Shown here piece after piece: positions 1 through 35,588 of a stretch of 35,588 nucleotides of DNA; position 1 is the first letter of the stretch; each line of letters starts with the position of its first letter. The notes under the pieces were generated by a model. It was not told the DNA's origin and ran no database searches. It saw only the letters and a list, made by a program, of their open reading frames with translations. The translations under genes were made by a program, and so were the position numbers. This DNA comes from Kiritimatiellia bacterium (GTDB lineage: Bacteria; Verrucomicrobiota; Kiritimatiellia; UBA8416; JABMPJ01), in the NCBI GenBank assembly GCA_016783675.1, contig JADHWE010000023.1, positions 1 through 35,588 on the forward strand, in the 5' to 3' direction.

Positions 1-9
1 CCTCGATCA

Positions 10-36
10 GGTAGGGCGAGCTCTCCGAGCGAGCCG
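10..36 (+). repeat. Single REP-like arm GGTAGGGCGAGCTCTCCGAGCGAGCCG (partner possibly outside the window)
   Basis: 27 nt identical to 3744-3770; starts GTAG, then an imperfect hairpin; lies just 3' of the flavodiiron gene. Confidence 0.8.
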
Positions 37-42
37 TATTGG

Positions 43-1245
43 TTACGCATCCTGCTTCAACGTCTGAGCGAACTTGCGACCGAAGGCCGCCGCCTGGGCG
101 ATGCTCGCGGGCAGGGCGCCCCCTTTGATCTCCAGGCTATCGACCAGGTTCCACTTAACCGGCTCAACGATCTTTACGAGGTCACGCAGGGCGCCGCCGG
201 TCCAGCCGTAGCTGCCGAACATCGCCAGTTGCCGGTTCTTCACGCCCTTGATACGGGCTTCGCGAATGACCTCCCATACCGGCGGGAACAGGGCCCCTTC
301 GTAGGTCGGGGCACCGACCACGACCCCACGACGCGTCCAGAGGTAGGGCAGCATGTAGCTCGAGTGCGTGCGGGCTGCGTCGAAGATCTCCACGTCCAGC
401 CCTTCGGCCGCTATGCCCTGGGCCGCGGCGTTCATGAATGACTCGGTGTTACCGTACATGCTTCCATAGATCAGGGTTACGGCCAAGTCACCGGGGGTAT
501 CGGGATAGTCGCACCACTTCTGGTACAGCTCGATGATCCGCTCCGGGCGCGACCGCCAGATGAGTCCGTGCGACGGCGCAATCATGCGCACATCGACATC
601 GGCCAGTTTCTGGATCGCCTTGCGGACCGACACGCGGAACTTGGCCACGATGTTGACGAAATAGCGCAGCGATTCGCGCTCGTAGAAATCCTGATCCTGG
701 CACTCATCATCAAAGATAGTGCCCTGCAGCGCGCCATATCCGCCAAAGCCGTCGCAGGAGAAGAGAACGCCCTCCGAGGGCTCAAACGTCATCATCGTCT
801 CCGGCCAGTGCACGAACGGTGTTGAGAAGAACTGGAGCGTACGCGTGCCGAGGGAAAGCGTATCGCCGTCGCCCACGATCTGCATGTGGTCATGCACGCC
901 GTAGTAGGCTTCCAGCAGACCGGCGGCCTTCTCGGTGCAGACGATCGTCATGTCCGGTGCCATCTCCTTGAGGATCCGGAGCACGCCGGTGTGATCGGGC
1001 TCAACGTGATTGATCACGCAGTAGTCGATATCGCGAAGCGAGGTGATGTCGGCGATCTGGCCGAAAAAGTCGTCCGTCTTCATCGCCTTGGCGAGATCGA
1101 TGATGGCGGTCTTCTCGTCCTTGATCACGAAGCTGTTGTACGACACCCCTTCGCGTGAAATCGGCCACAGTCCTTCAAACAGGTCCGTGGTACGGTCATT
1201 CACCCCGACCCAATACATGTCTGGCTTGATCTCAACTGCCGGCAT
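43..1245 (-). CDS. Flavodiiron protein (A-type flavoprotein, FprA/ROO-like)
   Basis: 400 aa; beta-lactamase-like di-iron motif NHVEPDH, 'SCDGFGGYG', 'APSHGLIW', then flavodoxin segment 'VTLIYGSMYGNTESFMNAAAQG'. Confidence 0.93.
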   Translation of the reverse strand: MPAVEIKPDMYWVGVNDRTTDLFEGLWPISREGVSYNSFVIKDEKTAIIDLAKAMKTDDFFGQIADITSLRDIDYCVINHVEPDHTGVLRILKEMAPDMTIVCTEKAAGLLEAYYGVHDHMQIVGDGDTLSLGTRTLQFFSTPFVHWPETMMTFEPSEGVLFSCDGFGGYGALQGTIFDDECQDQDFYERESLRYFVNIVAKFRVSVRKAIQKLADVDVRMIAPSHGLIWRSRPERIIELYQKWCDYPDTPGDLAVTLIYGSMYGNTESFMNAAAQGIAAEGLDVEIFDAARTHSSYMLPYLWTRRGVVVGAPTYEGALFPPVWEVIREARIKGVKNRQLAMFGSYGWTGGALRDLVKIVEPVKWNLVDSLEIKGGALPASIAQAAAFGRKFAQTLKQDA

Positions 1246-1426
1246 AGTGGTTCCCCTGCTCTGCTTCCGATTGAAAGGCGGGGATTGTAGCGTGCACCCA
1301 GCCGGAAATCAATAATGCGCTTGGCGTCTTACTATTCACTTGTAAGTCGGATACGGCAGCGACAGACTGCCCCATCACGTCACCCACTGCAGTGACGGCA
1401 CATAAACACAGAGGAGAGACGACCCG

Positions 1427-2509
1427 ATGACGCATAAAGAGAGAATTCTTGCCGCACTGAACCGCGAACCTGTTGACCTTCTGCCCTGCCAGGACACGCT
1501 CTGGGGCGAGACACGTGCAAAGTATATTGAGGAAGGTAAGCTCGGCAGCGACGAGGATGTCATCGCCCATTTCGACACCAGCATTCGTAGCGGCGGGTGG
1601 TTGAACAGTCTGGCTGACCTGGAATTTGAGGAGCAGGTGATCGAGGAAACCGAGGAAACCAAGCTCGTCCTCAACGGTAACGGGGCCACGCTACGCTGGT
1701 GGAAGACGCACAGCGGCACGCCTGAACATGTTGATTTCGAGGTAAAGGAGAGAGCCGCATGGGAAGCGAAGATTAAGCCGCACCTGCTCGAAGTGGATCG
1801 GCGACGCATCCCTGTTGAGGGCTACCGGGAGCAGAAGCGACTGGCCGCTGAGCAGAACCGCGCGTTTTGCTGGAGCGGCGTTGCTCCGTTCGAGCAGATG
1901 CATCCAGTGTGCGGGCACGAATACATGCTCATGGGGATGGCGCTCGATCCGGCCTGGGTCAAGGACATGGTGCAAACCTATGCCGACATGACGATCATGC
2001 ACCAGGAAGCTCTCTTCGAGGAGGAGGGCGCTCCCGACTTTGTCTGGTTCTACGAGGACATGGGGTTCAAGGACAAGCCCTTCATGTCGCCGGCGATGTA
2101 CGAGGACATCGTGCAGCCCGGCCACGCCAAGCTGTTCGACTATGCCCACTCCAAGGGGTGCAAGGTCGTGGTGCATTCCTGCGGCTTCGTCGAGCCGCTC
2201 GTGCCCGGTCTGGTTGAAGCAGGGATGGACTGCCTGCAGGCCATGGAAGTGAAGGCCGGGATGGACATGCCCCGTATCGCCGAGCAGTTCGCCGACCGCA
2301 TCGCCTTCTGCGGCAACATCGACATTCGCATCATCGCCTCAAACGACCGGGCGAAGATCGATGAAGAGCTGAACCGCAAGATCATCCCAGTGCTGAAAGC
2401 GGGGACCGGCTACATCCTGCACTCGGATCACTCGATCCCGCCGGACGTCGAGCACGACACGCTGCAGTACGTCTTCGACCACGGCCGCCGCATCACGGAG
2501 CGGATCTAA
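1427..2509 (+). CDS. Uroporphyrinogen decarboxylase (URO-D) family protein, MtaA/URO-D-like
   Basis: 360 aa; 'MTHKERILAALNREPVDLLP', 'VVHSCGFVEPLVPGLVEAGMDCLQAMEVKAGMD', 'FCGNIDIRI', 'GGTGYILHSDHSIPPDV'-type URO-D motifs; SD gaggagaga upstream. Confidence 0.88.
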   Translation: MTHKERILAALNREPVDLLPCQDTLWGETRAKYIEEGKLGSDEDVIAHFDTSIRSGGWLNSLADLEFEEQVIEETEETKLVLNGNGATLRWWKTHSGTPEHVDFEVKERAAWEAKIKPHLLEVDRRRIPVEGYREQKRLAAEQNRAFCWSGVAPFEQMHPVCGHEYMLMGMALDPAWVKDMVQTYADMTIMHQEALFEEEGAPDFVWFYEDMGFKDKPFMSPAMYEDIVQPGHAKLFDYAHSKGCKVVVHSCGFVEPLVPGLVEAGMDCLQAMEVKAGMDMPRIAEQFADRIAFCGNIDIRIIASNDRAKIDEELNRKIIPVLKAGTGYILHSDHSIPPDVEHDTLQYVFDHGRRITERI

Positions 2510-2601
2510 TCGACCACGGCTTGTGCAATTGGTTTGCGATAGACGCTCCGGGTAGGATAGCCTGCTAATTCTGAATTTGACCATTGATAGAGGGGGTTGT
2601 T

Positions 2602-3696
2602 GTGGCATTTGAGAGTGGATCGGTAACCTGTCGTATGTTCTATGTTCCCGGCGGACTGCCGGACGATGCCGTGGAGCGTTTCGCCGCGGCCGCGGCCCCA
2701 CCGGTACTCGACATGGGACGCGAACCGGTCGATGGATGGGTTACGAGCCGCCATCTCCTGGACAACAACATCACGGACGAGAATGCCACGGTGGCCGGCT
2801 ATCTCTACCTCTACCTCATGCAGGCCGAGCGCAAGATTCCCCCTGCCCTGCTGCGGGCCGAATGCCGCATGGAAGAACTGGCCGAGATGCAGGCGCGCGG
2901 CCTGGCCTACCTGCGCCGGTCTGAGCGCAGTGAAATCAAGAAAGCCGTGGTCGACCGGCTGCTGCCCCAGATGCCGCCCACGCTGAAGGGCATTGCGCTG
3001 GTGTATGACCGCAACGACCAGATCGCCTACGCCTCGACTACGAGCGACAAGCAGCTCGATGCACTCGTTCTCCATGTCCGGAGCACAGCAGGCGTCAACC
3101 TGATACCGATTGAACCGGACACGGCGGCCCTGCAGCGTGGCGGCGTGCACCTCTCCGCGCTCACACCCACCTGCTTTGTCCCTGAGTTTGAATACGCCGG
3201 GGCTCCCGACACCGTCGGACAGGATTTCCTGACATGGCTCTGGTACGCATCGGAAGCGGGCGACTTGGGGAGCGCCCTGCCGGACGGCTGTGGTGTCATC
3301 ATTGAAGGTCCGCTGACCTTCGTGTTCGAGGGTGGCGGCGCGCATGAGACGACCCTCCGCAAGGGAGCCCCCATGGTTGCCACGGAAGCCAAGGCGTCCC
3401 TGATGGCCGGCAAGAAACTGCGGCGTGCCGTTCTGACAATGGCACATGGCGAAACGGTCTGGACCACGACCCTCGACGCGGACAGTTTCATCTTCCGCGG
3501 CCTCAAGCTGCCGAAGGGCGAGGCGATGGACCCCGTGGGCAAGTTCGAAGAACGGATGATGGCGCTACGCGTGTTGCGCGAGTCGTTCCTGGGGCTGTTC
3601 GACCACTTCCTCAAACTGCGCACGCATCCGGAGCAGTGGGAACAGACCTTGGCCAGGGTCTACGAGTGGGTCGAGAAGCGTGCGGCGCGGCCGTAG
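2602..3696 (+). CDS. RdgC-like (recombination-associated) protein
   Basis: ORF listed from TTG 2584; GTG 2602 fits the SD gaggggg better. 'RRSERSEIKKAVVDRLLPQMPPTLKGIALVYDRNDQIAYASTTSDKQLDALVLHVRSTAGVNLIPI' resembles the E. coli RdgC segment '...[67 protein letters not shown]' (from memory). Confidence 0.65.
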   Translation: MAFESGSVTCRMFYVPGGLPDDAVERFAAAAAPPVLDMGREPVDGWVTSRHLLDNNITDENATVAGYLYLYLMQAERKIPPALLRAECRMEELAEMQARGLAYLRRSERSEIKKAVVDRLLPQMPPTLKGIALVYDRNDQIAYASTTSDKQLDALVLHVRSTAGVNLIPIEPDTAALQRGGVHLSALTPTCFVPEFEYAGAPDTVGQDFLTWLWYASEAGDLGSALPDGCGVIIEGPLTFVFEGGGAHETTLRKGAPMVATEAKASLMAGKKLRRAVLTMAHGETVWTTTLDADSFIFRGLKLPKGEAMDPVGKFEERMMALRVLRESFLGLFDHFLKLRTHPEQWEQTLARVYEWVEKRAARP

Positions 3697-3703
3697 GCAC
3701 GGT

Positions 3704-3770
3704 CGGCTCGCTCGGAGAACTCGCCCTACCAGATCATGGGTGAGGTAGGGCGAGCTCTCCGAGCGAGCCG
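3704..3770. repeat. REPIN/BIME-like inverted pair of GTAG-headed hairpin repeats
   Basis: Left arm 3704-3730 CGGCTCGCTCGGAGAACTCGCCCTACC; spacer 13 nt; right arm 3744-3770 GGTAGGGCGAGCTCTCCGAGCGAGCCG; 26/27 complementary. Confidence 0.88.
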
Positions 3771-3774
3771 CATT

Positions 3775-5016
3775 TCACGATTCTGAAGACCATCCCGTGA
3801 CGACCAGGGCGACCGGGATCAGGCCAGTCATCATGACGCCTACGACGCCCGCGGGCCAATCGGCGAGACCGTAGATGTGCAGGTAGCCGATCAGCAACAG
3901 CACGAGCGCGGGCAACAGTCTCTGACTGATGTTGGGTGACCGTGCGAGTGCAACCAGCAGCTTCGCCACCAACGCAGCCCACCCCACCAGGTGCAACACC
4001 ACCCCGACCAAACCGGTCGTGAACACGATCTGCATGAAGTACTGGTGGGTGTGGTAGTAGTGGAACCACGAAAACGGCGGCGAGGAGCCATGATAGACCT
4101 CCTCAAAGACCGCCTTGCCCCATCCATGCCCGATCCATGGTTGCTGCCGGATCAGAACGGCGGCATGTGACCACACGATGTCGCGACCGGCAAAATTGCT
4201 TACGCTTTCCCAATCTGCGAAGCGTGGGTTGATCAGCGGCGCGTTCACAACCAGTGCGGCGCCGGCAAGCACCATCAGCAGTCCTACCAGCACCTTGCGC
4301 CGCCACCCGACGGGAAGGACGACCGCCGCGAGGCCAAACGTCCCAAGCAGCGCCATCTGTGGACCGCGCGAAGCTATGCACACGGTGTGCCCCAGGCAGA
4401 CCAACGCACCCCCCAGGCACCCGATAGCCACGGCGCGGCGTTGCCATAGCATCCAGGCGAACATGAGCAGAACCAGGCAAGCAGCGCCGCCCATCATGGC
4501 GGAGAGGTTCGAGTGACCGAAAGCGAACGGCTCCAACGCGTGTCCCTGGGCAAGAACCTGCCCCTTGAGTGCAGAGACCAGTCGCGCGAGATCGAATCCG
4601 ACGACAGCGGTCACGGCCCACGCGCTGTAGAATAGGGCCTCCTCTATCTTCTTCCGGGTTGGGAAGAGCGCAGGAAGCGCCAGCGTCGCCAGCACTATGT
4701 CGGCATACTTGATAAGTTCGCGCCCACTGGCCGCGGCCACTCCGGCCGCCGGCAGACGCACGAGGATCAATAGACCCGCCAGGAGAAACGCCGATCCGGC
4801 CGGACGCAGCCATGCCAGGAACCCGCGCGGGTTACGGACAAGGGCATAGACAAAAGCGCCTACCAGGAGCACATCCTGGATTGCCGCCGATCGATAGTTC
4901 CAGACCAGGATACCGATGGCCGTGTACAGCAGGAATCGGACGGAGGCAGGCAGATCCGATAGAGTGGCAATCCGTTTCATCCCGTCGAGCATACGTAAGG
5001 CCGGTCCCGTAATCAA
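3775..5016 (-). CDS. O-antigen ligase/polymerase-like (Wzy_C/WaaL-type) polytopic membrane protein
   Basis: 413 aa, about 10 hydrophobic segments; 'ASRGPQMALLG', 'GHGWGKAVFEEVYHG...HYYHTHQYFMQIVFTTGLVGVVLHLVG' resembles the periplasmic loop and H-motif of O-antigen ligases. Confidence 0.8.
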   Translation of the reverse strand: MITGPALRMLDGMKRIATLSDLPASVRFLLYTAIGILVWNYRSAAIQDVLLVGAFVYALVRNPRGFLAWLRPAGSAFLLAGLLILVRLPAAGVAAASGRELIKYADIVLATLALPALFPTRKKIEEALFYSAWAVTAVVGFDLARLVSALKGQVLAQGHALEPFAFGHSNLSAMMGGAACLVLLMFAWMLWQRRAVAIGCLGGALVCLGHTVCIASRGPQMALLGTFGLAAVVLPVGWRRKVLVGLLMVLAGAALVVNAPLINPRFADWESVSNFAGRDIVWSHAAVLIRQQPWIGHGWGKAVFEEVYHGSSPPFSWFHYYHTHQYFMQIVFTTGLVGVVLHLVGWAALVAKLLVALARSPNISQRLLPALVLLLIGYLHIYGLADWPAGVVGVMMTGLIPVALVVTGWSSES

Positions 5017-6644
5017 TGCCCAACGCGGACGTCCATGGTCCAGGCATCCCGGCCGAGTTCCAGCTTCAGGCTTCCCTCGCCGAAAGGTTCAAGGGCACTC
5101 ACAGCCCGGCCGGTGCGCTCCATCAGGACCACGGCCGGCCCACTGCGCTCGCCCTGTGCAATCTGAACGATGGCATGCAGAGCCATCAGCTTCCGGACCG
5201 CCGACCCGGCGGCCTTGAAGTCAAACCACCCGTGAACCATACCGGGGGTTGCGGCCGCCGCGCTCCACCACGCGCCCTGGGGTGGTTCTGCAGACTGCTC
5301 AATCGCACGACTCACTTCGCGAGCCGCCGCCAGGTTGCTGGCAATGAAAAGCCAGTTGCCCGCCTGCCACAAGGCAGGCTTCTCGCTCGCCTTCATGCTC
5401 GAGTAGATCCCGTTGCGGGCCTCGTCGACAATGAAGACGGGGAAATCGATCCCTTCGCTGCCCCGTTCCCGCGCCAGCAGGGAGAGACCCAGCCGCGCAT
5501 TCCACCGGTCCAGCAGGGGCGGCAGCTCGGCGGCGAGGTCCAGTTCCGAGCTGGTTTTGACCGCCAGCACAAGCGAAGGAGTCTTGATCCCAAGCAGACG
5601 CCCGCTGTAGGTGTCACGCAGCAACCCCAGTGCGATAACGCCCTTCGGGTCAATCTTCTCACGGATCGTCTCGCGATAGAGCGCACCAATGGCCGGGGAC
5701 CGGGCCAACCCCGGCAACACATCCAGTATAGCCGAGGGCACCAGCATGAGTGCGCCGCTAAGTGATCCCAAGCCGGCGCCGAGGTCGCGACGCTCCGACT
5801 CGGAAAGCTGCACGTCTGTCGGCGCATCGACAGGGGGGCACACGATGCCGGCCGCTACAACGGGGAACTCACCGCGATACGTCTCCGGCCGCACGATGGG
5901 CAAGGGCATTCTGGACGACCACGTTGCGTGGACTCCGATTGCATTGGTTGATGGAAGGCTCCACGTGTACTCGGCACGTGGCGCCACGTCGGCCCGGGGT
6001 GTCCAGCACACCTGGACGCGATCCGGCGTCGGCACCGTTTCAACCGGAAGCCGTGAGGCCGGTTGGCCGTAGGCCACGCGGCGCACCATACGCCGCACGG
6101 CGCCGGGATCACGCGAATAAGCAAGCAGCACAACGCCCTCGTAGACCGTTGCGGAAAGAACCGGTCCGGTTCCGGGGCTTCTGAGCGTATAGCAGACGAT
6201 AGGCGACCGACCGGGCAGGCGATCCCAACCGGAAATCAGTCCCGCCTCCATCATCCAGCGCATCACCTGGGCGTGAACCCCACCCCAGCTTGCAGCCATC
6301 CAGGCTGCGGGCGCGCCGACGGGCGAGCGGGGGGCGAAAGCTGTGACCGTGTAGCGTCCACCCAGGCAAGCGGTCAACCATCGTCCGAACCGGCTGGTCA
6401 TGAATTCGTCGATCGCCTCGACGTCCCCTCCCAGTACCTGGATGGATTCTCGGAGCGAAGTATTCTGCAGCAAGAGGTCGGCGTCATCGCCCAGGCGATG
6501 GTGTTCGCCAACCATTAAGGCATGCGAGGGAATCGCGCCACGGACCCGCTCCGGCGCAAAGGGAAACCACACCGACCACCAGAGCGCGAGGCCGAGGAAG
6601 AGCAGAGATCCCACCAGGATCGTGAGCCGGGAACGCCTATTCAC
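5013..6644 (-). CDS. Membrane-anchored protein of unknown function (large periplasmic region)
   Basis: ORF listed to 6665 (550 aa); GTG at 6644 overlaps the pyrD stop as GTGAATAG; one N-terminal TM 'LTILVGSLLFLGLALWWSVWF'; stop overlaps the start of the O-antigen ligase-like gene (5013-5016). Confidence 0.75.
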   Translation of the reverse strand: MNRRSRLTILVGSLLFLGLALWWSVWFPFAPERVRGAIPSHALMVGEHHRLGDDADLLLQNTSLRESIQVLGGDVEAIDEFMTSRFGRWLTACLGGRYTVTAFAPRSPVGAPAAWMAASWGGVHAQVMRWMMEAGLISGWDRLPGRSPIVCYTLRSPGTGPVLSATVYEGVVLLAYSRDPGAVRRMVRRVAYGQPASRLPVETVPTPDRVQVCWTPRADVAPRAEYTWSLPSTNAIGVHATWSSRMPLPIVRPETYRGEFPVVAAGIVCPPVDAPTDVQLSESERRDLGAGLGSLSGALMLVPSAILDVLPGLARSPAIGALYRETIREKIDPKGVIALGLLRDTYSGRLLGIKTPSLVLAVKTSSELDLAAELPPLLDRWNARLGLSLLARERGSEGIDFPVFIVDEARNGIYSSMKASEKPALWQAGNWLFIASNLAAAREVSRAIEQSAEPPQGAWWSAAAATPGMVHGWFDFKAAGSAVRKLMALHAIVQIAQGERSGPAVVLMERTGRAVSALEPFGEGSLKLELGRDAWTMDVRVGH

Positions 6645-7578
6645 GAATGGACCCCACCAACTCACTCACGCTCGCGAGGTCGTGTCGCTGGAGATAGGCC
6701 GCGATGCCGTCAATCACGCGCACCACCGTACCCGGATCGGTAAAGTTGGCCGTGCCCACCGCGACAGCCGCGGCGCCGGCAATGATGAACTCCAGCGCAT
6801 CTTCGGCGGTCTCGATGCCGCCCATCCCAATGACCGGAATCGACACCGCCTGCGCGGCTTCCCATACCTGTTTCACTGCGACCGGGTGTATCGCGGGACC
6901 GGAGAGCCCCCCCACCCGGTTGGCCAGCACGGGCCGGCGGGTCTCGATGTCGATCACCATGGCAGGCAGCGTATTGATCAGCGAGAGCGCATCGGCGCCG
7001 GCCTCCTCAGCCGCCTTGGCGAACAGTCCCACCTGTGGGACGTTGGGCGCCAACTTGGGAATCAGCGGCAGTGACGTGCGCTTGCGCACGCGACCGATCA
7101 GGTCGGCCGCCATCTTAAGATCCGTTCCAAAAGCGATGCCACCCGACTTGACGTTGGGACAGGAGATGTTGAGCTCGAGCCCGGCAATACCTTCGGCATC
7201 ATCAAAGCGGGCCGCGACCTCCTCGTACTCCTCTTCGTCGCGCCCCCAGATGTTGACGATCACCGGCGTATCGAACTGGCGCAGGAACGGCATGTAGGAC
7301 TCGACAAACCCGTCCACGCCGGGGCCCTGCAATCCAATCGCGTTGATCAATCCGCCGCGCACCTCGATCATGCGGGGGACGTCGTTGCCTTCGCACGCCT
7401 CAAGGCAGATCCCCTTGACCACGATCGCACCCAGGCCGTTGATATCAACCAGGTCGGCGTACTCGGGGCCGTAGCCAAATGTTCCCGAGGCCACCATCAC
7501 CGGATTCTTCATCCGGATTCCGGCAATCTCAACACCTATGTCCGACTGCTTGCTCATATCACTACGCATCCCATTCAA
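6637..7578 (-). CDS. pyrD: Dihydroorotate dehydrogenase, class 1B catalytic subunit
   Basis: 313 aa; 'MKNPVMVASGTFGYGPEYADLVDINGLGAIVVKGI', 'NISCPNVKSGG', 'GGLSGPAIHPVAVKQVWEA', 'IPVIGMGGIETAEDALEFIIAGA'. Confidence 0.95.
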   Translation of the reverse strand: MNGMRSDMSKQSDIGVEIAGIRMKNPVMVASGTFGYGPEYADLVDINGLGAIVVKGICLEACEGNDVPRMIEVRGGLINAIGLQGPGVDGFVESYMPFLRQFDTPVIVNIWGRDEEEYEEVAARFDDAEGIAGLELNISCPNVKSGGIAFGTDLKMAADLIGRVRKRTSLPLIPKLAPNVPQVGLFAKAAEEAGADALSLINTLPAMVIDIETRRPVLANRVGGLSGPAIHPVAVKQVWEAAQAVSIPVIGMGGIETAEDALEFIIAGAAAVAVGTANFTDPGTVVRVIDGIAAYLQRHDLASVSELVGSIRE

Positions 7579-8344
7579 TCACTGACGCCTCGAATATCGG
7601 CCCATCCTTGCAGACACGCTTCCAGGCCACGCTGCCGTCCGCTCCGCGAATCTTCTGCACGCAGGCCAGGCAGGCGCCAACGCCGCAGCCCATGTGCTTG
7701 TCGAGCGAGAGCCAGGCGGTATGACCGGCCGCCACGGCGCGCTGGCCTACCGCCCTGAGCATGCCGTCGGGGCCGCAGGCGTAGTACACCGGGGGTGTGC
7801 CCTGCTGCGTGGCCACCCAGGCGTCCAGGGCGGCGGTCACCAGGCCCTTTTCACCGAGCGAGCCATCCTCGGTCGTGATGCGCACGGTCCAGCCCAGCGA
7901 TTCGAAATCGCCGACACAGAGGATATCGCGCGCCGTTGCGCCGCCGATGAAGACTGTGCCGCGCACATCCACCTCCCCGGCCAGGAAGCTGAGCGGAGCC
8001 ACGCCGTAGCCGCCGGCCACAAGCGCCGGATTCTCGCCCATGGCATCGAGGGGAAAGCCGTTGCCCAGTGGGCCGATCATGTCGACCGTATCGCCGACGG
8101 CAATCGTCTCCATGGCCCGCGTGCCGCGCCCGACTGTTTTGTAGAGAATCGAGAGGCGGTCGTCACGGGCCCGATAGATACTAAAAGGGCGTCGCAGCAC
8201 GGAACCGTCGAGGCGCGGCACGCGCAAGTGAACGAACTGGCCGGGCACGGCGGCCTTCGCGGTCACAGGTGCAGTCAGCACCAGTTCGCGATAATCCCCC
8301 CCTACGAGGTCGTGGGTCTTGACAGTAGCCTTCTCGATCTGCAT
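7562..8344 (-). CDS. pyrK: Dihydroorotate dehydrogenase electron-transfer subunit
   Basis: 260 aa; 'RRPFSIYRA', 'GPLGNGFPL', 'YACGPDGMLRAV', C-terminal 2Fe-2S ligands 'MGCGVGACLACVQKI...RVCKDGPIFEA'; overlaps pyrD. Confidence 0.93.
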   Translation of the reverse strand: MQIEKATVKTHDLVGGDYRELVLTAPVTAKAAVPGQFVHLRVPRLDGSVLRRPFSIYRARDDRLSILYKTVGRGTRAMETIAVGDTVDMIGPLGNGFPLDAMGENPALVAGGYGVAPLSFLAGEVDVRGTVFIGGATARDILCVGDFESLGWTVRITTEDGSLGEKGLVTAALDAWVATQQGTPPVYYACGPDGMLRAVGQRAVAAGHTAWLSLDKHMGCGVGACLACVQKIRGADGSVAWKRVCKDGPIFEASVIEWDA

Positions 8345-8374
8345 GAGGGCACAGTCTGTGGTTTTGGGGCAGCG

Positions 8375-8405
8375 GGGTCAAGTCACGGATAAAAAGTGTT
8401 GACCC
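8375..8405. repeat. Short inverted repeat GGGTCAA-N17-TTGACCC
   Basis: gggtcaa 8375-8381 and ttgaccc 8399-8405; perfect 7-bp arms. Confidence 0.7.
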
Positions 8406-8426
8406 GTGGGGCTCGGCGGCTATCAT
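8399..8426 (+). promoter_or_regulatory. Putative sigma70-type promoter of rpsT
   Basis: TTGACC (8399-8404), 16-nt spacer, TATCAT (8421-8426); rpsT ATG at 8472. Confidence 0.65.
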
Positions 8427-8471
8427 GTGCGGGCTTTTGAGAACCAGATCCGGTTGGAGAGGAATTAGGGA

Positions 8472-8741
8472 ATGCCGAATATTGAGAGTGCCAAAAAACG
8501 CTTACGCACGTCTGACAAGGCGCGCCAGGGCAACAAGTCCGTCAAGAGTCGCATCGCGACTGCACGCACGAAGTTCTACGCGGCTGTGAAGAGCGAAGAC
8601 AAGGCGGCGGCCGTGACCGCATTCAACACCTTCTGCTCCAGCCTCGACATGGGCGTCAAGCGCGGAGCCATGAAGAAGAACAACGCCAACCGCCGCAAGT
8701 CACGCGCTGCGCTGCGCATGAACGCGGTTTTTGCTGCGTAG
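8472..8741 (+). CDS. rpsT: 30S ribosomal protein S20
   Basis: 89 aa; 'MPNIESAKKRLRTSDKARQGNKSVKSRIATARTKF...GVKRGAMKKNNANRRKSRAALRMN'. Confidence 0.96.
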   Translation: MPNIESAKKRLRTSDKARQGNKSVKSRIATARTKFYAAVKSEDKAAAVTAFNTFCSSLDMGVKRGAMKKNNANRRKSRAALRMNAVFAA

Positions 8742-8744
8742 GTT

Positions 8745-9254
8745 CTACCAGTACTCCACCACGGTCTTCACGATCTGATGGGCGAGGTCTTTCGCGGCCT
8801 CGGGCAACGCTTCCATTTTACCCACCGACAGGTCTCCGCTCGGCTCGAACGAGGATTCGCCACGGACGAGCCGGCGCGACAAGCGTTCGTCTGACTCGCT
8901 ACGGTAGAAATCAACCTGTGCAATGATGACCAACCGGTATTCCTCCGCCGTACGGCTGTTATCCTCGTCGTAGGCCAGGGGTTGGAGTTTGAATGTCTGG
9001 AGCTGAATATCCAGGTAAGCGTCGGCGGCTTCCTCCGATGCGATGCGCAGCGTGCCATCCTGCTGGAACTCCCGGATCGCGGCCTGCGTGGTCGTGGTTT
9101 CAAGTCCCGGCTCGCCTGTCCGGTTGACAAAGGTGGGGATATAGAGCGACCGGATGCCGGGTGGCAGGGTCGTGCCCAACCGGTACCCCAGGCAGCCGCC
9201 CAGAAGCGGCGTCAGCGTCATCAGCAACACCATCGCTAGTCGCACACGCTTCAT
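8745..9254 (-). CDS. LptE-like LPS-assembly lipoprotein
   Basis: 169 aa; lipobox LLGGC, then 'GYRLGTTLPPGIRSLYIPTFVNRTGEPGLE...', C-terminal 'LPEAAKDLAHQIVKTVVEYW'. Confidence 0.82.
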   Translation of the reverse strand: MKRVRLAMVLLMTLTPLLGGCLGYRLGTTLPPGIRSLYIPTFVNRTGEPGLETTTTQAAIREFQQDGTLRIASEEAADAYLDIQLQTFKLQPLAYDEDNSRTAEEYRLVIIAQVDFYRSESDERLSRRLVRGESSFEPSGDLSVGKMEALPEAAKDLAHQIVKTVVEYW

Positions 9255-10258
9255 TTCGATTCCTCGACGGACGCGGTCAACGCCTCCAGCTCGCGCACGC
9301 GAACACTCACTTCCTCGGCCTGCTCCGCGTACGGGAACCGGCGCAGGAAGTCGCCATACGCAATCAAGGCTGACTCGGGGCGCTTGGCGATTCGGTCATA
9401 GTAGGCCGCCCGGTCGTAGTGCATCGTGCATAGCCGACTGCTCAGCCGCTCACGTTCAGCCGTGACCTGCTCCACGTTGGGATCGTCCGGGTAGTCGCGG
9501 ATGAAACCGGCCAGCCCCTCCAGGGCCCGCTGACAGGTTACTTCGTCGCGCTTGCTCTTGTCCGCAAGTCGAACCAGGCAGCGCGTACCGCCGAAGGCGG
9601 CCGTAACGGCCAGCTCATGGCGTGGCCAGCGCTGTCGCAGCGTGTCATAGGCACGGATGGCTCCTTCGTACTGCTTGTCATCTTCCTGGATCCATCCGAT
9701 GTAGAACTGGACCTCGGGTCCCCTTCCCCACGTGGGCGCGTTCTCCGCAATCTGCTCGAACAGCGGCAGCGCGCGTTCGGGTGACTTGAACCCGGGCAGG
9801 AAGAGCAGGCCGCCGTAGCGGCGATTCATGATCTCGTTGGCGATGCGAAACTGGTGGTCCAGTACGTCGCCGTAGTCGAACGCTCCCGCATAGAAGTCGA
9901 CGAGGTATTGAAACTCGTTGAAAGCTGCGTCATACTTGCCAAGGTCCTCGAGAATTTCGGCGTAGGCGCGCTGGGCCTTCACGGCCTCGGGCGTGTCGTG
10001 CCACTCGTGCACAAGCGCCCGGTAGTGCCGGGCCGCTTTCCGCTCGTTGCCTTCCGCCTCAAGCGCCTGGGCATGGGTGAGCTGTTCGGCCGGGGTCTCC
10101 TTTTCCGGACGACGCCAGAATCCGGCACGCTTGCGCTGGACTCCCTCCTGCTCCATCTCGCCGAACCCATCCATGGCGGGATCCTGCGCCCAGGCACCCG
10201 CGGCCAGGAGCAACGTCACAACCGTCATTGAGGCTATCTGGAACCGTCTCGCTTTCAT
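9251..10258 (-). CDS. Tetratricopeptide (BamD/YbgF-like) periplasmic protein
   Basis: ORF listed to 10330; likely ATG 10258 (MKARRFQIASMTVVTLLLAAGAWAQ signal peptide); TPR-like repeats 'YRALVHEWHDTPEAVKAQRAYAEILEDLGKYDAAFNEFQYLVDFY'. Confidence 0.78.
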   Translation of the reverse strand: MKARRFQIASMTVVTLLLAAGAWAQDPAMDGFGEMEQEGVQRKRAGFWRRPEKETPAEQLTHAQALEAEGNERKAARHYRALVHEWHDTPEAVKAQRAYAEILEDLGKYDAAFNEFQYLVDFYAGAFDYGDVLDHQFRIANEIMNRRYGGLLFLPGFKSPERALPLFEQIAENAPTWGRGPEVQFYIGWIQEDDKQYEGAIRAYDTLRQRWPRHELAVTAAFGGTRCLVRLADKSKRDEVTCQRALEGLAGFIRDYPDDPNVEQVTAERERLSSRLCTMHYDRAAYYDRIAKRPESALIAYGDFLRRFPYAEQAEEVSVRVRELEALTASVEESK

Positions 10259-10296
10259 CCGGCTAAAGGTAGGCACGAGCGCTCTGCCGGTCAAGC

Positions 10297-12234
10297 TCAC
10301 TCTCCCATCTCCTCGGCGGCGGCCTCCCATTGGCGGGTGGCATAGTCGATCTCATCCTGCAGATCTTTGAGGCGCCGGTTCAGTGTTCCGAAATCTGTCT
10401 CGGGATCAGGGGATGACAGCGCGTTCAGCACCTGGGCCTTCTCCCCTTCCATGAGCTCGATGCGCTTCTCGGCCTTGCGGATGATCTGCTTGTAATGTCG
10501 TTCGGTCGCCCGCTTCTCTTCGCGCTCACGGGCGCGCTCACGCCGGAGTGCTTTCTTATCGCCTGGAGCCGGGACCGCGGATTTCTGTGTGTTGCTTGAG
10601 GCCCGGGCGGCAGATACCTGGCGCGGCGCCTGGTCGACCCGCTCCCTATAGTAGTCGTATCCCCCCGCATAGGCGGTTATGCCGGGCGGCGTCATGGCAA
10701 TGACCGAGGTCGCCACTTTGCGCGCAAAGTCAACATCGTGCGTGACGAGGCAGAGCGTCCCGCTGTAGCTCGACAAGGCCTTCTCAAGCGCCTCGCGCGC
10801 CTGGATGTCGAGATGCGTGGTCGGCTCATCCAGCAGCAGGAAGTTGGGAGGCTTGATCAGCAGTCGCGCAAAGGCCACACGTATCTTCTCGCCACCACTG
10901 AGCACCTGGATGGGTTTATCAATGCTCTCGCCCGAGAAACCAAACCCGCCCAACAGCGTTCGCACTTCCTGGTCGGGGACATCGGCGGCCACCGATTTCA
11001 CCGCTTCGTAGACCGTCTGGCGCGGATTCATGGTCTCGGCGAAATCCTGCGACTGGTACCCCATCACCACCTTGTGGCCAACCACCCGCCGCCCTTCGGA
11101 CAGCGGCAGTACGCCGGAGAGCATACGCAGCAGCGTCGTCTTACCCAGTCCATTCAGCCCCACCAGCACGATCTTCTCGCCGCGCGTGATTCTCAGATCC
11201 AGGTGGCGCAGCACCCAGCGCGAGCCGTCATAGCTCAGCCCTGCTTCATCAAGGCGCATCACTTCCACGCCGCTGTGCGGCGGCGGACGCAGCCGGATAG
11301 TGCCCGGACTTCTCAGGCGCCGGGGGCGCTCGACACGTTCCATCCGTTCAAGCATCTTGATCTTGCTCTGTACCTGCGCCGCCTTGGTGCTCTTGGCCCG
11401 GAAGCGTGTAACGAAGGACTCGATCTGCTCGCGGCGGCGATCCTCGTTTTTCTGGGCGGCCAGGCGCTGCTCGTAGCGCAATTCGCGCTGTGACACGTAG
11501 GCGTCGTAGTTGCCGCTGTAGCGTTCACCCTCACCGCCGGATACTTCCAGTGTCACGCTCGTGAGTGCGTTGAGCAGGTAGCGGTCATGCGAGATCAGTA
11601 GGAGCGTCCCCCTGAACTCGCGCAGGTAGCGCTGCAGCCATTCGATTGTCGGGATGTCGAGATAGTTGGACGGTTCGTCGAGCAGCAACACCTCCGGCTC
11701 CGCCACCAGGACGCGTGCCAGCTCCGCGCGCGACTGCCATCCGCCACTGAACGAGCCAATCGGCTGCTGGAACGCCGCCTCGTCGAAGCCCAGCCCGCTC
11801 AAGGCCTGCTCCGCCCGCGGACGCATGTTGTAGCCGCCCAGGGCTTCGAAGCGCGTCTGGACCTCGCCCAGGCGAGCCAGGAGTTGCGTCTTGGTCGGCT
11901 CTTCCACGTCCTCGAGGCGCGCCTCGATTGCGTGCGTCTCCTTTTCCAGTTCGAGCAACTCAGGGACGGCCGCCTCCACATGATCCAGGAGCGGCCGTTC
12001 GGCGATGCCGCTTGCGGCGTGTTGTCGTACATAACCCAGGCGACAGTCGTTGGGCAGTTGGACATTGCCGCTGTCCGGCTCCATTTCGCCCACGATCAGG
12101 CTGAAGATCGTCGTCTTGCCGGCCCCGTTCGGCCCGACAATACCGATGTGCTCCCCCGGGTTGAACCGGAAGCTCACGTCATCGAGTACGATCTGCGCCC
12201 CGTACCGTTTTGTGACTCCATGGAAATCTACCAT
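10297..12234 (-). CDS. ABC-F family ATP-binding protein (Uup/EttA-like)
   Basis: Two ABC cassettes: 'GPNGAGKTT', 'FSGGWQSRAELARVL', 'LLLDEPSNYLDI' and 'GLNGLGKTTLL', 'LSGGEKIRVAFARLL', 'LLLDEPTTHLDI'; coiled-coil C-terminus; ORF listed to 12315 but MVDFHGVTKRYG at 12234 is the likely start. Confidence 0.93.
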   Translation of the reverse strand: MVDFHGVTKRYGAQIVLDDVSFRFNPGEHIGIVGPNGAGKTTIFSLIVGEMEPDSGNVQLPNDCRLGYVRQHAASGIAERPLLDHVEAAVPELLELEKETHAIEARLEDVEEPTKTQLLARLGEVQTRFEALGGYNMRPRAEQALSGLGFDEAAFQQPIGSFSGGWQSRAELARVLVAEPEVLLLDEPSNYLDIPTIEWLQRYLREFRGTLLLISHDRYLLNALTSVTLEVSGGEGERYSGNYDAYVSQRELRYEQRLAAQKNEDRRREQIESFVTRFRAKSTKAAQVQSKIKMLERMERVERPRRLRSPGTIRLRPPPHSGVEVMRLDEAGLSYDGSRWVLRHLDLRITRGEKIVLVGLNGLGKTTLLRMLSGVLPLSEGRRVVGHKVVMGYQSQDFAETMNPRQTVYEAVKSVAADVPDQEVRTLLGGFGFSGESIDKPIQVLSGGEKIRVAFARLLIKPPNFLLLDEPTTHLDIQAREALEKALSSYSGTLCLVTHDVDFARKVATSVIAMTPPGITAYAGGYDYYRERVDQAPRQVSAARASSNTQKSAVPAPGDKKALRRERAREREEKRATERHYKQIIRKAEKRIELMEGEKAQVLNALSSPDPETDFGTLNRRLKDLQDEIDYATRQWEAAAEEMGE

Positions 12235-12343
12235 CCGAAGAGAATCCCTTAACCGGACGAAAAATGCAATGGGCACTTGCGCTCTGCGCCTCGTCCCTTG
12301 TACGCTCCCCCTCAATTATTCACACCCAAACAAGGGGGGTAGC

Positions 12344-13408
12344 ATGACGAGATGGGTAATGGCGGCACTGTTGGTTGTCGCGTTGTTGGCCGGTACCGCG
12401 AGTGCCGGACCGAAGTGGGAGCTTGGCGAAGATTCATGGATGTCGGCCGGTTTCCTGGGACAGGTTCACGGCTCCTACGTGGACGGGGGCACGGATCCGT
12501 ACGACGTATACCTGCGTCGCGGTCGCATCATTGTGGCCGGCCAGGTCATGGACGGCGTTAAGTTCTTCGTCGAGACGGACAACGATAATGCCGGCAAGCG
12601 GGGCACCTCGGTATCCACCGATATCCAGGATGCCTTCGTCGACTTCCAGATCATGGATTCCGATCACTGGGTTGAGGTAGGCCTGATCCTGCTCCCCTTC
12701 TCCTTCGAGAACCGCTCTTCCGCGGCATCGCTGCTCGGCCTGGATTACAACTCCGAGACGGTGAAGTTCGTTAACACCTTCGTCTGGCGCGACTACGGCG
12801 CCGAGCTGCACGGCTCGTTCCTCGACAAGCGCATCTCCTACTGCGTCGGCGCGTTTGACGGCTATGACATGGCCGATAGCGCCAAGAACCCGGATGCCGA
12901 CATGCGCTTCACCGGCCACGTTGCGGTTAACCTGGTTGGCGAAGCCGAAACGGGCTGGTTCTACAGTCAGAACAGGCAGGGCGCCGATGCGTACGTCTCG
13001 CTGGGTGCCGGCTATGACTGGCAGGATAAGGCCACGCTCGTGTCCATTCCCCTGCCCGAGGGATCCGGTCCCGTGACGGTTGAGGCCGATTCCGAAGCGT
13101 GGGTTGTCGATCTGCAGTCCGGTTTCGATCTTGGCTGCAGTGACGTAACGATCAATGCGGCGTGGTACGACTGGGACAACTCCGCCTTCAAGGGGAACAC
13201 CGGTTTCGTAGAGGCAGGCGTCCAGACCGGCAAGACCATGGTGACCGGCAAGTACAGCGTCCAGGACCCGAATGGCGACGCCTACACGGAAGACTACACC
13301 GCCGGCGTGCACTACTTCATGAAGAAGCACAACGCACGCTGCGGCATTGAGTACCGCTGGGGCGACAGCCCGGAGATGGTACTGGCGGGTGTGCAGTTCC
13401 TGTTGTAG
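12344..13408 (+). CDS. Phosphate-selective porin O/P-like outer-membrane porin
   Basis: ORF listed from 12050; real start ATG 12344 with signal peptide MTRWVMAALLVVALLAGTASA; 'RRGRIIVAGQVMDGVKFFVETDND...', 'IQDAFVDFQI', C-terminal 'EYRWGDSPEMVLAGVQFLL'. Confidence 0.82.
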   Translation: MTRWVMAALLVVALLAGTASAGPKWELGEDSWMSAGFLGQVHGSYVDGGTDPYDVYLRRGRIIVAGQVMDGVKFFVETDNDNAGKRGTSVSTDIQDAFVDFQIMDSDHWVEVGLILLPFSFENRSSAASLLGLDYNSETVKFVNTFVWRDYGAELHGSFLDKRISYCVGAFDGYDMADSAKNPDADMRFTGHVAVNLVGEAETGWFYSQNRQGADAYVSLGAGYDWQDKATLVSIPLPEGSGPVTVEADSEAWVVDLQSGFDLGCSDVTINAAWYDWDNSAFKGNTGFVEAGVQTGKTMVTGKYSVQDPNGDAYTEDYTAGVHYFMKKHNARCGIEYRWGDSPEMVLAGVQFLL

Positions 13409-13422
13409 AGGTGCTCGGGCAC

Positions 13423-13507
13423 CGGCTCGCTGGGACAGCTCGCCCTACCTTACCCTCGATACAGATACGCCTTGGACCAGGTAGGGCGAGCTGTCCCCAG
13501 CGAGCCG
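13423..13507. repeat. REPIN/BIME-like inverted pair (variant stem)
   Basis: Left 13423-13449 CGGCTCGCTGGGACAGCTCGCCCTACC; right 13480-13507 GGTAGGGCGAGCTGTCCCCAGCGAGCCG; complementary except one extra C. Confidence 0.88.
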
Positions 13508-13511
13508 TTCG

Positions 13512-14366
13512 CTAGAAGATTACGTGACACTCCGGCAGGGCGGCCTTGATGCGGGCCTTTTCGTCGTCGCTGATCGGGTTTCTCAGCAGGTTCAACCAGC
13601 GCAACCCCGTCAGCTTCTCAATATCCTGCGGCAGGACCTTGATCTTGTTGTACTGAAGGTCCAACCGCTCCAGACCCGTCATCGAGGTGAGGGATGCGGG
13701 CAGTGACGTGAGCTGGTTCTTCGCCGCGGCGAGGTCCGTCAGCGCGGTCAGTCCGCTAACAGCCTCGGGCAAAGCCGCCAGCTTGTTAGCATTCACGTAG
13801 AGGCGCTGGAGGCCTGCCAGGCCGGTGATCTCGGAGGGAATCTCAGCCAGGGCGTTCCCGTTCAGGCGCAGCCACTTCAGTCCCATCATGCCAAGGACGC
13901 AGCGGGGAACCGTGGCCAGCTTGTTGCGGTCGAGGTTAAGATACGAGAGCCCCGTCAGCGCGCTCCACGACTCCGGCAGCGACGTCAACGCGTTGTCGCT
14001 CAAGTACAGAGTCGCCAGGCCCGACATGCCGGCCATGGACGATGGTACGCTGGTCAACCCGCACTCGCCGGCATCGAGCCATTTCAGCGCGGTCAGTGTC
14101 CCCCACTGCTCGGGCAGCGTGGCAGCCTTGTTTCCCCGCACACTGAGTTTGACCAAGGCCGGGTACTCCCCGAGCGATGCGGGCAGACTTTTCAGCCCCG
14201 CACCGTGAAGATCGAGGAACTGTACTTCCTGGGGAGCCGCCTTGGCTTCATCCAGGCTTGTCGCCGCTAGTAACCGATCCGGTGCCCGCCAGGGGAAGCA
14301 CCCCCCGCACAGCGCCAACAGCATGACGACACCGGTTCCCCCTATGATTCTTTTTGCTTTATTCAC
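13512..14366 (-). CDS. Leucine-rich-repeat lipoprotein
   Basis: ORF listed to 14456; likely GTG 14366 (VNKAKRIIGGTGVVMLLALCGGC lipobox); about 9 repeats of the 'L..L.L..N.LT.LP' type with 23-residue period. Confidence 0.85.
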   Translation of the reverse strand: MNKAKRIIGGTGVVMLLALCGGCFPWRAPDRLLAATSLDEAKAAPQEVQFLDLHGAGLKSLPASLGEYPALVKLSVRGNKAATLPEQWGTLTALKWLDAGECGLTSVPSSMAGMSGLATLYLSDNALTSLPESWSALTGLSYLNLDRNKLATVPRCVLGMMGLKWLRLNGNALAEIPSEITGLAGLQRLYVNANKLAALPEAVSGLTALTDLAAAKNQLTSLPASLTSMTGLERLDLQYNKIKVLPQDIEKLTGLRWLNLLRNPISDDEKARIKAALPECHVIF

Positions 14367-14476
14367 AAGACGGTATCTCCCTGTCTGCGGCCACCTTCGA
14401 ACGGCCTTTTCTCCACGGTGAAGATCAATTATAGGCTTGCCCCCAGCCAAGAGCAAACACTACGATAACCCGCACT

Positions 14477-15190
14477 ATGAAGAAAACATCTATTGCCCTC
14501 ACTGCGTTCGCCATTCTCGCCACCTGTCTCGCTTCCGCCTATGCCATTCCTACCGGCAAAAGCAATGAAAGCGGGCACTATATTTCCGGAACCGGGATTT
14601 CTCATATGCTGAATGCCGGCATCTACGGAGGTTCGATCGAACGTGAAGTGGAGTACAATAACGCGGTGCGGACACTTGAGTCCAAGCAGACCGTCGTCTA
14701 CCTCGGCCTGGAAGTAACGCCGTGGGCGACCGTATTCGTTGGCGGCGGACTTGCCGACCACCAGGTGGGTATGCTCGAGTCGGACACCTCCAGCAAGTTG
14801 GAAGCCGGCATCCTGCTCAACCTGGTCGATCATGTGATCCTCGACCCCACACTTTTTGAAGACAAGCTCCGCATCAACGCGGGCGCCAGCTGGGCCTACA
14901 CCGAGGCCGAGTGGCTGGCGCAGGACGTTCGCTGGCAGGAAGCCACCGCATTCCTGACCGTCAGCATCGTTAACGACACCATCGGCAACAAGTTCTTCAA
15001 CCCCAACAGCGTGGCCATCTACATGGGCCCGATGTTCAATTACATTCAGAGCGGCGAGATCGAGCTCCGCGAGGAATTCGGATTCCTGGCCGGTATCGAG
15101 CTATTCCTCACCGAATCCATCTCGCTCGACATCGGAATGCGCCACCTGGATACAACCGGGTTTGAAGGCGGAATCAACATCGATTTCTAG
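14477..15190 (+). CDS. Outer-membrane beta-barrel protein, unknown function
   Basis: 237 aa; signal peptide MKKTSIALTAFAILATCLASAYA; alternating amphipathic strands, C-terminal 'MRHLDTTGFEGGINIDF'. Confidence 0.75.
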   Translation: MKKTSIALTAFAILATCLASAYAIPTGKSNESGHYISGTGISHMLNAGIYGGSIEREVEYNNAVRTLESKQTVVYLGLEVTPWATVFVGGGLADHQVGMLESDTSSKLEAGILLNLVDHVILDPTLFEDKLRINAGASWAYTEAEWLAQDVRWQEATAFLTVSIVNDTIGNKFFNPNSVAIYMGPMFNYIQSGEIELREEFGFLAGIELFLTESISLDIGMRHLDTTGFEGGINIDF

Positions 15191-15219
15191 GCAGCACGAA
15201 GCGAGGAGGGAACTGCAAC

Positions 15220-15474
15220 GTGGCTATTACCGTCAAAAAGAAGACACTGAAGCTTAAGTCTGACGCGCCCGCCGAAGGGGCAGGAGAGCAGCCGGCAGCA
15301 GACGAGCCGCAGCCGGTTCTAGCCACCATGGGCACTCCGTCATCGGTCTCGCAGATCAAGGGGGGGTCGTTCGTGCTCTCTTTTATCATGGGCCTGATTG
15401 CCTGTGCCGTTCTCGGCGCGCTTGTCGCAATACAGTTCATCGAGAACTCGTACTACACCGGCATGGTTCCCTAG
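15220..15474 (+). CDS. Small single-TM membrane protein, unknown function
   Basis: 84 aa from GTG with SD gaggaggg; TM 'SFVLSFIMGLIACAVLGALVAIQFI'; stop overlaps the next start (TAGTG). Confidence 0.7.
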   Translation: MAITVKKKTLKLKSDAPAEGAGEQPAADEPQPVLATMGTPSSVSQIKGGSFVLSFIMGLIACAVLGALVAIQFIENSYYTGMVP

Positions 15475-16757
15475 TGCCCCCAGTGCCCCCCGCCGACAGC
15501 CGCACCGAAGCCCTGCGCATCATCACGCGCTGGCTCGAAACGAGCGAATTCCCCGACCGCATGATATCCGGTACGGGACGGGAGCGCGCTTTCCTCACCG
15601 AACTCGTATACGGCGTCATACGTCACCGTCGTGCCCTGGAGTGGCTGGCGGTGCAGTGCTCCGACCGTACCCCCACCCCGTCGACGCTCCCTGCCATCAT
15701 GCTGGGGATGCAGCAATTGCTCTTCATGAATGGCGTCCCCGACTACGCCGCCGTGAACGACACCGTGAGTGCCCTGAAATCCACCACTCGCAACCGTGGC
15801 CGCGTCTCCTATGTGAACGCTATCCTGCGACGCGTGATCCGTGAACGCGACGCCCTGCTCAAACGGCTGAGTGAGCAGCCGGTCACTATTCGTGAATCGC
15901 ACCCCGGGTCCCTCGTCCGGCGCTGGACGGCCGCCTATGGCGCCGACCGCTGCGAAGCGCTTTGTCACTGGAACAACACGAAGCCGGGCATTGTCATCCG
16001 TCCACGGTGCACCGCCGACGGATTCGTGGACTACTGCGAACGGCTTCGTGAAGCTGCCATCGCCTTCGAGCCGCACCCCTTTGCCCCGCAGACCTTCCTG
16101 GCCATCGCACACGGCACACGTGCCACGGAGCTGCCCGGATTTGCCGAGGGCGCCGTCGCCATCCAGGATCCGGTGACGGCCGCAGCCGTCGACCTGCTCG
16201 ATCCGCAGCCCGGTGAACACATTCTCGATGCCTGCGCCTCGCCCGGCGGAAAGACGGGCCTGATGGCCGATCGTACGCAAGACCAGGCCACCATCGTCGC
16301 CTGCGATGTCCACGCCGACCGTATCGCGCTGCTGGAGGACACGCTCAGGCGTCTCCGTCTAACGGATATCCAGATCGTCAAGGCCGACCTGCGGAAGGAT
16401 GATCTTCCCGAAGCCCTCACGGAGGCCCCGTTCGACCGCATCCTGCTGGATGTTCCGTGCTCCAACACCGGCGTCCTGCGTCGGCGCCCCGATGCGCGCT
16501 GGCGCTTCGACCCCCAACGCCTCGCCAACACCGTCGCCCTGCAGCACGCGCTGCTGGACCGCACCGCCCAACTGGTCAAACCCGGCGGCCGGCTGGTCTA
16601 CAGTACCTGCAGCCTGGAACCGGAAGAGAACCAGGACCAGGTCCAGGGATGGCTGGAAGAAAACGACCGGTTCACCATGGAAGCGTCCAAGACACTCTTC
16701 CCGCCCGAGACCCAAACCGATGGCGCCTACGCGGCGGCCCTGGTGGCTCGAGCATAG
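15474..16757 (+). CDS. RsmB/NOP2-type 16S rRNA m5C methyltransferase (NusB-like N-terminus)
   Basis: 427 aa; 'ILDACASPGGKTGLMAD', 'DRILLDVPCSNTGVLRRRPDARWRF', 'LVYSTCSLEPEENQDQV'. Confidence 0.92.
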   Translation: MPPVPPADSRTEALRIITRWLETSEFPDRMISGTGRERAFLTELVYGVIRHRRALEWLAVQCSDRTPTPSTLPAIMLGMQQLLFMNGVPDYAAVNDTVSALKSTTRNRGRVSYVNAILRRVIRERDALLKRLSEQPVTIRESHPGSLVRRWTAAYGADRCEALCHWNNTKPGIVIRPRCTADGFVDYCERLREAAIAFEPHPFAPQTFLAIAHGTRATELPGFAEGAVAIQDPVTAAAVDLLDPQPGEHILDACASPGGKTGLMADRTQDQATIVACDVHADRIALLEDTLRRLRLTDIQIVKADLRKDDLPEALTEAPFDRILLDVPCSNTGVLRRRPDARWRFDPQRLANTVALQHALLDRTAQLVKPGGRLVYSTCSLEPEENQDQVQGWLEENDRFTMEASKTLFPPETQTDGAYAAALVARA

Positions 16758-16762
16758 CGCCA

Positions 16763-18094
16763 CTAGAGCAGATCGCTCGCCAGCTCGGCGAGGTCGGAGC
16801 GTTCGCCCTTCTCGAGGTTGACGTGGGCGTAGATCAGTTGACCACGCATCTTCTCGATCAGGTGGCTGAGGCCGTTTGACTGCGAGTCGAGATAAGGGTG
16901 GTCGATCTGGTAGATGTCGCCGGTGAACACGATCTTGGTCCCCTCGCCCGCGCGCGTGATAATCGTTTTGATTTCGTGGGGCGTCAGGTTCTGCCCTTCG
17001 TCGACGATGAAGAAGGTATTCACCAGGCTGCGCCCGCGAATGTAGGAGAGCGGTGTAATAACCAACTCCTCTTCATCGAGCAGCTTGCGAATGTTCTTGT
17101 GGCGTGTGTCCGACTTGGCGAACTGGTTCCTGATCACCCCCAGGTTGTCGTAAAGCGGTTGCATGTAGGGAGCGAGCTTCTCATCGATCTCGCCAGGCAG
17201 GTAGCCGGTGTCCTTGTTGCTGAGCGGAACAATGGGACGAGCCAGCAGGATCTGTTTGTACTGCTTGCGCGACTCCAGCGCCGCCGCCAGGGCCAGCAAC
17301 GTCTTGCCCGTGCCGGCCTTCCCTGTCATGGTGACCAGCGGGATGGCCGGATTCAACAGCGCGCAAAGCGCAAAGATCTGCTCCGCGTTGCGCGGCATGA
17401 TGTTGTAGACGGGGGTCTTGTCGACGTGCCTGAGCACCTTGCTCTCCGCGTCATACATGCCCAGGCCCGACTTCTTGCCGCTGCGCATAATCACGAATTC
17501 GTTGGGCGTGAGGTCATCGCCGAACGGCAGTTCTTCTACCGGCAGCTCCTGCGGCGCCGTGTAGAGCCGTTCCACCAGCTCCGTCGGCATATCTTCTTCG
17601 AGACGTTTGCCGGTGTAGAGCTCGGAGACATCGCGCACCTTGTCGGTCGTGTAGTCGTGCGCCTTGAGGCCCAGCGCCTTCGCCTTGAGGCGCAGGTTCA
17701 CATCTTTCGACACCAGCACGACCTCCCGCTCACCGCTCTCTTTCGCCATCGTATAGGCGATGTTCAGGATCCGGTGATCCGGCTCGTTGCCGGCGAAGTT
17801 GAGGCGGAGGTCCTGGTGCATCGGACGAGCCAGCCCCACGATCAGGCGGCCCCGGTTCGACCCCATACGGACCCCGTCACCAAACAGCTTGTCGCCGCTG
17901 AGATCGTCCATTTTGCGCAGGAACGTGCGGGCATGGTAGCTGATGCTCTCATGCCCCTTCTTGAAATGGTCCAGTTCCTCCAGCACGACAATCGGGACCA
18001 CGACATCGTGCTCTTCGAACTGGTCGATGCAGGTGCTGTCATGCAGGATGACGTTCGTATCCAGAATATAGATCTTGCGGTCCGCGTCGGTCAT
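16763..18094 (-). CDS. PIN domain + PhoH-like ATPase
   Basis: 'KIYILDTNVILHDSTCIDQFEEHDVVVPIVVLEELD' PIN; 'VTMTGKAGTGKTLLALAAAL' Walker A; 'TFFIVDEGQNLTPHEIKTIITRAGEGTKIVFTGDIYQID'; ORF listed to 18154. Confidence 0.93.
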   Translation of the reverse strand: MTDADRKIYILDTNVILHDSTCIDQFEEHDVVVPIVVLEELDHFKKGHESISYHARTFLRKMDDLSGDKLFGDGVRMGSNRGRLIVGLARPMHQDLRLNFAGNEPDHRILNIAYTMAKESGEREVVLVSKDVNLRLKAKALGLKAHDYTTDKVRDVSELYTGKRLEEDMPTELVERLYTAPQELPVEELPFGDDLTPNEFVIMRSGKKSGLGMYDAESKVLRHVDKTPVYNIMPRNAEQIFALCALLNPAIPLVTMTGKAGTGKTLLALAAALESRKQYKQILLARPIVPLSNKDTGYLPGEIDEKLAPYMQPLYDNLGVIRNQFAKSDTRHKNIRKLLDEEELVITPLSYIRGRSLVNTFFIVDEGQNLTPHEIKTIITRAGEGTKIVFTGDIYQIDHPYLDSQSNGLSHLIEKMRGQLIYAHVNLEKGERSDLAELASDLL

Positions 18095-18179
18095 AAAGTC
18101 CTCGTGGCAGGGCGCCCGTCTTCGCTTCGCTTCGCCGCGGCAAGCAAGTGGCAACGGCCGTGATGGGCCTCTGATTGAA

Positions 18180-18668
18180 CTAGGCTTTCAGTTTTTTTAG
18201 CTCGGCAGTGAGCGTAACCAAATGCTGCTTCTCTTCTTCGATAATGAAGTCCACCTTGCCCTTACCCAGGTTCTCCGGCACTACGTCCTTCATCCCGAGG
18301 TAAAAAAGCACGGCGTCCTTCTCAAGGCCAATCGCGAGACGCAGGATGTCTTCCATCGTCTCCTCGCCGGTCAACTGAGCCGTGATCTTCGGTGATCCCT
18401 CAACCTTGTAGGCATCCGCCATCGTGGCGAGATACTGGCCGGCCTCGTCATACAGGTCCATCGACTCTCCCACGTCAGCGAACTGCTCGCGCATGTTCTG
18501 GAAGGTAGAAACATGCTGCTTTTCCATGTCGACCAGGTTCAGGAAGTAGTCGCGGGTCGCTTCATCCTTCTGCATGTCGGCGGCCTGCTGGTAGAACGCC
18601 TGGCCGTTGCGTTCAATCTGTACGGCCATGGCGAAGATCTCGTCGGCGTTGAATGTGATGCTCATCAA
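18180..18668 (-). CDS. Ferritin-like/rubrerythrin-family di-iron protein
   Basis: 162 aa; 'AVQIERNGQAFYQQAADM...VDMEKQHVSTFQNM' and 'AIGLEKDAVLFYLGMKD...IIEEEKQHLVTL'. Confidence 0.87.
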   Translation of the reverse strand: MMSITFNADEIFAMAVQIERNGQAFYQQAADMQKDEATRDYFLNLVDMEKQHVSTFQNMREQFADVGESMDLYDEAGQYLATMADAYKVEGSPKITAQLTGEETMEDILRLAIGLEKDAVLFYLGMKDVVPENLGKGKVDFIIEEEKQHLVTLTAELKKLKA

Positions 18669-18686
18669 TGTCCTCCTCTAATCATG

Positions 18687-18704
18687 CTGTCACCATGGTG
18701 ACAG
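18687..18704. promoter_or_regulatory. 18-bp perfect palindrome CTGTCACCATGGTGACAG, possible operator
   Basis: In the divergent intergenic region, immediately upstream of the SD of the ferritin-like gene. Confidence 0.5.
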
Positions 18705-18809
18705 AACGAGCCCCTCGACAGCAAGCGTGTTCTGGTTCAGCTTGAATCTTGACGGATTTCCAGCAGGCCGTAGACTTCGACCCTCACGTTCAGAAAAGGC
18801 AGCATCAGC

Positions 18810-19598
18810 ATGTTCAGAACCGGCATCTGCTCCATCACGCATCGGCAGCTCTCGATCGATGAGATCATCGATCTCACCGTCACGTGTGGGCTGGAAGGCA
18901 TCGAGTGGGGCGGCGATGTGCACGTGCCACATGGTGACATCGAACTGGCCGAGGACGTTCTCGACAAGACCCTCGCTGCCGGGCTGCTCTGCCCGTCGTA
19001 TGGATCCTACTATCGGGTCGGTGTCAGCGAAGATGAAGGGCTGCGCTTCGAAGACGTTCTCGATACGGCCGACGCCCTCGGCGTGCCGCTTATCCGGGTA
19101 TGGGCCGGCAACTGTGACCGGGACAAAGCAGCACCCGCCTTTGTCGAGAAAATCGTGAAGGAGACACGCCGGGTTGCTGAGCTCGCCTTTGCGCGCGGCA
19201 TAGCGCTGGCATTCGAGTTTCACGGCGGCACATTGACCAGCAGCGTGGCCGGCACACGCGAGCTGATGGAAGCCGTGGATATGGAGGGTGTGCAGACCTA
19301 CTGGCAGCCGATCCACGGCGCCTCCGCTGACGAGAACGTAGAGGGCATCAAGACGCTTTTTCCCTGGATCCGCAATATCCACACGTTTCACTGGCTGGCC
19401 CGCGCGGACGCAGAGGAGAAGATGCAGATCGAACGTCGTCTCCTATCGGAAGGCGTCGACTGCTGGCAGGCCTACCTGGCTGCACTCGGCGACACCGACC
19501 GTGAACACTGGTTCTACCTGGAGTTCTCCATGAACGACGATCCAGCCCATACGCTCAAGGATGCTACCACACTCAACACGCTCCTGAAGGATCACTGA
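18810..19598 (+). CDS. Sugar phosphate isomerase/epimerase (AP endonuclease 2-type TIM barrel)
   Basis: 262 aa; 'MFRTGICSITHRQLSIDEIIDLTVTCGLEGIEWGGDVHVPHGD', 'ALAFEFHGGTLT', 'NIHTFHW'. Confidence 0.87.
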   Translation: MFRTGICSITHRQLSIDEIIDLTVTCGLEGIEWGGDVHVPHGDIELAEDVLDKTLAAGLLCPSYGSYYRVGVSEDEGLRFEDVLDTADALGVPLIRVWAGNCDRDKAAPAFVEKIVKETRRVAELAFARGIALAFEFHGGTLTSSVAGTRELMEAVDMEGVQTYWQPIHGASADENVEGIKTLFPWIRNIHTFHWLARADAEEKMQIERRLLSEGVDCWQAYLAALGDTDREHWFYLEFSMNDDPAHTLKDATTLNTLLKDH

Positions 19599-19600
19599 CA

Positions 19601-20842
19601 ATGGCTCTTACACGCTCCTATGGTTGGCAGGCACCCGAGGTGGGTGACTCGGCGGCTTCGAGTGACCACACCGATGCGTCCGTTCGACTGGGACTCATCG
19701 GAACGGGCGGGATCGCCAACTTCACGCTCGACGACATTCTGCCACGCCAAGACGTGGCCATCACCGCGCTGTGCGATGTCGACGCGAGCCATCTTGAAGC
19801 AACCGCCGCACGCGTCGCCGAGGTCCGCGGCGAACACTCCTGCGAGTGCTTTGCCGATTTCCGCGAGCTGAACCGTAGCCCGAATGTCGACGCCGTTCTC
19901 ATCAACACCCCCGACCACTGGCACGCCTGGCAGGCCATCGACGCCATGCAGCAGGGCAAAGATGTTTATGTTGAGAAGCCTCTGACGCTCACCATTGCCG
20001 AGGGACGCCGGCTGTGCGAAGTCGCTGCGGAAACCGGCCGCATCTGCCAGACCGGCAGTCAGCAACGCTCCAGTCGCGAGTTCCGTCACGCTTGCGACCT
20101 GATCCGCAACGGCTATCTCGGGACGCTGCAGTCGGTCGACATCAGCATCCCCAAGAACAATCGCATCAGCGAGACCGTGGGCGAACCTGAGCCGATTCCC
20201 CCGGAGCTGGACTACGAGATGTGGCTGGGGCCGGCGCCGTTCAGGCCCTACCGCGAGGATACTTGCCACTATGCCTTTCGTTTCGTCTCCGACTTTTCGG
20301 GCGGGCAGATCACCAACTGGGGGGCACACAACCTCGACATCGTTCAGTGGGCGCTCGATGCCGACACCTCCGGTCCGGTGCGCGTGCAGGGCACGGGCAC
20401 GTTCCCATCCGACGGCAATTACGACACGCCCGACGATGTGGACGTGGTCTGGGAATACGCCAACGGCGTGGTCGTCCGCTGCACAACCGGCGGCCCGCAC
20501 TATCGCTTCACGGGAACGGAAGGAACCCTCACGGTCGGCCGTGGTCATTTCAAGGCCGTGCCCGAGGCTCTTAACCACGTCACTCTGAAGGATGGAGACG
20601 TGCGCCTCTACCGCAGCGACGATCATATGGGCAACTTCCTCGACTGCGTGCGGACCCGGCGGCAGCCCATCTGTCCACCCGAGATCGGCCACCGCTCGGC
20701 CACCGTCTGCCATATCGGGAATATCGCGATACGACTGGGGCGCCCGCTTGAATGGGACCCTGCCGAGGAGTGCTTTATCAACGATGACGAGGCCAATGCC
20801 ATGCGTTCCCGTCCCATGCGCGCCCCGTGGTCATTGCCGTAA
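19601..20842 (+). CDS. Gfo/Idh/MocA family oxidoreductase
   Basis: 413 aa; 'RLGLIGTGGIANFTLDDI', 'VDAVLINTPDHWHAWQAIDAMQQGKDVYVEKPLTLTIAEGRRLCE', 'GGQITNWGAHNLDIVQWAL'. Confidence 0.94.
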   Translation: MALTRSYGWQAPEVGDSAASSDHTDASVRLGLIGTGGIANFTLDDILPRQDVAITALCDVDASHLEATAARVAEVRGEHSCECFADFRELNRSPNVDAVLINTPDHWHAWQAIDAMQQGKDVYVEKPLTLTIAEGRRLCEVAAETGRICQTGSQQRSSREFRHACDLIRNGYLGTLQSVDISIPKNNRISETVGEPEPIPPELDYEMWLGPAPFRPYREDTCHYAFRFVSDFSGGQITNWGAHNLDIVQWALDADTSGPVRVQGTGTFPSDGNYDTPDDVDVVWEYANGVVVRCTTGGPHYRFTGTEGTLTVGRGHFKAVPEALNHVTLKDGDVRLYRSDDHMGNFLDCVRTRRQPICPPEIGHRSATVCHIGNIAIRLGRPLEWDPAEECFINDDEANAMRSRPMRAPWSLP

Positions 20843-20913
20843 CGGCCCTTGCCGACGCTTGCATGCAGATGCCGTCGCCACTATCCTTGATAAATGCAAC
20901 CCGGAGTGGAGTG

Positions 20914-21648
20914 ATGGATTACCGCCTCTTTCTGAGCACCTTTCTGCTTATCTTTCTCGCCGAGTTGGGAGACAAGACGCAGCTGGCCGCATTGACGCGG
21001 ACGGCGGCAGCCGACGGGAGCAAATGGACCGTGTTCCTTGCCGCCTCAGCCGCATTGGTGCTTTCCACGCTCATTGCTGTGCTGATCGGCGAAGGGCTCT
21101 CCAAGCTGATCGCGCCCCGCACCATCAAGATCACCGCCGGCATCCTGTTCGTGCTGTTCGGTCTCCTGATCCTGAAAGGTGTCTTCATGCCCGCGACAGC
21201 CTCGGCCGAGGCGATCACACCTGCGCCCCTGGCGCGCGTTGTGCTCAAGCTGGCGGCCGAGTTTGAGCACGCGGCCGCGGCAGATTACCGGGCGCTGGCA
21301 GAGAGGACGTCGGATCCGGCCCTGGCCGAGCTGTTCCGTGCGTTGGAACAGGAGGAAGCCGCGCACTTGGCGCACATCGAGCAGGCCGACATGGACCATG
21401 GTGAGACCAAGATGGCTGAGGCCGTTGCCGACGTGGACGCTGACCGCGACCGTCTCGCGCATGATGTTGCGGAGGCCCTGGACGTAGAGCTCTCACACGC
21501 CATTGAACATGAACAGGCCACGGCAGAATTCTACGCCGGTCTTGCCGGCACAACGCCGATCGCAGCACTCAAGCAAACGTTCCTTGCGCTGGCCCGCGAG
21601 GAGGAATCGCACGTGGCACGGCTCAAGGCGTACGCTGATAGGTCCTGA
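20914..21648 (+). CDS. Single-repeat UPF0016 (TMEM165/GDT1) module fused to rubrerythrin-like ferritin domain
   Basis: ORF listed from 20827; ATG 20914. N-term 'MDYRLFLSTFLLIFLAELGDKTQLAALTRT' with about 3 TM; C-term 'AAEFEHAAAADYRALAERTSDPALAELFRALEQEEAAHLAHIE' and 'AIEHEQATAEFYAGLAG...FLALAREEESHVARLKAY'. Confidence 0.85.
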   Translation: MDYRLFLSTFLLIFLAELGDKTQLAALTRTAAADGSKWTVFLAASAALVLSTLIAVLIGEGLSKLIAPRTIKITAGILFVLFGLLILKGVFMPATASAEAITPAPLARVVLKLAAEFEHAAAADYRALAERTSDPALAELFRALEQEEAAHLAHIEQADMDHGETKMAEAVADVDADRDRLAHDVAEALDVELSHAIEHEQATAEFYAGLAGTTPIAALKQTFLALAREEESHVARLKAYADRS

Positions 21649-21664
21649 CAGGGAGAATATACTT

Positions 21665-22888
21665 ATGCTATCGCACCGCCCGGCCCGCATCGCCATCGTC
21701 GTCTTCTCCTGTATTGCGCTCGGCATAGCGCTCTACATCATGGCCGTCGTCAAGTCGGACCAGCCGTTGCCCGGCTGTGGCGAAGACGAGTGCAACGTGG
21801 TCCTCACCAGTCGCTGGGAACACTGGGCTTTTCTCTCCGTGGCCCATCTCGGCGTGGGGGGCTATCTCTCCATGATCTCCGCGGCCATACTGGCAGGGGT
21901 CATTCGGATCCCGGTGATCCGCACCGCCCTGTGGGCCCTGATGATTGTCGAAAGCCTCACAGGCATCGGTTTCATTGCATGGCTCCTGTTCCTGCAGTGG
22001 ATCATCATCAAGCAGTTCTGCGTCTTCTGCCTTTCCTCGCACTTCTTTGGCGCCCTGGCGTACGCCGTGATACTGTTGCGCGCCCCGGCCTGGCACGGGT
22101 TCTACCACGCCCGCAGACGCCTGACCGGTACGGCTGCGGCCCTGCTCGTGTTCCTGATCGCTGTTCACATCTTCGTCGTGCCCGAGATGATGGCGGTCCA
22201 GGCCGCTGACAGTATGGAGGCCGTCGGAAGCGCTGAAGCTGACACGCTTTCAACCGGCATGCTCCAGTTCGGCAAGAAGGAGGCCTCCCGCATGGTACAG
22301 CTTCTGGATGGCAACCTGACCTTCGACCTGCACAAGGTGCCCGTCTCAGGCCCTCACGATGCCGAGCACGTCCTGGTTGAGCTGTCCGACTACTGCTGTT
22401 CTTCCTGCCGCAGCCTCCACCGTCGACTGAAGCAGTTCCAGGAAGACTATGACGTGGAGATGGTGATCGTCCACCTACCCGCACCGATGGATGTGGAGTG
22501 CAACCCCCATATCAAGCGTACCCCGCGAGGCTTTGACAAGGCCTGTAAGTATGCCCGGCTCGCCATGGCCGTGAACCATGTTGATCCGGCGCAGTTCCCT
22601 GCGTTCCACCACTACCTGATGGTCGACCGCTTCCCGCCCAAGATCGAGGAGGCCCAAGCCAGGGCGGAGGCCCTTATCGGCAAGGAAGCCCTCGCCACCG
22701 CGCAGGAGCATGAGGACGTCAAGGCATGGATCCAGAATGGTCTGAACTTGAAGCGTTACCTCAAGGCCACCACGCTCCCAAAGCTCATCACGAAAACCCG
22801 GGTCATCTCCTATTCCGGCGGCTCCAAGGGCGCCTTCAAGAAGACGATGCAAGAGGCCCTGGGGTTGGATGAGCTGAAGAAGAAGTAG
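21665..22888 (+). CDS. VKOR-family membrane protein fused to DsbA-like thioredoxin-fold domain
   Basis: ORF listed from 21503; ATG 21665. 'GCGEDECNVVLTSRW...GVGGYLSM', 'CVFCLSSHFFG' CxxC in a TM region; C-term 'VLVELSDYCCSSCRSLHRRLKQFQEDY...KACKYARLAMAV'. Confidence 0.82.
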   Translation: MLSHRPARIAIVVFSCIALGIALYIMAVVKSDQPLPGCGEDECNVVLTSRWEHWAFLSVAHLGVGGYLSMISAAILAGVIRIPVIRTALWALMIVESLTGIGFIAWLLFLQWIIIKQFCVFCLSSHFFGALAYAVILLRAPAWHGFYHARRRLTGTAAALLVFLIAVHIFVVPEMMAVQAADSMEAVGSAEADTLSTGMLQFGKKEASRMVQLLDGNLTFDLHKVPVSGPHDAEHVLVELSDYCCSSCRSLHRRLKQFQEDYDVEMVIVHLPAPMDVECNPHIKRTPRGFDKACKYARLAMAVNHVDPAQFPAFHHYLMVDRFPPKIEEAQARAEALIGKEALATAQEHEDVKAWIQNGLNLKRYLKATTLPKLITKTRVISYSGGSKGAFKKTMQEALGLDELKKK

Positions 22889-22907
22889 GGCTGTGATTCC
22901 AGAAAGA

Positions 22908-22942
22908 AAACCACGCGTCCGGCAGGACGCGTGGTTTCTTCT
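22908..22942. terminator. Rho-independent terminator, probably bidirectional
   Basis: AAACCACGCGTCC-GGCA-GGACGCGTGGTTT (13-bp stem), followed by cttctttt; between convergent genes. Confidence 0.9.
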
Positions 22943-22960
22943 TTTAGCCTATCGGCTGAC

Positions 22961-24208
22961 TTAGTATGCCCAAGCCATGCTGAAGCTGTAGGAATCCTCC
23001 TCGAGGCTCGCCTCCAGCTCCACGGCGGCAAACGCCGAGGTCTCGGAAACAGTGTTCTCGAAGGCGTGCATGTATCCCAAGTGCATCGACATGTTCTCAG
23101 CTACCTGGTAGGAGAGACCGACTGTCGCGTGCGACTCGACAATCGCCGGGAAGCCGATGATGCGCAGCATCTCGTACCCGAAGGTCGGGACCTGCTTGCC
23201 CTGCACCGTGGTGGTAGCCGTCGGCATCGGGTTCCAGCCGTTGTGCTCTTTCACGGGACTCTCACCGTAGTTGTAACCACAACGAAGAGCCATCTTATCC
23301 GTGGCCTGAAGCTGCGCGCCAATCGCGAAGACCCACTGCGATTCCCAGTCGAAGTCTTGATAGCCTTCAGCGTTGCCCCAGTCCAGGTACTTGGCATCCA
23401 CTTCCACCAGAAGCGTATCCGTCGGCATCACAGCCACACCCACGCCCAGGGAAGCGGGCGCTTCAAGTGTCAGATCGTCCTGCATGCCGTCGAAGTCCAG
23501 ATCGAACACATTCTTGTGCTCAGCCTTCTCCGGCGTTGTGTAGCTGGCACCGATCGCAACCCCACCGAGATCCAGCAAGCAGCCGATCTGTCCGCCAACC
23601 CCGTAGTCGTGCGAACCGCCCTGTTCGAGGTCGAGGTTGTTGTAGGAGCCATGCAGCGCCGCGCCAACGGCCAGGTTGTCCAACAGCTGGTAAGACACCA
23701 TGCCGGCAAACTTCATGATTTCAAGGCGCGTGTAGATGTCGCCCTCGTTGCCCGGCACTGAGGGGTCAAGATCCCAGCCCTTGTCGCGATAATCCACACC
23801 GAGGCCGGAGACACCGTAGGCGCCTACGCCCATGCGCAGCCCTTCGCCCAGGTCCATCGTCACGCCCACCGCGGGGATGATATAGGCCTGACCGCCGCTC
23901 TCGCCTTCGAAATCGGTCGCCACAGCGCCCGTCGCAGGATCCAGCAGCTTGATGCGCGCCGTGACCGTCGGGTCAAAGATCGTCGCCCCGAATACGGTCT
24001 CGGACTTCGCCCCACAGGGACAGGCACCCAATGCGGCCGGGTTGTTGAAGATGGCCGTGATGCTGTCCTGCGGCATGGCAATGCCAACGCCACCCATACC
24101 ACGCGACACCGGGCCTACGCCCATCAGGTTGTCGCCGTTCGTCGCCAGAACCGAGCCGGCCCCGCCAATGATGCTGCATACCAGTGCAGCCACTACGAGT
24201 TTTCTCAC
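22961..24208 (-). CDS. FadL/OmpP1/TodX-family outer-membrane transport protein
   Basis: Likely GTG 24208 (VRKLVVAALVCSIIGGAGSVLA); 'GVGPVSRGMGGVGIAMPQDSITAIFNNPAAL', 'GFGAS/ GVDYRDKGWDL', C-terminal aromatic 'YSFSMAWAY'; ORF listed to 24283. Confidence 0.87.
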   Translation of the reverse strand: MRKLVVAALVCSIIGGAGSVLATNGDNLMGVGPVSRGMGGVGIAMPQDSITAIFNNPAALGACPCGAKSETVFGATIFDPTVTARIKLLDPATGAVATDFEGESGGQAYIIPAVGVTMDLGEGLRMGVGAYGVSGLGVDYRDKGWDLDPSVPGNEGDIYTRLEIMKFAGMVSYQLLDNLAVGAALHGSYNNLDLEQGGSHDYGVGGQIGCLLDLGGVAIGASYTTPEKAEHKNVFDLDFDGMQDDLTLEAPASLGVGVAVMPTDTLLVEVDAKYLDWGNAEGYQDFDWESQWVFAIGAQLQATDKMALRCGYNYGESPVKEHNGWNPMPTATTTVQGKQVPTFGYEMLRIIGFPAIVESHATVGLSYQVAENMSMHLGYMHAFENTVSETSAFAAVELEASLEEDSYSFSMAWAY

Positions 24209-24371
24209 TGCTCCCCCTCTCTTTGTTGTTAGAGACCGGTAACGGCTCACGGCCGTTCCAGTCCACACTGTTTTCACTTGCATTCAACTACCATCATTCC
24301 CCCGTAGCTGTCACGCCATTCCTGAGCACACTTCTCACGTTCTTTCTGCGGCCGGAGATAGTGCAGCTCCG

Positions 24372-26270
24372 CTATCTGGCCAACTGGCGGCACTCGGATT
24401 CGGCAGCGCGCATGAGACGCAGGTTGTCGGCTAGCCTGGAAGGGCGGAATCGTGTGCGCCACAGCGCATCGAAACCGGTGCGCAATGACGCCATGGCGTC
24501 GGCCCACGCCTGCAGCTCGACCGACGGAATCTTGCAGCCGGTACGGTACGCCTGCCCGAGCAACGACCGCTCCGCTGCGAGCGTATCCATGGCCGCCGCC
24601 AGGCGATAGTCGGCCAGGGCCTGCAGCTCGAACTCCGGCAGGGCCGGCCCCGGTTCTGGCCACAGATTTGAAACCGACAGCATGTCAACGACCGACGCCA
24701 ACGCATCGGTCTTGCCCCGCTCAATCATGCTGGGGAACTGGTCGGGATAGTGCCCCACCAGCGACACACGTTTGAACCGCTTCACGAACCGGTTGGCTGG
24801 TCCGCGTATCGGCTCCACGAGCGCGTGGTAGAGGCAGCGGCTGTCAGGGTTCACCAACGGCGCGACCTCCCCGAGCGTCCGAATCGCATCCGCCAGTCGA
24901 CCACTGCGCTCACCAAAAGCCTGCGCAGCGAAGATCTGTGTGAACGTGGCGTCATCCACGCCTGCGTTGTACCACGCCCGGGCGGCGCCATGCGCGTAGC
25001 CGTGCAGGCTGACCCCGAGCGGGTTACGGTGACCGAAGTCGCCCCAGTCCGTATTCAACACGCCATCCACTTTGAACCGCTTACCGGCCCGCACGAAGTT
25101 TGTGACATTGGCCATCGCATTCGGCAGGTCGGTGCCGTGCCGTTGCCAGCCACTCGTTCCGGGACAGACCATCGTAGGCAAGCCGGCATCCGTGAACTCG
25201 CGCGTCCGGGACATCAGGGAGCCCTTGGCCGCATAGTCCCAGTTCAACATCACTACATCCTTCGGGAATTCCGGGATCAACTCCGGGTACTTGAGCACGA
25301 TGTCCCCCCAGATGTTCATCCGCTTGCCCAACTTGCCGCAGAGCTTGTGGAGCTTGAGCAGATAGTTGAGGTAGACCCGCCCGCGTCCAATCCGGTCGGC
25401 CGAGCGCTTGCTGCGCCCCTGCCCCAACTCCCACGGCTCATCGCAGCAGCAGTTGATGTCCTCTGCTTCGAACAGTGGGACGAACTCACGATAGAGATCC
25501 TCGGTCAGACGGAACGCCTTCGGGTCGGTGGGGCACAGCATGGTTCCCCCTTCCCACCCGCCATGCCCCGGCTTCTCGGCCAGGTGGATGTACTCGGGTA
25601 GCTGCAGGGTCAGTTCGTTATGGCTCAACGTCGCCATCGAAGGAACAAAGCGGATGTGATGAAGGCGGCAGTGGGCCTGGATGGCCAGGATGTCGTCCGG
25701 CGTGTACGGACTGAATCCCTTGCCGATCTCCGGATGCGCCGCCCAGGTGAAGGTGTTCTTGATGTAGATCTGGAACTCGTTCAGCTTCCAGTGCGCCAGC
25801 CGCTCAATCAACGCCTTTAGCGTCTCACCCGTCGGCACTTTCCCGCGCGCCACATCGTAGTAGACCCCGCGCCGTGCGAAGTCGGGCGTGTCGTCAATCC
25901 GGCAGCAGGCAAGCTTCCGGCCCTGTGCCCGCACCAGCTCCCGCAGCGTCTGGACACCGTAGTAGATCCCGGCATCGGTTGAAGCCGCGATGACCACACC
26001 GCTCTTCTGTACGTCGAGACGATATCCCTCCGCAGCTTTCACGGCCGGATCGCGACGGAGCACAACACTCCCCTTCCCCACACCGTCGAACCCACATGAT
26101 ACACGTCCGCCCACGTGTTGGATGAGGTCATCCTTCAACTGCTCCAGCGGCACGGCATCGACATCCCGGCTGCTGTTGAGATGAACCGTACCGGGCCAGG
26201 CAAAGACGCCGGGAAATGCGCGATACTTACGAACGGGGATAAGAAGGGACACATCACTCGACATACTCAC
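24372..26270 (-). CDS. Glycoside hydrolase family 20-like (beta-N-acetylhexosaminidase-like) protein
   Basis: 632 aa; 'AGIYYGVQTLRELV', 'IDDTPDFARRGVYYDVARGKVPTGETLKALIERLAHWKLNEFQIYIKNTF', putative catalytic 'CCCDEPWELG'. Confidence 0.82.
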   Translation of the reverse strand: MSMSSDVSLLIPVRKYRAFPGVFAWPGTVHLNSSRDVDAVPLEQLKDDLIQHVGGRVSCGFDGVGKGSVVLRRDPAVKAAEGYRLDVQKSGVVIAASTDAGIYYGVQTLRELVRAQGRKLACCRIDDTPDFARRGVYYDVARGKVPTGETLKALIERLAHWKLNEFQIYIKNTFTWAAHPEIGKGFSPYTPDDILAIQAHCRLHHIRFVPSMATLSHNELTLQLPEYIHLAEKPGHGGWEGGTMLCPTDPKAFRLTEDLYREFVPLFEAEDINCCCDEPWELGQGRSKRSADRIGRGRVYLNYLLKLHKLCGKLGKRMNIWGDIVLKYPELIPEFPKDVVMLNWDYAAKGSLMSRTREFTDAGLPTMVCPGTSGWQRHGTDLPNAMANVTNFVRAGKRFKVDGVLNTDWGDFGHRNPLGVSLHGYAHGAARAWYNAGVDDATFTQIFAAQAFGERSGRLADAIRTLGEVAPLVNPDSRCLYHALVEPIRGPANRFVKRFKRVSLVGHYPDQFPSMIERGKTDALASVVDMLSVSNLWPEPGPALPEFELQALADYRLAAAMDTLAAERSLLGQAYRTGCKIPSVELQAWADAMASLRTGFDALWRTRFRPSRLADNLRLMRAAESECRQLAR

Positions 26271-26445
26271 ATCTCCTTTATGAATGGCCCAACCCTATCC
26301 ACTACTGCCCCCCAGATCAATGTTCAACGATCTGGGACCATCAACCAGCCCCAGCGGAGGAGCATCCCCTTGACACGGCGGTGCCATGGTGATCAAATTA
26401 TCCCGTCGGGTGGCGCGTACGAATGCCACCTCGGGAGGATCGCCC

Positions 26446-28245
26446 ATGTCCAGATTTCTGCCAGTCCTGCTGCTGATCACGATATGCGGCTGTGCGGGCC
26501 CGGAATACAAGATCCACGAGTCACGCGACGATGCGCGTGCCATCAAGACACTGAGCGGCCCCGCCGCGGGTGAGGATCTGCAGTGGCACGGCGTTGGACG
26601 GCTCTCACTCGAGCTAAAGCGGCTGGAAGCTTTCTCGTCCGAACTTTCGGACATCGCCCGGGAAATCACGGGCCTTCATCGTGCCGTCGGCGGCAAGAAG
26701 AAGATCGAGTTCTACTCCATGGACGAGCATGACCGGATCGAGAGCATGCTTTTCCGTTACCTCGTCTGCCGTGAGGCGCTGTGGGATATCGCCAGCTACT
26801 ACGGCAAGCGCCAGGGCCTGTTCACCAGCTCGACCGACAAGGTAAAGGGATTCATCCTCGCCTACAACGCGGCCCTCAAAGTGCAATACACCGACACTAA
26901 GCTGGTCGTCACGTTCCTCGACGAACCGGTCACGGTGACCAAGCTCAACGCCGGCTACGCCCGCTGCCGTATTCCCGCCGGAAGCTTCGATCGCATCTTC
27001 CACGCCGTCACATCGGTGGACCACCTGGAAGCCATGGAGGCATCCTGGAAGTTGTTCAAGGAAGAGGCGGACAACCCGAAATCGAAGATCTCGAAGGTCG
27101 CACGGTCCGACGACGTATACGGGGCCCTCGTCCGCGACATCCGGATCCAGCGACTCTATGCCAAGGCACAGACCGACCGTCTCCTGGACAAGACCTCGAC
27201 CCTCTTCCCTAACATGACGAACCGCATCCGCCAGTCCAAGGTTACCGAGCTGGCCGCCACCACCAGGGACGCGTTCAAGACCGGCATCGGCGCTTGTGGA
27301 TCCCTGGTCGGCGGGGTAACGACCGCACTCATCAAGGCTCCGCTTTCCACGACCGTACAGTGGGGACTCGGCGATCTGAAGAGCATGTTTGCAGCGGCCC
27401 AGCCCGGTGACATCATTCTCACCGTACGCGAAGGCTATCTCTCCAACATTATCATACCCGGCGAGTTCAAGCATGGCCTGACGTTCGTCGGCTCGGTTTC
27501 CCAGCGACGGGCAGCGGGACTCTCGAAGAGCGCCTTGGCCGGTGTCCCGGCCCCTGTGCGACAACGCACCTCGGAGCACTTCTTCCGGTCCAGAGACGCG
27601 ACCGGTGCCGCCGCCAACTGTATCGAGGCCGTTTCGGAAGGCGTTGTCATGAGTTCCACGCGCCGCCTGACGCGGCTGGCCATGAGCAAGGTCCTGATTC
27701 TGCGACCTGTTCTGAGCCCGTCTGATCGTGTTGGGCAGCTCGGCGCGGCGTTTTCCCACCTCGAAGAACCGTACGATTTCAAATTCAACTTTGCTGACAA
27801 CAGCAAGCTCTGCTGCACCGAGTCCATCTACCGGAGCCTCAACGGCCGCGGCAAGGTGGCGTTCAGCCTCGTGAAGCGGATGGGCATCATGACGCTTAGT
27901 GCGGACGACATCATTCGCACCTACTTCCGCACACTTGATGGCGACAATCCCATGCTTGAGTTCATCGCCCTGGCCGAGGAAGTACCCGGGTCGGCAAAGC
28001 ACCTGGGGCGTGTCTTGACCGGGCCGGAAGGCCTTGAACGGCTGCGCGTCATCATGAACATTCCTGCCCCGCGTGCCGACGGAGAGACCGTCAGCGGCCT
28101 TCCCGACGCACCGGCCCTGCGGGACAACGATCCCACACAACTGCGGCTGGCCTGTGCCGCCCCTCTCTCAACATCGCCCTTGTATACCTATGAATCCATC
28201 AACAGGAGGTCGCCATGCTCGATCCCATCACTGCCCTCATTCTGA
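26446..28245 (+). CDS. Lipoprotein with C-terminal YiiX/YebB-like (NlpC/P60-related, permuted papain-fold) domain
   Basis: ATG 26446 with SD; lipobox 'LLLITICGC'; 'AQPGDIILTVREGYLSNIIIPGEFKHGLTFVG' (His), 'CIEAVSEGVVMSST', 'PYDFKFNFADNSKLCCTESIYRSL' (Cys). Confidence 0.75.
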   Translation: MSRFLPVLLLITICGCAGPEYKIHESRDDARAIKTLSGPAAGEDLQWHGVGRLSLELKRLEAFSSELSDIAREITGLHRAVGGKKKIEFYSMDEHDRIESMLFRYLVCREALWDIASYYGKRQGLFTSSTDKVKGFILAYNAALKVQYTDTKLVVTFLDEPVTVTKLNAGYARCRIPAGSFDRIFHAVTSVDHLEAMEASWKLFKEEADNPKSKISKVARSDDVYGALVRDIRIQRLYAKAQTDRLLDKTSTLFPNMTNRIRQSKVTELAATTRDAFKTGIGACGSLVGGVTTALIKAPLSTTVQWGLGDLKSMFAAAQPGDIILTVREGYLSNIIIPGEFKHGLTFVGSVSQRRAAGLSKSALAGVPAPVRQRTSEHFFRSRDATGAAANCIEAVSEGVVMSSTRRLTRLAMSKVLILRPVLSPSDRVGQLGAAFSHLEEPYDFKFNFADNSKLCCTESIYRSLNGRGKVAFSLVKRMGIMTLSADDIIRTYFRTLDGDNPMLEFIALAEEVPGSAKHLGRVLTGPEGLERLRVIMNIPAPRADGETVSGLPDAPALRDNDPTQLRLACAAPLSTSPLYTYESINRRSPCSIPSLPSF

Positions 28246-29009
28246 AGGTCGTCGCTTCGGCGTGCGTCAAGTTCTACCTGTCCAGCCTGCTGGGAGCCGG
28301 CCAGCTCGCCTACGATTCGGGAGAGCTCGGCTACAAGATCCCGAAGTGGTACATGAATCCCGGGCGTGTCAGCAAAACGTTCTACTCGTACGGCACCTCC
28401 GTGAGCGGAGACGAATTTGAATCGCTTGAAGATGCACGCCGCCGGGCCATCGACCAGATGGCTCAACACATCCGACTCAGCAACCGTGCGATCGTCGAGA
28501 AGCAGGTCCGCTACGACGCCAATAGCGTCAAGCAGCGTCGCCTGATCGAGCTCTTCGTGCGTGGTGACGGGCTGGAGCAGTTCATCCGAATGAACGCCAA
28601 ACTGGACAAGAAGCAGCTCGTGCGCGTCACCATGCCACGTGACGACATGCGTGCGTTTGTGCGGATGGATATGAAGGCCAAGACGTATATTGCCTACCAG
28701 AGCAAATCGCTCAATGCCTTGAAGACGCGCCTAATGCAACAGAAGACGGATGATATTCTGGACGAAATGCAGGCCGAGTTGGCGGCATGGGAAAAAGAGG
28801 CGGCCGCCCTGCCCGGCGGTCTGCCGCCTTCCGGATTCAAACCCGGAGAGATCGCGCCTTTGCCGGCGGAGATGCCGGACGCGGATAGCCTGGAGCTCCC
28901 CTCATCCCCCGCCGATCTGCCCTCCCCGGCCGCGGGCCCTGTCCCGGGCGCAGCGACAGGTGGTGGTCCGTGGAGCGACATGGAGAAGGAGCTGAACGAC
29001 GCGAAATAA
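28215..29009 (+). CDS. LPP20-like domain protein
   Basis: 264 aa; 'IPKWYMNPGRVSKTFYSYGTSVSGDEFESLEDARRRAIDQMAQHIRLSNRAIVEKQ'; proline-rich C-terminus; SD aggaggt; overlaps the upstream lipoprotein gene. Confidence 0.72.
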   Translation: MLDPITALILKVVASACVKFYLSSLLGAGQLAYDSGELGYKIPKWYMNPGRVSKTFYSYGTSVSGDEFESLEDARRRAIDQMAQHIRLSNRAIVEKQVRYDANSVKQRRLIELFVRGDGLEQFIRMNAKLDKKQLVRVTMPRDDMRAFVRMDMKAKTYIAYQSKSLNALKTRLMQQKTDDILDEMQAELAAWEKEAAALPGGLPPSGFKPGEIAPLPAEMPDADSLELPSSPADLPSPAAGPVPGAATGGGPWSDMEKELNDAK

Positions 29010-29020
29010 CGGGTTAGCCC

Positions 29021-29102
29021 GGCCCGCTCGGAGAGCGGGCCCTACCTGACCGTTCGCGTAAGCGTGACCATGGGCAAGGTAGGCCCGCGCTCCGCGCGGG
29101 CG
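29021..29102. repeat. REPIN/BIME-like inverted pair (divergent, perfect hairpins)
   Basis: Left 29021-29046 GGCCCGCTC-GGA-GAGCGGGCC-CTACC region; right 29078-29102 GGTAG-GCCCGCG-CTCCG-CGCGGGC. Confidence 0.82.
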
Positions 29103-29108
29103 GAAAGA

Positions 29109-29145
29109 AAACAGCCGACGGATCGTAAGATCGCGTCGGCTGTTT
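29109..29145. terminator. Bidirectional-looking intrinsic terminator
   Basis: AAACAGCCGACG (29109-29120) pairs with CGTCGGCTGTTT (29134-29145); flanking T-rich cgttttcattttgttttg. Confidence 0.85.
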
Positions 29146-29174
29146 CGTTTTCATTTTGTTTTGGTGACGCCCGA

Positions 29175-29756
29175 CTACTGGAGCATTCCACCGTCCTGGG
29201 CCTTGAACTCTTCGAACTTCTTAACTTCGTTATCGAGTTCCGCGAAGGCCTGTGAAGCGCGGAAGCGCGTGTACAGGGCCTTGGCCGAGTTCTTCTGGTC
29301 CGCGAACGCATCGGCGATGACCTTCGGATCCTGCACCATCAAGGCCCAGGATGTGGTCGTGTTACCGGTGGTCTCATACTTGATGTCCTTGGGCACCGTG
29401 CCGCGCAGGATCTGGTGAGCAATGCTCTTGCTCGCCGCGCTGAACAGGGCGTTGTACTCGGCTGATTCGCCTTCGCCGATTTCCTCGGTGAAGTCCTTCT
29501 TCAGTGAGTCTACCTTGGTTTCAAGAATATGGGCCAATTCGGTCCGGCCGCGTGTCTTGGCCTTGTCCATCGCCAACGACATCGTGCGCGAAGTTCCGAT
29601 ACCCACGGCCGCCAGGCCGCCGGCATCCGTAATGGCATTCGCCTTCTCCTGCATGATCTCGAATGGCGTCTTCTGACTTGTTACTTCGGTCGACTTGCAG
29701 CCCACCACCGTCGCCATGACCAGCGCCGCGAGCGCCACCAACATGACTTGCTTCAT
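29175..29756 (-). CDS. LPP20-like lipoprotein
   Basis: ATG 29756 with SD; lipobox 'MATVVGC'; 'GGLAAVGIGTSRTMSLAMDKAKTRGRTELAHILETKV'; ORF listed to 29795. Confidence 0.72.
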   Translation of the reverse strand: MKQVMLVALAALVMATVVGCKSTEVTSQKTPFEIMQEKANAITDAGGLAAVGIGTSRTMSLAMDKAKTRGRTELAHILETKVDSLKKDFTEEIGEGESAEYNALFSAASKSIAHQILRGTVPKDIKYETTGNTTTSWALMVQDPKVIADAFADQKNSAKALYTRFRASQAFAELDNEVKKFEEFKAQDGGMLQ

Positions 29757-29910
29757 AACCGGACCTCCTTCTGTTGCGCCCTCCCGCGAGAGCATGTCTG
29801 TTTACATTCTACGCATCACCACTGTTCCCAGCATCCGAGCTGATGCTATCCACGTCTTTCCAGAACAATCAAGAGCCTTTTTCCGCTGTCGCGGAGAAAA
29901 CGCAGGCCAC

Positions 29911-30834
29911 CTACTTCCGTGCTACCCCGTTACGAGGTACCCGTACCGTCACCAGGCAGACCCGCCGACCGGGATCGATGACGCGACGCAACACGCGTAC
30001 GCCACGCATACGCAACACGATTTCTTCCCTGACGGCATCCTCCTGCACAGCGTCATCGATCGACCGCGCCGTGCTGAATTGACGCTGCAGGTGGCTGAAT
30101 TTCACAACCATGCTACGCGCCAACTCATGGATCGCCTCTTCTTCCGTGCGCCGGAACGACGCCATCGGGTTGCCATATCCAAAATCGCCGGCTTGCACCA
30201 CCTGGTAGTAGTCCCTGGTCTCGGTCCAACCCGGATGCAAGTCCAACCCCGCAACATAGTCACGATCGAAGCGCTCCATGCCGTCGAGACACTCCCCCGT
30301 TTCGAGCAAAAGGTTCGTGAAGTTCTCCGGCGCGGCCTGCATGGCGTCGGCATGATCGAGACTGAAAAGAACAAAGGCGCCGAACCGGCGTCGCACGTAG
30401 GAGCCCAGCACGTTCATGCGATCGAGTTCCGTATCCGCTTCACCAACGGCGCGGGCGATGGACGCCAGTCGACGCTCGATCCGCCGGCGGCCCACATCGT
30501 AATGGAGTTTGTCCACCACCACGTTGTCTTCGCCGTATTCGTCGGTAATGCTGAAGCGCCGGAACACGCCATTCACCACAAAATCATCCGCTCCCAGGCA
30601 ACGCACCACGCCGTACACCACCCAGGCCGGCAACTTGTAACGGTCACAGAACTGTGCCAGGTGGGCCGGGCAGGTCATGTGCAGGTTGACGGGTGCATCC
30701 TTTTCGAGGATGGCCGACGGTTGCGTCAGCCAGGTCGGCAAGTCCATGCTCCCGCTACGGGGCAACTGGGACGTCGTAGCGCAACCGGACAGAAGGCACA
30801 TGGCAACCAGCAGCAATGATACGCGAGCCATCAC
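29911..30834 (-). CDS. Lipoprotein of unknown function with LPP20-like motifs
   Basis: 307 aa; lipobox 'LLSGC'; 'MDLPTWLTQP' near the N-terminus; 'GDFGYGNPMASFRRTEEEAIHELARSMVVKFSHLQRQ'; start overlaps the M48 gene stop. Confidence 0.7.
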   Translation of the reverse strand: MMARVSLLLVAMCLLSGCATTSQLPRSGSMDLPTWLTQPSAILEKDAPVNLHMTCPAHLAQFCDRYKLPAWVVYGVVRCLGADDFVVNGVFRRFSITDEYGEDNVVVDKLHYDVGRRRIERRLASIARAVGEADTELDRMNVLGSYVRRRFGAFVLFSLDHADAMQAAPENFTNLLLETGECLDGMERFDRDYVAGLDLHPGWTETRDYYQVVQAGDFGYGNPMASFRRTEEEAIHELARSMVVKFSHLQRQFSTARSIDDAVQEDAVREEIVLRMRGVRVLRRVIDPGRRVCLVTVRVPRNGVARK

Positions 30835-32087
30835 TGTTGGACCGCCCCCTCTCCGGCGCCGCCGGCGCCGGGCTCCGCCCGGCCGGACATCATGAGAAAC
30901 CGACTCGCCAGACGCTTCTGTCCGGAACGCGCCATCTTGTAGCGGGAGATGCCTGACTGGATCGTCTGTAGCCGTTCACCGATGCCGGGATGGTGACGGA
31001 AGGCATCCATCTCGGCCGACCCACCCACACGCTGCAGGAGCTCAACCATGGCTGTTGGATCGTAACCAGCGGCCGCGGCATAGGCCGTGCCAAACAGGTC
31101 GGCCTCCAGCTCATCCTCCCGCGCACGCCCCCCGATGATCTTGAGGTACGAGGTATCGGCCAGCCGATTCAGATCAGCCTCGATGGCACTGGTGGAACTA
31201 TCCCCCGTGATGGCATCCAGCTCGGCGAAGACGGCATCACGGCGACGATGAATCTCGCGTTTCTTGAACTCGCGCAGTCCATGGTAGAGGCTGACGTGCG
31301 CCATCTCGTGTGCAATCACGCAGGCTAGCTCCGCTTCGTTCTCAATCCGGTCCAGGTATCCCTTCGAGATCAGGATGTAGCCGCCCGGCATGCCGAAACC
31401 GTTGACCGAGTCGTCGTTGAGAATCGCAACCTTGTAGCGGCAGTCGTAGCGTTCCGTGCGCGCGCCCACCAACATGGCCACGCCATTGACGTAATCGATC
31501 AGCTGTCGGTTGTTCACGAACCCGTTCTCGGCGAGGTGCGCCACCATGGCCTGGCCGAGCAGATCCTCGGCCTCGTTGCTGAGGATGATGGTGGCGTCGA
31601 ACGGGCGACGCGGCAGGCGGTCGTACATCCATCCAGCCGGTGCCGGTGCCAGGCGCTTGGCCAGCATCGCGATCAGCGACGGCGATACGTTAATCGACTC
31701 CATCTGCTTGCCAACGTTGACATCGACACCGTGACGGTCGGAATAGGATGACGCAAAGGCCCCCTTCGTGGCGGCGGCAATGTCGACGGAGGACACGTTG
31801 ACCGCCTCGCCGGCGGCGAGCAAACCGGAGTAGTCAATCCCGCGGCGCGGCGCAGTGAGTGCAACGCGAGGAATCCAGCCGTTCGTCACGGCTGTCTCTG
31901 CCTCAACCCAATTACCGAATGCGTCGCCGGCATCAATGAACTGCCCGGCCTTCAGCAATTCACGAACGGGAAAGAAGGCGCCGGGACCGCTGCGCATCGC
32001 CGTGTTGCGCCGCAGCTCTTCCGCCTGTGCCATCGTGAGCGCCAGCAGCAGAACAGATCCGATTCGCACCGCGCTTCTTTGCATCAT
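30831..32087 (-). CDS. M48-family metalloprotease with N-terminal SH3b domain
   Basis: ATG 32087 overlaps the upstream stop; SH3b 'ELRRNTAMRSGPGAFFPVRELLKAGQFIDAGDAFGNWVEAE'; zinc motif 'ACVIAHEMAHVSLYHG'; 'EDELEADLFGTAYAAAAGYDP'. Confidence 0.9.
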   Translation of the reverse strand: MMQRSAVRIGSVLLLALTMAQAEELRRNTAMRSGPGAFFPVRELLKAGQFIDAGDAFGNWVEAETAVTNGWIPRVALTAPRRGIDYSGLLAAGEAVNVSSVDIAAATKGAFASSYSDRHGVDVNVGKQMESINVSPSLIAMLAKRLAPAPAGWMYDRLPRRPFDATIILSNEAEDLLGQAMVAHLAENGFVNNRQLIDYVNGVAMLVGARTERYDCRYKVAILNDDSVNGFGMPGGYILISKGYLDRIENEAELACVIAHEMAHVSLYHGLREFKKREIHRRRDAVFAELDAITGDSSTSAIEADLNRLADTSYLKIIGGRAREDELEADLFGTAYAAAAGYDPTAMVELLQRVGGSAEMDAFRHHPGIGERLQTIQSGISRYKMARSGQKRLASRFLMMSGRAEPGAGGAGEGAVQQ

Positions 32088-32626
32088 AGCCTGAATCCAA
32101 TACCCACCGATGCGTTCCATGTATTGAAATCGCTCAGCTTCTCACTAACGGTCTGATCATCAAAATCCAGGTCCAGCCAGATATAGCGGAAGTCTCCCTC
32201 CACGAACACGCGGTCACTCAGCTTGTAATCCAGGCCGAGACCAAGGTGCCATCCAAAATCAAAATCCGAGTCGGACTCATCCTCTTCATCGATCTGGCGC
32301 GCAATGTACGCACCGACGCCCGCGAGAAGGTAGGGCGAGAAATCCAGGTCACGGCGCAGCACAAACACCATCGCGCTCAACTGGATCGGGATCAGTTCGT
32401 ACTCCACCCCGTCTTCGTCGTGCGAGTGATACATGATTGCCCCTTCGGTCATCACAACACTTCGCCAGGGAAGCCTCAAGTAGGCGCCGCCCATGAATGA
32501 GCCCTCACCTTCCTGGAAGCCCTGGTACCCGACACGGAAACCCAAGTCGGCCATGGCATCCCCACCCGCCGTCGCCACCATCGCACACGCAAAAACACAC
32601 ACGACTATGCCCACAACTCTCTTCAT
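32084..32626 (-). CDS. Outer-membrane beta-barrel protein
   Basis: ATG 32626; signal peptide MKRVVGIVVCVFACAMVATAGG; 'SPYLLAGVGAYIA', 'GWHLGLGLDYKLSDRVFVEGDFRYIWLD', 'NASVGIGFRL'; ORF listed to 32869. Confidence 0.82.
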   Translation of the reverse strand: MKRVVGIVVCVFACAMVATAGGDAMADLGFRVGYQGFQEGEGSFMGGAYLRLPWRSVVMTEGAIMYHSHDEDGVEYELIPIQLSAMVFVLRRDLDFSPYLLAGVGAYIARQIDEEDESDSDFDFGWHLGLGLDYKLSDRVFVEGDFRYIWLDLDFDDQTVSEKLSDFNTWNASVGIGFRL

Positions 32627-32659
32627 GACTGACTCCTTTTCTCCCCTCGATTTCCGACG

Positions 32660-32735
32660 TCCGCCTGCCCTCCGAAGCTTCAGCGAAGGAGGGACTTCCG
32701 CTTGCCCTCCATAGCCCGAAGGGCGACGAAGGGAC
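32660..32735. repeat. Two imperfect direct copies of an approximately 37-nt unit 'tccgcYtgccctcc...gaaggga'
   Basis: Copy A 32660-32695 tccgcctgccctccgaagcttcagcgaaggagggac; copy B 32697-32735 tccgcttgccctccatagcccgaagggcgacgaagggac. Confidence 0.65.
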
Positions 32736-32750
32736 CTCTGTCCTCCGATA

Positions 32751-33716
32751 CTACTCCAGTCCGAACAGTCCTGCAAAACTGAATCCGAACCCCTGTGCGC
32801 GGGCCCGCATGCCCAACTTGGCACGCGCCCGCGTTTGACGCGAGTCGCATTTTGCCACGCACGAATCACCGAACACGCGTACCGTGCGGGCGATGCCGAC
32901 GACCTGGTCCGAAACCATCTCGCCCATGAGGGCGTTCTGCCGGCTTGTCCGCATCAGAAGCTCCCATTTACGGTCTCGCCGTACCCCTTGGTTGGAGCCA
33001 CGGTTGATCAGGATCTCGCGGGCGGTCTCCCCTACCCCGATGACGTGGCCGGTCAGGGGAAACTGGGTGTAGAGGGGACGGATGATGCGACTGCTCCGGG
33101 CTGCCTGGCGTGCCGCGTTGTGGGCCATCTGGTCTGGCGAAAACTGGTGCGGCTTATCATAGCTGGTCTGGGTCTGCGAGTTCTGGAACTGGATCGTCCG
33201 CGCCATACCCGTCTCGGGAATGACGAGGGTCAAGTGCCCGCTGACGTCTACCTGCGAGTTGTAGATGTAGCGATTCTTCTTCTTGGACTTGTCATACCAC
33301 GATGTTGCGGCGTTGCGCTTGGGCACGGTCATCGCGGTTACGGTCACGCTGACCAGTCCGTCCGCGCTCGCCACTTCGTATTGCAGGTCCGAAACGCGGA
33401 TGTCTTCACCCGACTGTACCTGTACCCGCAACATCTGTTGCAGCATCTGGGTCGTGCGCGCATCGGTGCTGACATTGAGAATGCCATACTTCGCCAGTTG
33501 CTGCTTCAGTTCCGCACTGAAGGTCTGCTCCAACACGCCGTAGCGGCCCGACGTGGGGGAAATCACGACACGCCAGGGCCGGTACACCAGTTGATCCCGC
33601 GAAGGCATCATGTGATCCGGCAGCGGGACCAGCGGGGCGATCGGACCCGTCGATGCACAGCCGCACAGCAATCCCAGCGCGACCATCATCGCCAGTCTCG
33701 CAGACAGGTACTTCAT
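32751..33716 (-). CDS. CsgG/FlgT-C-like lipoprotein
   Basis: ATG 33716 preferred (ORF listed to 33728); lipobox 'LLCGC'; 'WRVVISPTSGRYGVLEQTFSAELKQQLAKYGILNVST', C-terminal 'GETAREILINRGSNQGVRRDRKWELLMRTSRQNALMGEMVSDQVVGIARTVRVFGDSCVAKC'. Confidence 0.62.
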   Translation of the reverse strand: MKYLSARLAMMVALGLLCGCASTGPIAPLVPLPDHMMPSRDQLVYRPWRVVISPTSGRYGVLEQTFSAELKQQLAKYGILNVSTDARTTQMLQQMLRVQVQSGEDIRVSDLQYEVASADGLVSVTVTAMTVPKRNAATSWYDKSKKKNRYIYNSQVDVSGHLTLVIPETGMARTIQFQNSQTQTSYDKPHQFSPDQMAHNAARQAARSSRIIRPLYTQFPLTGHVIGVGETAREILINRGSNQGVRRDRKWELLMRTSRQNALMGEMVSDQVVGIARTVRVFGDSCVAKCDSRQTRARAKLGMRARAQGFGFSFAGLFGLE

Positions 33717-33724
33717 AGGACGGT

Positions 33725-34795
33725 TCAACCTTCCTCGTTCAACATCGCCGCCACGCCCGCCTCCAGTCGCGCGGCCAGGCGAGCCAGGCTACGCGTCCGC
33801 GAGAGCTGTTCCGAGCTCGACCGGCTGGAGCTGGCCGGCCCGGCCGGTACCGCCCCTTCCAGGATCGTCTTCCCCTTCTCTACCAGTTTAAACGACGAAC
33901 CGGAAGCCACTTCGTAGATCCGCATCGAACCAACCTGGGTCGAGGTCTTGACCTCTACCTGTACCTGCAGCTCACCGGCGGCGTTTGCGTCCACCACGGT
34001 GAAGCCGGCCCGACGCAGCGCCTTGCTTGCCGCCTCACGCAACGAAGCCGGCAGTCGCTTGGCGGAAGCGGAGCGCAGGCTGATGCGCAGCGTGGCCCCG
34101 GCAAGCGCCGTATCGCGCTGGGCGGAGACATCGTCCTTGAAAGACTCGATCTGCCGTTTCGCTTCGCCTTTGCGCGACGGCGCGAAAATTGCAAGGGCCA
34201 CGGCCAGCCGGTCCAGCTCCGTGATCATACGGTCAAGCCGCCGCAAGGCTACCAGGTCATGCACCGGTCCACGCCCCAATCCGGTCAGAACATCGCGCCC
34301 CTGCGCGAGGCGTTGCGCCACCGCTTCCGCCGCGCCCGCGCCCGCCCGCGTCCGGTTGAGTACGGCCAGCGCATGCCAGTTCAGCGCGCGCTCGTCATAG
34401 TAAGTTCTCTTGATCTCCACGCCGCTGAGCATTCCGGTCACGACACGCTTGGTTGTCTGTATGCGCACGCTCTGTTCGAGGAGGCGACCGTTCCGTTCCA
34501 CGCTGGTGTCATAATCTTCGATCGTATCGTTGATCTGCACTTCCACCACGGACGCGATATCCGCCACCGCCATGCCCTCGGCCTGCTTGCGGCTCATGAT
34601 ATCCGTCGTGCCGGCCCCGCCACACACGCCCATCCCGATGAAATTGGAACGACGGGGGTACTGCTTCTCGATAGCCGCCGTATCATACACCCATTCCGGC
34701 ATCCCCTTCCGCCCGCCACTGCTGGCGCAGCCGGACAACAGCACACAAACCCCACCCAGTGCCGCAAGCTGGAGATACAAGTGCCGTCGAGTCAT
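33725..34795 (-). CDS. LPP20-family lipoprotein
   Basis: 356 aa; lipobox 'LLSGC'; 'GMPEWVYDTA...FIGMGVCGGAGTTDIMSRKQAEGMAVADIASVVEVQI'; long C-terminal region. Confidence 0.8.
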   Translation of the reverse strand: MTRRHLYLQLAALGGVCVLLSGCASSGGRKGMPEWVYDTAAIEKQYPRRSNFIGMGVCGGAGTTDIMSRKQAEGMAVADIASVVEVQINDTIEDYDTSVERNGRLLEQSVRIQTTKRVVTGMLSGVEIKRTYYDERALNWHALAVLNRTRAGAGAAEAVAQRLAQGRDVLTGLGRGPVHDLVALRRLDRMITELDRLAVALAIFAPSRKGEAKRQIESFKDDVSAQRDTALAGATLRISLRSASAKRLPASLREAASKALRRAGFTVVDANAAGELQVQVEVKTSTQVGSMRIYEVASGSSFKLVEKGKTILEGAVPAGPASSSRSSSEQLSRTRSLARLAARLEAGVAAMLNEEG

Positions 34796-35169
34796 GATGG
34801 ATCAACTTAGCACCACACCATAGGACAGAAAAGAGCAATCAGCTCCGCAACACCTACCTTGGCGCCAACAAGAATGGACGGTTTCGTAGCCTTGATTCTT
34901 CCTTGCGCCGCCCGTGACTCAAACTCGGCGGACAACACCACCTGGAAATGCCCATGCAGTGGGGCCGAAAGAACTACCAAGACAACCGATAGGGCCACCC
35001 ACTAGAGGTATTGCTCCTCCAAGTATGTGGGCAGTGGTGAGCGTTGTGTCCCTATTCCATGCGACCGCAAATCATCTGTGTCTGCGGAATCGAAGCCACA
35101 CCGTCAGACCGATATACGCTGCGGCTCGCGGCTCGCACGCGGGACCGCCTGCGGAACGCGGAGTGCCTG

Positions 35170-35588
35170 TCACAGGCTGCCGGCCGCCAGACTGATCTCG
35201 GCCATGGGTCTGTACTTCACCTCGCGGCCCTGCTTGTTTCGATGAATCAGTTCGGACTCCAGCAGCCCTTTTGCCGCGCGAGATATGGCCGTCTGGTGCT
35301 TGCCCAGGCGTTCCGCAAGTTGCTTCTGCGTCAACTCGCCGGCTTCGCCTAAAGTCTTCAGAATGGCATATCGGAGCGTGCCTTTACCGACGCCGGCGAG
35401 CCGGGCGGCCGACAGTTCGGCCAGCAGCGTGCACGCCTCCGCTTCGGTAATGGCCTCGTACATTGGGTTCCCCGCGATGGCGAGACACAATTTGGAGCAT
35501 ATGATGAACGTCTCCCGCAGACTGCCTCCCGATGCCTCGTGAATGCGCGCAAGCAGTCTGGGCTCGATCGGGTTGCGCGCCTTCCGGC
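35170..35588 (-). CDS. Winged-helix (MarR/ArsR-like) DNA-binding protein, partial at the window edge
   Basis: 'AILKTLGEAGELTQKQLAERLGKHQTAISRAAKGLLESELIHRNKQGREVKYRP'; listed start (35490) is TTG, and the frame stays open to the window end (...RKARNPIEPRLLARIHEASGGSLRETFIICSK-). Confidence 0.75.
   Translation of the reverse strand, partial: RKARNPIEPRLLARIHEASGGSLRETFIICSKLCLAIAGNPMYEAITEAEACTLLAELSAARLAGVGKGTLRYAILKTLGEAGELTQKQLAERLGKHQTAISRAAKGLLESELIHRNKQGREVKYRPMAEISLAAGSL

Follow-up and report, generated by a model that had tools for sequence, protein, structure and literature searches.

Among described envelope systems, the JspA-LppA pair of Sinorhizobium meliloti consists of an M48-LysM protease and a lipoprotein helper (PMC10659215), and the M48 protease BepA acts on outer-membrane (OM) assembly (PMC7950410). 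In flagellated species, LPP20 proteins associate with the OM and serve as ring components or as accessories of the motor (PMC12222027, PMC11756786). YiiX, which belongs with YaeF to MEROPS family C92, had a bound fatty acid in its crystal and has been proposed to be a lipid-amide hydrolase (PMC3142127), and LnsA provides a precedent for action on acylated lipoproteins or lipids (PMC7387801). Both M48 proteases and LPP20 lipoproteins are widespread, but beyond E. coli and the flagellated bacteria most of them have no assigned role. The eight-gene locus described here is made mostly of known parts in a clade-specific combination, and it carries a real signal of co-inheritance; no paper describing the cluster was found in the literature. 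The tendency of its genes to be inherited and lost together points to an uncharacterised OM maintenance set, and the reading that we prefer, with a probability of about 0.4, is a clade-specific cluster for OM maintenance, with an exported M48 protease and a partner lipoprotein at its centre. From the comparisons below we infer its OM location, the partnership of the protease (E) with the lipoprotein (D), the substrates and a joint pathway.

The window, 35,588 nt in length, is one whole contig (C17) of a Kiritimatiellia metagenome-assembled genome (MAG) of 2.6 Mb and 71.6% completeness, and five genomes of the genus (G000-G004) were compared. Eight ORFs had been marked by the first-pass annotation, and the presence and position of each, from A (starting at 26446 on the plus strand) to H (starting at 34795 on the minus strand), were borne out. 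They form two convergent units, A-B and H-G-F-E-D-C. A bidirectional, intrinsic-terminator-like hairpin lies between the units (29110..29144), with a near-perfect stem (-25.0 kcal/mol), A-rich sequence before it and T-rich sequence after it; the B-C intergenic region also holds a GC hairpin (29018..29041) with a fold of -18.5 kcal/mol. An Rfam search of the 35,588-nt window gave no match, and the promoter scan found none. The reading frames of F/E and E/D overlap by 4 nt each and those of A/B by 31 nt. Overlapping stops and starts had been described more broadly along the block; because H-G, G-F and D-C are separated by gaps of 8, 124 and 154 nt, genuine translational coupling is limited to F-E-D and A-B. 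The earlier description of the N-termini as signal peptides, lipoboxes or hydrophobic segments stood: A, C, D, G and H have clear lipoboxes, the N-termini of E and F are signal-peptide-like, and that of B is hydrophobic with an unconvincing lipobox. Sorting to the OM was assumed from lipoboxes without Asp at +2, following the E. coli rule. GC3 is similar throughout the block (0.68-0.79) and so gives no indication that any part of it was recently acquired from elsewhere. Upstream of H, the window contains a gene for a MarR-type winged-helix regulator (35170-35586) that runs off the contig end. In G003, the DNA immediately upstream of H carries transposase and integrase-like fragments (L052:8037-9729), which places the 5' border of the block near mobile DNA.

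E (30831..32087, minus strand) encodes an exported SH3b-M48 zinc metalloprotease, as had been proposed. The M48 domain was matched in Pfam (1.1e-21), and the SH3b domain was confirmed via relatives of E that match SH3_3/SH3_4. In all seven members the HExxH motif (260-264), E326 and HPx4R (366-372) are invariant, the last being the plug motif that is a hallmark of the M48 family (PMC7950410). E therefore shares with the BepA/LoiP-type proteases an M48 domain with HExxH, Glu and the HPx4R plug, but differs from them in its SH3b N-terminus, in giving no match to a TPR domain, and in being clustered with LPP20 lipoproteins. The NCBIfam BepA model gave a domain match of 4e-20 that scored 72 bits against a cut-off of 570. 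The E-D pair would resemble JspA-LppA in joining an exported M48 protease, one that has an additional wall-type domain, to a dedicated lipoprotein. In contrast to JspA, E has SH3b in place of LysM and carries no lipobox; D is set beside LppA by description and not by sequence, and the comparison covers the protease and the lipoprotein, not the ExoR pathway.

D (29911..30834, minus strand) is a lipoprotein of a new family with a possible LPP20/SHS2-like C-terminal domain. Its assignment as LPP20-like survived only weakly: there is no Pfam LPP20 match, and in the hhalign comparison with LPP20 the aligned region was signal and linker only, but the AF2 model (pLDDT 60) gives a weak fold hint at the C-terminus, where the order is beta-alpha-insert-beta-beta-beta. 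Among the PDB matches listed for this model, the one with the highest probability was Tip-alpha, at a non-significant E of 0.38; Tip-alpha is a structural relative of Lpp20 according to the title of Vallese et al., as cited in PMC12222027. The named relatives found with D are MAGs of Kiritimatiellia, Lentisphaerae and Verrucomicrobia, the closest by D identity being Kiritimatiellia bacterium, isolate Arabian11_MAG_24. D lies directly downstream of E in the genus (family f1), in G007, in G028 and at L074, and outside the genus the E-D pair was found in G007 (family f4), G028 and G029 (both f15), and L074. The F-E-D order also recurs in G007, with F upstream of E-D. F itself (32084..32626, minus strand) was correctly called a small OM beta-barrel, its match to the OMP_b-brl profile being 1.9e-17 (64.5 bits against a cut-off of 28.7).

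A clostripain/caspase-like fused protein, followed by a small secreted protein, is encoded 3' of E-D at two loci (L074:1675-5346; L061:6875-10442). This gene is a second protease beside the M48-D pair in two genomes, L061 and L075 being the G028 locus.

By analogy with these systems, the likeliest reading of E and D is as an M48 protease and its dedicated lipoprotein partner in envelope quality control. E would be made together with D, which as an OM lipoprotein would anchor E, position it or feed it, so that E may act at the OM in the manner of JspA with LppA or of BepA at the BAM machinery. F may be co-translated with E-D as an OM partner or a substrate, and the LPP20 proteins H and C, with the lipoprotein G, could supply an OM scaffold or clients. 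A would work alongside them in that compartment, its targets being acylated molecules (lipoproteins or lipids), and B would be its companion in the membrane. The protease, the lipoprotein partner, the LPP20 proteins and the YiiX-type enzyme form a concrete partner set for testing, and B, D and G would add two or three undescribed protein families.

A (26446..28245, plus strand) is a lipoprotein with a C-terminal C92/YiiX permuted papain-like domain, and its earlier naming as such was upheld by the Pfam Peptidase_C92 match (1.8e-7; 31.8 bits against a cut-off of 27). As in YaeF and YiiX, the permuted papain-like catalytic residues are kept: H343, E394 and C456/C457 are invariant in 12 relatives, and E394 is the putative catalytic acid. 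A differs from YaeF and YiiX in its lipobox and its conserved N-terminal region of about 310 residues. B (28215..29009, plus strand), which overlaps A, is a membrane-anchored protein of a new family, with relatives of 43-85% identity in the genus, G007 and G028. The idea that B is an LPP20 protein was not sustained, as it matched no family and hhalign to LPP20 aligned the signal and linker only.

Two further species (G001 and G003) of this genus have the eight genes in unchanged order, although in G003 F is broken, leaving a 133-aa frame. Purifying selection was seen on all eight genes, with dN/dS of 0.02-0.19 in the comparisons made. Gene order conserved in two same-genus genomes, together with low dN/dS where measured, argues that the layout is not a matter of chance. 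G004 lacks A, and its H-G-F-E-D, GH20-B and C are each on a separate contig, so the block cannot be regarded as a fixed operon. It consists of two units and a free-standing C gene and is not a single assembly operon (L054/L055). Because G004 keeps H-G-F-E-D and B without A, A is dispensable to the rest.

This arrangement in G004 also fits a tenable alternative, in which two ordinary and unrelated units, an M48/LPP20 lipoprotein operon and a YiiX-lipoprotein pair, stand side by side and their adjacency is simply an inherited position. The convergent orientation of the units with a shared terminator agrees with such an account, as do the many relatives of A that are found away from D. The distribution of the genes in relatives speaks against it. 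The first-pass annotation had named a lack of co-occurrence in relatives as a result that would refute its reading, and the set survived this test: the block proved to be syntenic in the genus, and A-E were found together in two other families of the order. A, B, C, D and E are all present in G007 (on three contigs) and in G028 (on at least four contigs) but are unlinked there, and since A-E are carried over several contigs, linkage alone does not explain their joint occurrence. In G007, moreover, B and C are again convergent neighbours.

The counts across the class also show co-occurrence, with a signal that rests on few lineages. Of the 347 class genomes, 51 have C and nine have D, and all nine with D also have C (p = 1.7e-8 for D within C genomes, uncorrected for kinship). 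In the order outside the genus, small samples without tree correction gave, by genome and by family respectively, p = 0.001 and 0.002 for C with D, p = 0.011 and 0.029 for B with D, and p = 0.006 and 0.081 for A with D. The last of these family-level values is not significant, and neither is the family-level value for A with C (p = 0.08). D and C are adjacent in the genus, in G014 and in the distant G137, from another family of the class. Elsewhere C is usually solitary, beside housekeeping genes.

The fifth species, G002, holds a decayed copy of the block, with separate lesions disrupting H/G, D and E, and with F and C intact. A single deletion has joined the opening codons of H to the final 43 of G, only the last 15 codons of D remain, and E carries a frameshift immediately ahead of its third zinc ligand. 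Three independent lesions that spare F and C suggest a common function of H, G, E and D with which G002, the one MAG concerned, has dispensed. A and B were not found in this 88%-complete genome, where H/G, E and D have decayed, and this too speaks against two unrelated units.

The first-pass annotation had suggested an undescribed OM-associated assembly and had pointed to the rings or pores that FlgT-C and CsgG-like folds form. One such assembly would be an LPP20-based ring or pore in the OM, like the FlgO/FlgP/FlgT H-ring of Vibrio but without a flagellum; its ring would consist of H and G together with D and C, F would be the barrel, and E and A would remodel it. FlgP, Lpp20 and FlgT do share an SHS2-like fold and some members of the family form OM rings; ring formation, however, goes with a hairpin insert that is found in a subset only (PMC12222027). 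H (33725..34795, minus strand) is a true LPP20 lipoprotein, as annotated: PF02169 scored 26.2 bits against a gathering cut-off of 25.9, and LPP20 was matched by all four H orthologs (best 1.8e-7). The LPP20 domain is common to H, and probably to C, with the Vibrio H-ring proteins and Helicobacter Lpp20. A sub-threshold FlgO hint was seen in one H member, and in the window FlgO was matched by H alone, at 14.6 bits, far below the cut-off of 22.6. The absence of flagellar genes held as far as it was tested, with FlgI, the flagellar P-ring gene, absent from all five genus genomes, and G and B match none of the H-ring families. G (32751..33716, minus strand) is a genus-specific lipoprotein of no recognisable family, and its five occurrences among 335 class genomes all fall within the genus. 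The proposed FlgT/CsgG-like identity of G did not hold: no match was found in Pfam or the PDB, no FlgT profile matched, no G ortholog matched CsgG at E up to 10 (HMMER filters on), and the AF2 model had a pLDDT of 38. PDB profile searches with A1-A5 likewise gave nothing credible. A ring or pore is unsupported by these results, and we regard it as improbable. A flagellum-independent LPP20 assembly of the OM, with H, G, D and C as subunits, F as the barrel, and E and an acyl-active hydrolase A to build or remodel it, appears slightly less probable still.

C (29175..29756, minus strand), a small LPP20-type lipoprotein, is the most conserved gene of the block. Its LPP20 assignment is probable at the family level, through a class relative in G147 (27.7 bits); the protein in the window itself scored 17.4 bits, below the cut-off of 25.9. 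When B, C, D and H were compared by profile for a shared origin, the alignments covered signal peptides or looked like chance, except that of H with the triad LPP20 protein described below. C shares 98% identity with its ortholog in G003, with dN/dS of 0.02 and pS of 0.29. Its synonymous divergence from G003 is about half that of its neighbors, which suggests high expression or recent exchange.

H also has a homolog in the LpoB-TPR-LPP20 cluster of Kiritimatiellia, since it aligned by hhalign with the LPP20 protein of that triad at 96.8% over 247 columns; in contrast to the triad, no LpoB or TPR partner lies beside H, and the block has no TPR gene. The triad, LpoB, a protein of about 480 aa and LPP20, is conserved in families f15, f31 and f41 of the class (L164-L170, L175, L178 and L179), and its middle protein is TPR-like by eye, with no Pfam match. 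G as a replacement for LpoB in the genus was considered and rejected: LpoB is present in 291 of 347 class genomes, including 3 in the genus, and G gave no match to it (hhalign probability 3.9%). H and G were found in no genome outside the genus in searches of the relatives and the class. In G004, a second LPP20 cluster (L173:2466-5285) encodes an LPP20 protein, an unassigned lipoprotein and a 328-aa protein that is barrel-like by eye and has no Pfam match.

That G is the LptE of this organism, and the block part of LPS transport, is hinted at by three of four G members (best 9e-5, in one member), but this very improbable reading is rejected because a genuine LptE (PF04390, 49 bits against a cut-off of 23) lies at 8748-9254 in the same window, where G itself scored 11.3 bits, and because G is genus-restricted and has no LptD beside it. 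The genuine LptE gene overlaps by 4 nt a gene for a TPR lipoprotein (together 8745-10330) that matches YfiO/BamD just over the cut-off.
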